A stretch of 64,000 nt of DNA from an uncultured Pelagibacteraceae bacterium (GTDB taxonomy: Bacteria; Pseudomonadota; Alphaproteobacteria; Pelagibacterales; Pelagibacteraceae): NCBI GenBank assembly GCA_902542975.1, contig CACBWM010000001.1:1-64000 (forward strand). The letters are read 5' to 3'. Shown piece by piece: positions 1 through 64,000 of this stretch. The translations under genes and the position numbers were made by a program. The notes below the pieces were generated by a model. It was given only the letters and a program-made list of their open reading frames with translations. It was not told the origin of the DNA and searched no databases. Position 1 is the stretch's first letter, and each line of letters opens with the position of its first letter.

Positions 1-1
1 A

Positions 2-1357
2 GTTGATGGTGATGCGGTCAAATTAAAGAAAAGAAGAAAAATAACATCTGAAACACAGAGAAATTATCTTTTAATTCCTGAAAGCTACCCATTACTTAAA
101 CAAAGAGTAACTTTAAAATTTAAAAATTTAGATTTTAAAGAAACAATGAAAATGATGGGTAAAATTGGCGAAATTAATGTTTTAGTAGGAGATGAGGTTG
201 CTGGTGCAATATCAGCTGAGTTAGTTGATGTGCCATGGGATAAAGCATTCCAAGCTCTTTTAGACATGAAAAATTATGCTTCTGACATAGATGTTAACAG
301 CAATTTAATAAGAATTCACTCTCCTGAAACATTAACTGCACAAGAAAATTACAAATCTGAAAGAGCACAAGCAGTTAAAAATAAAGTAGAATTAGAAGAT
401 AGTGTTGAACCAATTATATCTGAAATTTTTAGATTATATTATATATCTCCTGAGTTAGCAAAAGCTACAATTGAAGAATTATTTCAGACTGGTTCAGGAG
501 AAGCATCAACATCTCCTATAAAAATTACAGAAGAGACAGCCACTAGATCAATTATAGTCAGAGGTAAGGAAAGAGATTTAGATACTGTAGATAAAGTACT
601 GACAGAAATAGATATTAAAACTGAGCAGGTTCTTATTGAAGCATTTGTAGTAAAAGCTACTTCTGAATTTGAGAGACAACTTGGAACAAGACTAGGAGGA
701 TATTACCAAAGGCAACAAGAGCAAATTGGTGGGGTTATTGGTACAACAAGCTCATCAGGAACTTTAGATGATACATCTGCTGCACTTGTTCAAACAGCTA
801 AAGATAGTTTAACAAATTTACCTGCAATTGGAGCGACGAGTGGTATTGGAGTATTAAAAAGAACAGGATCGGCTGTATTAAAAGCTGAAATTACAGCTTT
901 AGAAAAAACAGGTATAGTAGAGACAATTTCAAATCCAAAAGTATTTACAATCAACAATCAACCAGCATCGGTTACGCAAGGTAAAGAAATTCCTTACGAA
1001 ACAACATCTGAAGGTACAACATCAACATCATTTAAAGAGGCAGCATTAAAACTTCAAGTTACACCTAGCATTATTGGAGATGGAAATGTATTATTAGACA
1101 TTCAGGTAAATAATGATGATGCTGATACTTCTCAGTCAGAACCTCCTATAACTAAGATGGAAATTACCACGAAATTATTGGTTGCTGATGGAGATATTGT
1201 TGTAATTGGTGGAATAAAATCAAATAATGTGACAAAAGCAAATGAACAGGTTCCAGGTCTTGGAAATGTCCCTGTAATTGGTAATCTATTAAAATATAAA
1301 AAGAATGAAGACAATTTGGAGGAATTGCTTATATTTATAGCACCAAGAATTTTATAA
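2..1357 (+). CDS. pilQ: Type IV pilus/type II secretion secretin, 5' end cut by window
   Basis: Outer-membrane secretin through which a pilus or pseudopilus leaves the cell. The frame is open to the left edge: 48 further codons lie upstream of the first in-frame ATG at 146, and they complete a short N-terminal STN-type domain (about positions 98-270), so 146 is not the start and the signal peptide lies outside the window. The second half carries the secretin fold with NPKVFT, VTQGKEIPY and the near-C-terminal signature VPGLGNVPVIGNL. The gene overlaps the ATPase gene by one base (TAATG), and secretin, ATPase and GspF-type protein follow in order, as in MSHA/PilQ-type loci. Family assignment is firm; whether it is PilQ, MshL or GspD proper cannot be decided here. 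Confidence 0.9.
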   Translation, partial: VDGDAVKLKKRRKITSETQRNYLLIPESYPLLKQRVTLKFKNLDFKETMKMMGKIGEINVLVGDEVAGAISAELVDVPWDKAFQALLDMKNYASDIDVNSNLIRIHSPETLTAQENYKSERAQAVKNKVELEDSVEPIISEIFRLYYISPELAKATIEELFQTGSGEASTSPIKITEETATRSIIVRGKERDLDTVDKVLTEIDIKTEQVLIEAFVVKATSEFERQLGTRLGGYYQRQQEQIGGVIGTTSSSGTLDDTSAALVQTAKDSLTNLPAIGATSGIGVLKRTGSAVLKAEITALEKTGIVETISNPKVFTINNQPASVTQGKEIPYETTSEGTTSTSFKEAALKLQVTPSIIGDGNVLLDIQVNNDDADTSQSEPPITKMEITTKLLVADGDIVVIGGIKSNNVTKANEQVPGLGNVPVIGNLLKYKKNEDNLEELLIFIAPRIL

Positions 1358-3105
1358 TGCTTAAAATTAGTAGAGAGTCTGAAATAAATTTAATTAATAT
1401 TCTAATTGATCAGGATATTATTTCTGGAAAGGATTTAGTTGATATCAAGAAAGCCTCTTCAGAGGGGGAAAAATCTCAAATAGAAGCAGTATTTGAATTA
1501 AAGTTAACTGACGAACAAAAAATTTTAGATCTTTTAGTAAATGAACAATCTCTAGATATAATCGATTTATCGACTGTAGAAATCACTGATGAAATAAAAT
1601 CTATTCTTCCTTCAAATTATATAAATATGAATTTTATAGCCCCATTCAAAATTGAGGGAAATATTTTACATATAGCAATTCCAGACAGTTCAAAATTAAG
1701 TTTGATGCGAAATTTAAAAACTATCACAAAAAAAGATATTGAATTACACGCTGCTAAAATTTCAGATATTTCATCCTATATAGACAGATTATTAGCTGAT
1801 GGTGAAACTACAATGGAGTCTATTCAAAAGGCTAATAGCGAAAAAACTAAAACTTTTGATTATGACGTTGATGAAAACGCTGAGGTATTAGAAGAGAAAC
1901 CAGAGGAAGATATCGAAGCTATTGAAAATGAATCTGACGTTATCAAATTCAGTACAGCTGTAGTTGCAGAAGCAATTAAATCGGGTGTATCAGATATTCA
2001 CATTGAACCGTACAGATTTTCATCAAGAGTTAGATATAGATTGGACGGTATCTTAACTGAACAAGAGCATTTTGCAAAATTTCTACATTCAAATTATGGG
2101 GCAGTGGTTACACGTTTTAAAATTATGGGTAAACTTGATATTGCTGAAAGAAGGTTACCACAAGATGGAGCTATACCATTTAAAATAGACGGAAAAGTAG
2201 TTGATCTTCGATTATCTATTTTACCAACTGCAAACAATGAGAGAATTGTAATGCGGGTACTTAACAAAGATGCGGGAGACATAAGTTTAGAACAATTAAA
2301 TTTTGAAGAAACAGATTTATCTAATTTACGAAAAGCAATTCATGGAACGCAGGGATTAGTACTTGTAACAGGACCAACGGGTTCAGGAAAAACAACAACA
2401 CTTTATAGTATTCTTAAAGAAGTTTCTAAACCACATTTAAATATTTTAACTGCTGAAGACCCAGTTGAATATGAATTGGATGGTGTTGGACAAGTTCAAA
2501 TAAAAGATGATATTGGTTTAAATTTTGCTGCAGCACTTCGATCTTTTTTAAGACAAGACCCAGAAATTATTCTTGTTGGTGAGATGCGGGATAAAGAAAC
2601 TGTAGATATTGGATTAAAGGCAGCACTAACAGGACACTTAGTATTTAGTACTTTACACACAAATGATGCACCAAGCACAATTACTAGATTACAAAACATG
2701 GGAACCCCAGATTATTTAATAAGTGCAGCTGTTTCACTTGTGCTAGCACAAAGGCTTGCAAGAAAAACTTGCACTGAATGTAGAGAGCCAGATGAAGATA
2801 TTACACCAAAAGCACTTGCTGACTTAGGATTTACTGTAGAACAAGCATCAAGAGCAAAAGTTCAAAAGGGTAAAGGATGTGCTAAATGCAAAGATAGTGG
2901 ATATAAAGGACGAATGGGAATTTATGAAATTTTAAATGTTACAAAACCAATTAAAGAAGCAATTTTAAGAAAAGCAACCACTCCTGAGTTAAAAGAAATT
3001 GCTGCCAATGAAGGTTTTAGAACAATGCAAGATATGGGAAGAGAGCTTATTTTAACAGGAGACTTGAATTTTAGAGAATACGATAGAGTTCTATCGATGG
3101 ATTAA
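1357..3105 (+). CDS. pilB: GspE/PilB-family pilus assembly ATPase
   Basis: Hexameric cytoplasmic ATPase that powers pilin polymerisation. The 582 residues begin with a GspE N-terminal domain (about 1-160), followed by an acidic linker (about 170-195) and the motor domain with Walker A GPTGSGKTTT near residue 338, an Asp box, Walker B with LVGEMRD, and the His box LVFSTLHTND. Two C-x-x-C pairs (CTEC and CAKC) form the tetracysteine zinc site typical of PilB/GspE/MshE rather than PilT. It starts on the last base of the secretin stop and is followed 2 bp later by the platform gene, so translation is probably coupled. Confidence 0.93.
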   Translation: MLKISRESEINLINILIDQDIISGKDLVDIKKASSEGEKSQIEAVFELKLTDEQKILDLLVNEQSLDIIDLSTVEITDEIKSILPSNYINMNFIAPFKIEGNILHIAIPDSSKLSLMRNLKTITKKDIELHAAKISDISSYIDRLLADGETTMESIQKANSEKTKTFDYDVDENAEVLEEKPEEDIEAIENESDVIKFSTAVVAEAIKSGVSDIHIEPYRFSSRVRYRLDGILTEQEHFAKFLHSNYGAVVTRFKIMGKLDIAERRLPQDGAIPFKIDGKVVDLRLSILPTANNERIVMRVLNKDAGDISLEQLNFEETDLSNLRKAIHGTQGLVLVTGPTGSGKTTTLYSILKEVSKPHLNILTAEDPVEYELDGVGQVQIKDDIGLNFAAALRSFLRQDPEIILVGEMRDKETVDIGLKAALTGHLVFSTLHTNDAPSTITRLQNMGTPDYLISAAVSLVLAQRLARKTCTECREPDEDITPKALADLGFTVEQASRAKVQKGKGCAKCKDSGYKGRMGIYEILNVTKPIKEAILRKATTPELKEIAANEGFRTMQDMGRELILTGDLNFREYDRVLSMD

Positions 3106-3107
3106 AA

Positions 3108-4349
3108 ATGTCATCCGAAACATTTTCATATAAAGGTATATCTGCAGGTAAATATATAGAGGGTGAGATTGAGGCAATTAATCAAGAGGAAGCCTCGTTT
3201 AAACTTAAAGAACAAAAAGTAATAATCACAAATTTAACAAAAGTTAAAAAGAAAAAAGCAGAAAAAGATAAAAAAAAGGGTGGTGGATTTTCATTTGGAA
3301 AAAAGAAAGTAAAGCCAGAAGATGTAATGATTTTCTCCAAACAATTTGCAACAATGGTAAAAGCTGGATTGCCAATATTAAATGTATTGGGAATGTTAAG
3401 AGATCAAATTGAACATCCCACGATGAAAGAAATTATTGAAGATGTTAGAAAAAATCTTGAAGGTGGTATCACTTTATCAAAGTGTTTTGAAAAATACCCA
3501 AAAATATTTGATAATGTTTATATAAATCTTATCAAAGCGGGTGAAGCCAGTGGTAAATTAGATGTTTTCTTGCTTAAATTAGTCGATTCTCTTGAAAAAA
3601 GAGAAAAAGTAAAAAAGAAAATTAAAAGTGCATTAACCTATCCAGTGGTTATGTTTTCAGTCGCCATAATAGTTATGGTTTTCATGTTAATTAAAGTTGT
3701 TCCAGTATTTGCTAAAATGTACGATGGAATGGGTGTTGCATTACCAACACCAACTGCCGTAATTATGACTGCAAGTAACTTTATGAGAGGTGCTGGTGGT
3801 TTAACTTTAGGTTTAGTTCTACTTACAATATTTATTATTTTTAAATACACAACCACTAAGATGCCAGCAGTAAGATATAAATGGCATCAACAAGTTCTTA
3901 GAATGCCAGTATTTGGTGATATGATTTTAAAGTCTTTAATAGCAAGAATTTCATTGATCATGGGAAACTTAAGTGCTGCAGGTGTTAATTTACTTGAAAG
4001 TATTGAGATTGCTAAATCAGTCAGCAACAATGATGTAGTAACACAAGCATTAGAAAATGTTAAAAAAGGAGTATTTTCAGGAGATACATTAACTAAACTT
4101 TTTTTAAAAGAACCTGTATTTCCACCAACGTTTAGCCAATTAATTTCTGTTGGAGAGCAAACAGGAAATTTAGATGAGATGTTTAGTTCTGTCTCTGCTT
4201 ATTATGAGGAAGAATTTGATACCGCAGTTGATAACATGTCTAGTTTAATTGAACCTATAATGATTGTATTCATGGGAACAATGATTGGTGGATTAATGAT
4301 TGCGATGTACTCACCAATATTCAACGTTGGTGCGATTATTGGAGGTTAA
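3108..4349 (+). CDS. pilC: GspF/PilC-family inner-membrane platform protein
   Basis: Inner-membrane platform that couples the ATPase to pilin insertion. It has 413 residues with a lysine-rich cytoplasmic N-terminus (about 35-75), two GspF repeats (KQFATMVKAGLPIL and LISVGEQTGNLDEMF regions) and three membrane segments near 183-205, 228-250 and 385-405, which is the family architecture and length. It is third in the operon. Its last 4 bases overlap antisense with the end of the RsbW-like gene, so the pilus operon and the regulatory pair converge. No prepilin peptidase or PilM-P gene is visible in the window. Confidence 0.92.
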   Translation: MSSETFSYKGISAGKYIEGEIEAINQEEASFKLKEQKVIITNLTKVKKKKAEKDKKKGGGFSFGKKKVKPEDVMIFSKQFATMVKAGLPILNVLGMLRDQIEHPTMKEIIEDVRKNLEGGITLSKCFEKYPKIFDNVYINLIKAGEASGKLDVFLLKLVDSLEKREKVKKKIKSALTYPVVMFSVAIIVMVFMLIKVVPVFAKMYDGMGVALPTPTAVIMTASNFMRGAGGLTLGLVLLTIFIIFKYTTTKMPAVRYKWHQQVLRMPVFGDMILKSLIARISLIMGNLSAAGVNLLESIEIAKSVSNNDVVTQALENVKKGVFSGDTLTKLFLKEPVFPPTFSQLISVGEQTGNLDEMFSSVSAYYEEEFDTAVDNMSSLIEPIMIVFMGTMIGGLMIAMYSPIFNVGAIIGG

Positions 4350-4774
4350 TAATTTATTTTCTTTGTTAAAATTAAATGATTTATCCAAGGCTTTTCACCT
4401 TCTTTAAATACTACTGCGTCCATAATTTGTTGTATAAAAAAAGTTCCTAAACCACCTGGTTTAACATCATCAATTTTTCTGTGCCGAACATTTTCTTTAT
4501 CAACAGGTCTTCCCTTATCAAAAAAACCTATCTCTAATTCACCATTGTTTAAAGAAATTTTTATCTCCATTTTATCTTCAGTGTCTTCACCTTGATAAGC
4601 ATGCTTGACAATATTTTGTGCAGCCTCGGCAATTGCTAAAACTAATTCGTCTTTTAAATCTTGATCGATATTTACTTTTTCAAATACTTCTCTTGAAAAT
4701 GATCTTACATCTTTCAAACTTGCAGAACTAACAGCAAAGTCTCGTTGTTCTGAAATTTGTCTTACCGCAACCAT
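4346..4774 (-). CDS. RsbW-like HATPase anti-sigma factor/serine kinase
   Basis: Small (142 aa) GHKL ATPase of the anti-sigma-factor/serine-protein-kinase group. The N box runs through E50-A-A-Q-N54, the G1 box is DKGRP (D86, G88) and the glycine-rich G2 loop is GGLG at 107-110, so the ATP pocket is intact; there is no histidine-kinase dimerisation domain. In partner switching such a protein phosphorylates its STAS partner and sequesters a target. The STAS gene lies 3 bp upstream on the same strand. No sigma factor is adjacent, so the sequestered target is unknown. Nearby Amt-PP2C genes at 6482 and 9053 could supply the opposing phosphatase; that link is inference. Confidence 0.88.
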   Translation of the reverse strand: MVAVRQISEQRDFAVSSASLKDVRSFSREVFEKVNIDQDLKDELVLAIAEAAQNIVKHAYQGEDTEDKMEIKISLNNGELEIGFFDKGRPVDKENVRHRKIDDVKPGGLGTFFIQQIMDAVVFKEGEKPWINHLILTKKINY

Positions 4775-4777
4775 TAT

Positions 4778-5077
4778 TTATCCTAAATTTAATATTTGCT
4801 CGAGTTTTGCCATCATAATTACTTTTAAAACTGATTTACTTATATCTTTTAAAATTACTTTTTTTCCCAACTCATTCGCTTTTTGATGACTCTCAATAAG
4901 AACCGAAATACCGGATGAGTCCATATATTGAACTTCTTTTAAATTAAGATGAACTTCTTTCTTTGCCTCAATTAAAGGCATTATAATTTCTTTTGCTTTT
5001 TCAGTTACATCCATATCAATTTCACCATCAAGGTGAACAATGGATACATCTCCTTCTTCTGTAACTTTATATGACAT
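4778..5077 (-). CDS. STAS-domain anti-sigma factor antagonist (RsbV/SpoIIAA-like)
   Basis: A single STAS domain of 99 residues. The phosphoacceptor loop is YMDSSGI, with Ser55 aligned to the phosphorylated serine of SpoIIAA, and it is intact. In the known mechanism the unphosphorylated form binds the RsbW-like kinase and frees its target; phosphorylation reverses this. It is first in a two-gene operon with the kinase 3 bp downstream, and is divergent from the first pilin gene, sharing the 141-bp region 5078-5218. Confidence 0.9.
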   Translation of the reverse strand: MSYKVTEEGDVSIVHLDGEIDMDVTEKAKEIIMPLIEAKKEVHLNLKEVQYMDSSGISVLIESHQKANELGKKVILKDISKSVLKVIMMAKLEQILNLG

Positions 5078-5218
5078 AAATATTAATATTTATTAAATTT
5101 CTTAGCTAAATCAACAAAAATGACCCAATTTGATTACTTTTAGAGTGTAGATATTGTCTTTTAAAATATATAAATTATATGTATATACATATTTTTATTT
5201 ACGATAGGATAAACACTT

Positions 5219-5701
5219 ATGAAAAAAAATAATAAAGGTTTTACACTTATAGAATTATTAGTTGTTGTAGCAATTATCGGTATTTTAGCAGCAGTTGGAG
5301 TTGTTGCATACTCGGGTTACACATCAGGAGCTAAAAAACAAGCAGCTAAATCAAATCATTCAGCAGTTGTTAAATACATAGCAGCAGAATTACAAAAATG
5401 TAATTTAGGAGAGTCATCAGCTATGGGAGGTAATCTTACTTGCTCAGGTAAAACTAGAAAAACTGTTAAGGACGCTGCAGCATTAGCATTAGCAGATTTT
5501 AAAAACCCATACGATACTTCAAAACAAGCAGTAAGACCGAATACTAGTGACACATCATCTAGCTCTGCAAATGGTGGATATACGAATTTAACTGATAACA
5601 GTTCCAGTTCTAACACGATAGACGTTAAAACTTGCTTTACACAAGATAGCGAATGCTCAACATCTGGTAACGTTTCAGAAAATTCTGTCGTAGTAGAGTA
5701 A
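5219..5701 (+). CDS. Type IV prepilin, major-pilin-like
   Basis: Prepilin of 160 residues. The leader is short and basic and ends at G7, followed by FTLIE and a hydrophobic helix (to about residue 30), with Glu at +5 of the mature protein: a class III signal cleaved by prepilin peptidase. The globular part is rich in Ser, Asn and Thr and carries four cysteines, two of them near the C-terminus as in a disulfide loop. It has its own upstream region shared with the divergent STAS gene. A second, different pilin follows 21 bp downstream. Confidence 0.92.
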   Translation: MKKNNKGFTLIELLVVVAIIGILAAVGVVAYSGYTSGAKKQAAKSNHSAVVKYIAAELQKCNLGESSAMGGNLTCSGKTRKTVKDAAALALADFKNPYDTSKQAVRPNTSDTSSSSANGGYTNLTDNSSSSNTIDVKTCFTQDSECSTSGNVSENSVVVE

Positions 5702-5722
5702 AAGTTAAAATAGAAAATTCTT

Positions 5723-6163
5723 ATGACTTCCAAAAGCTCTGGGTTTACCCTTATTGAGCTTTTGGTAGTTGTAGCAATCCTTGGAATTATAGCTGCTATT
5801 GGAATAACAAGTTATAATGGCTACGTTTCATCAACTAAGAAAAAATCAACTGAGAACGTTCTAAGACAAATAGCGCTAGCTCAAACCGAATTTTATTCTG
5901 ACAATCAAATATACTATTACGATAATACTGGTAATGACTGTACAGCTACCGTCACTACGTCTCAATCAATAGAAACAGATTTATTGGGTGGTTCGAAAAC
6001 AATAATAGATCCAAAAGATAAAAAAGCATTAAATGGATATTGGATTTGTATTTCTAATGATACTTCAGGTTTTAAAGCAAAAGCTATAGAAGAAAATAAC
6101 CGTAGTGGCTGTAAAATAGAATTATTCGCTGATACTAGAGTTGAAAGAAATAAGAAGTGTTAG
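5723..6163 (+). CDS. Type IV prepilin, second pilin
   Basis: Prepilin of 146 residues with leader ending at G7 and the FTLIE motif followed by a hydrophobic helix. Beyond the helix it shares little with the preceding pilin. It has a cysteine near residue 74, one in the WICIS segment, and a C-terminal cysteine two residues after an RNKK stretch, as in disulfide-looped pilins. It could be a minor pilin or the alternate structural subunit; the sequence alone does not say which. Confidence 0.9.
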   Translation: MTSKSSGFTLIELLVVVAILGIIAAIGITSYNGYVSSTKKKSTENVLRQIALAQTEFYSDNQIYYYDNTGNDCTATVTTSQSIETDLLGGSKTIIDPKDKKALNGYWICISNDTSGFKAKAIEENNRSGCKIELFADTRVERNKKC

Positions 6164-6168
6164 TTTAA

Positions 6169-6417
6169 ATGAATTTAGAGCCAGTAAAAAAACTAATTTC
6201 TAATTTCATAAATTCTGAAACAACAAAAAATCAAAAAATTTATTACACACTCAGTTTAGGTTGGATAATTTTTATCGGTTATTTAACCTGGTGGAATGGA
6301 CTAAGGAATCCGAGTTTAGATAAAAGTTTTAGGTGGGATGAGTGGATTTGGTTTGGATTAGTCCCTGCTTTATCACCTTATTTATTCTATTTTATCTGGA
6401 AGAAAAAAGACAACTAA
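6169..6417 (+). CDS. Small two-helix membrane protein, unknown
   Basis: 82 residues with two predicted membrane helices (about 27-42 and 60-76), a tryptophan-rich loop between them and a basic C-terminal tail (KKKDN). I do not recognise a family. It begins 5 bp after the second pilin stop and so is probably cotranscribed with the pilins, which makes a pilus-related role possible but unproven. The following gene has its own Shine-Dalgarno after a 64-bp gap. Confidence 0.65.
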   Translation: MNLEPVKKLISNFINSETTKNQKIYYTLSLGWIIFIGYLTWWNGLRNPSLDKSFRWDEWIWFGLVPALSPYLFYFIWKKKDN

Positions 6418-6481
6418 AACCTATTTTGAGCACCAGAATTATTTAATGTATAATCTTTTAATAATAACCTAAGGAAGAAAG

Positions 6482-8632
6482 ATGGAGAACGTCGATTTGG
6501 AATCAGTAAAATCATTTGTTGATACCCTATGGGTTATAGATTGTGCAATTTTAGTTTTCATTATGCAAGCAGGTTTTATGTGTATGGAAACTGGTCTTTC
6601 AAGACATAAAAATAGTATTAATGTTGCTCTTAAAAATGCTGCTGACTTTGGTCTTGCGGTTGTAATTTTTTGGCTATTTGGTTTTGGTTTGATGTTTGGA
6701 AAAAGTTTTAATGGCTATTTTGGAACTGATTTATTCTTTTTTAAAACTGATCAAGCTGAGTACATGACTTACTTTGTCTTTCAAGCAATGTTTGTTGCAA
6801 CTGCAGCTACAATTGTTTCAGGAGCTGTTGCTGAAAGAATGAAGTTCAACGGTTATTTAATAATTACTATTATAGCTACAGGTATTATTTATCCAATAGT
6901 TGGTCATTGGGCCTGGTCTTCGAGTTATTTAAATAATATCGATGCTACAAGACAATTACTTGCGGTTACTGGGCAAGTTAAAACTACTGGATGGCTGACA
7001 GATATTGGATTTGTTGACTTTGCTGGAAGTACAATAGTTCATTCTGTTGGTGGATGGATCGCGCTTTCTGCTGTTTTAATTTTAGGTCCAAGAATAGGAA
7101 AATATTCAGATGCAAACAAAGGAAAGTTCACAGGATCAAGTTTTCCTTTAGCAGTTTTGGGAACCCTAATTTTATGGTTTGGATGGTTTGGTTTTAATGG
7201 TGGAAGTAATGGAGCTATGGATGAGGCAGTTCCTCTTATTTTAATAAATACATTTCTGGCAGCTTCTTTTGGATTATTAACGGGCCTTGGAATTTCATTT
7301 GCATTATTTAAAAAACCAGATCCTTATTACGTTATACTTGGACCACTCGCAGGGTTAGTTGCAATTACGGCTGGATGTAATTCGATGACATCTGTGACTT
7401 CAATATTTGTTGGAATTATAGGAGCGGTAGTTGCAATTTTTGTAAACGAATTTTTAAATAAATTTGAAATAGATGATGTTGTTGGTGCTGTACCTGTTCA
7501 TTTAGCAGCAGGGGTTTGGGGAACTATTGCTGTAGGATTATTTAGTGATCTTGAAATACTTGGAACAGGATTAACAAGATTAGAACAAATCAAAGCACAG
7601 TTTATTGGAATTGTTTCGATCGGTGTATTCTCGTTTTTTGGTTCATATATTTTATTAAAAATTTTAAATTATTTTTATCCATTAAGAGTTAGTCCGCTAC
7701 ATGAAGAGTTAGGTTTGAATATTGCTGAGCATAATGCAACTTCTGTAGAACACGATTTAATTACAATTTTAGAAAAACAGTCTGAGTCTGGTGACTTAAC
7801 TATTAGAGGTCCACAAGATCCATTTACTGCTGGTGGTGTGATCGGGCTTTATTACAACAGATTGATGAGTAAGCTAGAAACTAGTGAAGCTGAAAAGAAA
7901 GTATGGAGAGATAGAATATCAAATGAAGTAAAACTTGCAGTAAAAGTTCAAGAAAACTTTTTACCAAAGAGGAATTTAGAAAATTACCCTGTGCATGGAA
8001 TTAATATCGCTGCTAGAGAAGTTTCAGGAGACTTCTTTAGTTTTTATCCTCACAATGATAGCGTTTACTTTATTATTGCAGATGTTGCAGGTAAAGGAAT
8101 TCATGCTGGAATGGTAATGGCAAAAGCATCAACTCTTTTTGAAATTATGTCTAGAGACCAAGTAGATCCGGATGAAATGATGTTTCATATGAATAATGAT
8201 CTATTTTTAACTAAAACTGGAGGAATGTTTGTAACAAGTATATTAGGAGAATATAATATGAGGACAGATGAATTAAGATGGGTAAATGGCGGTCATCAGC
8301 CAGCTTTAATCAGATCATCATCTGGAAATTATGAGCAATTTGAAAGTAATTCTCCACCAATGGGTGTAATACTTCAAAAGGATAAGTCAGTCTATAAAAC
8401 TCACAAAGTTAAGCTAGAAAATAAAAGGTTTTGCGCTTTCACTGATGGTTTATCCGAAAGCTTAAATAGCTCAGGTGAGGAAATAGGAATAGATGGATCA
8501 ATTCAAATAATTGAGAAAAACTTCAATATGGACATAAAAAAACAACTAAATGAAATCACAAAAGAAGTAGTTAAAGTTGCAGGTGAAAATAAGTTAAGTG
8601 ATGATTTAACGTTAATTTCGATTGGAAAATAA
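6482..8632 (+). CDS. Ammonium channel fused to PP2C/SpoIIE-type phosphatase (copy 1)
   Basis: A 716-residue fusion. Residues 1-400 are a complete Amt channel: D179, the twin pore histidines H187 and H340, the FNGGS motif with S242 at the E. coli AmtB Ser219 position, and the conserved GHWAW segment. A linker (about 403-480, including EELGLNIAEHNAT) leads to a PP2C_SIG/SpoIIE domain with SGDF (515-518), DVAGKG (534-539), GGH (603-605), TDG (654-656) and DD (707-708); the expected acidic metal-binding residues are present. It is preceded by AAGGAAG. Amt proteins fused to output domains such as histidine kinases are known as ammonium sensors; with STAS and RsbW-like genes 1.4 kb away, an RsbU-like role is inferred. 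It may also transport. Confidence 0.92.
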   Translation: MENVDLESVKSFVDTLWVIDCAILVFIMQAGFMCMETGLSRHKNSINVALKNAADFGLAVVIFWLFGFGLMFGKSFNGYFGTDLFFFKTDQAEYMTYFVFQAMFVATAATIVSGAVAERMKFNGYLIITIIATGIIYPIVGHWAWSSSYLNNIDATRQLLAVTGQVKTTGWLTDIGFVDFAGSTIVHSVGGWIALSAVLILGPRIGKYSDANKGKFTGSSFPLAVLGTLILWFGWFGFNGGSNGAMDEAVPLILINTFLAASFGLLTGLGISFALFKKPDPYYVILGPLAGLVAITAGCNSMTSVTSIFVGIIGAVVAIFVNEFLNKFEIDDVVGAVPVHLAAGVWGTIAVGLFSDLEILGTGLTRLEQIKAQFIGIVSIGVFSFFGSYILLKILNYFYPLRVSPLHEELGLNIAEHNATSVEHDLITILEKQSESGDLTIRGPQDPFTAGGVIGLYYNRLMSKLETSEAEKKVWRDRISNEVKLAVKVQENFLPKRNLENYPVHGINIAAREVSGDFFSFYPHNDSVYFIIADVAGKGIHAGMVMAKASTLFEIMSRDQVDPDEMMFHMNNDLFLTKTGGMFVTSILGEYNMRTDELRWVNGGHQPALIRSSSGNYEQFESNSPPMGVILQKDKSVYKTHKVKLENKRFCAFTDGLSESLNSSGEEIGIDGSIQIIEKNFNMDIKKQLNEITKEVVKVAGENKLSDDLTLISIGK

Positions 8633-8712
8633 TGTTCTCCCCATTTTGATCTGATTTATTTTGTATATTTTTTCTATAAATGATACGATTTATAAAAAAC
8701 GATAAGGAAATT

Positions 8713-9042
8713 ATGTTTAAAAAAATAGTCTTAACTATAGGTTTTCTTTTATTTACTAGTAATTTATTTGCTGCTCAAACGCAAATCGCACAAGTAAATG
8801 GCATGATATGTTTAAAGTGTCAAAAAATGGTCACTGAAGCATTACAAAAGGCTTGTCCTGATGCTACAGTTAAAGTTTCTTGGCCAGAAGGGGTTGCGGT
8901 ATCTACTTTTGCAGATAAATCAAATTTATCTGAGGATGAATATAAAAACGCAATTTTAGGTACTGGATTTGAAGTGGTTAAAGTCATTAGTGTTGATGGC
9001 ATAATTACAGACGCTGAAGAAGCAAGAAAACTTATAGATTAA
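8713..9042 (+). CDS. Secreted heavy-metal-associated (HMA) domain protein
   Basis: About 109 residues with a cleavable signal peptide (hydrophobic stretch ending FAAQ) followed by an HMA/ferredoxin-like fold whose metal loop is GMICLKC, close to the GMxCxxC signature of copper chaperones and of the MerP/CopZ group. I chose ATG 8713 over an upstream in-frame start at 8680 because AAGGAA lies just before it and the protein then begins directly with a signal peptide. It sits between the two Amt-phosphatase genes, 10 bp before the second, so cotranscription is likely. Its ligand and link to ammonium are unknown. Confidence 0.82.
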   Translation: MFKKIVLTIGFLLFTSNLFAAQTQIAQVNGMICLKCQKMVTEALQKACPDATVKVSWPEGVAVSTFADKSNLSEDEYKNAILGTGFEVVKVISVDGIITDAEEARKLID

Positions 9043-9052
9043 AAAAAATTTT

Positions 9053-11290
9053 ATGACTGTAGCTGAACTCCAAATTTTGGTTGATAAGCTACAGTCTAAA
9101 ATAAGTCAGTTAGAGCTCACAAGCAAAGGAGCAATCAAAGCAACAGAGTTTAGATTAGAAGCTGTACTACAAGCGAATTTAGATACATTTTGGTTATTAA
9201 TTTGCGCTATTTTAGTTTTCTTGATGCAGGCTGGATTTATGTGTTTAGAATCTGGTTTATCAAGAAGCAAGAATAGCATTAACGTTGCTCTTAAAAATAT
9301 TACAGATTTTGGAATAGCCGTAGTTACTTTTTGGGCTTTTGGTTTTGCATTGATGTATGGAACCAGTGTGATGGGCTTGTTTGGTAATAAATTTTATTTT
9401 TTTACAACCAAGGTTGCTGGTTATCAAACATATTTTGTATTTCAGGCAATGTTTGTAGCAACAGCAGCAACTATCATATCTGGAGCTGTTGCTGAAAGAC
9501 TTAGGTTTTTCTCATACGTAATAATTACTTTTATAACTTCAGGAATTTTATACCCAATAGTAGGCCATTGGGCGTGGGCTTTTGATTTTACGAATCCAAC
9601 AGTAAAATTTGGTTGGCTTGGTAAGATGGGTTATTTAGACTTTGCTGGTGCATCTGTTGTTCATTCTGTTGGAGGTTGGGTGGCATTAGCAATATTACTC
9701 ATTATTGGAAGTAGAACGGGCAGATTCAGAAAAGATAAAGATAAAAAATTATTTCAAGGAAGTAATACACCAATTGCTGCTCTTGGCGCTTTAATTTTAT
9801 GGTTCGGTTGGTTTGGATTTAATGGTGGCGCAAATGGAGCAATGGATTTAAAAATTCCATTGATATTAATTAATACCTTTTTATCAGCATCATTTGGCTT
9901 AATCTTTTCAAGTGCAATGGGTATTATCGTAATGAAAAAACCAGAGCCATTATTTATGATTACAGGTCCTTTGGCTGGTTTAGTCTCGATTACAGCAAGC
10001 TGCGCTTATGTTAATCCATCAGAGGCAATATATATTGGAGCAATTGGAGGAATTTTATCAGGCTCAACAATTATTTTATTAGAGAAATTAAAAATTGATG
10101 ATGTTGTTAGTGCTATACCTGTTCATCTAGTAGGAGGTATGTGGGGAACTATATCAGTTGCGATATTTGGTGATTTCGAAATGATGGGATTAGATAAAAC
10201 AAGATTAGAACAATTAACAATTCAAATCATAGGAACATTTAGCATTGGTGGATTTTGCTTTTTTGCTTCATACATAATTTTTAAATCTATAAATTATATT
10301 TATCCACTTCGAGTAGGTAAAATCCAAGAGGAGCTTGGTTTAAATATATCAGAACACAACGCATCAACAGATACTCACGAATTACTCGAAGTACTAACCA
10401 ATCAAGCAAAAACTGAGGATTATTCATTAAGAGCTCCTCAAGATCCATTCACTGATAGTGGTATTATTGGTACCCAATACAATTTTTTGATGGAAAAATT
10501 AGAACAAAGTGAAAAACAAAAAAATAAATGGAAAAACCGAGTTTCATCTGAAATTAAATTAGCAATGAATGTGCAGAGACGTTTAATGCCAAATAGAGAT
10601 TTGTCTAATTATCCAATTTATGGACTAAATATTCCAGCCAGAGAAATTTCAGGAGATTTTTATGATTTTTATTTACATGATGATCTTGTTTACTTCACAT
10701 TGTCAGATGTTTCTGGCAAAGGAGTTAATGCTGGTATGGTTATGGCTAAGGCAATTACTTTATTTAAAATTTTTTCTAGATTAAAATTTAAACCTAATGA
10801 AATTCTTCTTAAAATGAACAATGATTTGAATGAAACTAATCCGCCAGGCACCTTTATAACCTCAATAGTCGGATGCTATAATATTAAAACAGACATTATT
10901 GAAATTGCAAATGCAGGTCATCAACCAGCTTTGTTGAGAAAAGGAAAGGATTTTGTTGAATATTCATCTTCATCTACTCCTCTTGCAATAGTCAAACATA
11001 AAAATGAAAATGTTTATAAGCTAGATACTTTTAAATTAGATGGAGGAAGAATATATTGTTTTACTGATGGTTTTTCAGAATGTATGGACGAAAATAAAAA
11101 AGAAATAGGTATTGATGGAGTTAAGAAACTTTTACTTAATCATCAAAATTCTTCTTTACAAAAAGAACTTGAAAATTCTACAGAGGAAATAAGACTTAAA
11201 AGTCTCAAAAAAGATTACAAAGAGACTGGTATAAAAGCAAATAACGATATACTTGATGATGATTTAACTATCATTGGAATTGGGTATTGA
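9053..11290 (+). CDS. Ammonium channel fused to PP2C/SpoIIE-type phosphatase (copy 2)
   Basis: A 745-residue paralogue of the 6482 gene with the same architecture. It adds a predicted N-terminal amphipathic/coiled-coil segment (about 1-40) before the Amt domain. D196, H204 and H358 are kept, but the AmtB Ser219 position is alanine (FNGGA, A260). The phosphatase motifs SGDFYD (533-538), DVSGKG (552-557), AGH (621-623), TDG (671-673) and DDD (735-737) are intact, and there is an insertion of about 20 residues before the last motif. It may be tuned for sensing rather than transport, which is inference. A relic of a further copy begins immediately after the stop. Confidence 0.92.
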   Translation: MTVAELQILVDKLQSKISQLELTSKGAIKATEFRLEAVLQANLDTFWLLICAILVFLMQAGFMCLESGLSRSKNSINVALKNITDFGIAVVTFWAFGFALMYGTSVMGLFGNKFYFFTTKVAGYQTYFVFQAMFVATAATIISGAVAERLRFFSYVIITFITSGILYPIVGHWAWAFDFTNPTVKFGWLGKMGYLDFAGASVVHSVGGWVALAILLIIGSRTGRFRKDKDKKLFQGSNTPIAALGALILWFGWFGFNGGANGAMDLKIPLILINTFLSASFGLIFSSAMGIIVMKKPEPLFMITGPLAGLVSITASCAYVNPSEAIYIGAIGGILSGSTIILLEKLKIDDVVSAIPVHLVGGMWGTISVAIFGDFEMMGLDKTRLEQLTIQIIGTFSIGGFCFFASYIIFKSINYIYPLRVGKIQEELGLNISEHNASTDTHELLEVLTNQAKTEDYSLRAPQDPFTDSGIIGTQYNFLMEKLEQSEKQKNKWKNRVSSEIKLAMNVQRRLMPNRDLSNYPIYGLNIPAREISGDFYDFYLHDDLVYFTLSDVSGKGVNAGMVMAKAITLFKIFSRLKFKPNEILLKMNNDLNETNPPGTFITSIVGCYNIKTDIIEIANAGHQPALLRKGKDFVEYSSSSTPLAIVKHKNENVYKLDTFKLDGGRIYCFTDGFSECMDENKKEIGIDGVKKLLLNHQNSSLQKELENSTEEIRLKSLKKDYKETGIKANNDILDDDLTIIGIGY

Positions 11291-11418
11291 AAATTATAGA
11301 GCAAAATTTTAATACAGATTCTAACAAACAACTATCAGATATATCAAATACGGTAATTAATACAGTTGTGGATAATTAGCTAAGTGACAACCTAACCCTA
11401 ATTTCTATAGGCAATTAA
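11290..11418 (+). pseudogene. C-terminal relic of a further Amt-PP2C phosphatase gene
   Basis: Read in the +2 frame relative to the preceding gene, these 43 codons align without gaps to the last 43 residues of the copy-1 phosphatase: IIE-NFN, KQL, and the ending LSD-LTLISIG followed by a stop. By my hand alignment 23 of 43 positions match. One in-frame TAG (11377-11379) stands where copy 1 has an AAG lysine codon. There is no start codon or upstream phosphatase core. The natural explanation is a deletion between tandem copies that left only the 3' end. Confidence 0.78.
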
Positions 11419-11490
11419 GAGTTTAAGTAAAATAAACCCGCGATCAAATATCATATATAATAACTATTTCTTAGAAAATATATTATAGAC

Positions 11491-12732
11491 GTGGATGAAA
11501 AAAATCTGAAAATTGGAATTATTGGCGCCGGTATACAAGGTGTTTGCAATGCTTTATTTCTTCAAAAAAAAGGTTTTCAGGTTACACTTTTTGATAGAGA
11601 AGAGCCCGGCAGTGCAGCATCATATGGAAATGCTGGCCACTTTTCTCCTTATGCGTCCGTTCCTTTAAACAGACCAGATGTTATAGCAGATGTTCCTTCG
11701 ATGTTAATTAGTTCAAGAGGACCTCTAGCTTTAAAGTGGAACTATGTGCCAAAGATGATCCCTTGGTTTGCAAGATTTATATTAAATTGTAGACAAGAAA
11801 AAATGATGCATACTGCTAAAAATATGCACCAAATTTTAGATCAGTCTTTGCCGGCATTCGATGAATTATTTGACGAAATTGATTTAGAAGGATTAGTTGA
11901 AAATAATGGCATTCTTTATGTTTGGACTGATCAAAATATGAAAAGTAGAGAACTAGAAATTAGAATAAGAGATCAGCTTGGTGTGAAGCAACAACTAGTA
12001 AATAAAAAAGAAATTCACGATTTAGAGCCAAACTTAAAACCATTTTATCATGGTGGGGTATTTTATGATTATGCAAGACACGCAAGAAATCCAAGAAAAA
12101 TTTTAATTAAATTGTTTGAGAATTTTGTAAACAAAGGTGGAAAATTTTTAAAATTAAATATTCAAGATATTGATTTTGATGAAGAAAAACCGGTTCTTAG
12201 AACTGAAACACAAAGATTTATTTTTGATAAACTTGTTGTTGCATGTGGAGCATTCTCAAAAAGATTAACTGATAAATTACATGAAAATATTCCTTTAGAT
12301 ACTGAGAGAGGCTATCATGTTCACTTCAAAGATTATGACCATTTAATTTCAAGACCTATTGTTTATGCAAATAGAGGTTTTGGAATGACACCAATGGAGC
12401 AGGGTTTACGTGTTGTTGGAACTGTAGAATTTGGAGGTTTAGAAAACTCTCCATCTAAATCAAGAATAAAAAACTTGATATTAAACGCAAAGGATATGCT
12501 AGATGGTTTACCGGAACATAAAGACGAGTGGCTTGGCTTTAGACCTACATTGCCAGACTTTCTACCAGTTCTAGGGCCTTCAAAAAACTATAAAAATGTT
12601 TTTTATTCATTTGGTCATCATCATTTAGGTTGGACGCTTGGTGCAATATCAGGAAAAATTATATCTAAAATGATCTCAGGTGAGAATACTAACTTAGATC
12701 TGCAACCATACAGCTCAATAAGGTTTAGTTAA
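11491..12732 (+). CDS. dadA: FAD-dependent D-amino acid dehydrogenase (DadA-like)
   Basis: 413-residue flavoprotein of the DAO/DadA superfamily, oxidising the C-alpha-N bond of a D-amino acid or related secondary amine. The Rossmann FAD motif IGAGIQG lies at the N-terminus, followed by the GSAASYGNAGHFSP segment typical of DadA and hydroxyproline-type dehydrogenases, and the C-terminal FGHHHLGWTLG motif closes the FAD site. The start is GTG at 11491; the nearby ATG at 11495 is out of frame. A DMT exporter gene follows 27 bp later. Exact substrate is not readable. Confidence 0.85.
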   Translation: MDEKNLKIGIIGAGIQGVCNALFLQKKGFQVTLFDREEPGSAASYGNAGHFSPYASVPLNRPDVIADVPSMLISSRGPLALKWNYVPKMIPWFARFILNCRQEKMMHTAKNMHQILDQSLPAFDELFDEIDLEGLVENNGILYVWTDQNMKSRELEIRIRDQLGVKQQLVNKKEIHDLEPNLKPFYHGGVFYDYARHARNPRKILIKLFENFVNKGGKFLKLNIQDIDFDEEKPVLRTETQRFIFDKLVVACGAFSKRLTDKLHENIPLDTERGYHVHFKDYDHLISRPIVYANRGFGMTPMEQGLRVVGTVEFGGLENSPSKSRIKNLILNAKDMLDGLPEHKDEWLGFRPTLPDFLPVLGPSKNYKNVFYSFGHHHLGWTLGAISGKIISKMISGENTNLDLQPYSSIRFS

Positions 12733-12759
12733 AAGTAATCTTTTATAGTACTCTATTTA

Positions 12760-13665
12760 ATGCTTGAAAATAAAAGTAATATCATAATTGCATCTATTTT
12801 GCTTTTTTTAGCAGCTCTGTTTTGGTCAGGAAATTTTATTGTTGGAAAGATAGCAGGTTTAAATGACATACCTCCAATTTCATTAAACATATTAAGGTGG
12901 TCACTGGCGTTTTTAATTCTACTACCTTTTACTTATAAAGAGATGATTGAAAAAAAGGAATTAATTTTTAAAAATATTTATCTCTTATGTTTTTTAGGAA
13001 TAACAGCAGTCAGTATTTTTAATTCAGCACTTTTTTATTCTTTGAAAACTACACAAGTGATCACAGGTGTACTTATGATCTCGACTGTTCCAGTTATGAT
13101 AATTTTATTTTCTATTATTTTAAAAATAGAAAAAACAAATACCTTTCAAGTTTTGGGAGTTATATTTTCTTTATTAGGTGTATTATTTATAATTTCAAAA
13201 GCAGATTTTGAAGTCTTTAAAAATTTAGCTTTCGAAAAAGGAGATTTATTTGCATTATTTGCAATGATTTCCTGGTCACTTTATTCTGCTCTTTTAAAGA
13301 AAAAAAATTACGGATTATCTCCGATAACTTTACTTCAAGTTGTTATTGGTCTTGGTGTAATATTTCTTATACCAATGTATGCAATAGATTATATTTACAT
13401 TGGTAATCGAATTACAATTAATACAAATTTCATTCTCGTTTTATCTTATGTTGTTCTGTTGCCTGGCATCATTTCTTTCTTTTTCTGGATAAAAGGTGTT
13501 GCTTTAATAGGTGCTAATAGAGCAGGAATTTATTTACATTTAATGCCAATTCTTGCAGCAATTCTTGCAATGCTAATATTTGATGAAGTATTGCTATTTT
13601 ACCATTATATCGGTGGAATATTTATTATTTCAGGGATATTACTTTCAAACAAAAAAAATGCTTAA
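12760..13665 (+). CDS. EamA/DMT-family transporter
   Basis: 301 residues arranged as about ten hydrophobic helices in two EamA repeats (NIIIASILLFLAALFWSGNF start; second repeat near residue 160 with ALFAMISWSLYSALLKK). DMT proteins mostly export amino acids or metabolites; the substrate cannot be assigned. It overlaps the start of the D-2-hydroxyacid dehydrogenase gene by 8 bp. Confidence 0.85.
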   Translation: MLENKSNIIIASILLFLAALFWSGNFIVGKIAGLNDIPPISLNILRWSLAFLILLPFTYKEMIEKKELIFKNIYLLCFLGITAVSIFNSALFYSLKTTQVITGVLMISTVPVMIILFSIILKIEKTNTFQVLGVIFSLLGVLFIISKADFEVFKNLAFEKGDLFALFAMISWSLYSALLKKKNYGLSPITLLQVVIGLGVIFLIPMYAIDYIYIGNRITINTNFILVLSYVVLLPGIISFFFWIKGVALIGANRAGIYLHLMPILAAILAMLIFDEVLLFYHYIGGIFIISGILLSNKKNA

Positions 13666-14608
13666 AGTAGCTATACTTGACGATTATCAAAACATTGCAA
13701 AAGATTTTATTGATCTTAAAAAATTATCTTCAAAATATGAATTTCAAATTTTTAATCAGCCTTTTGAAAACGAGGATGATGCAATAGAACAACTAAAAGA
13801 ATTTGAAGTGCTTTTTATAATGAGAGAAAGAACAAAAATAACAAAACAATTAATAGAGAGTTTAAAAAAATTAAAACTAATTGTTACAAGTGGAATGAGA
13901 AACAAATCTATAGATTTAAATGCAGCTAAGAAAAATAAAATTTTGGTTACTGGCACTGAAATCAATAGTAACCCAACGCCAGAGTTAACTTGGGCTTTAA
14001 TTCTGGGACTTGCAAGAAATTTTAAAACAGAAATAGATAATATGTATCAAGGTTACTGGCAGTCAACTATTGGAGTGGAGCTTAAAGGTAAGATATTAGG
14101 TTTGCTTGGATTGGGTAGGGTAGGCTCTCAAGTTGCTAAAATTGGTAAAGCTTTTGGTATGCAAATTATGGCTTGGAGTGAAAATTTAAATTTAGATAAA
14201 TGCAAAGAGCTTAATGTTTTGCCTTGTAGCAAGGATGATTTAATTCAAAATTCTGACTTTTTATCTATTCATGTTCAGGGAGGAGATAGATATAGAAATT
14301 GTATTACAATTAATGAATTTGAGAAAATGAAAAAAACTTCCTATTTAATTAATACTTCAAGAGGCGAAATAGTTAATGAAGATGATCTCATTATAGCATT
14401 ATCAACAAATATTATAGCTGGAGCAGGCTTGGATGTTTATGAAAAAGAACCTTTACCGGAAAGTCACAAACTTAGATTTGTACAAAACGCTCTTCTACTG
14501 CCTCATATTGGGTATGTCACCGCTGAAAATTATGCAACATTCTATTCTCAAATGATGGAGAATCTTGATAGTTTTATATCTGGTAAACCGAAAAGAGTTA
14601 TTGAATAA
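13658..14608 (+). CDS. D-isomer-specific 2-hydroxyacid dehydrogenase
   Basis: 316-residue NAD(P)-dependent oxidoreductase of the D-2-hydroxyacid dehydrogenase family. It has the dinucleotide motif GLGRVG, the catalytic arginine in NTSRGEIV, the glutamate in the LDVYEKEP region and the histidine in LPHIGY. I start it at ATG 13658, where MLKVAILDDY matches the family N-terminus; a longer frame from 13580 would add 26 residues copied from the overlapping transporter gene. Substrate (glyoxylate, hydroxypyruvate, phosphoglycerate or another) is not determinable. Confidence 0.87.
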   Translation: MLKVAILDDYQNIAKDFIDLKKLSSKYEFQIFNQPFENEDDAIEQLKEFEVLFIMRERTKITKQLIESLKKLKLIVTSGMRNKSIDLNAAKKNKILVTGTEINSNPTPELTWALILGLARNFKTEIDNMYQGYWQSTIGVELKGKILGLLGLGRVGSQVAKIGKAFGMQIMAWSENLNLDKCKELNVLPCSKDDLIQNSDFLSIHVQGGDRYRNCITINEFEKMKKTSYLINTSRGEIVNEDDLIIALSTNIIAGAGLDVYEKEPLPESHKLRFVQNALLLPHIGYVTAENYATFYSQMMENLDSFISGKPKRVIE

Positions 14609-14666
14609 ATTAAATTAAGACAATTTTTACAGATAAAATTTAAATTTTTTGTGTATAATTATTCCG

Positions 14667-17321
14667 ATGAGTAAAGAATTTAAAGCTGATCAAAAACAAA
14701 AATTAGATAATCAAGAATTGACTGATTGGTTAGACTCTCTTGATGCAGTTGTTGAAAATCATGGTAGAGAGGGTGCCAAATTAATTTTAGAAAAACTTGA
14801 GAAAAGAGCAAAAGATTTAAGAGTATTATATTCTCCAGTTCCATATTCACCATACAGAAATACGATATCTCAATATGACCAAGGAATTTATCCTGGAGAT
14901 TTAGAAATCGAAGAAAAAATTACAGCAATTTTAAGATGGAATGCTTTAACTATGGTTATGAAAGCAAATAAAAATTATGGTGGGCTTGGAGGACATATAG
15001 CAAGTTATGCATCTTTTGCCGAGGTATTTGAAACGGGATTTAATCATTTTTTTAAAGGCGGTGATGAAGCAGATTTAATTTTTTATCAATCGCAGTGTAC
15101 AACTGGGATATATGCAAGATCTTTTTTAGAGGGCAGATTAACCAAAAATCATTTGGAACATTATAGACAAGAATTAAATGAGCAAGGACTGTCTTCATAC
15201 TGCCATCCATACTTAATGAGAGATTACTGGACATTTACCACATCGTCCATGGGAATAGGTCTAGTTAATGCAATTTACCAAGCCCGTTTCATGAAATATT
15301 TAGAAAATAGAAACTTATTAAAAACTAATAAAAGAGTATGGGGTTTATTTGGAGATGGTGAAATGGATGAACCTGAAAGTTTGGCTGGATTGTCTATCGC
15401 TTCAAGAGAAAAATTAGATAATTTAACTTTTATTATAAATTGTAATCTCCAAAGATTAGATGGGCCTGTAAGAGGTAATGGACAAATAATCCAAGAACTG
15501 GAGACAATCTTTAAAGCTAATGGATGGAATGTAATTAAAGTTCTATGGGGATCTGAATGGGATAAAATTTTTCAACAAGATAAAGATCATTTGTTGTTAA
15601 AGCGTTTTGCTAAAACCGTAGATGGAAAATACCAAACATTAGGTGCAAGAGATGGAGAATATAATCTTAAAAACTTTTTTGCAGAGGATCCAGAAGTTTT
15701 AAAATTGGTTTCTTCACTCAGTAAAGATGAAATTGACAAACTTAAAAGGGGAGGTCATGATTTTAAAAAACTTTATGCTGCCTTTAATGCTGCTGTTAAA
15801 ACTAAAGGTAAACCTACAGTTATTTTAGCTAAAACAAAAAAAGGTTATGGAATGGGTAAAGCTGGCGAGTCAAAAATGACTAACCACCAGCAAAAAGAAT
15901 TAAATCTTGATGCATTAAAAGAGTTTAGAGATCGTTTTCAATTAGATATTCCAGATAATAAATTAGAAAATATGGAGTTTTATAAACCAGATGAAAATTC
16001 TGAGGAAATAAAATATTTAAAAAAAAGAAGGGAAGCTTTAGGAGGATCTTTACCCAAAAGAAGCTTTAAAGAAGTTGAATTAGTTACTCCAAAAATCGAA
16101 AAACATTCAAACTTTTTATTCGAAGAAAGTGACAGGGAATATTCAACAACGACTGGACTGGTAAGGTCTTTAGGAAACATAATGAGAGACAAAGAGTTTG
16201 GAAAAAGAGTCGTTCCAATAGTTGCTGATGAAGCTAGGACTTTTGGAATGGCTAATTTATTTTCACAAATTGGAATATATTCACCAGAAGGTCAGTTATA
16301 TGAACCCGAAGATGCGACTTCTATTTTGAAATATCAAGAGTCAAAAACAGGACAATTATTAGAGGAAGGAATTAACGAAGCCGGTGCTATTTCTTCATGG
16401 CTAGCAGCAGCAACCTCTTACAGTAATCATAATTTTCCAATGATGCCTTTTTATATTTTTTATTCTATGTTTGGATTTCAAAGAATTGGAGATTTAATTT
16501 GGGCTGCAGCTGATCAAATGCCAAGAGGATTTTTAATAGGTGCTACAGCTGGGAGAACTACTTTAGCTGGAGAGGGATTGCAACACCAAGATGGACAAAG
16601 TCATATAATCGCCTCGACATTTCCTAATTTAAAATCTTACGATCCTTGTTTTGCAAGTGAGCTAGCTGTTATATTTGATGAAGGAATGAAAAGAATGATG
16701 ACAGAATGTAAAGATGAATTTTATTATATTACTGTAAATAACGAAAAATATTCACATCCTAAAATTGAATTAAAAAATAAAGATGGAATAATAAAAGGTG
16801 GCTACCTTTTCAAAGATCAATCAAATGAAAAAATAAACATAAATTTATTAGGATCTGGACCAATTTTTAGGGAATGTATTGAAGCTTCTAAAATACTTAA
16901 AGATGAATATGGAATTGGTTCAAGATTATACAGCATAACAAGTTATTCAGAGTTAGAAAAAAATGCTAAATCAGTTTTAAGACAAAACACATTGTCTCCT
17001 GCAAATAAAAAACAAAATTATTTGCAGCAGCTAATTTCTAATGACGACCCTATAATTGCTACTTCAGATTATGTAAGAGCATATTCACAATTAATATCTA
17101 GCCACATAAAAAACAATTTTTTAGCGATGGGTACAGATGGATTTGGAAGAAGTGATACGCGAAAAAATTTAAGAGATTTTTTTGAAGTAGATAGCAAACA
17201 TATAGTCGTCAGTTCTCTGTATACACTCTACGAGGAAAAGAAAGTCCCATTACAAACACTAGAAAAAGCGATTAGTAAATATAATCTCAACAATAACAAG
17301 AATAATCCTTGGGAAATATAA
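14667..17321 (+). CDS. aceE: Pyruvate dehydrogenase E1, homodimeric AceE type
   Basis: Thiamine-diphosphate enzyme that decarboxylates pyruvate and transfers the acetyl group to E2. The 884 residues match the length of the homodimeric gamma-proteobacterial AceE rather than the alpha/beta form. The TPP/Mg motif is GDGEMDEPES ... NCNLQRLDGPVRGN, and the second half contains the GAISSWLAAATSY and AGEGLQHQDGQSH segments. The start is ATG 14667; an in-frame TTG at 14649 would add an unlikely six residues. No aceF or lpd gene is adjacent, so E2 and E3 must lie elsewhere. Confidence 0.95.
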   Translation: MSKEFKADQKQKLDNQELTDWLDSLDAVVENHGREGAKLILEKLEKRAKDLRVLYSPVPYSPYRNTISQYDQGIYPGDLEIEEKITAILRWNALTMVMKANKNYGGLGGHIASYASFAEVFETGFNHFFKGGDEADLIFYQSQCTTGIYARSFLEGRLTKNHLEHYRQELNEQGLSSYCHPYLMRDYWTFTTSSMGIGLVNAIYQARFMKYLENRNLLKTNKRVWGLFGDGEMDEPESLAGLSIASREKLDNLTFIINCNLQRLDGPVRGNGQIIQELETIFKANGWNVIKVLWGSEWDKIFQQDKDHLLLKRFAKTVDGKYQTLGARDGEYNLKNFFAEDPEVLKLVSSLSKDEIDKLKRGGHDFKKLYAAFNAAVKTKGKPTVILAKTKKGYGMGKAGESKMTNHQQKELNLDALKEFRDRFQLDIPDNKLENMEFYKPDENSEEIKYLKKRREALGGSLPKRSFKEVELVTPKIEKHSNFLFEESDREYSTTTGLVRSLGNIMRDKEFGKRVVPIVADEARTFGMANLFSQIGIYSPEGQLYEPEDATSILKYQESKTGQLLEEGINEAGAISSWLAAATSYSNHNFPMMPFYIFYSMFGFQRIGDLIWAAADQMPRGFLIGATAGRTTLAGEGLQHQDGQSHIIASTFPNLKSYDPCFASELAVIFDEGMKRMMTECKDEFYYITVNNEKYSHPKIELKNKDGIIKGGYLFKDQSNEKININLLGSGPIFRECIEASKILKDEYGIGSRLYSITSYSELEKNAKSVLRQNTLSPANKKQNYLQQLISNDDPIIATSDYVRAYSQLISSHIKNNFLAMGTDGFGRSDTRKNLRDFFEVDSKHIVVSSLYTLYEEKKVPLQTLEKAISKYNLNNNKNNPWEI

Positions 17322-17337
17322 TCCCTACTAATTTTTT

Positions 17338-18231
17338 ATGGAATTACCTGTCGTCAATCATAAAGATTATGAAGCTCAATTAAATGATGATAATAAGTTT
17401 CCTATAAAAAAATTTGGAGAATTAGCTAAAGCGTTAATTAAAAATAAAATAGTTAAAAATTTCTATGTTCCAGAGCCATGCTCAGTAGAAACCTTAAAAG
17501 AGGCACATACAGAAGACTATATAAATAAAATAAAAAATAAAACTTTAGATAAAAACGAGATTAGAAAAATTGGTTTTCCTTTAGTTGACAGCGTAGTTAG
17601 AAGATCTTTTATTGCAACCGGAGGAACTGTGCTTGCTACAAAGTTAGCACTAAATTATGGAATATCATGCAATACCGCAGGAGGCAGTCATCATGCAACA
17701 TCTAATGAAGGAGCTGGATTTTGTGTTTTTAATGATGTTGCAGTAGCAGCTAAATATTTAACTACAAGAGGTTTAGCAAACAGAATTTTAATTATTGATT
17801 TAGATGTTCACCAGGGTAATGGCAATTCTGAAATATTTAAAAATGATAATCAAGTCTTTACATTCAGCATGCATTCGAAAGTTAATTATCCAGCAAAAAA
17901 ATCAGTAAGTAATCTTGATATTGAATTAGAAGAAAATTTAGAAGACAAAGAATATATTGATATTTTAAAAAATAACCTAAAATATTTGAACCAAGAAGAG
18001 TTTGATTTTGTTTTCTATATTGCTGGGGTTGATATTCACTATAATGACAGGTTGGGTAAACTAAAAATTTCTGATAATGGTATATTTCAAAGAGATGAAT
18101 TAGTTATTAATAATTTCTTCTCAAATAAAATTCCTATATGTGGAGTATTAGGAGGTGGATACAACAAAGATTTTAATAAACTAGTAGAATTACATTCTAT
18201 TTTACATAAAACATGTGCTAAATTCTTATAA
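17338..18231 (+). CDS. Histone-deacetylase-family amidohydrolase
   Basis: 297-residue zinc hydrolase of the arginase/deacetylase fold (AcuC and acetylpolyamine amidohydrolase relatives). Tandem histidines H118/H119 in GGSHHA, metal ligands D156 and H158 in DLDVHQGNG, the second Asp in GVDIHYND and the GGGY loop near the C-terminus make a complete active site. In bacteria such enzymes remove acetyl groups from proteins, polyamines or small amides. The stop overlaps the MsrB start (TAATG), so the two are probably cotranscribed. Confidence 0.86.
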   Translation: MELPVVNHKDYEAQLNDDNKFPIKKFGELAKALIKNKIVKNFYVPEPCSVETLKEAHTEDYINKIKNKTLDKNEIRKIGFPLVDSVVRRSFIATGGTVLATKLALNYGISCNTAGGSHHATSNEGAGFCVFNDVAVAAKYLTTRGLANRILIIDLDVHQGNGNSEIFKNDNQVFTFSMHSKVNYPAKKSVSNLDIELEENLEDKEYIDILKNNLKYLNQEEFDFVFYIAGVDIHYNDRLGKLKISDNGIFQRDELVINNFFSNKIPICGVLGGGYNKDFNKLVELHSILHKTCAKFL

Positions 18232-18599
18232 TGAAAAAAAATTCAAATTTAACCCCAGAACAAGAAAATATTTTATTCAATGAAGCAACCGAACCTCCTG
18301 GTTCAAGCGAATTAAACAACGAAAAAAGAGAGGGTTCATATCACTGCGCTAACTGTGATATTGAATTATTTAAATCATCAACAAAATATGAAAGTGGATC
18401 AGGATGGCCTTCTTTTTACAAATCTCTTCCAGACGTTTTTGAGACTAAAACAGATCACCATATTGGTTATGCTAGGACAGAGTATCATTGTAAAAAATGT
18501 GGGGGACATCATGGACACATATTTAATGATGGTCCACAACCTACCGGCATAAGATACTGTAACAACGGTGTTTGTTTAGTATTTAAGCCAAAAAACTAA
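18231..18599 (+). CDS. msrB: Peptide methionine-R-sulfoxide reductase MsrB
   Basis: 122 residues. Reduces the R epimer of methionine sulfoxide in proteins. Zinc cysteines are C39/C42 (CANC) and C87/C90 (CKKC), and the catalytic cysteine is C110 in GIRYCNN. The classical resolving cysteine position in the SG-x-GWPSF segment is serine (SGSGWPSF), a variation seen in many MsrB proteins that recycle by another route. MsrA is encoded separately at 54947-55402. Confidence 0.95.
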   Translation: MKKNSNLTPEQENILFNEATEPPGSSELNNEKREGSYHCANCDIELFKSSTKYESGSGWPSFYKSLPDVFETKTDHHIGYARTEYHCKKCGGHHGHIFNDGPQPTGIRYCNNGVCLVFKPKN

Positions 18600-18648
18600 C
18601 AAAAAAAAAAAGTTTATAAAATTTAAAATCATATATAATGATTTTATT

Positions 18649-19476
18649 GTGAGAAATTTAATACTTTTATTTTTAAGTTATATAATTCTAACTACTTATG
18701 CTTTTTCAAATTCAGTATCAGAGTATATTTCAAACTTAATTCCGGGAGAAGGAGATACGGAAGTAAGTATTGATTTAAGAGAAAATTATTCTCCAGATTA
18801 TAGTATCTTGTTAGTTAGAGAATTAGATAGAAATGAAAATGGTAATTATTTTACCCAAATGTCTATATTTAATACTGAGAAAAATAACGATGAAAGAATT
18901 ACTGCAAATTTTGGTTTAGGAAAAAGATATCTAAGTGATGATAAATTTACACTTACGGGATTAAATGTATTCTTAGATTATGATAATGAAGGAAATGCTA
19001 GATCGAGCCTTGGTTTGGAAATGAGAAATGCTGTATTAGAATTTGCATTTAATAATTATTTTGGTTTGGATGACGCTGATGGAGAGAAAGTTTTAGACGG
19101 ATATGATTTAAGATTAGCGTCGCAAATACCTTATTTACACTGGGCTGATATATTTTTGAACTCATATTCTTGGGATGGAGAAGAAAGAAATGATATTGAG
19201 GGACTAATTATTGGTTCTGAATTATCTTTATCATCAACATTGCAATTAGAATTAGCTTATGATGATAAGGATAGGACTGGGCTAGATGACGAGTACTATG
19301 TAAAATTAATGTTTGTTTATCCTCCAAAAGAAGGACCAACATTAGGAGATGGAATGAGTTCAGATATGTGGAGGGAGAATAAAGATATGACTGGAGAACT
19401 ACTAACAAAGGTAAAAAGAAATAATAAAATTATGGTTGAGTTTAATGGTAATGCAACCATATCAAGGACTGATTAA
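18649..19476 (+). CDS. Inverse-autotransporter-type outer-membrane beta-barrel, no passenger
   Basis: 275 residues beginning with a signal peptide (to about AFS at residue 20), GTG start. The body resembles the intimin/invasin inverse-autotransporter beta domain: FTQMSIFN, ANFGLGKRYL, LTGLNVFLDYD, SLGLEMR, NNYFGL, GYDLRLASQIPYL follow in the family order. In intimin-like proteins an Ig-like passenger follows the barrel; here the protein stops after about 50 residues beyond it. The next gene begins on the last base of the stop and encodes another secreted protein. Fold assignment is by pattern recognition and deserves a profile search. Confidence 0.72.
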   Translation: MRNLILLFLSYIILTTYAFSNSVSEYISNLIPGEGDTEVSIDLRENYSPDYSILLVRELDRNENGNYFTQMSIFNTEKNNDERITANFGLGKRYLSDDKFTLTGLNVFLDYDNEGNARSSLGLEMRNAVLEFAFNNYFGLDDADGEKVLDGYDLRLASQIPYLHWADIFLNSYSWDGEERNDIEGLIIGSELSLSSTLQLELAYDDKDRTGLDDEYYVKLMFVYPPKEGPTLGDGMSSDMWRENKDMTGELLTKVKRNNKIMVEFNGNATISRTD

Positions 19477-20339
19477 TGAAAGAATTTTTTAAATTAACAA
19501 CATTTCTGTTTATATTTGTATTATCTAATAAACTAGCAATTGCTGCAACAGCAACTGGAAATGCTGATGTTTATAAAGTGATTATGAGAAAAGTTGAACT
19601 TTGCACTGGTTATACAGTTGTTGACTTTGATGATGTTGGAACTGCTGCCGCATGTCATGATGCGGTAACTATTGGTTCAGGCGACAAAGAAGTAGACATT
19701 GCTTCTGTAACAGCTGGTTCTGCTGCTGCTAATTATGGAGATCCTGCACTTTTACCTTTGGGAGAGACTTATACTCATATGAGAGTCACAGTTGATAGAA
19801 AATTTATAATTAGATCTGAAAGCGCTCTTGATACAGGTGGAACTGATGATACAGATAATTGTGTTACTGTAGCAACCACTGACGCGCAATACGAAAATGA
19901 TGAGGCAACTGATAAGTATACCCATAAAGTAGCAATAGCTGAAGGTGGAACAAAAGCAGCTATGAATTTATATATGACTGACGGTAGACAGGGAGACGAA
20001 AGCACAAGTAACAATTATACTCAATGTGAAACAGCTAATTGTGCAAAAAATGATGGGTGGACTTGGGATTATGCAGCCTCAGCTTCTAATCTTTCATCAG
20101 CAATCGCAATGACAACAATGAGATCCTCTGTTACAACTGATGATATTCAACTGGTGTATGCTTTAGCCAAACCTTATACTGTCACATTAACTCCACCAAC
20201 AATCGATATATCTTTTGGTACAAGAAATGCACTTGGTGTACAAGAAGTTTGCGATAATGGTAGTAATTGTGCTGGACAATCAGATTCACATTGTTCATTC
20301 TATCCTGAGGAACCTATTGTAACTATTACGATAAAATAA
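19476..20339 (+). CDS. Secreted cysteine-rich protein of unknown function
   Basis: 287 residues with a clear signal peptide (cleavage near AIA-ATAT, about residue 23). The mature part is rich in Ala, Thr and Asp, poor in Lys and Arg, and has eight cysteines spread along the chain, consistent with disulfides in the periplasm or outside the cell. I recognise no family. It overlaps the preceding barrel gene by one base (TAATG), so the two are likely expressed together and may act together. Confidence 0.75.
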   Translation: MKEFFKLTTFLFIFVLSNKLAIAATATGNADVYKVIMRKVELCTGYTVVDFDDVGTAAACHDAVTIGSGDKEVDIASVTAGSAAANYGDPALLPLGETYTHMRVTVDRKFIIRSESALDTGGTDDTDNCVTVATTDAQYENDEATDKYTHKVAIAEGGTKAAMNLYMTDGRQGDESTSNNYTQCETANCAKNDGWTWDYAASASNLSSAIAMTTMRSSVTTDDIQLVYALAKPYTVTLTPPTIDISFGTRNALGVQEVCDNGSNCAGQSDSHCSFYPEEPIVTITIK

Positions 20340-20342
20340 AAT

Positions 20343-20597
20343 TTATTTTAAACTAGAAATTAAATTACCTGCTTTTTCAAGTTCTCTTAACTCTTGATAT
20401 CCACCCACATGATAGTCATCAAAAAATATTTGAGGTATGGTTCTTTTACCATTTGCTTTTTTTGTCATTTCTTCTCTTAAACCATCTTTCAGTGATACAT
20501 CTATTTCGGTATAACTTAAATTATTTCTTGTTAGCAAACGCTTTGCAGCATCACAATAACCACACATTGGTCCAGAGTAGACGATAATATTTTTCAT
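20343..20597 (-). CDS. grxC: Glutaredoxin (GrxC-type)
   Basis: 84-residue thioltransferase with the thioredoxin fold and active site C12-G-Y-C15 (CGYC in place of the commoner CPYC), the cis-proline in RTIPQIFF and the glycine pair HVGGYQEL that binds glutathione. It uses glutathione to reduce protein disulfides. Convergent with the secreted protein gene, ends 3 bp apart. Confidence 0.93.
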   Translation of the reverse strand: MKNIIVYSGPMCGYCDAAKRLLTRNNLSYTEIDVSLKDGLREEMTKKANGKRTIPQIFFDDYHVGGYQELRELEKAGNLISSLK

Positions 20598-20628
20598 ATC
20601 TTATATATAATCTTAGTTTTATAAATTA

Positions 20629-20928
20629 CTATAGTAGATAGTCGTTTTTATTTATCTTTGATTTGATTAATTTTCTTGAATATTCAAATTTTTTCCTGTG
20701 TTTAATACTTTGCGAACTTGCTCTTTTTCTCCACAATCTAAAAGAAGAGGGTTTTAAAGATCTTCTCATAATTTTAATAACATCACTTTCAGTCTTCCCA
20801 GTTTTTTTCTCAATTTCCTCAAATGTAATTCTGTCTGCCCAAGCCGCCCATATAACCCAATCTGGACTCTCAAGGGGAGGCTCTGGATTCTTTACTCTGG
20901 TTGTGGGTCTGTGACTTTTTTTCATCAA
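20629..20928 (-). CDS. Small DUF2805/TIGR03643-like protein
   Basis: 99 residues, strongly basic, with a WVIWAAWADRITFEEIE segment and an IMRRSLKPSSFRLWRKR stretch characteristic of a conserved uncharacterised proteobacterial family (DUF2805/TIGR03643). The N-terminal helix-turn-helix-like FEEIEKKTGKTESDVIKIMRR suggests nucleic-acid contact, but no function is established. It lies upstream of glutaredoxin on the same strand. Confidence 0.8.
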   Translation of the reverse strand: MMKKSHRPTTRVKNPEPPLESPDWVIWAAWADRITFEEIEKKTGKTESDVIKIMRRSLKPSSFRLWRKRASSQSIKHRKKFEYSRKLIKSKINKNDYLL

Positions 20929-20990
20929 AATTCAATAAATTGCTAAAATTATTTTAATGCAAATACTTAAGGCTATGATATTATCATTTT

Positions 20991-21040
20991 TAGATAGTCC
21001 TATCTAGCCATCTTTAGCTCCCGGTTTTTTAGGACTATCC
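20991..21040 (+). promoter_or_regulatory. Candidate structured leader with two mutually exclusive hairpins
   Basis: Just before the LysE-type gene. A short hairpin pairs TAGATA (20991-20996) with TATCTA (21001-21006). A longer 10-bp stem pairs GATAGTCCTA (20993-21002) with TAGGACTATC (21030-21039). The two share the left arm and cannot form together, as in attenuators and riboswitches. The stem ends 6 bp before the ATG and would cover the ribosome-binding region. No known riboswitch class is recognised. Confidence 0.4.
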
Positions 21041-21045
21041 TTAAA

Positions 21046-21660
21046 ATGCTTCCCTTAGATTTTATCCTTTTTTTACAGATCATTATTTTTATGTTTATTA
21101 CCCCAGGCACACCTAGAATTGTAATTATTTCATACTCAATGAACTATGGTGTTCAAAAATGTGTTTGGACTGCATTAGGAGATGTAACTGCGAACATTAT
21201 TCAGGCAACATTAGTAATTTTTGTTATTGGATCTTTTTTGTCGGACAATCCAACAATATTAAATACTTTAAAGTGGTTAGGTATTGCTTATTTAACGTAT
21301 CTTGCATATGATATTTATAAATCGAGACCTAAAGATATAAATACAAAAGATATTTCAGATAAAAGTTTTTTTTCATTTTATAAAGATGGTTTTTTAGTTG
21401 CAGGAACAAGTCCTAAAGCATGGATGTTCTTCCCATTTATATTTCCACAATTTATTGATTTTAATTCTAATTATATTATCCAGTTTATTATTTTAATAAC
21501 AACTTATGTCATATTAGATTTTCTATCTTTGATTGGTTATGCAATCTTAGCTAATAAATTAATTGTTTGGATCAAAGCTAACCCTAAAATTATAAATACA
21601 ATTTCAGCTTGTGTGATAATTTTGATAGCTATAATTATTGCATTTACTCAACAATACTAA
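21046..21660 (+). CDS. LysE/RhtB-family amino acid exporter
   Basis: 204 residues with about six membrane helices and the family N-terminal motif (FMFITPGTPR; the usual PGP is PGT here) and the AGTSPKAWMFF segment matching the second conserved LysE/RhtB motif. Members export amino acids such as lysine, homoserine, threonine or leucine. ATG at 21046 directly follows the hairpin region described at 20991-21040, so translation may be controlled by RNA structure. Confidence 0.85.
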   Translation: MLPLDFILFLQIIIFMFITPGTPRIVIISYSMNYGVQKCVWTALGDVTANIIQATLVIFVIGSFLSDNPTILNTLKWLGIAYLTYLAYDIYKSRPKDINTKDISDKSFFSFYKDGFLVAGTSPKAWMFFPFIFPQFIDFNSNYIIQFIILITTYVILDFLSLIGYAILANKLIVWIKANPKIINTISACVIILIAIIIAFTQQY

Positions 21661-21748
21661 GATAAATTGCGTTACTACTCCCACTTGCAATTAAATAATT
21701 TTTGTTATTTATTTAAACTTTATTAATTAATTAATTAAAGGGGAATAA

Positions 21749-22987
21749 ATGAAAATAAAAAACATTTTAATTACATTTGTTTCTGCAATAGCATTATTAT
21801 TTTCAACTTCAGTTGTATCATTTGCAAAAGTTGTTGGAGATAAAATAATTCTAGGTGCTGCAATCTCTTTAACTGGAAAGTATTCATCTAATGGTGTTCA
21901 TACTCAAAATGGCTATAACATGGCTGTTGACAGAATTAACAGTATGGGTGGAGTAAAAGTTGGGGGAAAAACTTATAAGTTTGACATTATTTATTACGAT
22001 GATGAATCAAACCCAAAAAGAGCAGCTCAGCTTGCAGAAAGATTAATCTCACAAGATAAAGTAGAGTTCATGCTTGGGCCTTACAGTTCTGGTTTAACAA
22101 AAGCGATCGCACCAGTAACTGAAAAATATGGTGTACCAATGGTTGAGGCTAACGGTGCTTCTAGATCTTTGTTTACAAAAGGTTACAAATATCTATTTGC
22201 AGTATTAGCACCAGCAAACTTATATCTTGATGTAGCAATAAGAACAGCAGTTGAGTTAAATGGTGGTAAAGGTGTAAGAATTGCACAAGCTTTTGAGCAA
22301 GATGCATTCTCACAAGATGTTAGATTAGGCATTTTAGATGCTGCAAAAGAAACTGGATCTGAAATTATAATCGATGATAAACTTCCAAAAGAGCTTAATG
22401 ATATGGCTGCTACATTAGTTAAAGTAAAACAAATGAAGCCAGATGTATTGGTTGTTTCAGGTCATACAAAAGGAGCTTTAACAGCAATAAGACAAATTTC
22501 AGAAATGAAAGTTGATGTTCCTATGTTGGCAATGACACACTGTGATGCTGCAAAATTATCAAAGCAACACGGTAAAAATTCTCAATATGCATTATGCGCT
22601 TCTCAATGGCATAAAACATTAACTTACAAAGATGATTTCTTTAAAGATGGTATGACATATGCAGCAGATTTTGAAAAAGAATTTGGCTACGATCCACCAT
22701 ATCAATCTGCAGAGTCTTCAGCTGCATTGTTAGTATTTAAAGATGCTTTTGAAAGAGCAAATACTTTTGATCAGAAAAAAGTAAGAGATGCTCTTGCTGC
22801 AACTAACATGCAAACATTCTATGGAAATATTAAATTTGCACCTGGTGGTCAAAATGTTGACAAACCAATGGTACTTTTCCAAGTAATGTGTGATGATGCT
22901 GGTAAGTGTGAAAATAAAGTTGTTGCTCCATTAAAATGGGCTTCAGCTGAGTTAATACACCCAGTACCAAAGTGGTCTGAAAGATAA
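21749..22987 (+). CDS. livK: Branched-chain amino acid/amide ABC substrate-binding protein (Liv system 1)
   Basis: 412-residue type I periplasmic binding protein (Peripla_BP_6), signal peptide cleaved near SFA (residue 26). ILGAAISLTGKYSSNG, YDDESNPKRA and LGPYSSG mark the two-lobe LivK fold. It is preceded by AAAGGGG 6 bp before the ATG, a strong ribosome site. A terminator hairpin follows before the permease gene, so the binding protein is probably made in excess. Ligand not readable (amino acid, amide or urea-like). Confidence 0.9.
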   Translation: MKIKNILITFVSAIALLFSTSVVSFAKVVGDKIILGAAISLTGKYSSNGVHTQNGYNMAVDRINSMGGVKVGGKTYKFDIIYYDDESNPKRAAQLAERLISQDKVEFMLGPYSSGLTKAIAPVTEKYGVPMVEANGASRSLFTKGYKYLFAVLAPANLYLDVAIRTAVELNGGKGVRIAQAFEQDAFSQDVRLGILDAAKETGSEIIIDDKLPKELNDMAATLVKVKQMKPDVLVVSGHTKGALTAIRQISEMKVDVPMLAMTHCDAAKLSKQHGKNSQYALCASQWHKTLTYKDDFFKDGMTYAADFEKEFGYDPPYQSAESSAALLVFKDAFERANTFDQKKVRDALAATNMQTFYGNIKFAPGGQNVDKPMVLFQVMCDDAGKCENKVVAPLKWASAELIHPVPKWSER

Positions 22988-22998
22988 AAAAAATAATT

Positions 22999-23026
22999 AA
23001 GCCCCCTAGAAATAGGGGGCTTTTTT
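22999..23026 (+). terminator. Intrinsic terminator between binding protein and permease genes
   Basis: AGCCCCCT pairs with AGGGGGCT around a short A-rich loop, followed by seven T. It lies 12 bp after the livK-like stop and 21 bp before the permease ATG. In SBP operons such an element lets most transcripts end after the binding protein. Confidence 0.9.
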
Positions 23027-23047
23027 TATAGAAATCAAAATTAAATT

Positions 23048-23941
23048 ATGGATTTTTTAGTCTTCCAATATCCAATGATAACCATTCAAGCATGTCTTGA
23101 TGGACTTTTACTTGGAATATTATTTGCATTAATTGCTTATGGAATGGCACTCCAATGGGGTGTTATGAATATAATTAACATTGCACAGGGAGACCTTGTT
23201 ATATTGGGTGGTTACATTGCATATTTTATGTATCTTTATGGTATTCATCCAGCCTGGGGAGTAATTGTCTCTCCTATAATTATGTATTTTGTTGGAATTG
23301 CAATTTACAAATTAGTTATAAATAAAGTTGTCGACAGAGATCTGTTCATCTCAATATTAGCAACCTTTGGAATTAGTATTCTGTTTATGCAGTTAATGAA
23401 CTTTGCATTTGGTGCGGATGTTGTATTGGCTAACTCAGGGTATGGAACAACTATGTTATTTGATAATAATGTTGTTCTACCAAATTCTAAAATATTTTCT
23501 GCTTTTATAAGTATTGTCTTTGCAATTTGTTTAGTAGTTTATATGAAAAGATCAAAATTAGGTCGTGCAATTAGAGCAACAGCTCAAAATGCAAGAGCTG
23601 CAAAGATTTTAGGTGTTGATACTGAAAAAGTTTATGCAGCAACCTTTGGAATAAATGCAGCATTATGTGGTGTAGCAGGAGCTTTAATTTCAATAACTTT
23701 TACAATTCATCCTTATATGGGATTACCATACACTATAAGATCATTTATGATTGTAATTGTTGCAGGATTAGGAAATTTACCTGGAGTAGCTATGTCAGGT
23801 ATGGGACTTGGAATATTTGAGGAATTTGCAGATTATATTCTTGGTACAGAGTTTAGAATTGGTTCAGTATTTTTATTATTAGTTTTAATTTTAGTTTACA
23901 GAAGATTTAAACTTTCAAGAAAGAGAGAGTATTTAAAGTGA
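23048..23941 (+). CDS. livH: ABC permease LivH (Liv system 1)
   Basis: 297-residue inner-membrane permease with about eight helices and the LivH signatures LQWGVMNIINIAQGDLV, RAIRATAQNARAAKILGV (coupling-helix region) and IVAGLGNLPGVAMSG. First gene after the terminator. Its TGA overlaps the GTG start of the 60-codon gene. Confidence 0.93.
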   Translation: MDFLVFQYPMITIQACLDGLLLGILFALIAYGMALQWGVMNIINIAQGDLVILGGYIAYFMYLYGIHPAWGVIVSPIIMYFVGIAIYKLVINKVVDRDLFISILATFGISILFMQLMNFAFGADVVLANSGYGTTMLFDNNVVLPNSKIFSAFISIVFAICLVVYMKRSKLGRAIRATAQNARAAKILGVDTEKVYAATFGINAALCGVAGALISITFTIHPYMGLPYTIRSFMIVIVAGLGNLPGVAMSGMGLGIFEEFADYILGTEFRIGSVFLLLVLILVYRRFKLSRKREYLK

Positions 23942-24120
23942 GAAAAGCTAAAATTAAAGACGATAATGGCAAACTGATAGAAATAGATATTGAAAAGTTT
24001 AAAAAACATTTAGATGAATATCATTCAACAGGATCTAGTCTTCATGAAGAAAATGGACATTATTTTACAGTTGATAAAGATTTTAGAGATAAAATAGAGA
24101 ATTTATATGAACAAAAATAG
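23938..24120 (+). CDS. 60-residue hydrophilic protein between livH and livM
   Basis: Soluble, charged 60-residue protein starting with GTG on the livH stop (GTGA overlap) and overlapping the livM start by 14 bp. Composition (balanced Lys, Asp, Glu; two His; one short helix-rich pattern) looks like a real small protein rather than random AT-rich translation. No family recognised; its tight placement suggests a part in the transporter operon. Confidence 0.55.
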   Translation: MRKAKIKDDNGKLIEIDIEKFKKHLDEYHSTGSSLHEENGHYFTVDKDFRDKIENLYEQK

Positions 24121-25159
24121 TTGGATTTTGTATATAGGAATTTTGGTATTTGGTTTAGTTGCACCATTTATTTTTCCGGCTTTTAAAGTTCAATTATCAA
24201 TTCTGTGTGTATTAATTGTCCTTGCAACCACTTGGAATATCCAAGGTGGTGAAATGGGCTACAATACATTTGGAAATATTCTTTTTTATGGTTTGGGAAT
24301 GTATCTTTGTGCATCCGTTCAAGTTGGTATGTTCTTTCCATTAGCTGAGTGGACTGAAAGTGGTGGTGAAAAAACTTTCGTTCATACACCTTCACAATTC
24401 TTTCAAGGCATGGCAGCTGGTCTGGTAGTTGCTGCTGTTGTTCCTACAATAGTTGCAGGATTAATTGGTTATGCAATTTTAGGATTAAGAGGTCATTACT
24501 TTGCAATTTGTACATTAGGTTTAGGAGTTGCAGCAGGAGAAATTTCTGGAGGTATTGAAATTATTGGAGCTGGACAGGGCTTTACCACTCCTCCTTTTCC
24601 AAACATCGGAGGTCTTGAGGCAAGAGGTGAATTTTTTTATTTTCTAAGTTTTGGAGCACTAGTTTTAACTTTCATTGCTGTAAGAGCAATTTATACAACA
24701 AGGTTTAGATTAATTCTGAACGCAATCAGAGATAATGAAGACAAAGCTGAAGCAATGGGAATTGAGACTATGAAATACAAAATAACTGGATGGATGATTT
24801 CAGCTTTCTTTTGTGGTCTTGCTGGAGGAATAATGGGAGGTCTAGTTGGTTATATCGACTCAACAGATGTTGCATTCGACGGGAGAGAGATGGGTGTTTT
24901 TATGGTTTTAATGGCAATCCTTGGAGGTAAGGGAACTTTATGGGGCCCAATTATTGGTGCAACTTTATTTCACTTTTTTAAAGAGGGTTTTTGGACATTC
25001 TTTCTAGGCTGGCAGTATGTTGCGTTAGGAGTTTTAATAGTAGTGATAGTAATTTATTTCCCAGAAGGATTAATGGGATGGTTAAGAGAAAAATATCCAG
25101 AAAGATTTGGTGAAGTTGTCGATGAAGCCGATCGAAAAGCACAGGTGGAGTTAAAATGA
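24107..25159 (+). CDS. livM: ABC permease LivM (Liv system 1)
   Basis: 350-residue permease of the LivM type with the GYNTFGN, GLRGHYFAICTLGLG and LNAIRDNEDKAEAMGI motifs, the last being the EAA-like cytoplasmic loop that docks on the ATPases. ATGA overlap with the following ATPase gene indicates translational coupling. Confidence 0.93.
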   Translation: MNKNSWILYIGILVFGLVAPFIFPAFKVQLSILCVLIVLATTWNIQGGEMGYNTFGNILFYGLGMYLCASVQVGMFFPLAEWTESGGEKTFVHTPSQFFQGMAAGLVVAAVVPTIVAGLIGYAILGLRGHYFAICTLGLGVAAGEISGGIEIIGAGQGFTTPPFPNIGGLEARGEFFYFLSFGALVLTFIAVRAIYTTRFRLILNAIRDNEDKAEAMGIETMKYKITGWMISAFFCGLAGGIMGGLVGYIDSTDVAFDGREMGVFMVLMAILGGKGTLWGPIIGATLFHFFKEGFWTFFLGWQYVALGVLIVVIVIYFPEGLMGWLREKYPERFGEVVDEADRKAQVELK

Positions 25160-25896
25160 GTATTTTAGAAGTCAACAATGTAAGTAAATCATTTGGTGGT
25201 GTTAAAGCTAATGTTGATATTTCAATGTCAGTTGAAAAAGGAAAGATAGTTGGTCTTATAGGACCTAATGGATCTGGTAAAACTACTTTATTTAATTCAA
25301 TTGTTGGTACTTATCCAATAGACAATGGTTCAATTAAGTTTAATGGAAAAGAAGTATCAGAATTACCGGTGCCAGTAATTGCAAAACTGGGATTATTAAG
25401 AACATTTCAACAAACCAGAATTTATGGAAAATTAAATTGTGTAGATAACATGCTTATCAGTCACAAAGGTAGTGATGAAAGTTTGTTTAAAATTTTCTCA
25501 AAAATTCCAAAAGAGCTTACGGAAAAGGCAGAAAATTTACTTAATTTTGTCGGCTTGTATCAAAAAAGAAAACTTAGAGCAGGAGACTTATCTTTTGGTC
25601 AGCAAAAGTTATTAGAACTTGCAATGGCATTAATGAATGAACCAGAAATGCTACTATTAGATGAGCCAACAGCAGGTATTAATCCTACTTTAATTAATGG
25701 AATTATTGATAGACTAATCAAAGTTAATCAAGATTTTGGAATAACATTACTTGTTATTGAGCACAATATGAGAGTAATTATGCAATTAGCTGAAGACATA
25801 TTTTGTCTTGCTCATGGCAAAATGCTTGCAAATGGAACTCCAGAAGAGATTAAAAATGACAAAAGAGTAGTAGATGCATATTTGGGGGCTCAATAA
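25156..25896 (+). CDS. livG: ABC ATPase LivG (Liv system 1)
   Basis: 246-residue ATP-binding subunit. Walker A GPNGSGKTT (about 37-45), Q-loop in RTFQQTRIY, signature LSFGQQKLLELA, Walker B MLLLDEPTAG and the H-loop in IEHNM. The LivG-type signature (SFGQQ in place of SGGQ) and C-terminal VVDAYLG are characteristic. It abuts LivF with a one-base overlap. Confidence 0.94.
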   Translation: MSILEVNNVSKSFGGVKANVDISMSVEKGKIVGLIGPNGSGKTTLFNSIVGTYPIDNGSIKFNGKEVSELPVPVIAKLGLLRTFQQTRIYGKLNCVDNMLISHKGSDESLFKIFSKIPKELTEKAENLLNFVGLYQKRKLRAGDLSFGQQKLLELAMALMNEPEMLLLDEPTAGINPTLINGIIDRLIKVNQDFGITLLVIEHNMRVIMQLAEDIFCLAHGKMLANGTPEEIKNDKRVVDAYLGAQ

Positions 25897-26681
25897 TGTC
25901 TAATCAATATGAAGTCTTAGGAAAAGCACCTGGTGCAGAAGATTTAAAAAATTTATCTTCAGAAGATATTCATTTAACAATAAAAAATTTGAATGCTGGA
26001 TATGGCAAAATGGAGATTTTACATAATTTTGATTTATTTGTAAGCAAAGCACAATCATTATGTTTAATTGGTCCAAATGGAGCTGGCAAATCAACAATAC
26101 TTCACTCAATATATGGATTTACAAATATTTTCTCAGGTAAAATAGAAATTGATGGAAAAGAAATAACAAATTTAACTCCAGCTGAAAAATTAAAGTCAGT
26201 CGGTATAGCTTATATTCTGCAAGATAATTCAGTCTTTCCAGATATGACTGTTGAAGAAAATTTGTTAATGGGTGGTTTTATCAAAGATAAAACGGAAGAA
26301 TCATATCAAGAGGCAGAAAAGATTTTAGATAAATATGAAAGATTAAGGAACAGAAGAAATCAACCAGCAAAAGTTTTATCAGGTGGTGAAAGAAGATTAT
26401 TAGAAATATCTAGAGCTTTAGTAATGAAGCCTTCAGTTCTTTTAGTTGATGAACCTTCTATTGGATTAGAGCCGAGATATATTGATATGGTATTTGAAAT
26501 TTTGGGAGACTTACAAAAAAATGAAAAAAAAACAATTATTCTAGTTGAGCAAAACGCCAAAAAAGGTTTAGAGTTTTCTGATATTGGATATGTATTAGTA
26601 TCCGGCCAAACTGCTATAGCAGGAAGAGGTGATGATTTACTTAAAAATGATGATGTTGGACGTCTATTTCTAGGCGGATGA
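25896..26681 (+). CDS. livF: ABC ATPase LivF (Liv system 1)
   Basis: 261-residue ATP-binding subunit with a longer N-terminus (about 25 extra residues) than usual. Walker A GPNGAGKST, Q-loop ILQDNSVF, signature LSGGERR, Walker B VLLVDEPSIGL and VEQNAKKGL. Together with LivG it forms the heterodimeric motor. The stop overlaps the AzlC start (ATGA). Confidence 0.93.
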   Translation: MSNQYEVLGKAPGAEDLKNLSSEDIHLTIKNLNAGYGKMEILHNFDLFVSKAQSLCLIGPNGAGKSTILHSIYGFTNIFSGKIEIDGKEITNLTPAEKLKSVGIAYILQDNSVFPDMTVEENLLMGGFIKDKTEESYQEAEKILDKYERLRNRRNQPAKVLSGGERRLLEISRALVMKPSVLLVDEPSIGLEPRYIDMVFEILGDLQKNEKKTIILVEQNAKKGLEFSDIGYVLVSGQTAIAGRGDDLLKNDDVGRLFLGG

Positions 26682-27382
26682 TTAATTCAAAATATTTTTT
26701 CAAAGGAATTCTTTGTGCAAAAGAATTCGATAGCCCTGCAATTGCTCTTGGTTTAAGCTTTTTAGCAATTGGTGCTTTATTAAAAAATTTAGGTTTTACA
26801 ATTCAAGAAAGTATTTTTTCTACCTTTTTAACTTATGCATTACCTGGTTCACTTGTGATGGCAGAATCGATTTTGATTGGCGTTTCGTTACTTAATTTAT
26901 TTTTTGCAGTTTGGTTAGTTAATGCAAGATTGTATCCAATGACTGTATCTTTAATGCCATTGTTAAAGCACCAAAGTCAACCAAGATGGAAGTATTATCT
27001 TTCATGTCATTTTGTTGCAGTATCTTCGTGGTTAATTCTTAAAAATAATTATAAAGATATTGAAAAAAAATATAGAGTCGATTTTTGGATAGGAATTGGA
27101 ACTGCAACTTGGTTGATAGCAATCTTTTCAACTATCTTAGGTTATTACTCTGCTGATTTCTTAAATAGAGAAATGATGATTGGATTAGCTATAATTAATC
27201 CAATTTATTTTACTTGCACAATGATAGGAGTGATGAAGTCTATACAATTAAATGTTTCAATAATTTTAGGAGCTATCTTAGGACCTTTATTTTATTTTAT
27301 TAGTCCTGATTGGTGTGTTTTGATTGGCGGGTTTGTAGCTGGAACTGTTGCTTTTGTAATAGGAGAGAAAAATGTCAGCTAA
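26678..27382 (+). CDS. azlC: AzlC-family branched-chain amino acid exporter subunit
   Basis: 234 residues, about six to seven helices, with the AzlC N-terminal pattern SPAIALGLSFLAIGALLKNLG and YALPGSLVMAESI. AzlC works with the small AzlD to export branched-chain amino acids. ATGA overlap with livF and an 11-bp overlap with azlD put importer and exporter in one transcription unit. Confidence 0.9.
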   Translation: MINSKYFFKGILCAKEFDSPAIALGLSFLAIGALLKNLGFTIQESIFSTFLTYALPGSLVMAESILIGVSLLNLFFAVWLVNARLYPMTVSLMPLLKHQSQPRWKYYLSCHFVAVSSWLILKNNYKDIEKKYRVDFWIGIGTATWLIAIFSTILGYYSADFLNREMMIGLAIINPIYFTCTMIGVMKSIQLNVSIILGAILGPLFYFISPDWCVLIGGFVAGTVAFVIGEKNVS

Positions 27383-27698
27383 TATTGTTTTAATAATAGT
27401 TATTACGTCTTTAGCTACTTATATTTCAAGGTTTTTAGGAGCTTTTACATCTGAAATAATAGATGAAAATACCAAAATATATAGGTGGTTTAATTATTTA
27501 GCCTATTCGACATTGGCTGCTTTAATTTCTAGAATGATAATATTTCCAGCTGGTGCACTTTCTGACAGTAATTACTTGTCCAGATTTATTGTTGTACTTT
27601 TAGCAATAATAATTTTTAAATTAACTAGAAATAATTTAGTTTACCCAACTTTATTCTCTGCTATCATTATGTTTTTATTAAGTAGCTTTACGATATAA
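27372..27698 (+). CDS. azlD: AzlD-family branched-chain amino acid exporter subunit
   Basis: 108-residue protein with about four membrane helices, typical AzlD length, with ATYISRFLG near the N-terminus and a YLAYSTLAALISRMI segment. It overlaps azlC, as is usual for this pair, and ends directly before the pentapeptide-repeat gene. Confidence 0.88.
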   Translation: MSANIVLIIVITSLATYISRFLGAFTSEIIDENTKIYRWFNYLAYSTLAALISRMIIFPAGALSDSNYLSRFIVVLLAIIIFKLTRNNLVYPTLFSAIIMFLLSSFTI

Positions 27699-28205
27699 AT
27701 GAAAAAAATTATTTTACTATTGTTCTTAATTTTAATACCAGGTATTTCACAAGCAGCATGTGATGATCCTTTAACTGATGGAGTTGATTATACTAACTGT
27801 AGATTTTCAGATGGACAAGATTTGCAAGGTAGTTATTTGCCTAACTCAAACTTATCATTCGCAAGTTTTATACAAGTAAATTTTGATAAAAGCATTATGA
27901 TGACTTCTAACTTGTCATTTGGAACTTTTCCAGAGTCATCATTTGTTAGAGCTAACTTATATGAGTCAACTCTAGTTGGTGGAAATTTCGAAAAAGCTAA
28001 CTTTACAGGAGCCAATATGACAAGAGTTGATTTTATGGGCTCAACATTAATTGAAGCAAATTTTCAAAATGCAAATTTAATGGAAGCTAACTTTACTTCA
28101 TCGAATATGACCAATGCTAATTTTGATGGAGCAAATTTAATTGGAGCAACATGGACTAATGGTGAAACATGTGGACCAAATTCAATTGGAGTTTGTAACA
28201 AATAA
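27699..28205 (+). CDS. Secreted pentapeptide-repeat protein
   Basis: 168 residues: a signal peptide ending near SQA (residue 19), then about twenty A(N/D)(L/F)xx-type pentapeptides (ANLYE, ANFTG, ANFQN, ANLME, ANFDG, ANLIG) that would form a right-handed quadrilateral beta helix, closed by a short C-terminal segment with two cysteines. Function of secreted pentapeptide proteins is generally unknown. It starts on the base after the azlD stop. Confidence 0.85.
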   Translation: MKKIILLLFLILIPGISQAACDDPLTDGVDYTNCRFSDGQDLQGSYLPNSNLSFASFIQVNFDKSIMMTSNLSFGTFPESSFVRANLYESTLVGGNFEKANFTGANMTRVDFMGSTLIEANFQNANLMEANFTSSNMTNANFDGANLIGATWTNGETCGPNSIGVCNK

Positions 28206-28210
28206 TTATA

Positions 28211-29131
28211 ATGGATAGCTTAGATACTATTCAAGGGTTTGATATTTCATTTAGTGATTATTCCAAAAGAATCATCAATATTAAAATTGAAGATGAAATT
28301 ATAGATAAACTAATATTTCCTTTTAAAAAATTTGATATTACAGCTCTTGAATATAAACCTTTTACTAGATTTACACTTGCAAAATCTTTAGATGACTCAA
28401 CAGGTGGAAAGCTAGGAAAATTTATAAACACTGTATTAAGAGATAGAGACACAGGTTGTTTTATTATAGGACCTAAAAATAAATCCAAAAAAATTGATAA
28501 CAATTTTCTTATTAAACTATCAACAGCTGTAACACACTTACTAGGTAATCCAAATTTTGATTCAATGGCTGGAAAATATTATGCGAGATTTCATGTTAAA
28601 CATGAGGACAATAGCGATTCATATCTTAGAAAAGCATATACAAACATGGATCTTCATACTGATGGTACTTATGTTAAAGAAAAAACTGATTGGTTATTAA
28701 TGCTAAAAATGGAGGAAGAAAATGTTCAAGGAGGTGAAACTGCAATGTTACACCTTGATGATTGGGAACATTTAGATAGCTTAACTAATGATAAAGTTGG
28801 AAAACAAAACTTTATATGGGGTTCTCCAAAAAGTAAAAAAGTTGATTACAAGGTGGAACATCCTATTTTTTCAGAAGACGAAAATGGAAAACCACAAATT
28901 TCTTACATAGACCAATTTCCTGAGCCCAAAAATATGGAACAAGGATTATTTCTACAAAAATTATCAGACTCTTTAGAAGGAAGTCAAAAAAAGATTGTAA
29001 TGCCTTTACCAGTTGGCTTTTCAGTAGTTGCAAATAACTATTTCTGGCTTCATGGTAGAAAACCATTTGTAGAAAATAAAAAATTATCAAGAGAATTACT
29101 AAGAATTAGAGGTTCTTTTTTTACTAATTAA
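28211..29131 (+). CDS. glaH: CsiD/GlaH-type 2-oxoglutarate dioxygenase (glutarate 2-hydroxylase)
   Basis: 306-residue Fe(II)/2-oxoglutarate oxygenase. NMDLHTDGTYV gives the H-x-D iron ligands, LHGRKPF the distal histidine, and RELLRIRGSF the 2-oxoglutarate-binding arginine; VQGGETAMLHLDDWEHL closely follows the CsiD pattern. The E. coli enzyme hydroxylates glutarate to L-2-hydroxyglutarate in lysine/cadaverine catabolism. No L-2-hydroxyglutarate oxidase is next to it. Family assignment is strong, substrate inferred. Confidence 0.82.
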   Translation: MDSLDTIQGFDISFSDYSKRIINIKIEDEIIDKLIFPFKKFDITALEYKPFTRFTLAKSLDDSTGGKLGKFINTVLRDRDTGCFIIGPKNKSKKIDNNFLIKLSTAVTHLLGNPNFDSMAGKYYARFHVKHEDNSDSYLRKAYTNMDLHTDGTYVKEKTDWLLMLKMEEENVQGGETAMLHLDDWEHLDSLTNDKVGKQNFIWGSPKSKKVDYKVEHPIFSEDENGKPQISYIDQFPEPKNMEQGLFLQKLSDSLEGSQKKIVMPLPVGFSVVANNYFWLHGRKPFVENKKLSRELLRIRGSFFTN

Positions 29132-29164
29132 TTAATTTTAGTGATAATAATCACTTAGTTTATC

Positions 29165-29938
29165 ATGAAAATCGGATTTATTGGTACAGGACATATCTCG
29201 AAATCAGTAATCAACGGAATACTGGGGTCAAAATTAAAAATTAATAAAATAATTGTTTCAAAGAGAAATTCAAAAATTTCAAGTGAACTTAAAAGAAAAA
29301 GTAAAAAGATAAAAATATCTGCTGATAATCAGGATATTATAAATCAATCAAATTGGGTTTTTTTAGCAGTAACACCAACGATTGGAAAAATTATTCTTCC
29401 ACAATTAAAATTTAAAAAAGGTCAAACGATAATAAGTTTTATATCAACTATAAAAATGACTGAATTAAAAAAATATATTAAAGTTAAAACTAAGATTATT
29501 AGAGCAATTCCTTTGCCTCCAATTTCTCTTAGAAAAGGACCAGTACCAATTTTTCCACCAGATAAACAAGTTAGAAATTTTTTTAATAAGCTTGGCACAT
29601 CTGTCGAAATAAAAAATGAAAACCTATCACTAAATTTTTGGTCAACTTCATCAATGATGGCACCATTTTATGAATTACTACATACTCTGAGTGAATGGTT
29701 AGTAAAAAAGGGAATTAATAGAAGCGACTCTCAAAAGTATATTACCTCGTTATTTATTGCTTTATCTGAAGATGCAAAAATTAATTCAAATAAAGATTTA
29801 AAAGTACTTGTTAAAAATTCACAAACCCCAAAAGGTTTAAATGAACAAGCTGTTAAAGAATTAAGAAAACTTGGATTTTATAAATCTCTGAATAGAACAG
29901 CAAATAGTGTCTTGAATAGATTAAAAAAAAGTAAGTAA
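29165..29938 (+). CDS. proC: Pyrroline-5-carboxylate reductase-family protein
   Basis: 257 residues with an N-terminal NADPH Rossmann motif GFIGTGHIS and the ProC C-terminal dimerisation helices (MAPFYELLHTLSEWLVKKG; TPKGLNEQAV). ProC makes proline from pyrroline-5-carboxylate. It is somewhat divergent and rich in lysine, so it may be a paralogue acting on a related cyclic imine. Two bp separate it from the second Liv system. Confidence 0.78.
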   Translation: MKIGFIGTGHISKSVINGILGSKLKINKIIVSKRNSKISSELKRKSKKIKISADNQDIINQSNWVFLAVTPTIGKIILPQLKFKKGQTIISFISTIKMTELKKYIKVKTKIIRAIPLPPISLRKGPVPIFPPDKQVRNFFNKLGTSVEIKNENLSLNFWSTSSMMAPFYELLHTLSEWLVKKGINRSDSQKYITSLFIALSEDAKINSNKDLKVLVKNSQTPKGLNEQAVKELRKLGFYKSLNRTANSVLNRLKKSK

Positions 29939-29939
29939 A

Positions 29940-30728
29940 ATGTCTGACAATATCTTACAGGTAAATAATCTTACAAAATTATTCGGAGGACTAGCAGCAG
30001 TATCAAATTGCTCATTAAATATTAGATCAGGTTCAATAACTGGAATAATTGGCCCAAACGGTTCAGGGAAAACAACATTATTTAATTTAATAGCTGGAAA
30101 TTTGAAATCTAATGATGGAGAGGTAATATTTAATGATGAAAATATTACTGATGTACCATCACATGAGTTATTTGGCAGAGGATTATTAAGAACTTTTCAG
30201 ATTGCACATGAATTTTCAAACTTAACAGTTTTAGAAAACTTAATGATGGTGCCTTCAAATCAAAACGGAGAAAATTTATTAAATGCACTTATTAAACCAG
30301 GACTAGTAAAAAAAGAGGAAAAAGTTATTAGAGAAAAAGCCTATGAAGTTGTAGATTTTCTTAATTTAACACATTTAGCAAATGAAAGGGCAGGAAATCT
30401 TTCAGGAGGTCAAAAAAAATTATTAGAATTAGGAAGAACTATGATGGTTGATGCAAAATTGGTTTTACTTGATGAAGTGGGAGCGGGAGTTAATCGAACA
30501 CTTTTAAAAGATCTAGGAACTGCAATATTAAAATTGAATAAAGAAAAAAATTACACTTTTTGTATGATAGAGCATGATATGGATTTTATAAGCAGAATGT
30601 GTGATCCAGTAATAGTAATGGCAGATGGTTCAGTTTTATTTGAAGGAACATCTGATGAAGTGAAAAAAAACGAAAAAGTAATTGAGAGCTATCTTGGAAA
30701 GTCAAACTTAACAAAAAAAGAAAATTAA
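29940..30728 (+). CDS. ABC ATPase LivG (Liv system 2)
   Basis: 262-residue ATPase with Walker A GPNGSGKTT, Q-loop RTFQIAHEF, signature LSGGQKKLLELG, Walker B VLLDEVGAGV (Val where Pro is usual) and IEHDMDF. First gene of a complete second Liv-type transporter in the order ATPase, ATPase, permease, permease, the reverse of system 1, so the two are not simple tandem duplicates. Confidence 0.92.
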   Translation: MSDNILQVNNLTKLFGGLAAVSNCSLNIRSGSITGIIGPNGSGKTTLFNLIAGNLKSNDGEVIFNDENITDVPSHELFGRGLLRTFQIAHEFSNLTVLENLMMVPSNQNGENLLNALIKPGLVKKEEKVIREKAYEVVDFLNLTHLANERAGNLSGGQKKLLELGRTMMVDAKLVLLDEVGAGVNRTLLKDLGTAILKLNKEKNYTFCMIEHDMDFISRMCDPVIVMADGSVLFEGTSDEVKKNEKVIESYLGKSNLTKKEN

Positions 30729-31435
30729 TGGCATACTTTGAAGGAGCAAAAATGACTGCAGGTTATGGGGATGGTCCTGATATTATTAGTTCATGTTCCA
30801 TAACTGCCAATAGGGGAGAGATAGTTGCCATTCTAGGTCCCAATGGAGCTGGCAAATCAACAGCTATGAAAGCGATGCTCGGATTATTAAAATTAAAATC
30901 AGGCTCTGTAACTTTGAACGGTGAAGATATTTCAAAAATTAATCCTCAAGATCGAGTAAAAAAGGGTATTTCATTTGTTCCACAAACAAGAAATGTATTT
31001 GCAGAATTAACTGTTAGAGAAAATTTAGAGATCGGTGGCTTTTTGACAGAAGGGAGTTTAGAAAATAAAATTGAGAGTATTTATAGTTTATTTCCAATCT
31101 TGAGTGAAAAAAAATCCCAAGTCGTCGGACAATTATCTGGTGGACAACGTCAGCAAGTCGCTCTTGGAAGAGCTTTAATGAGTGATCCATCAGTTCTTAT
31201 GTTAGATGAGCCTACAGCTGGAGTTTCTCCAATTGTAATGGATGAATTGTTTGAACATATAATAAAAGTTAAAAAAACAAATGTTGCCGTTATTATGGTT
31301 GAGCAAAACGCAAAGCAAGCATTAAGTATTTCAGATCGAGGCTATGTATTGGTAACAGGTCAAAATAAATTTGAGGGATCCGGTAATGATTTGCTTGAGG
31401 ATCCTGAGGTTCGTAGATCATTTTTGGGAGCATAA
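30728..31435 (+). CDS. ABC ATPase LivF (Liv system 2)
   Basis: 235-residue ATPase with Walker A GPNGAGKST, signature LSGGQRQQVALG, Walker B MLDEPTAGVS and VEQNAKQAL. It overlaps both neighbours by one base (TAATG at each end), indicating strict translational coupling within the operon. Confidence 0.93.
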   Translation: MAYFEGAKMTAGYGDGPDIISSCSITANRGEIVAILGPNGAGKSTAMKAMLGLLKLKSGSVTLNGEDISKINPQDRVKKGISFVPQTRNVFAELTVRENLEIGGFLTEGSLENKIESIYSLFPILSEKKSQVVGQLSGGQRQQVALGRALMSDPSVLMLDEPTAGVSPIVMDELFEHIIKVKKTNVAVIMVEQNAKQALSISDRGYVLVTGQNKFEGSGNDLLEDPEVRRSFLGA

Positions 31436-32445
31436 TGGATTTCTTAAATGCAATAATTGTACTTTTTAATTTCACAGTAATACCAGCCTTAGCTTATGGT
31501 TCACAATTAGCTTTAGGTGCTATTTTTGTTACTTTAATTTATGCAGTTTTAAGGTTTGCTAATTTTGCAACTGGAGACATGATGTCTTTCGGAACAATGT
31601 TTGCAGTTATTCTAACATATTATTTTCAGTCCTTAGGTTTTGGATTAGGTGTTCTTCCAACAGCACTTTTAACAATTCCTTTCGCTATCCTAATGATGAT
31701 TTTATATATGTTAATGATAGACAAATTTGTTTTCAGTTATTACAGGGTAAAAAAAAGTCCTCCAGTTCAGTTTGCAATGGTTAGTGTGGGGGTAATGTTT
31801 GTCACTCAAGCCTTAATTAGAATAATCATTGGACCATCTGATAGAAGATTTTTAGATGGTGAAAAATTTATAATTAAAGCGACAGAATTTAAAGAAATGA
31901 CTGGTCTTGCAGAAGGTATAACTTTAAAATCAACACAAGCAATAACAATAATCGTAACCTTAATTGTTGTTTCAATAATGTTTTGGTTTTTAAATAGAAC
32001 TAAAACTGGAACAAGTATGAGAGCTTATTCAGACAATGAAGATTTAGCATTATTGTCTGGCATAGATCCTAAGAGAGTTGTTTTGATAACATGGGTCATC
32101 GCAGGAATTTTGGCTACTATTGGTGGAGTATTATATGGTTTAGATAAAAGTTATAGACCTTTTGTTTATTTTAATAATATGCTTCCAATATTCGCTGCAG
32201 CAATTGTTGGAGGAATCGGAAATCCATTTGGAGCCTTCCTAGGTGGATACGTTATAGCTTTTGCAGAAATATTTGTAACTTACGCATACAAAAGATTTAT
32301 TTCATATCTATTACCTGAACATCTTGAGCCAGACTCTTTACTCCAGTTATTATCGACAGATTACAAGTTTGCAGTTTCATTCTCAATTTTAGTAATTGTT
32401 TTATTAATAAGGCCGTCAGGTATCTTTAAAGGAAAAGTAATATGA
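31435..32445 (+). CDS. ABC permease LivH (Liv system 2)
   Basis: 336-residue permease with LivH features ALRFANFATGDMMSFG-like N-terminal motif, MRAYSDNEDLALLSGID coupling loop and IVGGIGNPFGAFLGG near the C-terminus. Slightly longer than system 1 LivH, with an extra loop of about 40 residues in the middle. ATGA overlap with the next permease. Confidence 0.92.
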   Translation: MDFLNAIIVLFNFTVIPALAYGSQLALGAIFVTLIYAVLRFANFATGDMMSFGTMFAVILTYYFQSLGFGLGVLPTALLTIPFAILMMILYMLMIDKFVFSYYRVKKSPPVQFAMVSVGVMFVTQALIRIIIGPSDRRFLDGEKFIIKATEFKEMTGLAEGITLKSTQAITIIVTLIVVSIMFWFLNRTKTGTSMRAYSDNEDLALLSGIDPKRVVLITWVIAGILATIGGVLYGLDKSYRPFVYFNNMLPIFAAAIVGGIGNPFGAFLGGYVIAFAEIFVTYAYKRFISYLLPEHLEPDSLLQLLSTDYKFAVSFSILVIVLLIRPSGIFKGKVI

Positions 32446-33812
32446 GGAATTATAAAAATGTCATCGCCGCATATTCAATCATGATATTTTTAATAATTTT
32501 GGTTGGGATATTTCAATCCTGGTCTATAGCATTAACTATTTTAAATTATTGTTTAATTTCTGCAGTTATGACAATTGGGGCAAATATACAATGGGGTTAT
32601 GCTGGATTAATTAATTTTGGGATAATGGGATATACAGCATTAGGAGGATTGGCTGTAGTTTTAGTTTCGGTTGAACCAGTCAAAAAAGCTTGGCAAGTTG
32701 GAGGTTTAAATATTTTAGCTTGTATATGGATAATTATTGCAATTATCTTTGTAGTTAAATTTATACTTAATAGATTTGATAAGTCTAAATTAAGAAATTA
32801 CTCAGTAGCCTTTGTAATCTTGGGCGGAATAATTTTACTAAGAGTAACTGCTGCACCAGGAATAGAAGCTATAGAGTCAGTTGATCCAGCAAAGACAGGA
32901 TTTCTCGGTGGCATGGGATTACCTGTTTTATTTTCCTGGATTTTCGGTGCGCTTTTGGCTGGCGGTTTAGCATTTGTCATAGGAAAGATCGCATTAGGTC
33001 TTCGTGCAGATTATTTAGCTATTGCAACATTATTAATAGCAGAAATTATTGTTTCAATTATTAAACATGAGGAATGGTTGGCAAGAGGTGTAAAAAATGT
33101 AATAGGGTTAAAAAGACCAGCACCATACGAAATAGATCTACAAACTTCAGAATGGTTTATAAATTTAGTTACAAAATTTAATTCATCAAAATTAAATTTA
33201 ATTAATTCAATCTCTGATAAGCAAGAAGCTCTAAATCAAATGGTTATTGATGCTTCATCAGTTTATGTAAAATTATGTTTTACAGGTTTATTTCTTACTG
33301 TTGTTATTATCTTATTAATTGTGACTCAGAAAGCCCTTTATTCACCCTGGGGAAGAAAAATGAGAGCTATAAGAGATAATGAAGAGGCGGCAAGTGCAAT
33401 GGGTAAAAATATTGTTAAAGAGCATCTTCTTATTTTTATTTTGGGATCTGCAATTGTTGGCTTAGCTGGAGCTATGATGGTTACAAATGATGGTTTGTTT
33501 ACACCAGGTAGCTACAGACCTATGAGATATACTTTTGTAATTTGGGTCATGGTTATAGTAGGTGGAACAGGAAATAATTTCGGAGCAATATTGGGGGGAT
33601 TTGTAGTTTGGTTTTTATGGGTCGAAGCAGCTCCAATTGCATTATTTCTAATTAATTTGTTTACATCTCATCTACCAGAAACTAATGCAGTTAGAGTTCA
33701 CTTGATTGAAAGTGCTCCATATTTTAGATTCTTAGTTATTGGAATTGGTTTACTTTTAATAATGCGTTATAGACCTCAAGGAATTATTCCCGAAAAAATT
33801 ATTAAACAATAA
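32442..33812 (+). CDS. ABC permease LivM, long form (Liv system 2)
   Basis: 456-residue LivM with core motifs NIQWGYAGLINFGIMGY, GLRADYLAIATLLIAEI and MRAIRDNEEAASAMGK. It exceeds the usual 300-350 residues through extra segments near 75-150 (additional helices and loops) and 225-275 (a loop after the LKRPAPYE segment). Its stop overlaps a tiny open frame at 33812. Confidence 0.9.
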   Translation: MRNYKNVIAAYSIMIFLIILVGIFQSWSIALTILNYCLISAVMTIGANIQWGYAGLINFGIMGYTALGGLAVVLVSVEPVKKAWQVGGLNILACIWIIIAIIFVVKFILNRFDKSKLRNYSVAFVILGGIILLRVTAAPGIEAIESVDPAKTGFLGGMGLPVLFSWIFGALLAGGLAFVIGKIALGLRADYLAIATLLIAEIIVSIIKHEEWLARGVKNVIGLKRPAPYEIDLQTSEWFINLVTKFNSSKLNLINSISDKQEALNQMVIDASSVYVKLCFTGLFLTVVIILLIVTQKALYSPWGRKMRAIRDNEEAASAMGKNIVKEHLLIFILGSAIVGLAGAMMVTNDGLFTPGSYRPMRYTFVIWVMVIVGGTGNNFGAILGGFVVWFLWVEAAPIALFLINLFTSHLPETNAVRVHLIESAPYFRFLVIGIGLLLIMRYRPQGIIPEKIIKQ

Positions 33813-33880
33813 TGTATTATATTTTATTAGGTATTGTTTTAGGATTAATATTTTATTTATCTGACAAATACTTATTTTAA
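33812..33880 (+). CDS. Possible 22-residue single-helix membrane micropeptide
   Basis: ATG overlaps the LivM stop (TAATG); 22 codons encode an almost continuous hydrophobic helix ending in SDKYLF, and the TAA falls at the first bases of the terminator stem. Translational coupling makes expression possible, but the length is short and AT-rich sequence favours hydrophobic codons by chance. Confidence 0.25.
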   Translation: MYYILLGIVLGLIFYLSDKYLF

Positions 33881-33906
33881 AACCCCAGTTAATTAACTGG
33901 GGTTTT
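33879..33906. terminator. Bidirectional intrinsic terminator
   Basis: A perfect inverted repeat, AAAACCCCAGTT / AACTGGGGTTTT around AATT, flanked by A and T runs on both sides. It sits between the convergent Liv system 2 permease operon and its binding protein gene and can serve both. Confidence 0.9.
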
Positions 33907-33915
33907 AATTTCTAA

Positions 33916-35106
33916 TTATCTTTGCTTTTTGTCTTTAAACTTTCCACCTTTTATTTCTTTTTCAATAAAAGATCCAAAAGCTTCACCAACATCTGTAAAT
34001 TCAACAGCTGTAGCACCTTCATAGTCTACCGCTTTACCTTTAGCTAATAAATCAAGTGCTTTCTTTAATTCACCTGGATAAATTTTTGTTCCAGGAGCAT
34101 TGGCTACTGACATTACATTGTTTTGAACAGTCATTCTGTCAGCTTTTCCACCAGCTTGCATTGCAAGCGTGATCAAGGCTGCTGCATCATAACTTTCACC
34201 TGTGTATGGACCTGATGAGTCAATACCACCGGCACTAGCAACTTCTTTAAATATACCAGCACCTTTACCCATTGATCCAGGTAAAGATCCAAATGATTTA
34301 TTTAAATCTTTTCCAAATCTGTCAGTAAGAGAGTCACCAATCATTCCATCTGAAAGAACAAAAGTATCAAATGATCCAGAGTCTAATGATCCTTGAATTA
34401 TACTACCACCAGCTTGATCTAAGTAACCTAAAACAGCAAGAGCATCTCCACCTGCTGCTGCAAGTGTAGCTACTTCTGCACCATAGTCACCTTTACCTTC
34501 TTCGTGTGCTGTAACAGCTGTTACTTTAATACCATGAGCTTTAACTGCAGCTACATAAACATCAGCTAAACCTTTTCCGTAGTCATTGTTAGTATGAGTT
34601 ACAGCTAATGATTTAACTTTTCTGTCCTTTGTAATATCCGCTAAGACTTGTCCTCCTCTAGCATCTGATGGAGCAGTTCTGAAGAAATAACCATTATCAT
34701 TAAGATCAGTTAATCCTGGAGATGTAGCTGATGGTGAAATCATAACAACACCATTTGGTACGGCAACATTAGTTGCTATTGCACCTGTAACACCAGAACA
34801 ATCAGCACCCATAATAGCAACAACACCACCTGAAACTAAACCTTCAGCAGCAGTTGTAGCAGCAGCAGAATCAACACAAGTTGAGTCAGCTCTTTCTACA
34901 GATATTTTTTTTCCACCAAGTAATGAGCCAGAATCTGAAGCTTCTTTAAAAGCAAGTTCAGCAGAAGCAGCCATTGCAGGTGTTAGGGTTTCAATTGGAC
35001 CAGTAAATCCTAAAATAATACCCATTTTAATTCCATGCCCATCTGAAAAAGCTTTTGAAGTAAAGCTTAAGATAAACACGAAAATACCAATTAGTAATTT
35101 TTTCAT
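33916..35106 (-). CDS. Branched-chain amino acid/amide ABC substrate-binding protein (Liv system 2)
   Basis: 396-residue Peripla_BP_6 protein, signal peptide ending near AFS (residue 20). ILGFTGPIETLTP, GADCSGVTGA and SPSATSPGL form the ligand cleft of the LivK type. Convergent with the system 2 ATPase/permease operon, from which it is separated only by a shared terminator, and so independently promoted. It differs clearly in sequence from the system 1 binding protein, so the ligands probably differ. Confidence 0.9.
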   Translation of the reverse strand: MKKLLIGIFVFILSFTSKAFSDGHGIKMGIILGFTGPIETLTPAMAASAELAFKEASDSGSLLGGKKISVERADSTCVDSAAATTAAEGLVSGGVVAIMGADCSGVTGAIATNVAVPNGVVMISPSATSPGLTDLNDNGYFFRTAPSDARGGQVLADITKDRKVKSLAVTHTNNDYGKGLADVYVAAVKAHGIKVTAVTAHEEGKGDYGAEVATLAAAGGDALAVLGYLDQAGGSIIQGSLDSGSFDTFVLSDGMIGDSLTDRFGKDLNKSFGSLPGSMGKGAGIFKEVASAGGIDSSGPYTGESYDAAALITLAMQAGGKADRMTVQNNVMSVANAPGTKIYPGELKKALDLLAKGKAVDYEGATAVEFTDVGEAFGSFIEKEIKGGKFKDKKQR

Positions 35107-35218
35107 ATTTTCCCTTTAATTGTTAACAATTTATATAATCAAAATTAAATCCTATTAAATTATTATTTCAATGAGAAAATTATCTCAATTTTCGAACAAA
35201 TACTTATAATTTTAACAA

Positions 35219-36166
35219 TTATCTATTAGGAGTGTCTGTCGCAATCATTTGACCTCTCACTTTTTCCCTAAAGTAAATATACACTCCTGCAGAAATAATA
35301 ATAGCTGCTCCAAGAAACGTTCTTGGCTCAGGTATTGTTTCAAATAATATATATCCTGCAATCATCGCAAAAATTATATAAGAGTATTCAAACAAAGATA
35401 CAATTGACGGTGAAGCAATACTATAAGCTGAAAAGACACAAAAGAAAGATATAGAAGCAACCACTCCCATTACAAAAACATAAGGCCATGAAGCCGAAGG
35501 GTTAGTAAACCATTCTCTAACAATAAATTGTAAAGTAGGATCAGAAAAATTATTAAATTTCCCATCTCCGCTAACTAGATAAATAATTAAACTTACAATA
35601 ACCGCAAAAATATAAAGCAAAGTCATTTGAGTATAAATATTATCTTTATCAGAAGTATATTTTGTAATTGTCATCGAGCAAGCATAACAAAGCGCACATC
35701 CGACAGGTGCTAATTTGAAAAAATTAAATTCCTCAAGTGTTGGATTAAGTACAATTAATACTCCTATAAAACCTACAACAATTGCACTCCATCTTCTAAT
35801 TCCAATTTGTTCTTTTAAAAAAAATTTAGCAAACATAGACATAAAGAAAGGACATGAGAAAAACAGAGCACTAACCATCGCTAAAGACATAAAGGTTAAA
35901 GAAATATAAAAAAAAGCAAATCCAAAAAAGAAACAAACAACCCTAATTAATGTCAAAAAAGGATAATGTGTTTTAAGAGTAATCTTTTTTTTTGTTATTA
36001 AAAAAAAAGATATGAGAATAGATGCTTGTATTAAAGTTCTTCCTAAATATAACTCAAATAATGCAATATCTTCAAAAATAAACTTTATTAATGAGTCTTG
36101 AATGGAAAAAAAGGCCATTCCAGTCATAATAAAAAAAATACCCCTTGTATTATTGTTTGTTTGCAT
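35219..36166 (-). CDS. EamA/DMT-family transporter
   Basis: 315 residues, about ten helices in two EamA halves (GIFFIMTGMAFFSIQDSLIKF and the second repeat from about residue 155), ending in a basic cytoplasmic tail. Similar in style to the 48304 protein: both open with SxQDSxxK/IDLYMVIIK-type first helices and PLE..FS-like loops. Substrate unknown. Confidence 0.84.
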   Translation of the reverse strand: MQTNNNTRGIFFIMTGMAFFSIQDSLIKFIFEDIALFELYLGRTLIQASILISFFLITKKKITLKTHYPFLTLIRVVCFFFGFAFFYISLTFMSLAMVSALFFSCPFFMSMFAKFFLKEQIGIRRWSAIVVGFIGVLIVLNPTLEEFNFFKLAPVGCALCYACSMTITKYTSDKDNIYTQMTLLYIFAVIVSLIIYLVSGDGKFNNFSDPTLQFIVREWFTNPSASWPYVFVMGVVASISFFCVFSAYSIASPSIVSLFEYSYIIFAMIAGYILFETIPEPRTFLGAAIIISAGVYIYFREKVRGQMIATDTPNR

Positions 36167-36224
36167 ATCGCACCTATATCAAAAAAACTTTAACCTTCAT
36201 AATTAATAAGATATTCTTAAAGAA

Positions 36225-36701
36225 ATGAGCGATTTTGAACCAATTTATGGTGGATGTATTTGTGGGAGTGTAAAGTATTCAATAAATAGCAAACCTCTTT
36301 TTACTCAGGTCTGCCATTGTTTAGATTGCAAAAAATTAACTGGATCATCTTATGTAATGAATACTAGTATTTTTGAAGATTCTTTAAAAATTAGTGGTGA
36401 ACTTTTAAAAGCTGAATTGATTGCAGGTAGTGGAAAAAAATGTACTCATTACTTTTGTAAAAATTGTGGGGTTTATATTTATGCCGATTATGAATTTGCA
36501 ATTAGAAGATTAACAGTTAGAACAAAGACTCTTTTGAAACCGAAAGACTTTCCACCTCAAGCACATATATTTGTAAAAGATAAGGATCCATGGATAAATA
36601 TTGTAGACAAAAATATTTGCTATGATGAAATGTATGATCCAAAAATTGCTTGGCCTAAAGAAAGTTTAGATAGATATAAAGAATATCTCGAGACTAATTA
36701 A
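36225..36701 (+). CDS. GFA/CENP-V-fold zinc protein
   Basis: 158 residues with the GFA (glutathione-dependent formaldehyde-activating enzyme-like) fold: GGCICGSVKY, CHCLDCKKLTGSSY and FCKNCG give the cysteine sets for two zinc sites. Members of the fold are often annotated as formaldehyde-activating, but most have no proven activity. Its 3' end overlaps the convergent GMC gene by 8 bp. A second GFA protein lies at 41495. Confidence 0.85.
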   Translation: MSDFEPIYGGCICGSVKYSINSKPLFTQVCHCLDCKKLTGSSYVMNTSIFEDSLKISGELLKAELIAGSGKKCTHYFCKNCGVYIYADYEFAIRRLTVRTKTLLKPKDFPPQAHIFVKDKDPWINIVDKNICYDEMYDPKIAWPKESLDRYKEYLETN

Positions 36702-38274
36702 GGATAAAATCGGCTGCTCTTTCACCTATCATTAAAGTAGGTGCATTTAAATTACCACTTGTAATCTCTGGCATAACCGAGGCATCTGCAACTCTTAAAT
36801 TTTCTAAACCATGAACTTTCAATTTTTCGTCAACTACCGCCATTTTGTCCACACCCATTTTTAATGTACAGGAAGGATGATAAGCTGTTTCAGCTTTTGA
36901 TCTAATATACTCGGTAATTTGTTCATCATCAGCTGCACTTTCACCTGGTCCTATTTCTTTTCCAGCGTATGGTTTCATTGAATCTTGACTTAAAATCTTT
37001 CTAGCTACACGAACACACTTAATTGTTTCTTTTAAATCATATTCATCTTTTAAATAATTAAATTGAATTTTTGGGTAATCGTATGGATTTGAGCTATTTA
37101 ATTTAATATGTCCTCTACTTTTAGGTTGGTTCAAACTTGCGTGTAATTGATAACCATGTCTGTCAGGATCAACTAATCCATGATCGATTACAAATGCTGG
37201 AAAAAAATGAAATTGAATATTTGGATAGCTTTTGTCTTCTGAAGATTTGCAGAAACCACCTGCTTCTAAAAAAGAAGTAGAACATGGACCACTTTTTGAA
37301 AGAAACCATTGAAGACCAATTTTAAGCATATTCATTTTATTAACATAAGAATAAAGTGTATCTTTAGTCTTACATTCTTGCTGAATATAGGTTTCTAAAT
37401 GATCTTGTAAATTTTGGCCTACTCCCTCTAAAGAATGTACAACATTAATTCCTTTATCTTTTAAATCTTTTTCAGGTCCTACGCCTGATAACATTAATAG
37501 TTGTGGTGAATTGATTGAACCTCCACTTAAAACAACTTCTTTGTTAGCATAAACCTTTGTGACTTTATTTTTGATATTTACCTCTATTCCAACTGCTTTT
37601 TTTCCTTCAAAAATAATCCTTTCAGCAAAAGAATTGGTAAAGACTTTTAAATTTTTTCTTTTTTTTGCAGGTTCTAGATAATATTTCGAAGCGCTAGCCC
37701 TTTGACCTTTATGAATTGTAATATCATACATTCCAAATCCTTCTTGATCTTCTCCGTTCATGTCATTATTTTTTTTATACCCTGCTTCAACAGAAGCGTT
37801 AATAAAAGCACTAAATAATGGATTTTTATTCTTGGATTGATTTACTGGTAAAATTCCTTTTCCACCTCTAAATTCATTTTCTCCTTCAGACCATGTCTCA
37901 ATTTTTTTAAAAAAAGGTAAAACATTTTCGTAAGACCATGATTTCAAACCAAATGATGCCCATCTCTCATAGTCATTTTTATTTCCTCGAACATAAACCA
38001 TCCCATTATGAGCAGAGCATCCACCTACCATTTTACCTCTAGGACAAAATAATCTTCTGTTATTTAAGTTAGGCTCTGGTTCTGAATAATATTTATAATT
38101 ATATTTGGGATCGTGCATAGCATATAGAATTGCCAAAGGCATATTAACTTTCCAAATATCACTAGATCCACCTGCCTCAAACAAGGCAACATTAAATTTC
38201 CCATTTTCACTTAATCTATTTGCAAGAACACATCCTGCTGTACCAGCTCCAACAATTATGTAGTCAAAATTCAT
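36694..38274 (-). CDS. GMC-family oxidoreductase, choline dehydrogenase-like
   Basis: 526-residue FAD enzyme. N-terminal VGAGTAGCVLANRLS Rossmann motif, the GMC signature GKMVGGCSAHNGMVYVRG, and the catalytic pair His in AYHPSCTLKMG and Asn in GNLNAPT. Length and motifs match BetA-type choline dehydrogenases and alcohol dehydrogenases of the same family. In this context (next to a betainyl-CoA thioesterase) oxidation of choline or a related quaternary-ammonium alcohol is plausible. It directly abuts the thioesterase gene with no gap. Confidence 0.87.
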   Translation of the reverse strand: MNFDYIIVGAGTAGCVLANRLSENGKFNVALFEAGGSSDIWKVNMPLAILYAMHDPKYNYKYYSEPEPNLNNRRLFCPRGKMVGGCSAHNGMVYVRGNKNDYERWASFGLKSWSYENVLPFFKKIETWSEGENEFRGGKGILPVNQSKNKNPLFSAFINASVEAGYKKNNDMNGEDQEGFGMYDITIHKGQRASASKYYLEPAKKRKNLKVFTNSFAERIIFEGKKAVGIEVNIKNKVTKVYANKEVVLSGGSINSPQLLMLSGVGPEKDLKDKGINVVHSLEGVGQNLQDHLETYIQQECKTKDTLYSYVNKMNMLKIGLQWFLSKSGPCSTSFLEAGGFCKSSEDKSYPNIQFHFFPAFVIDHGLVDPDRHGYQLHASLNQPKSRGHIKLNSSNPYDYPKIQFNYLKDEYDLKETIKCVRVARKILSQDSMKPYAGKEIGPGESAADDEQITEYIRSKAETAYHPSCTLKMGVDKMAVVDEKLKVHGLENLRVADASVMPEITSGNLNAPTLMIGERAADFILN

Positions 38275-38742
38275 TTACTTTTTAAGTTTATCTGCAAGTA
38301 CTAATTTATCTGATTTAAAATTATTTTTATTTTCGTTAATAAAATCATCCATAATTTTTATTTTATCTTCTTCAAATTCTGTAACTTTTCTTTTTTCAAG
38401 ATCGATATAAAGAGATATACTTTCTGTAGTTGCAGCAAGTTTTCCTGTTTTTTTTTCGATCATCTCACATTTTAAATGTAATCTTTTCTTATCATGATCA
38501 AAGAAAGTGCAATAAACATCAACTTCTTCATTTTCTTTAACTTCATTGTCGTAAGTTGTTCTTGTTTCAACCACCATTGTACTTCTTTTATTTATTTGTG
38601 CTTTTGCTCCCCCCATCTCAAATTTATTAAGCATTGTTTCCCATGCTTCATCAAAAATTAAAACATAATAAGCCATGTTCATATGCTCATTATAATCCGT
38701 CCAATCTTTTATTATTTTTCTCGAAGCCAAATGAAATGACAT
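38275..38742 (-). CDS. cdhB: Hotdog-fold thioesterase, probable betainyl-CoA thioesterase
   Basis: 155-residue 4HBT-type thioesterase with the DWTDYNEHMNMAYY segment (Asp/Asn/His active-site region) seen in carnitine-pathway thioesterases that release glycine betaine from betainyl-CoA. The pathway is supported by divergently encoded dehydrocarnitine cleavage enzyme and carnitine dehydrogenase within 2.5 kb. Function is inferred from family plus context. Confidence 0.8.
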   Translation of the reverse strand: MSFHLASRKIIKDWTDYNEHMNMAYYVLIFDEAWETMLNKFEMGGAKAQINKRSTMVVETRTTYDNEVKENEEVDVYCTFFDHDKKRLHLKCEMIEKKTGKLAATTESISLYIDLEKRKVTEFEEDKIKIMDDFINENKNNFKSDKLVLADKLKK

Positions 38743-38746
38743 TTTA

Positions 38747-39607
38747 TCAGCTTTTGTTTATTTTATTCGCTACTAACAATTTTCTTTGCATCTCTCTTAA
38801 AACAGGTCTTTCTATCAATTTACCATCTATTACAACTAAACCTGTATTTGCTTTTTTAAATTGATCCATAATTTTTTTAGCTTTACTTATTTCCTCTTCA
38901 GACGGAGTAAAAATTTCATTTAAAATACTTATTTGTTTTGGATGAATTGATCCTTTTCCAGTGAAACCTAAATTTTTAACAAACTGTGCTTCTTTTTTCA
39001 TTCCTTCCATATTTTCTAAATTTAAATAAGGAACATCAATAACATCAACTCCTTTACTTGCACCAGCATGAACTAACCTTGATCTTGCATAAACTAAATT
39101 CTCTAATTTATTTTCCACTCTCAATTCTGCTGCCATATCCTCTCCACCAAAATATAAAGCAACTATTCTATCGCTAGAATGTGCAATATCATAAATACTT
39201 TCAAGAGCTTGATTAGTTTCCATTATAACATGAAGATCAGTATCTAAACCACAATCAGTAAGCATGTCATCAATAAATGTAATTTCGTCAGGCGTTTTAA
39301 CTTTAGGTAACATGATAGCTTTAACTTTTAGTTTATTTGAAGCAATTGCTTCTAAGTCTAAAAGACCGTTTTTAGTTCTTTGACAATTTAACCTAACAAC
39401 TAATTCAACATCATTTTTTACTTCTAGTGACTTTAATGCTTTAATAGTATTTTTCCTTGCCTCATCTTTATCCTTCATGGCTATCCCATCTTCTAATTCT
39501 ATACAAACCATATCAGCCCCTGAAGCCAAGGCTTTTGGAAACATCTCTGGTTGAAGACCTGGTGTGAATATAAAGCTACGTCTAACTCTTAGTTTATTTA
39601 AGTCCAT
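38747..39607 (-). CDS. HpcH/HpaI aldolase, CitE-like acyl-CoA lyase
   Basis: 286-residue CitE/malyl-CoA-lyase-like protein: RRSFIFTPG at the start, D-M-V-C-I-ELEDG with the metal-binding Glu, PKVKTPDE, GGEDMAAELR and GKGSIHPKQI. Such enzymes cleave or make C-C bonds of 3-hydroxyacyl-CoA thioesters. It is the first gene of a three-gene unit with the thioesterase and GMC enzyme. Its part in the pathway is not evident. Confidence 0.82.
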   Translation of the reverse strand: MDLNKLRVRRSFIFTPGLQPEMFPKALASGADMVCIELEDGIAMKDKDEARKNTIKALKSLEVKNDVELVVRLNCQRTKNGLLDLEAIASNKLKVKAIMLPKVKTPDEITFIDDMLTDCGLDTDLHVIMETNQALESIYDIAHSSDRIVALYFGGEDMAAELRVENKLENLVYARSRLVHAGASKGVDVIDVPYLNLENMEGMKKEAQFVKNLGFTGKGSIHPKQISILNEIFTPSEEEISKAKKIMDQFKKANTGLVVIDGKLIERPVLREMQRKLLVANKINKS

Positions 39608-39666
39608 TTAATTTTTATTTCTTATAATTGTTAATGATATGATATTATATTTTCCTAGAAATAAAA

Positions 39667-40554
39667 ATGAACAATAAGGTCTTCATCTCGTGTGCAGTTA
39701 CAGGATCTGGTGATACAGCAAGTAAACATCCTGATTTACCTAAAACTCCAGAACAAATTGCAAAAGCGGCAATAGAGTCTGCTAAAGCTGGTGCTGCAAT
39801 TGCCCATATCCATGTCAGAGAAGAAGATGGAACACCAAGTAGACGACTTGAGCTTTATAAAGAAGTGGTTGACAGAGTGAGATCATCTGAAACTGATGTA
39901 ATTCTTAATCTTACAACGGGCATGGGTGGTGATTTAGATATTGGCCAAGGTAAGAACCCTTTAGACTTTGGTCCAATGACAGATATGGCAAATGTGATGG
40001 AAAGAATTGCTAATGCAGAACAATTTCTTCCAGAAATATGCACACTTGATTGTGGAACCTTAAATTTTGGAGATAGTTCAGTTATCACAGTCAACACACC
40101 TAACGATTTAAGAAAAGCTGCAAAAAAACTTCAAGAAATAAAAGTTAAACCTGAAATAGAAGCTTTTGATTTAGGAAACATGTGGTTTGGTGCTCAATTA
40201 TATAAAGAGGGATTATTAAGTGATCCACCTCTTTTTCAAATGTGTTTAGGAATTCCATGGGGAGCACCGGCAACACCATTAGCTATGCAAGCGATGAGAG
40301 ATATAATGCCTAAAGAAGGTATATGGTCAGGTTTTGCAATATCTAAAAACGAAATGCCATATGTTGCTCAAACTGTAGTAATGGGAGGTAACCCAAGAGT
40401 TGGTTTAGAGGATAATTTATATTTATCAAAAGGTAAATTGGCAACCAATCCTCAATTAGTTGAGAAAGCTATAAGGATCGTCACAGATCTTGGTGTAGAG
40501 ATTATGTCACCTTCAGAGACAAGAGAAAAATTAAAGCTTGTAAAACACAAGTAA
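39667..40554 (+). CDS. cdhC: Beta-keto acid cleavage enzyme, probable dehydrocarnitine cleavage enzyme
   Basis: 295-residue BKACE (DUF849) enzyme: zinc motif HIHVREEDGTPSR, SKHPDLPKTPEQIA near the N-terminus as in the carnitine-pathway subgroup, and LGIPWGAPATP. It converts 3-dehydrocarnitine plus acetyl-CoA to betainyl-CoA plus acetoacetate. It overlaps the carnitine dehydrogenase gene by one base, and is divergent from the CitE/thioesterase/GMC unit over a 59-bp shared promoter region. Confidence 0.88.
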   Translation: MNNKVFISCAVTGSGDTASKHPDLPKTPEQIAKAAIESAKAGAAIAHIHVREEDGTPSRRLELYKEVVDRVRSSETDVILNLTTGMGGDLDIGQGKNPLDFGPMTDMANVMERIANAEQFLPEICTLDCGTLNFGDSSVITVNTPNDLRKAAKKLQEIKVKPEIEAFDLGNMWFGAQLYKEGLLSDPPLFQMCLGIPWGAPATPLAMQAMRDIMPKEGIWSGFAISKNEMPYVAQTVVMGGNPRVGLEDNLYLSKGKLATNPQLVEKAIRIVTDLGVEIMSPSETREKLKLVKHK

Positions 40555-41495
40555 TGTCAAAAATTAAAACTGTAGGAATAGTTGGAACTGGTGTCATAGG
40601 GACTGGCTGGATAATAAGAAATTTAGCTCACAACAAAATTGTTCATGCATATGATCAAAACAAAAATCTCAAAAACTATGTTTTAAAAGAAATAAAAAGA
40701 ACTTCAAAAAGTATAAAAAAACTTTTTGGAAAAAAAATTTTAATTAAAAATTTAAAATTCTTTAATTCTTTGGAAAAGGCTCTTTCAAATGTAGATTTTG
40801 TTCAAGAAAGTGTATTAGAGAATTATAAAGTTAAAACTGATTTAATCCAAAAAATCTCTAAATATGTAAAATCAAATGTAATTATTTCTTCAAGTTCGTC
40901 AGGACTTTTGCCCTCTAAAATTTTTTCTAAGTGTAAAAATCCTCAAAGAGGCATAATTGGACATCCATTTAATCCAGCGTATTTATTGCCAGCAGTTGAA
41001 TTAGTTCCTGGAAAAAAAACTACAAGAAAGTTTCTTTCAGATGCAAACAAATATTACAAATCAATCTCAATGAGGCCAATAATGCTCAAAAAAGAATTAC
41101 CAGGTTATTTATCAGATAGACTTCAAGAGGCATTGTGGAGAGAGGGTCTACATATTATTAATGAAAATTATGCAACAACACAGGAATTAGATCGTGCAAT
41201 AGAAGACGGACCGGGTCTTAGATACTCAATAATGGGCACCTTTTTAACCTTTCATCTTGCTGGAGGTAATGCAGGAATGAAACATATGTTAAAGCAATTT
41301 GGTCCAGCCTTAAAATTGCCTTGGACAAAATTAAAAGCTCCAAAGTTAACAAATAAATTATCTGATAAACTTATATCAGGCACAAAAAAACAAGCTAAAG
41401 GTAAATCAATTAATATGCTTTCAAATATTAGGGATCAATATTTAGTTGATGTATTAAAAATTAGAAAAAAATATGAGAATAAAATTAGAAATTGA
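40554..41495 (+). CDS. cdhA: L-carnitine dehydrogenase (3-hydroxyacyl-CoA dehydrogenase family)
   Basis: 313-residue NAD-dependent enzyme. VGTGVIGTGW nucleotide motif, the SSSSSGLLPS loop, GHPFNPAYLLPAVELV with the catalytic histidine, and DGPGLRYSIMG, which together match the carnitine dehydrogenase subgroup (oxidation of L-carnitine to 3-dehydrocarnitine). Coupled to the BKACE gene upstream (TAATG). Strong joint case from family and neighbours. Confidence 0.88.
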   Translation: MSKIKTVGIVGTGVIGTGWIIRNLAHNKIVHAYDQNKNLKNYVLKEIKRTSKSIKKLFGKKILIKNLKFFNSLEKALSNVDFVQESVLENYKVKTDLIQKISKYVKSNVIISSSSSGLLPSKIFSKCKNPQRGIIGHPFNPAYLLPAVELVPGKKTTRKFLSDANKYYKSISMRPIMLKKELPGYLSDRLQEALWREGLHIINENYATTQELDRAIEDGPGLRYSIMGTFLTFHLAGGNAGMKHMLKQFGPALKLPWTKLKAPKLTNKLSDKLISGTKKQAKGKSINMLSNIRDQYLVDVLKIRKKYENKIRN

Positions 41496-41905
41496 TGAAA
41501 GAAAAAATTTTTATAAATAAAACTGGTGGATGTATCTGTGGAAATATAACTTTTAAGGTTAAGCTTGATGAAGTCCCTTTAGTTTTCAATTGTCATTGTA
41601 TTGATTGCAGAAAAAAAATAGGAGGAATAATGACAATTATACTACTTAGAGATGGAGCAATAGATATAGATAAGTCTAAATTAAAAATTTATGAACATGA
41701 AGGTGGCAGTGGTAATAAAATTAAAAAACATTTTTGTGGGAAATGTGCTGCTCCTATTTTAACTTATGTAGAAAAGTTTAAAAAATACTATTTATATGCA
41801 GGTTTACTAGACGATATTAGTTTTTTAAATAAAGCAGAGAACATACACTACAAAGAGTCTCATTTTCCATTTATGGAAATAAGCGAAAAAAATATTAAAG
41901 TTTAA
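41495..41905 (+). CDS. GFA/CENP-V-fold zinc protein (second copy)
   Basis: 136-residue relative of the 36225 protein with GGCICGNITFKV, CHCIDCRKKIGG and FCGKCAAP cysteine motifs. I chose ATG 41495, whose A is the last base of the carnitine dehydrogenase stop (TGATG), over an in-frame TTG one codon earlier. Translational coupling places it in the carnitine unit. Activity unknown. Confidence 0.82.
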   Translation: MKEKIFINKTGGCICGNITFKVKLDEVPLVFNCHCIDCRKKIGGIMTIILLRDGAIDIDKSKLKIYEHEGGSGNKIKKHFCGKCAAPILTYVEKFKKYYLYAGLLDDISFLNKAENIHYKESHFPFMEISEKNIKV

Positions 41906-41908
41906 ATA

Positions 41909-42718
41909 CTAATGCATTTTTAAAGTATTGCCGTCTACAGCAATTACTTGTCCTGATATCCTTGGTGCATCATTCGAAATTAAAAAGCTACAAATTCTTC
42001 CAATATCCTCTTCATAGACCCATGTATTCATAGAAGTCATTGAAACAAATTCTTTTTCTATTAATTTTTTTGAAATATTTAAAAACTTCGATTTATCCCT
42101 TATTACTCTACCCATTCTATCTCCCTTTATTGTTCCAGGACAAATAGCGTTTACTCTAATTTTAAATTTTCCTAGTTCCATTGCCAGTGTTTTGGTTATA
42201 CCAACAACTGCCCACTTACTTGCACAGTAAGGGGATCTTAATGGAAATCCAAATATACCTGCGGTTGATGATAAATTTATTATAGCTCCACCTTTATTTT
42301 TTTTTAACATTGGAATTGAATATTTTGAAAAATAAAAATGGCTAATAACGTTTACCTTTAATGTATTTTCCCAATCCTTACTTTTTAATTTTTCAAGTGT
42401 CCCAGTTGGTCCAGCAATCCCAACGTTATTTATAAGAGCATCAATTTTTTTTGTTTTTTTTAATATTTTGCTAAAAAAATTTTTTACTTGGTTTTCATCA
42501 GAGGCATCGCACTGAAATACAAATAATTTTTTATTATTGAGCTTGTGCGTCTTGCATTTATTCAGAAAAGTTGGATTGATATCACAAAGATATACTATTG
42601 CACCTTTATCTAAAAATATTTTTGCCGAACTCCATCCAATACCCGAACCTCCTGCGGATATGATTATTTTTTTATTTTTTAAGGTTATGCTCATTTTTAA
42701 TTTTAAAAGATAATTCAA
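41909..42718 (-). CDS. Short-chain dehydrogenase/reductase
   Basis: SDR of up to 269 residues: cofactor motif SAGGSGIG, the NNVGIAG stretch, catalytic Ser in LSSTAG and Y-x-x-x-K as YCASK, then NAICPG. A start eight codons later (MSITLKNKK, 42694) gives a more typical N-terminus. SDRs oxidise or reduce alcohols; in this locus a 3-hydroxy acid or quaternary-ammonium alcohol is possible. Convergent with the GFA gene, 3 bp apart. Confidence 0.85.
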   Translation of the reverse strand: MNYLLKLKMSITLKNKKIIISAGGSGIGWSSAKIFLDKGAIVYLCDINPTFLNKCKTHKLNNKKLFVFQCDASDENQVKNFFSKILKKTKKIDALINNVGIAGPTGTLEKLKSKDWENTLKVNVISHFYFSKYSIPMLKKNKGGAIINLSSTAGIFGFPLRSPYCASKWAVVGITKTLAMELGKFKIRVNAICPGTIKGDRMGRVIRDKSKFLNISKKLIEKEFVSMTSMNTWVYEEDIGRICSFLISNDAPRISGQVIAVDGNTLKMH

Positions 42719-42796
42719 ACTAACAAATCTTCCAACTATTAATATGTCAACTAATAATTGAATTGAGCATTAAATTATTTTATATTGATATTGATT

Positions 42797-43921
42797 ATGC
42801 ACTCAATTTCAAAAATCTTAAAAAACGGGACTTATCTTCAAGTAATTTGGGATGACGGAAAAGAGAGTAAATTTAATTATATGTGGCTGAGAGATAATTG
42901 CCCTACAGCACACGATAAAGATTCTAGGCATAGAATGTTTAATATTTTAGATGTATCAGCAAATATAAACCCAAAAAAATATAATCTTAATAGCGATGGC
43001 AAATTAGAAATAGAGTGGAGTGAGGGAAATCACGTAAGCCATTATGATATTAGTTGGCTTAGAGAAAATTGTTACACAATTAAAAATAACGAAGAATACA
43101 AATCACCTTATCAATTATGGGATGGAAGTTTAGAAAAAAATATTCATAGTATATATATAGATCACAATGAAATTATATCTTCTGAAGAGGGATTGGTTAA
43201 ATGGTTAGAGCTTCTTCATTATAAAGGAATAGCAATAGTTTATAATGCTCCAGTAGAAAAAAATTCAGCGTTCCCTGTTTTAAACAGAATTAGTCACACA
43301 AGAGAGACATTTTTTAAAACACCTTTTGAAGTTATAAATATACCAAAACCTAATAACTCAGCTTATACAGCTCATGCACTTCAAAATCATATGGATTTAC
43401 CATGGTTTGAAAATCCTCCTGGGTATCAATTTTTACATTGTTTAGTTAATTCAGCAAAAGGTGGTGACTCATCAGCAGTAGACGCATTCGCTGTTGCAGA
43501 ATATTTAAAGAAAAACGATAAAGATACTTTTGATACGCTAACAACAATACCTTTAAAGTTTAGAGACAAAGATTACACACAAGAAGCTCATAGAAGCTTT
43601 TATGGCACTGCAATAAGTTTAACAAAAGATGGTGATTATAATGATGTTAGATTTAGCACTGCAACCATGGACGCTTTAGATTGTCATCCAGATCAAATGG
43701 ATAAAGTTTATAAATCTCACCATAAATTTGGAAAACTTTTACACGATGACAAATTTCAAATAAAATTTAGACTAAGACCTGGAGATATATATACATTCAA
43801 TAATAGAAGAGTACTTCACGGAAGAACAGAATTTGATCCTAATTCTGGACACAGACACCTACAAGGTTATTACATGGATAGAGATGAAATTGTGGGCAGA
43901 TTAAATTATCTTAAGAAATAA
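42797..43921 (+). CDS. Gamma-butyrobetaine dioxygenase-like enzyme
   Basis: About 374 residues. N-terminal zinc-binding domain with YMWLRDNCPTAH as in gamma-butyrobetaine hydroxylase, then a TauD-type oxygenase with HMDLPW (His and Asp iron ligands) and RVLHGRTEF (distal His and Arg). It would hydroxylate gamma-butyrobetaine to L-carnitine using 2-oxoglutarate and oxygen. ATG 42797 is preferred to the upstream TTG. With the cdh genes next to it, it lets the cell enter the carnitine pathway one step earlier. A strong terminator follows. Confidence 0.86.
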   Translation: MHSISKILKNGTYLQVIWDDGKESKFNYMWLRDNCPTAHDKDSRHRMFNILDVSANINPKKYNLNSDGKLEIEWSEGNHVSHYDISWLRENCYTIKNNEEYKSPYQLWDGSLEKNIHSIYIDHNEIISSEEGLVKWLELLHYKGIAIVYNAPVEKNSAFPVLNRISHTRETFFKTPFEVINIPKPNNSAYTAHALQNHMDLPWFENPPGYQFLHCLVNSAKGGDSSAVDAFAVAEYLKKNDKDTFDTLTTIPLKFRDKDYTQEAHRSFYGTAISLTKDGDYNDVRFSTATMDALDCHPDQMDKVYKSHHKFGKLLHDDKFQIKFRLRPGDIYTFNNRRVLHGRTEFDPNSGHRHLQGYYMDRDEIVGRLNYLKK

Positions 43922-43923
43922 AA

Positions 43924-43956
43924 AAAAGGGCTTTGAAAATCAAAGCCCTTTTTATC
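43924..43956. terminator. Intrinsic terminator after the dioxygenase gene
   Basis: AAAAGGGCTTTG pairs with CAAAGCCCTTTT around AAAAT, followed by T-rich sequence. It lies directly after the dioxygenase stop and before the convergent binding-protein gene; the A and T runs on both sides allow use in both directions. Confidence 0.9.
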
Positions 43957-43974
43957 TAATTTATTTTAAAGTTA

Positions 43975-44979
43975 TTATGGAAGCCAACTTTTCCATTTAT
44001 CTGGATTATTGTCTAACCATTCATTAACAACTTCTTTTACATCTCTTTTCTTAATATCAACTTCAACTAACATTTTAGCTTGGTCAATATTTTGTAAAGA
44101 CATTTTTTCAAAGAACTTCTTAGCATCAGCATGTTCTGCACTAGCAAAAGTAGCTGGGTTACCGTAGTTCATCGTGTAATCTTTAGCCCAACCAGTTGCT
44201 GGCCATGCAGCAGTTCCACAATCTTTCCAGTTATTTGCTTCAGTGAAGCTGTCACAAGTTTTGTGTTCTGGAAGTTGTACACCAACCATATCATACTCAC
44301 CAAAGAACCAATGTGGTGACCATAGATAAAGTAGGAATGGCTCTTTACGCATGTAAGCAGCTTTTGCTTCTGCGATAGCAGCAGCTTCTGTTCCAAGTTC
44401 ATCAGCCTGGAAGTCTATTCCTAAAAGATCAAGTCTTTTTTGGTCATGACAGTTCCAACCTGCAACCGGACATCCAATAAGTCTACCTTTCTTACCACTT
44501 TCAATTGTTGCAAATTTTGCTTTGTGTTTATTTAAGTCTTTCCAAGTTTTAATACCTAGTTCTTCAGCAGCATATCTTGGTATCCAGTAGTCTGACATAC
44601 CGATTATTCCTGCTGTTCCAAGTAAATCTACACTTCCATCACCATTGTATGTACCAACGACTTTACCTTCGTATATTAAGTCCTCTTTTAACATAACAGT
44701 GTCAGCTTCAGCGTAACTTGGCCAACTTTCGCAAGCGAAGTCTAATTCACCTGCAGCGATTGCTTCCCATAAACCAGTTCCTGAAGGAAATACAGTTTGT
44801 TTAATTTTGTATCCCATTTCTCTTTCAAGAATTGCTACGGCAACTTCGCAAGTAATTATCCCACCAGTCCAATCTGCTATAGCTGCGTGAAGTCTTTTGG
44901 CTGCATTGGCTTGACCAAAGCTTCCAATTAACAGAGCTACAGAAAGAATTAGTGCTGATATCTTTTTTGATAACTTCAT
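43975..44979 (-). CDS. proX: Glycine betaine/carnitine/choline-type ABC substrate-binding protein
   Basis: 334-residue OpuAC-fold binding protein with a signal peptide ending ANA-AKR (about residue 27). Several tryptophans line the putative ligand cleft (ADWTGG, ESWPSY, LWSPHWFF), the aromatic box used to bind quaternary ammonium groups. Next to the carnitine genes, carnitine, gamma-butyrobetaine or glycine betaine are likely ligands. AGAGGAAA precedes the ATG. Confidence 0.9.
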   Translation of the reverse strand: MKLSKKISALILSVALLIGSFGQANAAKRLHAAIADWTGGIITCEVAVAILEREMGYKIKQTVFPSGTGLWEAIAAGELDFACESWPSYAEADTVMLKEDLIYEGKVVGTYNGDGSVDLLGTAGIIGMSDYWIPRYAAEELGIKTWKDLNKHKAKFATIESGKKGRLIGCPVAGWNCHDQKRLDLLGIDFQADELGTEAAAIAEAKAAYMRKEPFLLYLWSPHWFFGEYDMVGVQLPEHKTCDSFTEANNWKDCGTAAWPATGWAKDYTMNYGNPATFASAEHADAKKFFEKMSLQNIDQAKMLVEVDIKKRDVKEVVNEWLDNNPDKWKSWLP

Positions 44980-45065
44980 TTATTTCCTCTCTTTTTAATT
45001 AATTAAAAACACATTTTAGATCAAAATGTATTGGTATGTAAACCACGCAAATAGTACTATTTGTC

Positions 45066-47186
45066 TTAGCTTATTAAGCCTAAAGCTTCTCTTTGTTTCT
45101 TAGTCCACGCAAGTGTTATTCTATCAATAATAATAGCTAGTAATACTATTCCGATACCAGCTGCCAATCCTCTTCCAGTATCTGATCTTGCAAGACCATT
45201 AAAGACTTCTAGACCTAAGCCCTTACCACCAATGAGCGGTGTAACTATTTGCATAGCAAAAGCCATAATTACAGTCTGATTAAATCCAATAACTAAACTT
45301 GGAATAGCTAACGGGAATTTAACTTTATTTAATGTTTGAATAAGTGTTCCACCAAATGATCTCGATACTTCAGAGTAAGTGCCAGAAACCTGTGTTAAAC
45401 CTAGAGATGTTAATCGAATTATTGGCGGAATTGAATATATTACAGTTGCAAGAACAGCTGACACTGTTCCACCACCAAAAAACATTAGAACAGGAATTAA
45501 ATAACAGAAATAAGGAAGTGTTTGCATTGCATCCAACACAACGTTTTGAATATTTCTAAATCTTTCATTGTAAGATGCAATTATTCCAAGAGGAACTCCT
45601 ATAACAAAACACAGCACTACAGACACAAGTACTGAGGATAAAGTTATCATTGATTGTGTCCATATTCCACATGCACCAATAAATAGAAGAAGGATTGCTG
45701 TAATTATTGCAAATCTTATTCCAACAGTTACGTAACCTAAAGCAGAAAATACTGCTAATGTATACCACCAAGGTATTTGAGTTAGAAAAACATCTAAAGG
45801 TCTTAACAAATTTAAATAAACAAATGCCCTTAAACCTTTTGCAAAAGAAATAAATCCTGGATTTACAGTTAAGCTTTCGACTGCATTTGTAATTGGTTGT
45901 CTTATTGATAATTTCCATTCTTTTGGAAATGTTCCTATTTCTAAAAAGTAATGATCTATAAATGCAATTAGAAATAAAACTAAAAAATAAGGAATAACAT
46001 AATATCTTTTGCTAATAAATTCACCGATGTTTTCAGCTGTAGATTTATTAAAAATTGAAACTAAGACTCTAAATACTGTTGCTATAGCAGATGTAACTGT
46101 TTGACATATGATTTTTAAAATTTTATTTCCAAAACTTAATGGCATTTCTAAAATTTTTGCGATTTGATATTTTTCCCAACTTTGAGGAAGTAAATAAAAT
46201 CTTTGAACATCTGAAGGAAGTCTTTCTTTATCTTTGCTAAACGCTAAACTAAATCTATCAAACATTATCGCCATAAATAAAATACATAGCCCACCTTCCA
46301 TTGCCCAACCAACATCCAATCTTCTTATTGCTTGCCAAACTTGACCACCAATACCTTCAGCACCTATAAAACATGCAAGAACCACTAACGCTAATGCCAT
46401 CATTATTACTTGGTTAATACCCATCATTATACTTGGTAAAGATAATGGAATTTTAATTTTAAATAACAATTGAAGTTTACTTGAACCAAATGAAGTGGCA
46501 GACTCTATAGTTTGAGCTGGCACTTGTCTTATACCTGTATTCGTTAATCTTATTATTGGAGGCATTGCATATATCATGGTAGCTAATATTGCTGGCGCAC
46601 CTCCTATCCCAAAAAAAAATAATGCTGGGAACAAATACACAAATGCTGGCATTACTTGCATAGTATCTAATACTGGCTTCATGAAATTTTCAAACCTATT
46701 ACTTTGTGAACACAAGACACCCAATATAAATCCAAAAAATACACATAATAAAACTGACAGACCCATCAAGGCCACTGTTTGTAGGGATGGTTCCCACATT
46801 CCTGTTGCTCCCCAAAAATAAACTACAAAAGAAGAATAAATTCCCAATCGCAAACCACCCGCAATTATGCAAGGTATTACAATTATTGCTGCTATCAAAA
46901 TCCAAGGAGACTCTAGCAAAAAGTCTTCTAAAAAATAATAAGTTTCTTTTATATAGCTTGCTATAATTTTAGTGACCCATCTGTAATTTTTTTTTAAATA
47001 ATCTTCTCCGTCATTCACCCAAGCTGTAAATGTAAATTTATCCGTTACTTCTTTAGGAAATTTTGAAGGCCCTTCACTTTGAGTAGATAACCAGAGTGCT
47101 ACTAAAAAAACAACTCCAATAATTACATAAGTTATTATGTTTTTTGATTGATTTGATTTATCTATTAAATCAGTTCTAGTAGCCAT
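45066..47186 (-). CDS. proW: Tandem-fused ProW-type ABC permease
   Basis: 706-residue inner-membrane protein holding two complete binding-protein-dependent permease domains. Each half has an EAA-type loop: ESATSFGSSKLQLLFKIKIPLSLPSI near residue 230 and SRSFGGTLIQTLNKVKFPLAIPS near 630. Each also has a MYAMPPIIRLT/IYSIPPIIRLT segment. ProW/OpuAB normally function as a homodimer of one domain, so this is an internal duplication giving a one-chain dimer. Both halves look intact. It lies between the binding protein (same strand, 86 bp downstream) and the divergent ATPase. Confidence 0.9.
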   Translation of the reverse strand: MATRTDLIDKSNQSKNIITYVIIGVVFLVALWLSTQSEGPSKFPKEVTDKFTFTAWVNDGEDYLKKNYRWVTKIIASYIKETYYFLEDFLLESPWILIAAIIVIPCIIAGGLRLGIYSSFVVYFWGATGMWEPSLQTVALMGLSVLLCVFFGFILGVLCSQSNRFENFMKPVLDTMQVMPAFVYLFPALFFFGIGGAPAILATMIYAMPPIIRLTNTGIRQVPAQTIESATSFGSSKLQLLFKIKIPLSLPSIMMGINQVIMMALALVVLACFIGAEGIGGQVWQAIRRLDVGWAMEGGLCILFMAIMFDRFSLAFSKDKERLPSDVQRFYLLPQSWEKYQIAKILEMPLSFGNKILKIICQTVTSAIATVFRVLVSIFNKSTAENIGEFISKRYYVIPYFLVLFLIAFIDHYFLEIGTFPKEWKLSIRQPITNAVESLTVNPGFISFAKGLRAFVYLNLLRPLDVFLTQIPWWYTLAVFSALGYVTVGIRFAIITAILLLFIGACGIWTQSMITLSSVLVSVVLCFVIGVPLGIIASYNERFRNIQNVVLDAMQTLPYFCYLIPVLMFFGGGTVSAVLATVIYSIPPIIRLTSLGLTQVSGTYSEVSRSFGGTLIQTLNKVKFPLAIPSLVIGFNQTVIMAFAMQIVTPLIGGKGLGLEVFNGLARSDTGRGLAAGIGIVLLAIIIDRITLAWTKKQREALGLIS

Positions 47187-47263
47187 GTCCGCAAATTAAA
47201 ATAAATAATTTTACATTTAAAGTAAAATATTGTCTATTTTCGGAATAATATTATTTATTAAAA

Positions 47264-48310
47264 ATGTCTGTAGAACAAAAAATCACCTGTACAAATATAT
47301 GGAAGTTATTTGGACCAGACGAAAAAAGAATTATTAAAAACCTTGATAAAAATTTAAGTATTAAGGAAGTTCAAGAAAAGACAGGACATGTTGTTGCCGT
47401 AAAAGATGTCAGTTTCTCAATTCAAAAAGGTGAAACATTTGTAGTAATGGGATTATCTGGTAGTGGAAAATCAACACTAGTCAGATGTATTTCGCGATTG
47501 ATTGAACCAACAGCTGGCATAGTGAAAATGGATGATGTTGAAGTTACTAAAATGAGCGCAAGTGAATTATTAGAATTAAGAAGAAATAAAATGAGCATGG
47601 TTTTCCAACATTTTGGTTTATTTCCTCATAGAACAGTTCTAGAAAATATTGGTTATGGATTAGAAGTAAGGGGAACAAAAAAAGATATAAGAACAGAAAA
47701 GTCAATGGAAGTTTTAAAAATGGTTGGCTTAGATGGTTGGCATAATAATTATCCAAGAGAATTATCTGGAGGTATGCAGCAAAGGGTTGGACTTGCAAGA
47801 GCGTTAGCTGTGGATCCTGAAATATTAATTTTTGATGAACCTTTTTCAGCTTTGGATCCTTTAATTAGAAGAGAAATGCAAGATGAGCTTTTAAAGATCC
47901 AAGAAAAGCTTCAAAAAACTATGGTATTTATAACTCACGACTTTTTAGAGGCAATTAAAATGGGAGACCACATAGCAATTATGAAAGATGGAGAAGTTTC
48001 TCAAGTGGGTACACCTGAAGAAATTGTATCTAATCCAAAAGATCAATATGTTAAAGATTTTTGCGAAGATGTTCCTAAATATAAAGTATTAAGTGCAGGC
48101 AAAGTCATGAGAACTGAGTGCTGCAATGAAACAAAAAATTTATTTGAGAATGGAAAAGATAATATTTTAGATAATTCTAAAATTGAAAACTTAATAGATA
48201 GGCTAATTGATAATGATAAAACTTATCCAGTAGTTTGTAATGAAAGTGGAAAGCTATTAGGTGAGATAGATAGAGTAATAGTAATGAAATCAATGAGATC
48301 AAATCAATAA
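47264..48310 (+). CDS. proV: Glycine betaine/proline-type ABC ATPase (ProV/OpuAA)
   Basis: 348-residue ATPase. Typical OpuAA N-terminal extension (about 45 residues), Walker A GLSGSGKST, FQHFGLFPHRTV, signature LSGGMQQRVGLARAL, Walker B ILIFDEPFSALD, and a C-terminal CBS-like region (about 275-345) that in OpuA senses ionic strength; only a shortened version seems present. It is divergent from the permease across a 77-bp gap, an unusual split of one transporter over two promoters. Confidence 0.92.
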   Translation: MSVEQKITCTNIWKLFGPDEKRIIKNLDKNLSIKEVQEKTGHVVAVKDVSFSIQKGETFVVMGLSGSGKSTLVRCISRLIEPTAGIVKMDDVEVTKMSASELLELRRNKMSMVFQHFGLFPHRTVLENIGYGLEVRGTKKDIRTEKSMEVLKMVGLDGWHNNYPRELSGGMQQRVGLARALAVDPEILIFDEPFSALDPLIRREMQDELLKIQEKLQKTMVFITHDFLEAIKMGDHIAIMKDGEVSQVGTPEEIVSNPKDQYVKDFCEDVPKYKVLSAGKVMRTECCNETKNLFENGKDNILDNSKIENLIDRLIDNDKTYPVVCNESGKLLGEIDRVIVMKSMRSNQ

Positions 48311-49236
48311 ATTTGCTTGTTACCTTCTATTGATTTCTTTTTAATATTATCTCTCCATATAATAATCATACCAGCAAAAATAATTACTATTACTCCAGGA
48401 AATAGTTGGCTCCATGGAGCTTCATTAAAGAAAATCCAACCAAGAATAAAAGATGACGGTATACCAAGATACTCAAATGAAGCTATTTTACTTGCTGAAA
48501 TTAAACGGTAAGAATAAATAAACAATATTGCTGCTGTACCACCCAAAACTCCAGTCATTGTCATCAAAATAAAATCTTTAAAATTTTTAATTTCAACATG
48601 TCCTGTAGTCACAAAAAATAATATTAAACCACCAATGACATTAAATATTAATGTGTACAATTGAATTTTAGCAGTTGAATGATTGCCTTGAATAAATTTT
48701 AAAATTATCACAGTGAAAGCCCATGCTATAGCCGTTAAAACTGGAAAGATTGAGTACAAACTAAAAATTTCACTTGTTGGTTTCATTATCATAACTACAC
48801 CAACAAAACCAATTATGACTGCTGACCATCTATAAATACCAATTTTTTCACTCAATAAAATTATTGATAGTATTACTATGAAGAAAGGCGATGAGAAGGT
48901 TAACGTCATAGCTGTTGCAAATTCCAGATTTACTACTGATATAAAAATGAATACATTCATAGAAAGAAAACATATTCCTCTCAAGCAACTCAATATCAAA
49001 AACTTATTTCCTATGTTTTTGAATATTGTTGAAAATTCATTCGTAAATAAGATCAATAATAGCAAAGGTATAATTGCTGCTACATTTCTAAATAAAGTTA
49101 ATTGAATTATTGAGTATTCATCACCTAAAAATTTAATAATAACCATATAAAGATCTATACACAAAATTGCTAAGAGCATTGTAGCAATAGCTAAATATGT
49201 TTTTTTTAGATCTGTTTTTTCGGATGAAATTTTCAT
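48304..49236 (-). CDS. EamA/DMT-family transporter
   Basis: 310 residues with about ten hydrophobic helices in two EamA repeats and a basic C-terminal tail (IWRDNIKKKS). It overlaps the convergent ATPase gene by 7 bp. Substrate unknown. One of four DMT transporters in the window. Confidence 0.84.
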   Translation of the reverse strand: MKISSEKTDLKKTYLAIATMLLAILCIDLYMVIIKFLGDEYSIIQLTLFRNVAAIIPLLLLILFTNEFSTIFKNIGNKFLILSCLRGICFLSMNVFIFISVVNLEFATAMTLTFSSPFFIVILSIILLSEKIGIYRWSAVIIGFVGVVMIMKPTSEIFSLYSIFPVLTAIAWAFTVIILKFIQGNHSTAKIQLYTLIFNVIGGLILFFVTTGHVEIKNFKDFILMTMTGVLGGTAAILFIYSYRLISASKIASFEYLGIPSSFILGWIFFNEAPWSQLFPGVIVIIFAGMIIIWRDNIKKKSIEGNKQIY

Positions 49237-49274
49237 TTAATAATATTGAAATTAGTATAAGTTTTTAAAATATT

Positions 49275-50465
49275 ATGCAAAATTTTAAGCTTAATGAAGA
49301 ATTTTTATTAAATAATCAGGATTGGACATTCCCAACCTTTACAGCATATGGCCCTGGAAGATTTAAAGAAATAGGAAAATTTTGTAAAAATTTTAAAATA
49401 AATAATGCATTAATCGTTACTGATAGTGGTAGTGTAAATCTACCATTTATAAGTGATTTACAAAATTTACTTAATGATTCAAAAATTAAATCAGATATTT
49501 ATTCAAATATATCGCCAAACCCAAGAGATGATGAAATAGATTCTGGATGTAAAAAATTTCGTGAAGGCAATCATGATGCAATAATTGCAATAGGTGGTGG
49601 AAGTGCAATGGATGGAGGCAAAGCAATTTCTCTTACAGTTAATAGCGGAGTACCGTTATGGGATTTTGAATTTGAAAAAGAGCCACCAAAATTAACTATG
49701 GAAAATCCTTTTCCTAAAATAGTTACTATTCCAACTACAGCAGGAACTGGTGCCGAAACAGAAGTTACTGCTATGGTAACTCATCTTGAAAAAGGAATGA
49801 AGTTTTGCTTATGGCATCCAGATGCCCGACCATGTTTAGCTTTAGTAGATCCAGAGTTAACTTTAAAATTACCAGCAAATCTTACTGCTTGGACTGGCAT
49901 AGATGCAATGATACATGCAATTGAAGGTTATAGTGTTCCTATGTTTCATCCTCTTTGTGATGGTTCTGCATTAGAAAGTTTAAATTTAATTTCAAAATCA
50001 CTTTATGCAGCTGTCGAAGAACCTGATAATCTCTTAGCTAGGGGAGGAATGATTATAGGATCTTATTTGGGTGGAATAGCCTTCTTAAAAGGCCTAGGTT
50101 TAGTTCATGCGATTTCACATATGGTTGGTGCTGAATATAATACTCATCATGGATTGACTAACGCAATTATACTTCCCGCAGTCATGAAATATAATTTACC
50201 TGGATTAGAAGAAAAAGTAAAAAGAATGTCAGAGGCTATGCAATTTGAAAACCATTCAATTGAAAGTTTTCAAGAAAACTTAAATATAATTCTAGATAGA
50301 TTAAAAATTCCTAAAGGATTAAATGAATTAGGAGTGCCAGAAGATTGCCAAGAGAGAATAGCAAAGAAATCAATGTTAGACCAAGCTTATGGACAAAATC
50401 CTAAAAAGGCATCATTAGATGAGGTCAAGACTTTAGTTTTAGAGAGTATTAGACAAGCAAGATAG
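49275..50465 (+). CDS. Iron-containing (type III) alcohol dehydrogenase
   Basis: 396-residue Fe-ADH: IAIGGGSAMDGGKAISL nucleotide motif, PTTAGTGAETEVTAM, and metal ligands in HAIEGYSVPMFHPL, GLVHAISHMVGA and NTHHGLTNA. The usual GTGSE is GTGAE. Such enzymes interconvert alcohols and aldehydes with NAD(P). It is followed 10 bp later by an amidase gene. Substrate not readable. Confidence 0.88.
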   Translation: MQNFKLNEEFLLNNQDWTFPTFTAYGPGRFKEIGKFCKNFKINNALIVTDSGSVNLPFISDLQNLLNDSKIKSDIYSNISPNPRDDEIDSGCKKFREGNHDAIIAIGGGSAMDGGKAISLTVNSGVPLWDFEFEKEPPKLTMENPFPKIVTIPTTAGTGAETEVTAMVTHLEKGMKFCLWHPDARPCLALVDPELTLKLPANLTAWTGIDAMIHAIEGYSVPMFHPLCDGSALESLNLISKSLYAAVEEPDNLLARGGMIIGSYLGGIAFLKGLGLVHAISHMVGAEYNTHHGLTNAIILPAVMKYNLPGLEEKVKRMSEAMQFENHSIESFQENLNIILDRLKIPKGLNELGVPEDCQERIAKKSMLDQAYGQNPKKASLDEVKTLVLESIRQAR

Positions 50466-50475
50466 GTTTAATTAA

Positions 50476-51888
50476 GTGCTTGAGAATTTTTCTGTCCATC
50501 AAATAATTTCAAAAATAAAAAAAAGAGAAATTAAAATAGTAGAGGTACTAAATTTCTATTTAGATAGAATAAAAAAATTCAATCCAAAATTAAATGCTAT
50601 TATTTCACATATAGATGAAACAAAAATTACTGAAGAAGCAAAATTAAAAGATGAAAATTTTAATAGTGATAATGACAAAGATGATATTTATGGACTTCCA
50701 ATTGCTGTTAAAGAATTATTTGATATTAAAAATGAGGTAACATGCTATGGATATAAAGAGTTATTAAAAAATATACCAAAACAGGACTCTTTATTAGTAG
50801 ATAATTATAGAAAAAACACAATTTTAATTGGTAAAACAAATCTCTCTGAATTTGCTGTTGGTTGTCATACTACTAACAGAGTTTATGGAGCAACTTCAAA
50901 TGTTTATGATCATAGTAAGTCAGCGGGAGGGTCTTCTGGTGGTGCAGCAGCAGCTGTTGCAGCAAATTTAATTCCTTTTGCAGATGGCACAGATATGATG
51001 GGATCTTGTAGAAACCCAGCAGCATTTGCAAATATTTATGGATTAAGACCAACACCTGGTGCGATTGCAGAAGATAGATTTGAAATTAAAAATTTAAAAG
51101 ATTTTCCTTTAATATCTACAACTGGATGTTTTGCTAGGGCTCCCAATGACATGGAATTTTTATTTAACTATATAAAAGGGAAGAATGTAAAGGATAAATT
51201 ATCTTTTGATCTTGAAGATATAAATATTAAAAAACTTTCAGATTTAAAAATTGGATGGTGCATTGATCTAAACGAACAATATAAGTATGAAGATGGAATC
51301 ATCGACTTATGTGAAAATATTTTAAAAAAATTACAGTCAAATAATTTAAATATTGAAGATTTAAAAACTGAAATTAATTCAGAAGAATTGTGGTATTCTT
51401 GGACAATATTAAGAGCCAAATTTTTGTATGAAAACTTTTTGTTATATAATTTAAAAAATTTAAATGAATTACCTTCTCAAGCATATTGGGAATATGAAAA
51501 AGGGAAAAGCATCAAAACAAACGATGTTTTAAAAGCAATAGAAATAAGAAATAAATATATGGATAAAATACAAAAACTATTTAAACATTATGATTTTTTA
51601 GCATTACCTTCGGCTCAACTATTTCCTTTTGAAAAGAACCTAAACAATCCAGAATTTATCAATGATAATAAAATTGACACGTACCATAGATATATGGAAG
51701 TCTATACATTATCAAGTTTGCTTGGTTTGCCAACTATATCTATTCCAGTTGGTTTTAATAATAATGGGCTACCAATGGGAACGCAGATTATAGCAAATGT
51801 TAAAGAAGATAATAAACTAATTAACTTTGCTAAATCTTATGAAGAAATTTTTAACTTTTCAAAATTTAAACCAGAATTAACGGAATAA
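50476..51888 (+). CDS. Amidase-signature hydrolase
   Basis: 470-residue amidase with the Ser-cisSer-Lys triad: Lys in GLPIAVKELFD, cis-Ser in SAGGSSGGAAAAVAA, and nucleophile Ser in GTDMMGSCRNPAAF (the usual TGGS is MMGS). GTG start at 50476 in the family-consistent position. Hydrolyses an amide to acid plus ammonia or amine; candidate substrate unknown. Part of a run with the alcohol dehydrogenase, DMT transporter and methyltransferase. Confidence 0.87.
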   Translation: MLENFSVHQIISKIKKREIKIVEVLNFYLDRIKKFNPKLNAIISHIDETKITEEAKLKDENFNSDNDKDDIYGLPIAVKELFDIKNEVTCYGYKELLKNIPKQDSLLVDNYRKNTILIGKTNLSEFAVGCHTTNRVYGATSNVYDHSKSAGGSSGGAAAAVAANLIPFADGTDMMGSCRNPAAFANIYGLRPTPGAIAEDRFEIKNLKDFPLISTTGCFARAPNDMEFLFNYIKGKNVKDKLSFDLEDINIKKLSDLKIGWCIDLNEQYKYEDGIIDLCENILKKLQSNNLNIEDLKTEINSEELWYSWTILRAKFLYENFLLYNLKNLNELPSQAYWEYEKGKSIKTNDVLKAIEIRNKYMDKIQKLFKHYDFLALPSAQLFPFEKNLNNPEFINDNKIDTYHRYMEVYTLSSLLGLPTISIPVGFNNNGLPMGTQIIANVKEDNKLINFAKSYEEIFNFSKFKPELTE

Positions 51889-51890
51889 TA

Positions 51891-52793
51891 ATGACCAGAC
51901 ACCCTCATCATTTTAAAATTTCATTTGCATTAGCCATTGCTGCTGGTTCATGGGGAATTTATTGGTTACCTCAAAGAATACTAGAAGATGGAGGTTTGAC
52001 TGGTGGCTGGGGAACAATATCCCAAATGGCGGTTGGAATATTAATATTATCACCAGTCGCAATTTGGAGAGTTATAAAAGGAAAGTCTATTGGATTGGAA
52101 TTTCCCCTGACTGGTTTTTTTGTTGGAAGTGGATTTGTTTGTTATGCTCTTAGCTTTCTTCTTACTGATGTAGTTAAAGCATTAATCATGTTTTACATGA
52201 TACCTGTTTGGACAACAATATTTGAAATTATATTTTTAAAAAAGAAATTTGGTTGGAAGAGGGTAATCACATTAGGTTTGGCACTAGGAGGTTTATGGAT
52301 TGTATTCAGTCAAGAAAATATAATCCCATTACCTCAAAATGCAGGGGATTGGCTGGCTCTTGCTGGAGGTGCACTATTTGGTGCTGGTTTAATTAGAATG
52401 GAAATAATTAAAACAGATGGAGTCTTTCCAATTATATTCACATTCTTTTTTTATGGAGGTTTAGCCAGTATACCTATTGGGTTATTCTTAGTAGATTATT
52501 TAGGACCAGTTCCATCAGTGGAGGTTATCATGTCAATGTCCACTTTTTTATTACTTATCTCGATATTTTATTTTATTCCTACAGGAGTAATAATCTTTTG
52601 GGCTCCAAGCAAACTAGGAGCCGGCTTATCATCTATTTTATTTTTAGCTGAAATAATTGTTGGTGTTGTTAGTGCTAGTATTTTAACAAATGAACCTTTT
52701 GGTTGGAGAGAAACAATTGGTAGTATTCTAATAATTCTTGGTGGTGTAATTGAAGTTGTATATGTTCCAAAGTCAGAGAAGAAATTAGCATAA
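51891..52793 (+). CDS. DMT-superfamily transporter
   Basis: 300 residues, about ten helices, with two EamA-like halves. It starts 2 bp after the amidase stop and overlaps the methyltransferase start by one base (TAATG), so it belongs to the same transcription unit. Possibly exports a product of the amidase; this is inference. Confidence 0.82.
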   Translation: MTRHPHHFKISFALAIAAGSWGIYWLPQRILEDGGLTGGWGTISQMAVGILILSPVAIWRVIKGKSIGLEFPLTGFFVGSGFVCYALSFLLTDVVKALIMFYMIPVWTTIFEIIFLKKKFGWKRVITLGLALGGLWIVFSQENIIPLPQNAGDWLALAGGALFGAGLIRMEIIKTDGVFPIIFTFFFYGGLASIPIGLFLVDYLGPVPSVEVIMSMSTFLLLISIFYFIPTGVIIFWAPSKLGAGLSSILFLAEIIVGVVSASILTNEPFGWRETIGSILIILGGVIEVVYVPKSEKKLA

Positions 52794-53776
52794 TGGATAT
52801 TAATGAATTATTGAAATCAAAAAAAAAAGTCTTCTTAGATGGTGGAACAGGCTCAGAAATTCAGAGACTTGGTGGAACTATGGGACCAGCTTTTTCTGGT
52901 TTAGCAAATGTTTTCTCACCAGAAATAGTAATCAAAGTACACGAAAGTCATATAAACGCCGGATGTGATATGATAACAACCAATACCTTTGGAACTGCAA
53001 GGCATTGTCTTGAACCTTCAAATTTAGGAGATCAGACTATAAAAATTAATATTGATACAGTTAATTTAGCAAGACAAGCAGTCAAAAATTCTGGAAAAAA
53101 AATTAAAATTGCTGGAAGCATGTCAACATATTTAGCTTTGGCTGAAAATGAATTTAGACCTGACACAAAATTTGTACCATCATTTGCAAAAGAAGAAAAA
53201 AATTATAAAGAACAAGCGAAGGTATTAAAAGAAGAGGGAGTCGAAGTGCTTATTCTTGAAATGCTTTTAGATATTGACCATGCTAAAATTTTGCTTAATG
53301 CAGCTTTGGAAACAGGTTTACCTGTCTGGGTTGGATTAAGTTGCTGCATAAGTAAGTTTGATGAAACAGTAGTAGGTAGAAATTTTAGAGCTGAAAAAGA
53401 GAGATCTATTATATATGACCCTTTAAAATATCCTGATGAGCCAAAATTCCTTCCTGAAGATAAAATTATAAATTTCGCTGAAATAATTAATTCACTCAAA
53501 TCTATCGGTGGAGATGTTTATGGCATTATGCATAGTTGGTTTATTGATACAAAAGAGGGAATGAAAGTTTTAAAATCAAATTGGAATGGGCCAATTATGT
53601 TCTATCCAGAAATTCATAAATTTGACACGAGTACTATGCAAGCATTAATAACTGAAAATGAAATTGAATTTGTTGATAAGTGTTCTGAGTTAATAGACGA
53701 TCAGGTAAAAATTATTGGGGGTTGTTGTGGCGTAACAGATAAACATTTAAAATCCTTGATAACAAAATTTTCTTAA
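52793..53776 (+). CDS. Homocysteine S-methyltransferase (BHMT/MmuM-like)
   Basis: 327-residue zinc enzyme. DGGTGSEIQRLGG at the N-terminus, TTNTFGT, and zinc cysteines in LSCCI and the C-terminal GGCCGV. Transfers a methyl group from a donor (glycine betaine, S-methylmethionine or DMSP-type) to homocysteine, giving methionine. SAR11 members are often preceded by a SAM riboswitch; here the gene starts directly on the upstream stop, so no leader is present. A second homologue is at 55420. Confidence 0.87.
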   Translation: MDINELLKSKKKVFLDGGTGSEIQRLGGTMGPAFSGLANVFSPEIVIKVHESHINAGCDMITTNTFGTARHCLEPSNLGDQTIKINIDTVNLARQAVKNSGKKIKIAGSMSTYLALAENEFRPDTKFVPSFAKEEKNYKEQAKVLKEEGVEVLILEMLLDIDHAKILLNAALETGLPVWVGLSCCISKFDETVVGRNFRAEKERSIIYDPLKYPDEPKFLPEDKIINFAEIINSLKSIGGDVYGIMHSWFIDTKEGMKVLKSNWNGPIMFYPEIHKFDTSTMQALITENEIEFVDKCSELIDDQVKIIGGCCGVTDKHLKSLITKFS

Positions 53777-53796
53777 ATTAGTAATCTTTACTAATT
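53776..53796. terminator. Weak AT-rich hairpin between convergent genes
   Basis: AATTAGTAA pairs with TTACTAATT around TCT between the ends of the methyltransferase and serine hydrolase genes. It has only weak pairs and no long T run, so termination is only possible. Confidence 0.35.
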
Positions 53797-54935
53797 ATTT
53801 GGTCTATCATATTTACCATGTCTTTCTTATATTTTTCATTTGTTGCAGATTTAGTCTCTAAGACAGAAAAAAACGCAGCAACAACTTTTGTTTTCAAATT
53901 TATTCCTAAAAATTGGCCCCCATACCCAGAGTGACCAATCCAGTTACCGCATTTCATTAATGAATTAACATAACAGACAAATTTATCTTTAGATAATTGA
54001 ATGTATTTGGGTCCCTCACTATTAATAGTTTTACTCAAAAATGTTTTAGAACCAATATTTTTTCCATTTATACCTTTTCCAAACCTAGAAAAAAGTAAAC
54101 CCATTCTTAAAAAATCTCTTGTAATTAAACTTCCGCCTCCAGACATCCACGGTGTTCCAAATCTATCTGTTCCTATATACAATCCTTCTTCAAATCCTGT
54201 TGCTTCAACTGTTTCTAACAGCCATTGTCTTAAACTTTTTTTACTTACTTTTTCTACAATTAGTCCAATAACATCGGTATTAGCTGATTTATAATGCGCC
54301 AGATCAGTATAATTTTTTAAATCTCTGCTTTTTAAAGATTTAATTGAATTTAAATATTGTTCCTGGCTTTGAATGTTTTTGCCTTTAATCGGCAGTCTCC
54401 ATCCTCCCACAGGCTCATGTAAAAATGAAGACGAATAAGCTTTTGTATAATCTTCGCTATATAGATTTACAATGTTCATGTCTAAAACGTCTTTTACTTT
54501 TGCATTTGCATAACCACTGCCAATTTTTGGCAAGTAAAATGAAATTTTCTTATTTAAGTTAATTAGTTTTCTGTCTATCAGCTCTCCCACAAATAAATGT
54601 ATAAACATTTTTGTAATTGACATAATTGTTTGAGGCTGATTTGTAGAAAAGTCCTTTGCGTACTGCTCGAATAAAATATCCTGATCTTTACCAACTATTA
54701 AAGAGCAAAAAGCTTTATTTTTAGTTACCTTTTTTACAGAAGATAATTTACCAATTCTCTTATTAATTTTTTTTTTTAATTTTAAAACAAAATCTGATCT
54801 AAGGTATATTCCATATCTATTAATTTTATATAAATTTCTAAAACCCAACCTCCTTTTATTTGGGAGATTCCATTGAGCTTTATTATCTTTTCTTGTAACT
54901 AATTCTGGATTTTTTTCTGAAATAATTTTTTTCAA
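53778..54935 (-). CDS. Serine beta-lactamase-like hydrolase
   Basis: 385-residue member of the class C beta-lactamase/esterase/6-aminohexanoate-dimer-hydrolase group. The S-x-x-K nucleophile motif is SITK (in TIMSITKMF), the tyrosine motif is in AHYKSANTDVIG as in NylB-type enzymes, and GHSGYGGQ replaces the KTG box. No signal peptide is apparent, arguing for a cytoplasmic amide or ester hydrolase rather than a resistance enzyme. Confidence 0.82.
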   Translation of the reverse strand: MKKIISEKNPELVTRKDNKAQWNLPNKRRLGFRNLYKINRYGIYLRSDFVLKLKKKINKRIGKLSSVKKVTKNKAFCSLIVGKDQDILFEQYAKDFSTNQPQTIMSITKMFIHLFVGELIDRKLINLNKKISFYLPKIGSGYANAKVKDVLDMNIVNLYSEDYTKAYSSSFLHEPVGGWRLPIKGKNIQSQEQYLNSIKSLKSRDLKNYTDLAHYKSANTDVIGLIVEKVSKKSLRQWLLETVEATGFEEGLYIGTDRFGTPWMSGGGSLITRDFLRMGLLFSRFGKGINGKNIGSKTFLSKTINSEGPKYIQLSKDKFVCYVNSLMKCGNWIGHSGYGGQFLGINLKTKVVAAFFSVLETKSATNEKYKKDMVNMIDQIISKDY

Positions 54936-54946
54936 ATTAGTACTTT

Positions 54947-55402
54947 TTATCCAAACTTAAGAGATTTATTTTTCTCGTACTTTTGATGATAGCCTTCTGC
55001 TTTACAATAGTTTTTTTCTTTGGAAATTTTTGTAGTAACTTTTCCATCTAATTTCTCATTCATTTCTTTTAAAATTTTCTCTGCTGTATTTTTTTCATTA
55101 TCATTATTATAAAATATCTCAGAGCGATATTGAATTCCTACATAAGTTCCTTGTCTATTCTTTTGAGTTGAGTCATGGAGTTTAAAAAATAATCTGACCA
55201 TGTCTTCATAGCTTAAAATATTTTCATCATATTGAACTTTGACTACTTCTATGTGACCTGTATCCCCACCACAAACTGCTTTGTAAGTAACATTAGGATC
55301 ATCACCTCCGCAATAACCACATTCGGTAGATAATATTCCTTTTATACCATCGTATTTAGTTTCGTCCCAAAAACAACCAATACCACCAATAAAAGTTTTC
55401 AT
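54947..55402 (-). CDS. msrA: Peptide methionine-S-sulfoxide reductase MsrA
   Basis: 151 residues. Nucleophile C10 in GCFWDETKY, GYCGG and the C-terminal YCKAEGYHQKY segment mark a short MsrA. Reduces the S epimer of methionine sulfoxide. Partner MsrB is at 18231. It lies next to two homocysteine methyltransferases, fitting a methionine theme. Confidence 0.92.
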   Translation of the reverse strand: MKTFIGGIGCFWDETKYDGIKGILSTECGYCGGDDPNVTYKAVCGGDTGHIEVVKVQYDENILSYEDMVRLFFKLHDSTQKNRQGTYVGIQYRSEIFYNNDNEKNTAEKILKEMNEKLDGKVTTKISKEKNYCKAEGYHQKYEKNKSLKFG

Positions 55403-55419
55403 AATTTTACAATATATTA

Positions 55420-56331
55420 TTACTTCAAAATTGAAACAGCTTTTATCTCTTCAACTCCTATACCACAACAACCACCAACAATTTTTACACCTTTGCTAAA
55501 CCATTTTTTTGCAACTTCCAAATAATCATTGGGCGAAAAATCATCGACAAACTTCCAATTTGGTTTTTCGTAATAGCCTTTGTTAGGGTATGCACCAATA
55601 ACTCCATTATAATTTTTTAATGCAGTATCTAAAGCTGCACTCGTTGTTTTAATATCTGAGTGAGCAATTAAAATTGGCCCCTTATGTAATTTACTAAAAT
55701 TTTTTAACGATTCTTCTAAATCCTCGTAAATTTCAGTTTTATTCTTCACATCATCATAACCAAGTGTAATATTTTTTGTATTCTGATCTATTACACAGGA
55801 AATAGAAAGCCAAACAGGTAACTTTATATTTGAAGAACACTCAAGCATAGTCTCCACGATTTCTGCTTGAGATGTCATTGCTTCTAAAATTATTAAATCA
55901 ACACCCTCATTTGATAAAATTTTAATATGTTCATTAAAACATGGCTTCATGTTCTTTGTTCCAAGTTTAAGAAAACTTCCATAACTCGAAACACTTCCTG
56001 CTAAACAGATGTTCTTTTTTGAATTATTAATTGCTTGTTTTGCAATTTGAACTGCTTGTTTATTAAATAATTCAATTGAGTCTTCATATCCGTGTTTTCT
56101 AAGAGAAATGGGAGTTGTAGCATAAGTATTTGTTGTAATAACATCAGCACCTGCATCAATATAATTTTCATGAACTTCTTTTAGAAATTCTGGGCTATCT
56201 ACCGAACATTTTCCACACCAGAGGTTTTGATCCATTTTAGCTCCTTTTTTTTCAAGCTCAGCACCTATACCTCCGTCAAGTAAAATAATTTTTCCTTCAT
56301 TGATTTTTTCTTGAATTAAATTGTAAGACAT
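55420..56331 (-). CDS. Homocysteine S-methyltransferase, second copy
   Basis: 303 residues with LLDGGIGAELEKKGA, TTNTYATTP, the LSISCVI segment (one zinc Cys) and GGCCGIG at the C-terminus. I start it at ATG 56331, which overlaps the stop of the VOC gene (TAATG); a longer frame would add seven residues inside that gene. It is clearly different from the 52793 enzyme, so the methyl donors may differ. Confidence 0.86.
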   Translation of the reverse strand: MSYNLIQEKINEGKIILLDGGIGAELEKKGAKMDQNLWCGKCSVDSPEFLKEVHENYIDAGADVITTNTYATTPISLRKHGYEDSIELFNKQAVQIAKQAINNSKKNICLAGSVSSYGSFLKLGTKNMKPCFNEHIKILSNEGVDLIILEAMTSQAEIVETMLECSSNIKLPVWLSISCVIDQNTKNITLGYDDVKNKTEIYEDLEESLKNFSKLHKGPILIAHSDIKTTSAALDTALKNYNGVIGAYPNKGYYEKPNWKFVDDFSPNDYLEVAKKWFSKGVKIVGGCCGIGVEEIKAVSILK

Positions 56332-56711
56332 TAATTGTTTGTGAAAGCACAAATTTTATTATTATCAAGATCTCGAATATAAGAATAGTAAACTCCAGAA
56401 CCTTCTGGTCTTTCACCTCCAGCTCCTTCACTTTTTCCACCTGCCTTAACTCCAATCTCATGAAACTTATCAACTATATCTCTAGATGATGTAATAAATG
56501 AAACCTGCGTTCCATTTCCATTTGTTGCCTCTTTCATATTGACAGGTTTGGTCACATAAAACTCTATAGTTCCATCACCATTTTTTTCTGTGTAACCAGC
56601 GCAAACTTCATCTTTATAATTTCTTTCTAGATTTAAAACTTTTAAGACTTCATCATAAAAAATTATTGCTTTTTCTAAATTATTAGTTCCTACCATTACA
56701 TAACCAAGCAT
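56331..56711 (-). CDS. Glyoxalase/VOC-family protein
   Basis: 126 residues with the vicinal-oxygen-chelate fold: MLGYVMVGTNNLEKAIIFYDEVL at the start and YYSYIRDLDNNKICAFTN at the end. Members act as isomerases, dioxygenases or binding proteins, and the substrate cannot be read. It is coupled to the ALDH upstream (2 bp gap) and the methyltransferase downstream. Confidence 0.85.
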   Translation of the reverse strand: MLGYVMVGTNNLEKAIIFYDEVLKVLNLERNYKDEVCAGYTEKNGDGTIEFYVTKPVNMKEATNGNGTQVSFITSSRDIVDKFHEIGVKAGGKSEGAGGERPEGSGVYYSYIRDLDNNKICAFTNN

Positions 56712-56712
56712 T

Positions 56713-58146
56713 TTAATTTTTCCATTCAGTAATAGTTTTTACCTCTAGATATTCATGCAATCCCCAAGTTCCACCCTCACGTCCATTTCCTGATTGTCTA
56801 TAGCCACCAAAAGGAGTTCCAGAGTCTGCTGCTTTATGATTTACATACACAATTCCAGATCTTAATTTTTTTGAGACTCTTTTTGCCTTTTCTTTATCCT
56901 CTGTTTGTAAATAGTTCCCTAATCCATATTCTGTGTCATTTGTAATTTGGATAGCTTCCTCTTCATTTTCAAAAGGAATGATTGACAATACTGGACCAAA
57001 TATTTCCTCTTTAGCAATTCTCATATTATTATTAACATCAGTGAATACCGTTGGCTTAATAAAATAACCTTTCTTTAAGTCTTCAGGTTTATCAGGACCA
57101 CCTGCTACTAAAGTAGCACCTTCTTCAATTCCACTATTTATTAAACTCTGAATTTTATCAAATTGAGTTTTTGAAATTACAGGTCCTATGTGATCACCAG
57201 CTTTTGAAGCAAGATCAACTTTAATTTTATTAGCTTCGTCTGCAGCTTCTTCAACAGCTCTTTTATAAATTGATTTTTCAACAAGCATTCTAGTTGGAGC
57301 ATCACATGATTGACCTGAATTACTCATTACGTTTCTAATTCCATCTCTAACTGCATCAGGATATGCATCAGCAAAAACAATATTTCCACCTTTGCCACCA
57401 AGTTCAAGACAAACTCTTTTTATGGTTTCAGCAGCATTCTTTGTAATTAATTTTCCAGCTCTAGTAGATCCTGTAAATGAGACCATATCAACATCAGGAT
57501 GTCCTGATAAGTCAGTTCCAACACCAGGCCCATCACCATTCACTAGATTAAACACTCCAGCTGGAAATCCTGCCTCATCAATCATCTCTGCAAATAGCAT
57601 TCCTGACAATGGTGCAATTTCAGATGGCTTAAGTACCATTGTACATCCAGTAGCAAAAGCTGGAATTACTTTTAAAGCAATTTGATTTATAGGCCAATTC
57701 CAAGGTGTAATTAATCCGCAAACTCCAATTGGCTCATATACAATATGATTAGTAGATCCTTTATCAAAACCTGGTTCGAATTCGAAATCTTTTAATCTTT
57801 TTATAAAGTCTTCTATATGACCCGCGCCAGAAGATGTTTGATTAGCTGAACACCAATCTTTAGGACAACCAAGCTCTGTAGTAATAGCATCAGTCATATC
57901 ATCCCATCTAGAATTATAAATTTTTAATAATTTTTCTAATAAATTTAATCTTTCTTCTTTTGAAGTTTCTTTCCAAGTCTCAAATGCAAATTTTGCTGCT
58001 TTGACTGCAGCATTTGTATCATCAGAACTTCCAAGATTTATAATTGCACAAACTTCTTCTGTTGATGGATTAATAACTTCACATTCATTCTTGTTTACTG
58101 GCTCAACCCATTTGCCATTGATATAAAATTTTTTTTTATCTAGCAT
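56713..58146 (-). CDS. NAD(P)-dependent aldehyde dehydrogenase
   Basis: 477 residues with catalytic Cys281 (SGQSCDAP), general base Glu248 in LELGGKGGN, TPWNWP and FTGSTRAG cofactor motifs. Oxidises an aldehyde to the acid. It could act on betaine aldehyde, a semialdehyde from ectoine or another osmolyte product; the divergent EutA/DoeA pair is 116 bp away. First gene of a three-gene minus-strand unit. Confidence 0.9.
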   Translation of the reverse strand: MLDKKKFYINGKWVEPVNKNECEVINPSTEEVCAIINLGSSDDTNAAVKAAKFAFETWKETSKEERLNLLEKLLKIYNSRWDDMTDAITTELGCPKDWCSANQTSSGAGHIEDFIKRLKDFEFEPGFDKGSTNHIVYEPIGVCGLITPWNWPINQIALKVIPAFATGCTMVLKPSEIAPLSGMLFAEMIDEAGFPAGVFNLVNGDGPGVGTDLSGHPDVDMVSFTGSTRAGKLITKNAAETIKRVCLELGGKGGNIVFADAYPDAVRDGIRNVMSNSGQSCDAPTRMLVEKSIYKRAVEEAADEANKIKVDLASKAGDHIGPVISKTQFDKIQSLINSGIEEGATLVAGGPDKPEDLKKGYFIKPTVFTDVNNNMRIAKEEIFGPVLSIIPFENEEEAIQITNDTEYGLGNYLQTEDKEKAKRVSKKLRSGIVYVNHKAADSGTPFGGYRQSGNGREGGTWGLHEYLEVKTITEWKN

Positions 58147-58262
58147 TTATATTTCAAAATTAATTTTTCTTATTATACGTTTATTTGCTCTAACCATTCA
58201 AGAAATTAGATACAGTTTTTAAATTTTAATGATTAATCAATAAGTGGTGGTATATTGTATTT

Positions 58263-59003
58263 ATGAAATCACAAAAAATAGAACCAAAGTTTGAAAATAA
58301 CCAAAATCCACGTATTGGACTTATCGCCTTAGCAACCGATCTAGTGATTGAAAAAGATTTTATAAGTGTAATTAAAGATAAAAAAATAGATTTTTTTGTA
58401 AATAGAATAGAATGTTACAACCCCTTAACCAAAGAGAATTTGATCAAAATGTCAGAGAATCTTACCCAAGTAACAAGAGATATCTTGCCAGAGCAAAAAT
58501 TAGACTGCGTAGTGTATGCTTGTACATCAGGAACTATTGCAGCAGGATACGATAATATTAAAAATAAAATACAAGCAGCAAAACCTGAGGCAAAACTTTC
58601 AACACCAAGTACAGCAGCTTTGAAAGCATTAAAAAAATTAAATATTAAAAAACTTTCTATATTCACACCTTACAGTAAAAAAGTTAATGATGATGTTGTT
58701 AATTATTTTAAATCATCTGGTTTTGAAATTACTTCAAATTCATACTTTGATATTCATTCTGACATGGAGATTGGCAAAGTAGATCAAAATTATCTGTTTG
58801 ATGTGCTAATAAATTTAGATGTAAGTGAGGCAGATGCTTTATTTGTATCTTGTACCGCTTTACCCGTACTTCCTTTGATACAAAAATTAGAAGATAAACT
58901 AGGAATTCCAGTTCTTTCAAGCAACCAAGCTTTAATCTGGGAGTCTTTGGAAAACATTGGTGAAAATAAATCTGTAAAAGGATTTGGAAGACTGTTTGAT
59001 TGA
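58263..59003 (+). CDS. Maleate isomerase/Asp-Glu racemase family protein (EutA-like)
   Basis: 246 residues of the aspartate/glutamate racemase superfamily, with paired cysteines in YACTSGT and VSCTALP that act as acid/base in maleate isomerase and arylmalonate decarboxylase relatives. The gene is followed 3 bp later by an ectoine hydrolase-like gene, the same pairing as eutA in ectoine utilisation clusters. The name is therefore supported by context more than by direct biochemistry. Confidence 0.78.
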   Translation: MKSQKIEPKFENNQNPRIGLIALATDLVIEKDFISVIKDKKIDFFVNRIECYNPLTKENLIKMSENLTQVTRDILPEQKLDCVVYACTSGTIAAGYDNIKNKIQAAKPEAKLSTPSTAALKALKKLNIKKLSIFTPYSKKVNDDVVNYFKSSGFEITSNSYFDIHSDMEIGKVDQNYLFDVLINLDVSEADALFVSCTALPVLPLIQKLEDKLGIPVLSSNQALIWESLENIGENKSVKGFGRLFD

Positions 59004-59006
59004 TTT

Positions 59007-60179
59007 ATGTCTTTTTCAAAAGATGAATACAAACAAAGATTATTAAAAGTTCAATCTCTGATGAGAGAGAAAAAAATTGATTTAATTATTTCTCACGACA
59101 CAAATAATATGAATTATCTTACAGGCTACGATGCTTGGTCTTTTTATTATGCACAATGTGTATTAGTGCACGTTGATTCAAAAGAGCCAATTTGCTTTGT
59201 TAGAGATCAAGACGCTGGTGGAGCGTACATAAAGACCTATTTAAATAATGACAATATTATTGTTTATGATGAGAGTTATATTCATACTTGGCCAAAACAT
59301 CCCTATGATTACTTGACCAAAGTAATTAAAGAAAAAAAATGGGATAAACTGTCCATTGGAGTTGAAATGGATGCTCATTATTTTACTGCCTTTTGTTATG
59401 AAAAGATTAAATATGGATTACCTAATGCAAACATTATCGATTCTGATCGACTTGTTAACTGGGCTAGGTTAATTAAATCCAATGCAGAAATAAATTATAT
59501 GAAGTCTGCTGCTTTAATTTCTCAAAAAGGAATGCAAACAGCAATGGAAGTAATTAATCCTGGTACAAGACAATGCGATGCTGTTGGAGAAATTCAAAAG
59601 TCTTTGTTTTATGGTACAGAAGAATTTGGAGGTGAATATTCTAGTATCGCAACGCTTCTTCCAACTGGAAAAGGTACATCTGCTTCACATTTAACAGCAA
59701 CTCAAGATAAATTTGTTGAGGGTGAAGCAACTATAATTGAACTATCAGGTGTTTATAAAAGATATCACGCGCCTATGGCTAGAACAATTTTATTAGGTAA
59801 ACCTGATCAATTAAAAATTGATACAATGAATAAAACTATAGAAGCTTTACAAGCTGGAATTGATGCTACAAAACCAGGAAACACAGCAAATGATGTTGCG
59901 CAAGCTTTTTGGAAAATTTTAGACAAATATGGTATCGAGAAAAAATCAAGAACGGGTTACTCAATAGGTATTGGATATCCACCAGATTGGGGAGAGCATA
60001 CTTTAAATATTTATAAAGGTGATATGACAGTACTTGAACCAAATGTTTGCTTTCATATGATTGCAGTAATGCAGTTTGGTGATTGGGGGGTGGAAGCATC
60101 TGAAGCAATCCGAGTTACCGACAAAGGTTGTGAATTATTCTGTAATTTTCCAAAAGAGCTACATATAAAGAACTATTAG
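59007..60179 (+). CDS. doeA: M24-family ectoine hydrolase-like protein (DoeA/EutD)
   Basis: 390 residues with creatinase/pita-bread fold. GTSASHLTA, ELSGVYKRYHAPMART, and GIGYPPDWGEHTL follow the DoeA pattern, in which the usual metal-binding Asp and Glu residues of M24 peptidases are partly replaced. DoeA opens the ectoine ring to N-acetyl-diaminobutyrate. The next genes encode a polyamine/osmolyte-type ABC importer that may supply the substrate. DoeB, the deacetylase, is not visible. Confidence 0.8.
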   Translation: MSFSKDEYKQRLLKVQSLMREKKIDLIISHDTNNMNYLTGYDAWSFYYAQCVLVHVDSKEPICFVRDQDAGGAYIKTYLNNDNIIVYDESYIHTWPKHPYDYLTKVIKEKKWDKLSIGVEMDAHYFTAFCYEKIKYGLPNANIIDSDRLVNWARLIKSNAEINYMKSAALISQKGMQTAMEVINPGTRQCDAVGEIQKSLFYGTEEFGGEYSSIATLLPTGKGTSASHLTATQDKFVEGEATIIELSGVYKRYHAPMARTILLGKPDQLKIDTMNKTIEALQAGIDATKPGNTANDVAQAFWKILDKYGIEKKSRTGYSIGIGYPPDWGEHTLNIYKGDMTVLEPNVCFHMIAVMQFGDWGVEASEAIRVTDKGCELFCNFPKELHIKNY

Positions 60180-60217
60180 CTATTGATAATTAACTTCTTA
60201 AATGTTTTAAACACTTG

Positions 60218-61303
60218 ATGTCTAAAAATACAGAATTCGTTAAGTTTGATAAAGTTGACAAAAGTTACGATGGTAAAGTCTTAGTAGTAAAAGATTTAAA
60301 TCTTAATATCTCCGAGGGCGAGTTCATTACTATGCTTGGCCCGTCTGGTTCAGGAAAAACAACTTGTCTAATGATGTTAGCTGGATTTGAAACACCAACC
60401 AATGGTGAAATTTATTTAGACTCTAATCCTATTTCAAATATTCCACCACACAAAAGAGGAATTGGAATGGTTTTTCAAAATTATGCATTGTTTCCTCATA
60501 TGACAGTTTATGAAAATTTAGCATTTCCCTTAAGAGTAAGAAAAGTTCAAAAAGATGAGATTGATAAAAAAGTTGATAAAGCTTTATCAATGGTTTCTCT
60601 ATCAGGATTTGAAAGTAGAATGCCAGCGCAATTATCTGGTGGTCAGCAACAAAGAGTAGCCGTTGCAAGAGCTCTTGTATTCGATCCAGCAGTAGTTTTA
60701 ATGGATGAGCCCCTTGGAGCTTTAGATAAAAACTTAAGAGAAAGTATGCAATACGAAATTAAACACATCCATGAAAATATTGGTGTTACTGTGGTTTACG
60801 TTACACATGATCAAGGAGAAGCATTAACAATGTCAAATAGGATTGCAGTGTTTAACGATGGAAAGGTTCAACAATTATCAAGTCCTGATAAATTATATGA
60901 AGAGCCAGTTAATTCTTTCGTTGCAGAGTTTATAGGTGAAAATAATACTTTCGGTGGAGAAGTAACAGACATTTCAAAAGATGTTTGCAAAGTTAAACTA
61001 CAAAACGGTGAAATTTTAGCTAATCCAATTTCAGTTAATTCCAAAGGTGACAAAACAACAGTTTCAATTAGACCAGAGAGAGCATTAATAAATCCAAAAG
61101 ATAAAATGGATAATAATCAAACTGGAAAGATTGAAGAGGTTATCTACCATGGTGATCATACTAGAGTAAGATTAGATCTTTTAGGTAATAAAGAATTTAT
61201 TTTAAAAGTTCCAAACAGCTCAAATGAGCTAGATTTAAAATTAGGTAATGAAATTAAAGTAGGCTGGAACAGTCAAGACGCTAGAGCCCTAGATCCTAAA
61301 TAA
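60218..61303 (+). CDS. potA: PotA-type ABC ATPase (polyamine/osmolyte importer)
   Basis: 361 residues: Walker A GPSGSGKTT, FQNYALFPHMTV, signature LSGGQQQRVAVARAL, Walker B VLMDEPLGALD, and a TOBE-like C-terminal domain (about 240-360). The ATG at 60218 is taken; an in-frame TTG just before it is less likely. Transporter order is ATPase, binding protein, permease, permease. Substrate could be spermidine/putrescine or a related cation. Confidence 0.9.
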   Translation: MSKNTEFVKFDKVDKSYDGKVLVVKDLNLNISEGEFITMLGPSGSGKTTCLMMLAGFETPTNGEIYLDSNPISNIPPHKRGIGMVFQNYALFPHMTVYENLAFPLRVRKVQKDEIDKKVDKALSMVSLSGFESRMPAQLSGGQQQRVAVARALVFDPAVVLMDEPLGALDKNLRESMQYEIKHIHENIGVTVVYVTHDQGEALTMSNRIAVFNDGKVQQLSSPDKLYEEPVNSFVAEFIGENNTFGGEVTDISKDVCKVKLQNGEILANPISVNSKGDKTTVSIRPERALINPKDKMDNNQTGKIEEVIYHGDHTRVRLDLLGNKEFILKVPNSSNELDLKLGNEIKVGWNSQDARALDPK

Positions 61304-61378
61304 TTTCTCAAATAGTCTAGTATTCCTATAACAAAATGGCCTGTTGACTCTGAATAACGATTTTGTTGTACTTCGCTT

Positions 61379-61410
61379 ATATAAATTAATTTATATTAAA
61401 CGTTTAAACG
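61379..61410. promoter_or_regulatory. Two palindromes before the binding-protein gene
   Basis: A perfect 18-bp palindrome at 61379-61396 (ATATAAATT repeated inverted) abuts a perfect 12-bp palindrome TTAAACGTTTAA at 61396-61407 with central CG, resembling LacI/GalR-family operators. They end just before the GGAGG ribosome site at 61410-61414. Both may be regulator binding sites; the AT content means chance is a real alternative. Confidence 0.35.
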
Positions 61411-61418
61411 GAGGATAA

Positions 61419-62537
61419 ATGAAAAAATTAAGTAAATTATTACTTGCTCTTTCTTTTGCTCTTTCAATAACTTCATCTGCATTTGCGGTTACAGTAGCAT
61501 CTTGGGGTGGAGCTTATACAGAGTCTCAAAAATTAGGGTATGGTGATCCAACTGCAAAAGCTCTTGGTGTTGATATCAACTGGGTAGACTATTCAGGTGG
61601 ATTATCTGAGATAAAAGCTCAAAAAGAAGCAGGTGCAATTACTTGGGATATTATCGATGTATTCGCATTTGATACTATCAACGGATGTGACGAAGGAATT
61701 TTCGTTGAATTCGATTTTGACAAAGACTTCCCTGCAGCTCCAGACGGAACACCTGCAAGTGAAGATTTCTTTGCTCCAATGCCAAGTAAATGTGCTGTAG
61801 GAAACATTCTATATTCATGGAACTACGCATACGACACTAGAGCGTTCGATGGAAAAGCTCCAAAAACTATCAAGGACTTTTTCAATACAAAAAGATTTCC
61901 AGGAAAAAGAGCTATTTACAAATCAGCTCTTACAAACCTAGAAATAGCATTAGCTGGTGACGGTGTTTACATGGGTAAAGGTGGATCAGAGATCTACAAA
62001 TTACTAGAAACTGAAGCTGGTGTTAATAGAGCTATGAATAAAATTAAAGAACTTTGTACAGATCCAAATGGTGGATGTGTATTCTGGTCTGCAGGTGCTC
62101 AACCACCAGAATTATTAGTTGCTGGTGAAGTTGTTATGGCAACTGGTTGGAATGGAAGATTCTTTAATGCTGAAATTGGCGAAGGTGCTCCAATTAAACA
62201 AGTATGGGATGGACAAGGTCTTGACTATGAATATTTCGCACTTGTTAAAGGTGGACCAGATGAAGCAAATGCTAAAAAAGCTTTAGCAATGATGACTAAC
62301 ACTGAAATGTTAGCTGGAAGTGCTAAATATATTGCATATGCTCCATACAGATTATCATCTTTAGAAATTATCAAAGCAAATGAGCCTTGGTATAAAGATG
62401 GTAAAACTGAAATGATGCCACAAATGCCAACTGCTCCTTCAAACACTAAAAAATACTTTTTAGTTGATCCATTTTTCTGGGCTGATAACGGTACAGAACT
62501 TGGTGAAAAGTGGGAAGCTATGAAAGCTGGTCTATAA
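61419..62537 (+). CDS. potD: PotD-type ABC substrate-binding protein
   Basis: 372 residues with a signal peptide ending AFA (about residue 23). SWGGAYTESQK at the N-terminus and the spermidine/putrescine-binding (type II) fold throughout, with an aromatic-lined cleft (TWDIIDVFAF, FWSAGAQPPE, GWNGRF). GGAGG lies 5 bp before the ATG. A terminator follows before the permease genes, suggesting that the binding protein is made in excess. Confidence 0.9.
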   Translation: MKKLSKLLLALSFALSITSSAFAVTVASWGGAYTESQKLGYGDPTAKALGVDINWVDYSGGLSEIKAQKEAGAITWDIIDVFAFDTINGCDEGIFVEFDFDKDFPAAPDGTPASEDFFAPMPSKCAVGNILYSWNYAYDTRAFDGKAPKTIKDFFNTKRFPGKRAIYKSALTNLEIALAGDGVYMGKGGSEIYKLLETEAGVNRAMNKIKELCTDPNGGCVFWSAGAQPPELLVAGEVVMATGWNGRFFNAEIGEGAPIKQVWDGQGLDYEYFALVKGGPDEANAKKALAMMTNTEMLAGSAKYIAYAPYRLSSLEIIKANEPWYKDGKTEMMPQMPTAPSNTKKYFLVDPFFWADNGTELGEKWEAMKAGL

Positions 62538-62573
62538 AAATAGTATTAAAGACTAGTATAATATAATATATAT

Positions 62574-62600
62574 AGGGCGACTTTTTAAGTCGCCCTTTTT
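62574..62600 (+). terminator. Intrinsic terminator between binding protein and permease genes
   Basis: AGGGCGACTT pairs with AAGTCGCCCT around TTT, followed by TTTTT. It ends a few bases before the permease ATG at 62605. Same arrangement as at 22999 in Liv system 1. Confidence 0.88.
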
Positions 62601-62604
62601 ATTT

Positions 62605-63867
62605 ATGAGCAGCGAAACAAAACAAATACTTACAACCGATGGAATTCCTTTAGAGATAAGCTTAAAAAAAGCTGAAAGGAAAAATAAAATCAAAGCATTT
62701 CTACTTGTTGCTCCATTATTACTTTTTTTGATTATCACTTATATTTTTCCAATCGGGGAAATGTTTACAAGAAGCATTGATGATAAAATGATTACAAACA
62801 TGCTTCCAAAAACATTTAAGTCTATGGAAACATGGGACGGTAAAGAGCTTCCATCCGAAGAAGTATTTGCTTCATTTTTATCTGATTTTAAAATTCTTGT
62901 AGAAAAAAAAGAACATGGAAAATTAGCCCAAAGACTTAATAAAGAAAAAAATGGGTTCAACACTATTACAAAAAAATTATTCAGACAGGTAAAAAGGAAT
63001 AAAATCGACGAGACACAAAGTATTAAAGAACAAATAATGAAAGTGCACAAGAGATGGAGAAATGTAGAATATTGGCAAGCAATTAAAAGAACTGCCCCTC
63101 CTTATACTTCAGCTAAATATTTAAAAGCTATGGATATGTATTTGAATGAAGATAACAAAATTACTCAAGTTAGTGAAGATAGAAGAATACATAGAATTTT
63201 ATGGTTGAGAACTGTAGAGGTTGCTTTCTTTGTAACGGTTTTTTGTTTTTTAATGGGTTACCCAATAGCCCATTTACTAGCAACACTCCCAATGAAGTAT
63301 AGTAATTTATTAATGATTTGCGTTCTTCTACCATTTTGGACATCATTATTAGTTAGAACAGCTAGCTGGATGATTTTACTTCAACAGCAAGGAGTAGTTA
63401 ACGATTTCTTTGTAATGATTGGGATCGTGGCAGACGATAATAGGCCAGAAATGATGTACAACAAAGTCGGAACTTATGTTGCGATGACTCAAATCCTCTT
63501 ACCATTTATGGTTTTACCACTCTACAGTGTGATGAAAACCATCTCGCCGAGTTTAATGAGAGCAGGTAAATCTCTTGGCGGAACACCTTTTGTGGCTTTT
63601 TGGAAAGTATATTTTCCATTAACCATACCAGGTATCGGGGCAGGGTGTCTTTTAGTTTTTATTTTAGCAATTGGATATTACATTACACCTGCATTAGTTG
63701 GGGGAGCATCAGGAACCTTAATTAGTAACCAAATTGCATATCATATGAAAACTACTTTAGATTGGAGTTTTGCTTCAGCGATGGGGCTTATGTTGCTTGG
63801 AGGAGTTTTGGTTATTTATTGGCTTTATAATAAATTAGTTGGAGTTGATAATATTAAGTTAGGTTAG
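62605..63867 (+). CDS. potB: PotB-type ABC permease with long periplasmic insertion
   Basis: 420 residues: one N-terminal helix (about 32-55), a hydrophilic, lysine-rich region of about 145 residues (56-200) and then the conserved permease core, with EAA-type loop SLGGTPFVAFWKVYFPLTIPGI. Classical PotB is about 285 residues; long-insert versions are known among alphaproteobacterial relatives. The insert is likely periplasmic and could help dock the binding protein. Confidence 0.87.
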   Translation: MSSETKQILTTDGIPLEISLKKAERKNKIKAFLLVAPLLLFLIITYIFPIGEMFTRSIDDKMITNMLPKTFKSMETWDGKELPSEEVFASFLSDFKILVEKKEHGKLAQRLNKEKNGFNTITKKLFRQVKRNKIDETQSIKEQIMKVHKRWRNVEYWQAIKRTAPPYTSAKYLKAMDMYLNEDNKITQVSEDRRIHRILWLRTVEVAFFVTVFCFLMGYPIAHLLATLPMKYSNLLMICVLLPFWTSLLVRTASWMILLQQQGVVNDFFVMIGIVADDNRPEMMYNKVGTYVAMTQILLPFMVLPLYSVMKTISPSLMRAGKSLGGTPFVAFWKVYFPLTIPGIGAGCLLVFILAIGYYITPALVGGASGTLISNQIAYHMKTTLDWSFASAMGLMLLGGVLVIYWLYNKLVGVDNIKLG

Positions 63868-63868
63868 T

Positions 63869-64000
63869 ATGGCATTACCAAAGTATACAGAAACTAGATA
63901 TAGAATTTGGCACTACTTTTACATTGCTATATGTACTTTTGTTTTTATTTTTTTAATAGCACCTTTGTTTGTAATATTTCCATTATCATTTAATGCAGAA
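63869..64000 (+). CDS. potC: PotC-type ABC permease, 3' end cut by window
   Basis: 44 codons from the ATG run to the right edge with no stop. They encode a basic N-terminus, a hydrophobic helix (about 18-38) and PLFVIFPLSFNAE, the start of a PotC permease. It begins one base after the potB stop, completing the expected four-gene importer. The rest lies outside the window. Confidence 0.85.
   Translation, partial: MALPKYTETRYRIWHYFYIAICTFVFIFLIAPLFVIFPLSFNAE

Follow-up and report, generated by a model that had tools for sequence, protein, structure and literature searches.

Amt-PP2C fusion proteins encoded in SAR11 type IV pilus islands suggest a role for ammonium in pilus control

Two genes of an uncultured Pelagibacteraceae bacterium, each joining an Amt domain to a SpoIIE/PP2C phosphatase domain, raise the question of what such proteins sense and what they control. 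They lie in a stretch of 64,000 nucleotides (positions 1 to 64,000 of contig CACBWM010000001.1, assembly GCA_902542975.1), the whole of which is referred to here as the window. Both open reading frames are intact and both domains are complete in each. Fusion a (6482-8632, + strand, 716 aa) matches Amt (PF00909, E 4.6e-111) over residues 17-420 and SpoIIE (PF07228, E 7.1e-36) over the PP2C region at residues 526-714, with a linker helix at about residues 450-493; fusion b (9053-11290, + strand, 745 aa) matches Amt over residues 47-438 (E 2.9e-106) and SpoIIE over its PP2C region at residues 544-741 (E 1.5e-26). The AlphaFold2 model of fusion a is weak (mean pLDDT 59.4) and served only to indicate a long helix in the linker and to match the fold. 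Membership of the Amt/Mep/Rh family follows from PF00909 scores above cut-off together with the twin histidines, phenylalanine gate and selectivity-filter tryptophan, which are present in 28/28 full-length fusions, and membership of the SpoIIE/RsbU phosphatases from a SpoIIE domain with its motif aspartates. The four PP2C motifs checked, aspartates included, are kept in each of the 29 Amt-PP2C proteins, of which one is truncated at a contig end, and a comparison of 55 PP2C domains shows them in every one. The preliminary description had proposed two such fusions with twin histidines and motif aspartates intact, and it holds in each of these respects.

The fusion genes stand at the end of a run of pilus genes, in the order PilQ-PilB-PilC, HATPase and STAS on the opposite strand, two pilins, and the Amt-PP2C genes. 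The PilQ secretin gene (146-1357, + strand, 403 aa; TIGR02515 at 291.3 bits, cut-off 284.35; Secretin PF00263; match to a relative) has its 5' part absent at the contig start, PilQ of the near relative L038 being 516 aa long. It is followed by genes for a PilB-like assembly ATPase with an MshEN domain (1357-3105, + strand; T2SSE PF00437, E 2.3e-124; MshEN PF05157, E 2.8e-14), for which the top NCBIfam model is PilB at a score below its cut-off, and for a PilC-like inner-membrane platform protein (3108-4349, + strand; T2SSF PF00482, E 2.2e-61). The neighbouring HATPase and STAS genes of the preliminary description are real: an RsbW-like HATPase_c_2 protein kinase of 142 aa (4346-4774, - strand; PF13581, E 4.8e-21; RsbW 6m36, E 1.2e-5), whose gene overlaps the 3' end of pilC tail to tail, and a STAS switch protein of 99 aa with an MDSSGI phosphorylation motif (4778-5077, - strand; PF01740, E 1.6e-16; PDB relatives SpoIIAA and RsbV). 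Next come type IV pilin 1 (5219-5701, + strand; N_methyl PF07963, E 1.3e-10), type IV pilin 2 (5723-6163, + strand; PF07963, E 9.9e-9) and an 82-aa membrane-protein-like open reading frame lacking a Pfam match (6169-6417, + strand), which recurs in such islands. PilQ, PilB, PilC and pilins of the type IV pilus set are thus present in the window, and PilMN, PilO, PilD and PilT in relatives; PilQ and PilT are assigned above NCBIfam cut-offs and the other pilus genes by Pfam, and PilP, PilY1 and PilW are names given from position alone.

The preliminary description called these proteins ammonium channels, which is probably the wrong word because their Amt domains are most like solved ammonium receptors. 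The nearest solved proteins are 'Receptor Sd-Amt1' (OFF- and ON-state; 45% identity) and Ks-Amt5, so that the Amt part resembles ammonium receptors more than it does transport channels, and a cytoplasmic signalling domain lies C-terminal to Amt as in Amt-type ammonium receptors. Sd-Amt1 of Shewanella denitrificans (PDB 8qj3, 8qj4 and 8qpf, with titles 'Receptor Sd-Amt1' and 'Ammonium Transporter Amt1') aligns with the fusions through the linker to its residue 464; the phmmer alignment, which stops before PP2C, covers Amt and linker. A search of open-licence literature found no paper on Sd-Amt1. In the available part of PMC5764959, Ks-Amt5 is an ammonium sensor histidine kinase of Ca. Kuenenia stuttgartiensis, whose membrane ammonium site comprises Q24, E31, N47, D50, T51, T109 and T112. 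Q24, E31, N47, D50 and T109 are identical in 28/28 full-length fusions and T112 is replaced by Ser, giving 6/7 positions kept (5/7 identical); at T51 the fusions differ from Ks-Amt5 in having Phe, and Sd-Amt1 shares both this Phe and the other site residues. The pore-blocking residues Y30 and F34 of Ks-Amt5 are not kept, whereas F27 is, and its output is a histidine kinase, where the fusions have PP2C and belong to a partner-switch locus. Use of the site residues as proof of a receptor was rejected: the site neither proves nor defines one, because it is shared by the plain Amts L113, L115 and L117, and D50 and T109 are missing from L110, a long fused Amt (a comparison leaving out L116, L120 and L126, where another open reading frame had been taken, and L114, with its N-terminal part missing). 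The transporter pore residues checked are also kept in the fusions, which counts against the receptor reading.

Output domains other than PP2C are found beyond SAR11. The 15 best-scoring non-SAR11 genomes of a phylum sample have long Amt open reading frames in which the match spans Amt and linker, and 7/8 of those scanned (L098, L102, L104, L107, L110, L111, L118 and L119) carry histidine kinase, GGDEF/EAL or MCP outputs. Among the matches listed for 398 phylum genomes (two best candidates scored per genome, G000 and G009 included), none besides the window's two spans both Amt and PP2C. In a scan of named genomes, each of the best 80 of 477 relatives has Pelagibacteraceae or Pelagibacterales in its title. 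Among open-licence papers none was found with a title concerning an Amt-PP2C fusion or the SAR11 locus, and the words fused, diguanylate and GGDEF are absent from the main text of an Amt review (PMC10433425).

The distribution of the fusions ties them to the switch genes. In a sample of 197 SAR11-family genomes, STAS and a strong HATPase are found in the same 35, the pair being absent from 162, and all 22 genomes with Amt-PP2C fusions have the pair (Fisher 1.9e-20), so that co-occurrence is not that expected by chance. T2SSF/PilC is likewise present in 35/35 pair genomes (Fisher 1.7e-29); both Fisher values ignore the relatedness of the genomes. The pilus does not need the pair, because 11/46 T2SSF genomes lack it. 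SpoIIE occurs in all 35 pair genomes and in three others. Among the matches listed, 69 named loci extend 3.5 kb or more ahead of the fusion, and STAS and HATPase are present in 64 of them; two genomes have fusions distant from a pair that is still present, at about 1.05 Mb by coordinate in G035 and on another contig in G093. Eleven pair genomes have CHASE2-PP2C and no Amt-PP2C (six CHASE2-PP2C were read, with identity by Pfam); two further ones have neither, G097 carrying GAF-PP2C and G022 a receiver-domain PP2C. The parts are those of an RsbUVW/SpoIIA-type system, with PP2C, a phospho-serine motif in STAS (DSSG in 42/42 SAR11 STAS compared) and the N, G1 and G2 boxes of the HATPase kept.

Comparison of the islands shows a slot after the pilins that holds Amt-PP2C, CHASE2-PP2C or both. 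In 17/22 genomes Amt-PP2C comes after the two pilins in the same orientation, and anything in between is limited to small genes or the second fusion. The genes that recur around the fusions are those for pili, sensors and barrels, GAF-PP2C adjoins PilD, and autotransporter-like barrels also occupy the slot. In the islands read, pilus genes lie around or close to the pair in three different arrangements, namely that of the window, that of L047, and that of L056 and L088-L094, the PilC of L047, L056 and L088-L094 being only 39-45% identical to that of the window. On a PilC tree, Amt-PP2C changes five times and CHASE2-PP2C six times among the 31 islands that have the pair, and one change on the tree explains presence of the STAS/HATPase pair itself; much of the association between pair and pilus may therefore reflect a single event that the island then passed on.

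The genes that accompany the switch bear on its likely target. There are two Sigma70_r2 proteins per genome in all 12 partner-switch genomes examined and in 8/9 without the switch (one in G182); with this equal count in 20/21 genomes and none extra found in the 12, a dedicated sigma-70-family output was rejected. An output through c-di-GMP was rejected on finding GGDEF proteins in 0/197 SAR11-family genomes. The HsbR-HsbA-HsbD system of Pseudomonas aeruginosa is likewise a PP2C/HATPase/STAS switch on motility and biofilm, but acts, as given in the part of PMC6482189 available, through FlgM/FliA, RpoS and a diguanylate cyclase, and the GGDEF domain of the last was not found in the 197 genomes. 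Because neither a dedicated sigma-70-family factor nor GGDEF accompanies the SAR11 switch, its target is probably something other than a sigma factor, such as a component of the pilus.

The scenario we favour, with a probability of about 0.5, is that the fusions form one arm, responsive to ammonium, of an Rsb-like partner switch that serves the type IV pilus specifically and whose target is not a dedicated sigma factor. An Amt trimer would act as ammonium receptor with a SpoIIE/RsbU-type serine phosphatase as its cytoplasmic output and, by analogy with Ks-Amt5, ammonium in the Amt core would shift the long helical linker and change PP2C activity. The neighbouring HATPase kinase would phosphorylate STAS, PP2C would take the phosphate off (from Ser55 by alignment), and the ensuing partner exchange would set the state of the pilus whose genes share the island. 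A single STAS/HATPase pair would then take alternative inputs from Amt-PP2C, CHASE2-PP2C and GAF-PP2C. We infer the ammonium response, the action on STAS and the control of pili; that receptor-like phosphatases, a matching kinase and a switch protein all sit in a pilus cluster points to a possible part for ammonium in the control of pili in some SAR11. A bolder form of the scenario, which we put forward tentatively and hold somewhat doubtful, is that the exchange set by Amt-PP2C acts directly on the pilus machinery with neither sigma factor nor second messenger, and that streamlined ocean bacteria extend or withdraw their pili where ammonium is enriched around plankton cells, by way of interchangeable Amt, CHASE2 and GAF sensor phosphatases that feed one switch. 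PP2C phosphatases are usually dimeric, and the symmetry mismatch with an Amt trimer counts against the scenario.

Four other explanations have to be weighed against it. The HATPase could hold a resident sigma factor (RpoD, RpoH or a candidate RpoN), as in RsbUVW or the chlamydial Rsb system, so that ammonium alters transcription and the position in the island is incidental. Its HATPase and STAS match RsbW and anti-sigma-antagonist models, their nearest solved structures are RsbW and SpoIIAA/RsbV, and a housekeeping sigma is reported as the switch target in Chlamydia in the part of PMC8256260 available; we nevertheless consider this unlikely, given that the sigma-70 complement is the same with or without the switch in 20/21 genomes and that the pair was never found apart from T2SSF/PilC. 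Simple hitch-hiking, with the switch carried in a plastic pilus island and its input and output unrelated to pili, would fit the single change on the PilC tree and the slot shared with autotransporter-like barrels and other genes. It is rendered improbable by the proximity of pair and pilus genes in three arrangements, two with PilC so divergent from the window's, by the recurrent same-strand placing of sensors after pilins, and by the GAF-PP2C next to PilD.

The preliminary description had envisaged nitrogen sensing without PII, and a global version would have Amt-PP2C report external ammonium in place of PII, with STAS/HATPase tuning assimilation. PII (GlnB/GlnK, PF00543) is found in 0/51 genomes of the genus, including the window's own (80.9% complete), and in 0/22 fusion genomes. 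A receptor-type Amt with phosphatase output and an invariable STAS/HATPase pair, in a genus where PII was not detected, makes some form of the idea plausible from sequence comparison. Replacement of PII and general nitrogen sensing are not supported, however: PII is not found in 178/197 genomes, most of which lack the fusion (present in 22/197 only), the relation between fusion and PII over the 197 is not significant (p 0.14), and the gene context is one of pili. The PII substitute was rejected on the last two grounds and, since CHASE2, GAF and receiver-domain phosphatases accompany the pair as well, we regard a global sensor as quite improbable. More doubtful still is a working transporter whose PP2C is unconnected with STAS and acts locally, for example on the gating of uptake. 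The conserved histidines, gate and filter tryptophan would suit it, but STAS and HATPase accompany the fusions in every genome, the PP2C motifs are those of the GAF- and CHASE2-PP2C proteins of the same islands, and the nearest solved relatives are receptors.

The favoured partner switch has counterparts elsewhere. Like RsbU-RsbV-RsbW and SpoIIE-SpoIIAA-SpoIIAB it combines PP2C, a STAS with a DSSG serine and a HATPase kinase with intact boxes, and differs from them in the missing dedicated sigma-70-family factor, the phosphatase carried by Amt, the several phosphatases per pair and the pilus-island locus. SypE-SypA (Vibrio fischeri biofilm) and HmpU-HmpV-HmpW (Nostoc hormogonium motility and polysaccharide) are also partner switches that govern surface behaviour, and neither has a sigma factor identified as its target; they belong to other organisms, are likened here by description only, and have no Amt input reported in the part of PMC8256260 available. 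In SAR11 HTCC1062, the phosphoproteome study (PMC13198564, in the part available) reports RsbW as the single Ser/Thr kinase and no protein phosphatase among those known, and the locus would represent sensor phosphatases for an RsbW-like kinase in other SAR11 lineages, tied to pili. If true, this would add a protein-phosphatase output to Amt receptors, give partner switching a sensory input of known chemical identity, and name a cue for pilus use, open to testing, in a bacterial group that ranks among the most abundant of the ocean. Most sampled SAR11 do not have the Amt-PP2C system.

Finally, we note a gene between fusions a and b in the window (8680-9042, + strand) for a MerP/CopZ-like, heavy-metal-associated protein of 120 aa that is probably exported. 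It matches NCBIfam MerTP (E 6.2e-7) and CopZ (E 1.2e-5), all below cut-offs; a Pfam scan of the window copy gave no match, and its AlphaFold2 model (mean pLDDT 55.6) was left unused. The gene lies directly 5' of fusion b in 8/8 genomes that have b.

The Amt-PP2C system is genuine, combines known parts in a new way and is well conserved within a subset of SAR11. The ORFs at 6482-8632 and 9053-11290 (Amt-PP2C a and b, 53% identical) are both intact and each encodes complete Amt and SpoIIE domains, as the preliminary description had claimed. The window opens contig 1 of a SAR11 family genome that is 80.9% complete and has 1.137 Mb in 33 contigs. In this genome Amt matches three proteins, the two fusions and a plain Amt; SpoIIE also matches three, the two fusions and a GAF-PP2C encoded on contig 4; and STAS and HATPase_c_2 match one protein each. 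The contig begins with PilQ, PilB and PilC, transcribed rightwards, followed by the leftwards-transcribed HATPase and STAS genes, with HATPase and PilC overlapping tail to tail by 4 bases. A divergent gap of 141 bases separates STAS from a series of six forward-strand genes: two pilins, an 82-aa ORF, Amt-PP2C a, a MerP/CopZ-like gene and Amt-PP2C b. With the ORF starts as called, these are spaced by 5 to 64 bases, from which we infer that they form an operon. The 82-aa ORF (6169-6417), between pilin and Amt-PP2C, is membrane-protein-like, belongs to no known Pfam family and recurs in related islands. The MerP/CopZ-like protein (8680-9042; GMxCxxC) is probably exported and is encoded directly 5' of Amt-PP2C b in all eight genomes with b; it also adjoins the single fusion of genome G004, and could provide a metal or periplasmic input. 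The contig 4 GAF-PP2C (locus L037:7863-10082) is divergent from PilD, and its locus probably represents the opposite end of this pilus island.

Among 197 family genomes, 22 contain a total of 29 Amt-PP2C fusions, that of G131 being cut by a contig end. STAS is present in 37 genomes, and setting aside G048 and G074, where it occurs only in proteins longer than 500 aa, leaves 35 whose STAS is short, its open frame not exceeding 182 aa. HATPase_c_2 matches at E 0.001 in 135 genomes, the weaker ones among the matches listed being nearly all in proteins longer than 340 aa; strong stand-alone copies, with open frames of up to 157 aa and E values no worse than 2.5e-16, are present in 35. These size and E limits are our own choice, and the two sets of 35 genomes are the same. 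The preliminary description had suggested tabulating co-occurrence with STAS and HATPase, and the STAS/HATPase pair, together with T2SSF (PilC), is present in 22/22 fusion genomes. Fisher values, which take the 197 genomes as independent though they are related and many are incomplete, are 1.9e-20 for fusion and pair and 1.7e-29 for pair and T2SSF; T2SSF is present in 46 genomes, 11 of them lacking the pair. SpoIIE is found in 38/197 genomes, only G010, G146 and G172 having it without the pair. The SpoIIE proteins of G172 and G146 (L013 and L014; 429-aa frame), whose genomes have no STAS, strong HATPase or T2SSF match, are perhaps relics, or reflect gaps in draft genomes. CHASE2-PP2C is present in 22 of the 35 pair genomes, 16 detected by blastp (five of these also by Pfam) and six by Pfam (G043, G063, G083, G170, G184 and G194). 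Two pair genomes have neither Amt- nor CHASE2-PP2C: G097 has a GAF-PP2C, and G022 a receiver-domain (Response_reg) PP2C (L213:827-2443), a possible two-component input to the same switch.

Gene order was compared in fetched stretches (60 at first, including one on contig 4 of the genome that the window belongs to), with genes assigned by blastp against reference proteins of the window and five fetched loci; PilMN, PilO, PilD, PilT and PilQ are backed by family models, and PilP, PilW and PilY1 are labelled by position only. The recurrent order is PilMN-PilO-PilP-PilQ-PilB-PilC, HATPase-STAS, pilins and then sensors. A GAF-PP2C gene is back to back with that of the prepilin peptidase PilD. The sensor slot contains Amt-PP2C a, b or both, CHASE2-PP2C, or both kinds, and CHASE2-PP2C in the slot lies beside a TPR/beta-barrel protein and a FecR protein, the latter with a long, lysine-rich tail, forming a second cassette (L044:5265-10033, L051:12140-16963). 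In 17 of the 22 fusion genomes an Amt-PP2C gene comes after the pilins and shares their strand. In G051, G164 and G093 the fusions are at least 20 kb from STAS or on another contig, the contigs of G131 run out, and G004 is arranged differently, a few genes separating its fusion from STAS-HATPase. Of the two G035 fusions, one occupies the slot and the other lies, by contig coordinate, about 1.05 Mb from it; the CHASE2-PP2C of G035 is beside PilD instead of in the slot. The best 80 of 477 named relatives all bear the title Pelagibacteraceae or Pelagibacterales, and a number of them are near-identical to the window; 69 of these 80 loci include 3.5 kb or more ahead of the fusion, and STAS and HATPase are present in 64 of the 69, the other five (L177, L183, L191, L194 and L197) having no pair within the fetched stretch. 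Large autotransporter-barrel proteins are encoded beside the slot in several genomes (L044:127-4833, L055:1933-11121), and STAS is duplicated in tandem in ten of the fetched genomes (copies of 94 and 99 aa; L042:10491-11071, L044:13436-14016), both copies having DSSG.

A PilC tree has 41 rows, 31 with the pair (it excludes one PilC fragment, and four of the 35 pair genomes were unfetched). A single change (support 64) accounts for presence of the pair, so the pilus and the switch may have joined once, to be gained or lost later as one island. Among the 31 rows, Amt-PP2C requires five changes and CHASE2-PP2C six, while STAS and HATPase stay; such turnover suits the sensors being interchangeable inputs to STAS/HATPase.

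The partner-switch mechanism proposed for Amt-PP2C is likely but unproven. The PP2C motif aspartates checked are intact in 55/55 domains (29 Amt-, 16 CHASE2- and 10 GAF-PP2C), all 42 SAR11 STAS sequences compared, counting tandem copies, have DSSG, and 31/31 HATPases keep the N, G1 and G2 boxes, G1 with some variation. Ser55 of the window STAS is presumably the phospho-serine, from alignment with SpoIIAA and the serine used there. An AlphaFold2 model of Amt-PP2C a (20 sequences, mean pLDDT 59) joins Amt to PP2C by a single long helix (450-493), which would fit a signalling linker, although the model is weak.

The closest solved relatives of the fusion Amt domain are Sd-Amt1 (entries titled 'Receptor', OFF- and ON-state) and Ks-Amt5. 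PMC5764959 describes Ks-Amt5 as binding ammonium without efficient transport, at a structure-assigned site of Q24, E31, N47, D50, T51, T109 and T112. All 28 full-length fusions have Q, E, N, D, F, T and S at these positions, identical to Sd-Amt1, whereas the first four residues all differ in the transporter Af-Amt1. The corresponding four are H, E, N and L in the plain Amt encoded by the window's genome, and A, E, N and L in five alphaproteobacterial plain Amts (L121-L125). The Q/E/N/D signature supports a receptor reading without proving it, because three plain Amts (L113, L115 and L117) share it and a long fused Amt (L110) lacks D50 and T109. In a phylum search of 398 genomes, the 15 best-scoring non-SAR11 genomes have Amt ORFs of 741-1298 aa whose alignments extend across the linker, ending near model position 455-462; plain Amts appear from rank sixteen and soon predominate among the matches listed. 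A Pfam scan of eight long ORFs, five cut at the locus end, identifies GGDEF with EAL in four (one EAL partial and weak), PAS-GGDEF, HisKA-HATPase and MCP in one each, and PAS only in L107, with no PP2C in the part covered. The SAR11 fusions thus look like a known receptor chassis with a different output.

The idea that Amt-PP2C provides PII-free nitrogen sensing is only partly supported. PII is found in none of the 51 genomes of the window's genus, but most PII-free genomes sampled lack a fusion, and nitrogen-assimilation genes are not among the identifiable recurring genes around the fusions in the fetched islands. Overall PII is present in 19/197 genomes and in none of the 22 with fusions (Fisher 0.14, taking related genomes as independent). 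A PII-independent nitrogen response is reportedly described, by a study title, for Ca. Pelagibacter ubique. For strain HTCC1062, PMC13198564 reports an RsbW (SAR11_0057) with no known protein phosphatase; among the 197 genomes, unlike in that report, the pair never occurs without a SpoIIE protein.

The signal could act in either direction. Exactly two Sigma70_r2 proteins, of about 610-640 and 300 aa and from these lengths taken as RpoD and RpoH, are present in 12/12 genomes with the switch and 8/9 without (21 genomes; G182 has one), and GGDEF proteins are found in none of the 197 family genomes, which leaves RpoD/RpoH, RpoN or a direct target as candidates. A pilus component is the best bet, because the pair is never found without T2SSF (35/35) and is located within or close to groups of pilus genes in three arrangements: that of the window, that of G009, G017 and G078, in which STAS adjoins PilD and HATPase is near PilT, and that of G004. 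In the review PMC8256260, SypA and HmpV are precedents for partner switches with no identified sigma target.
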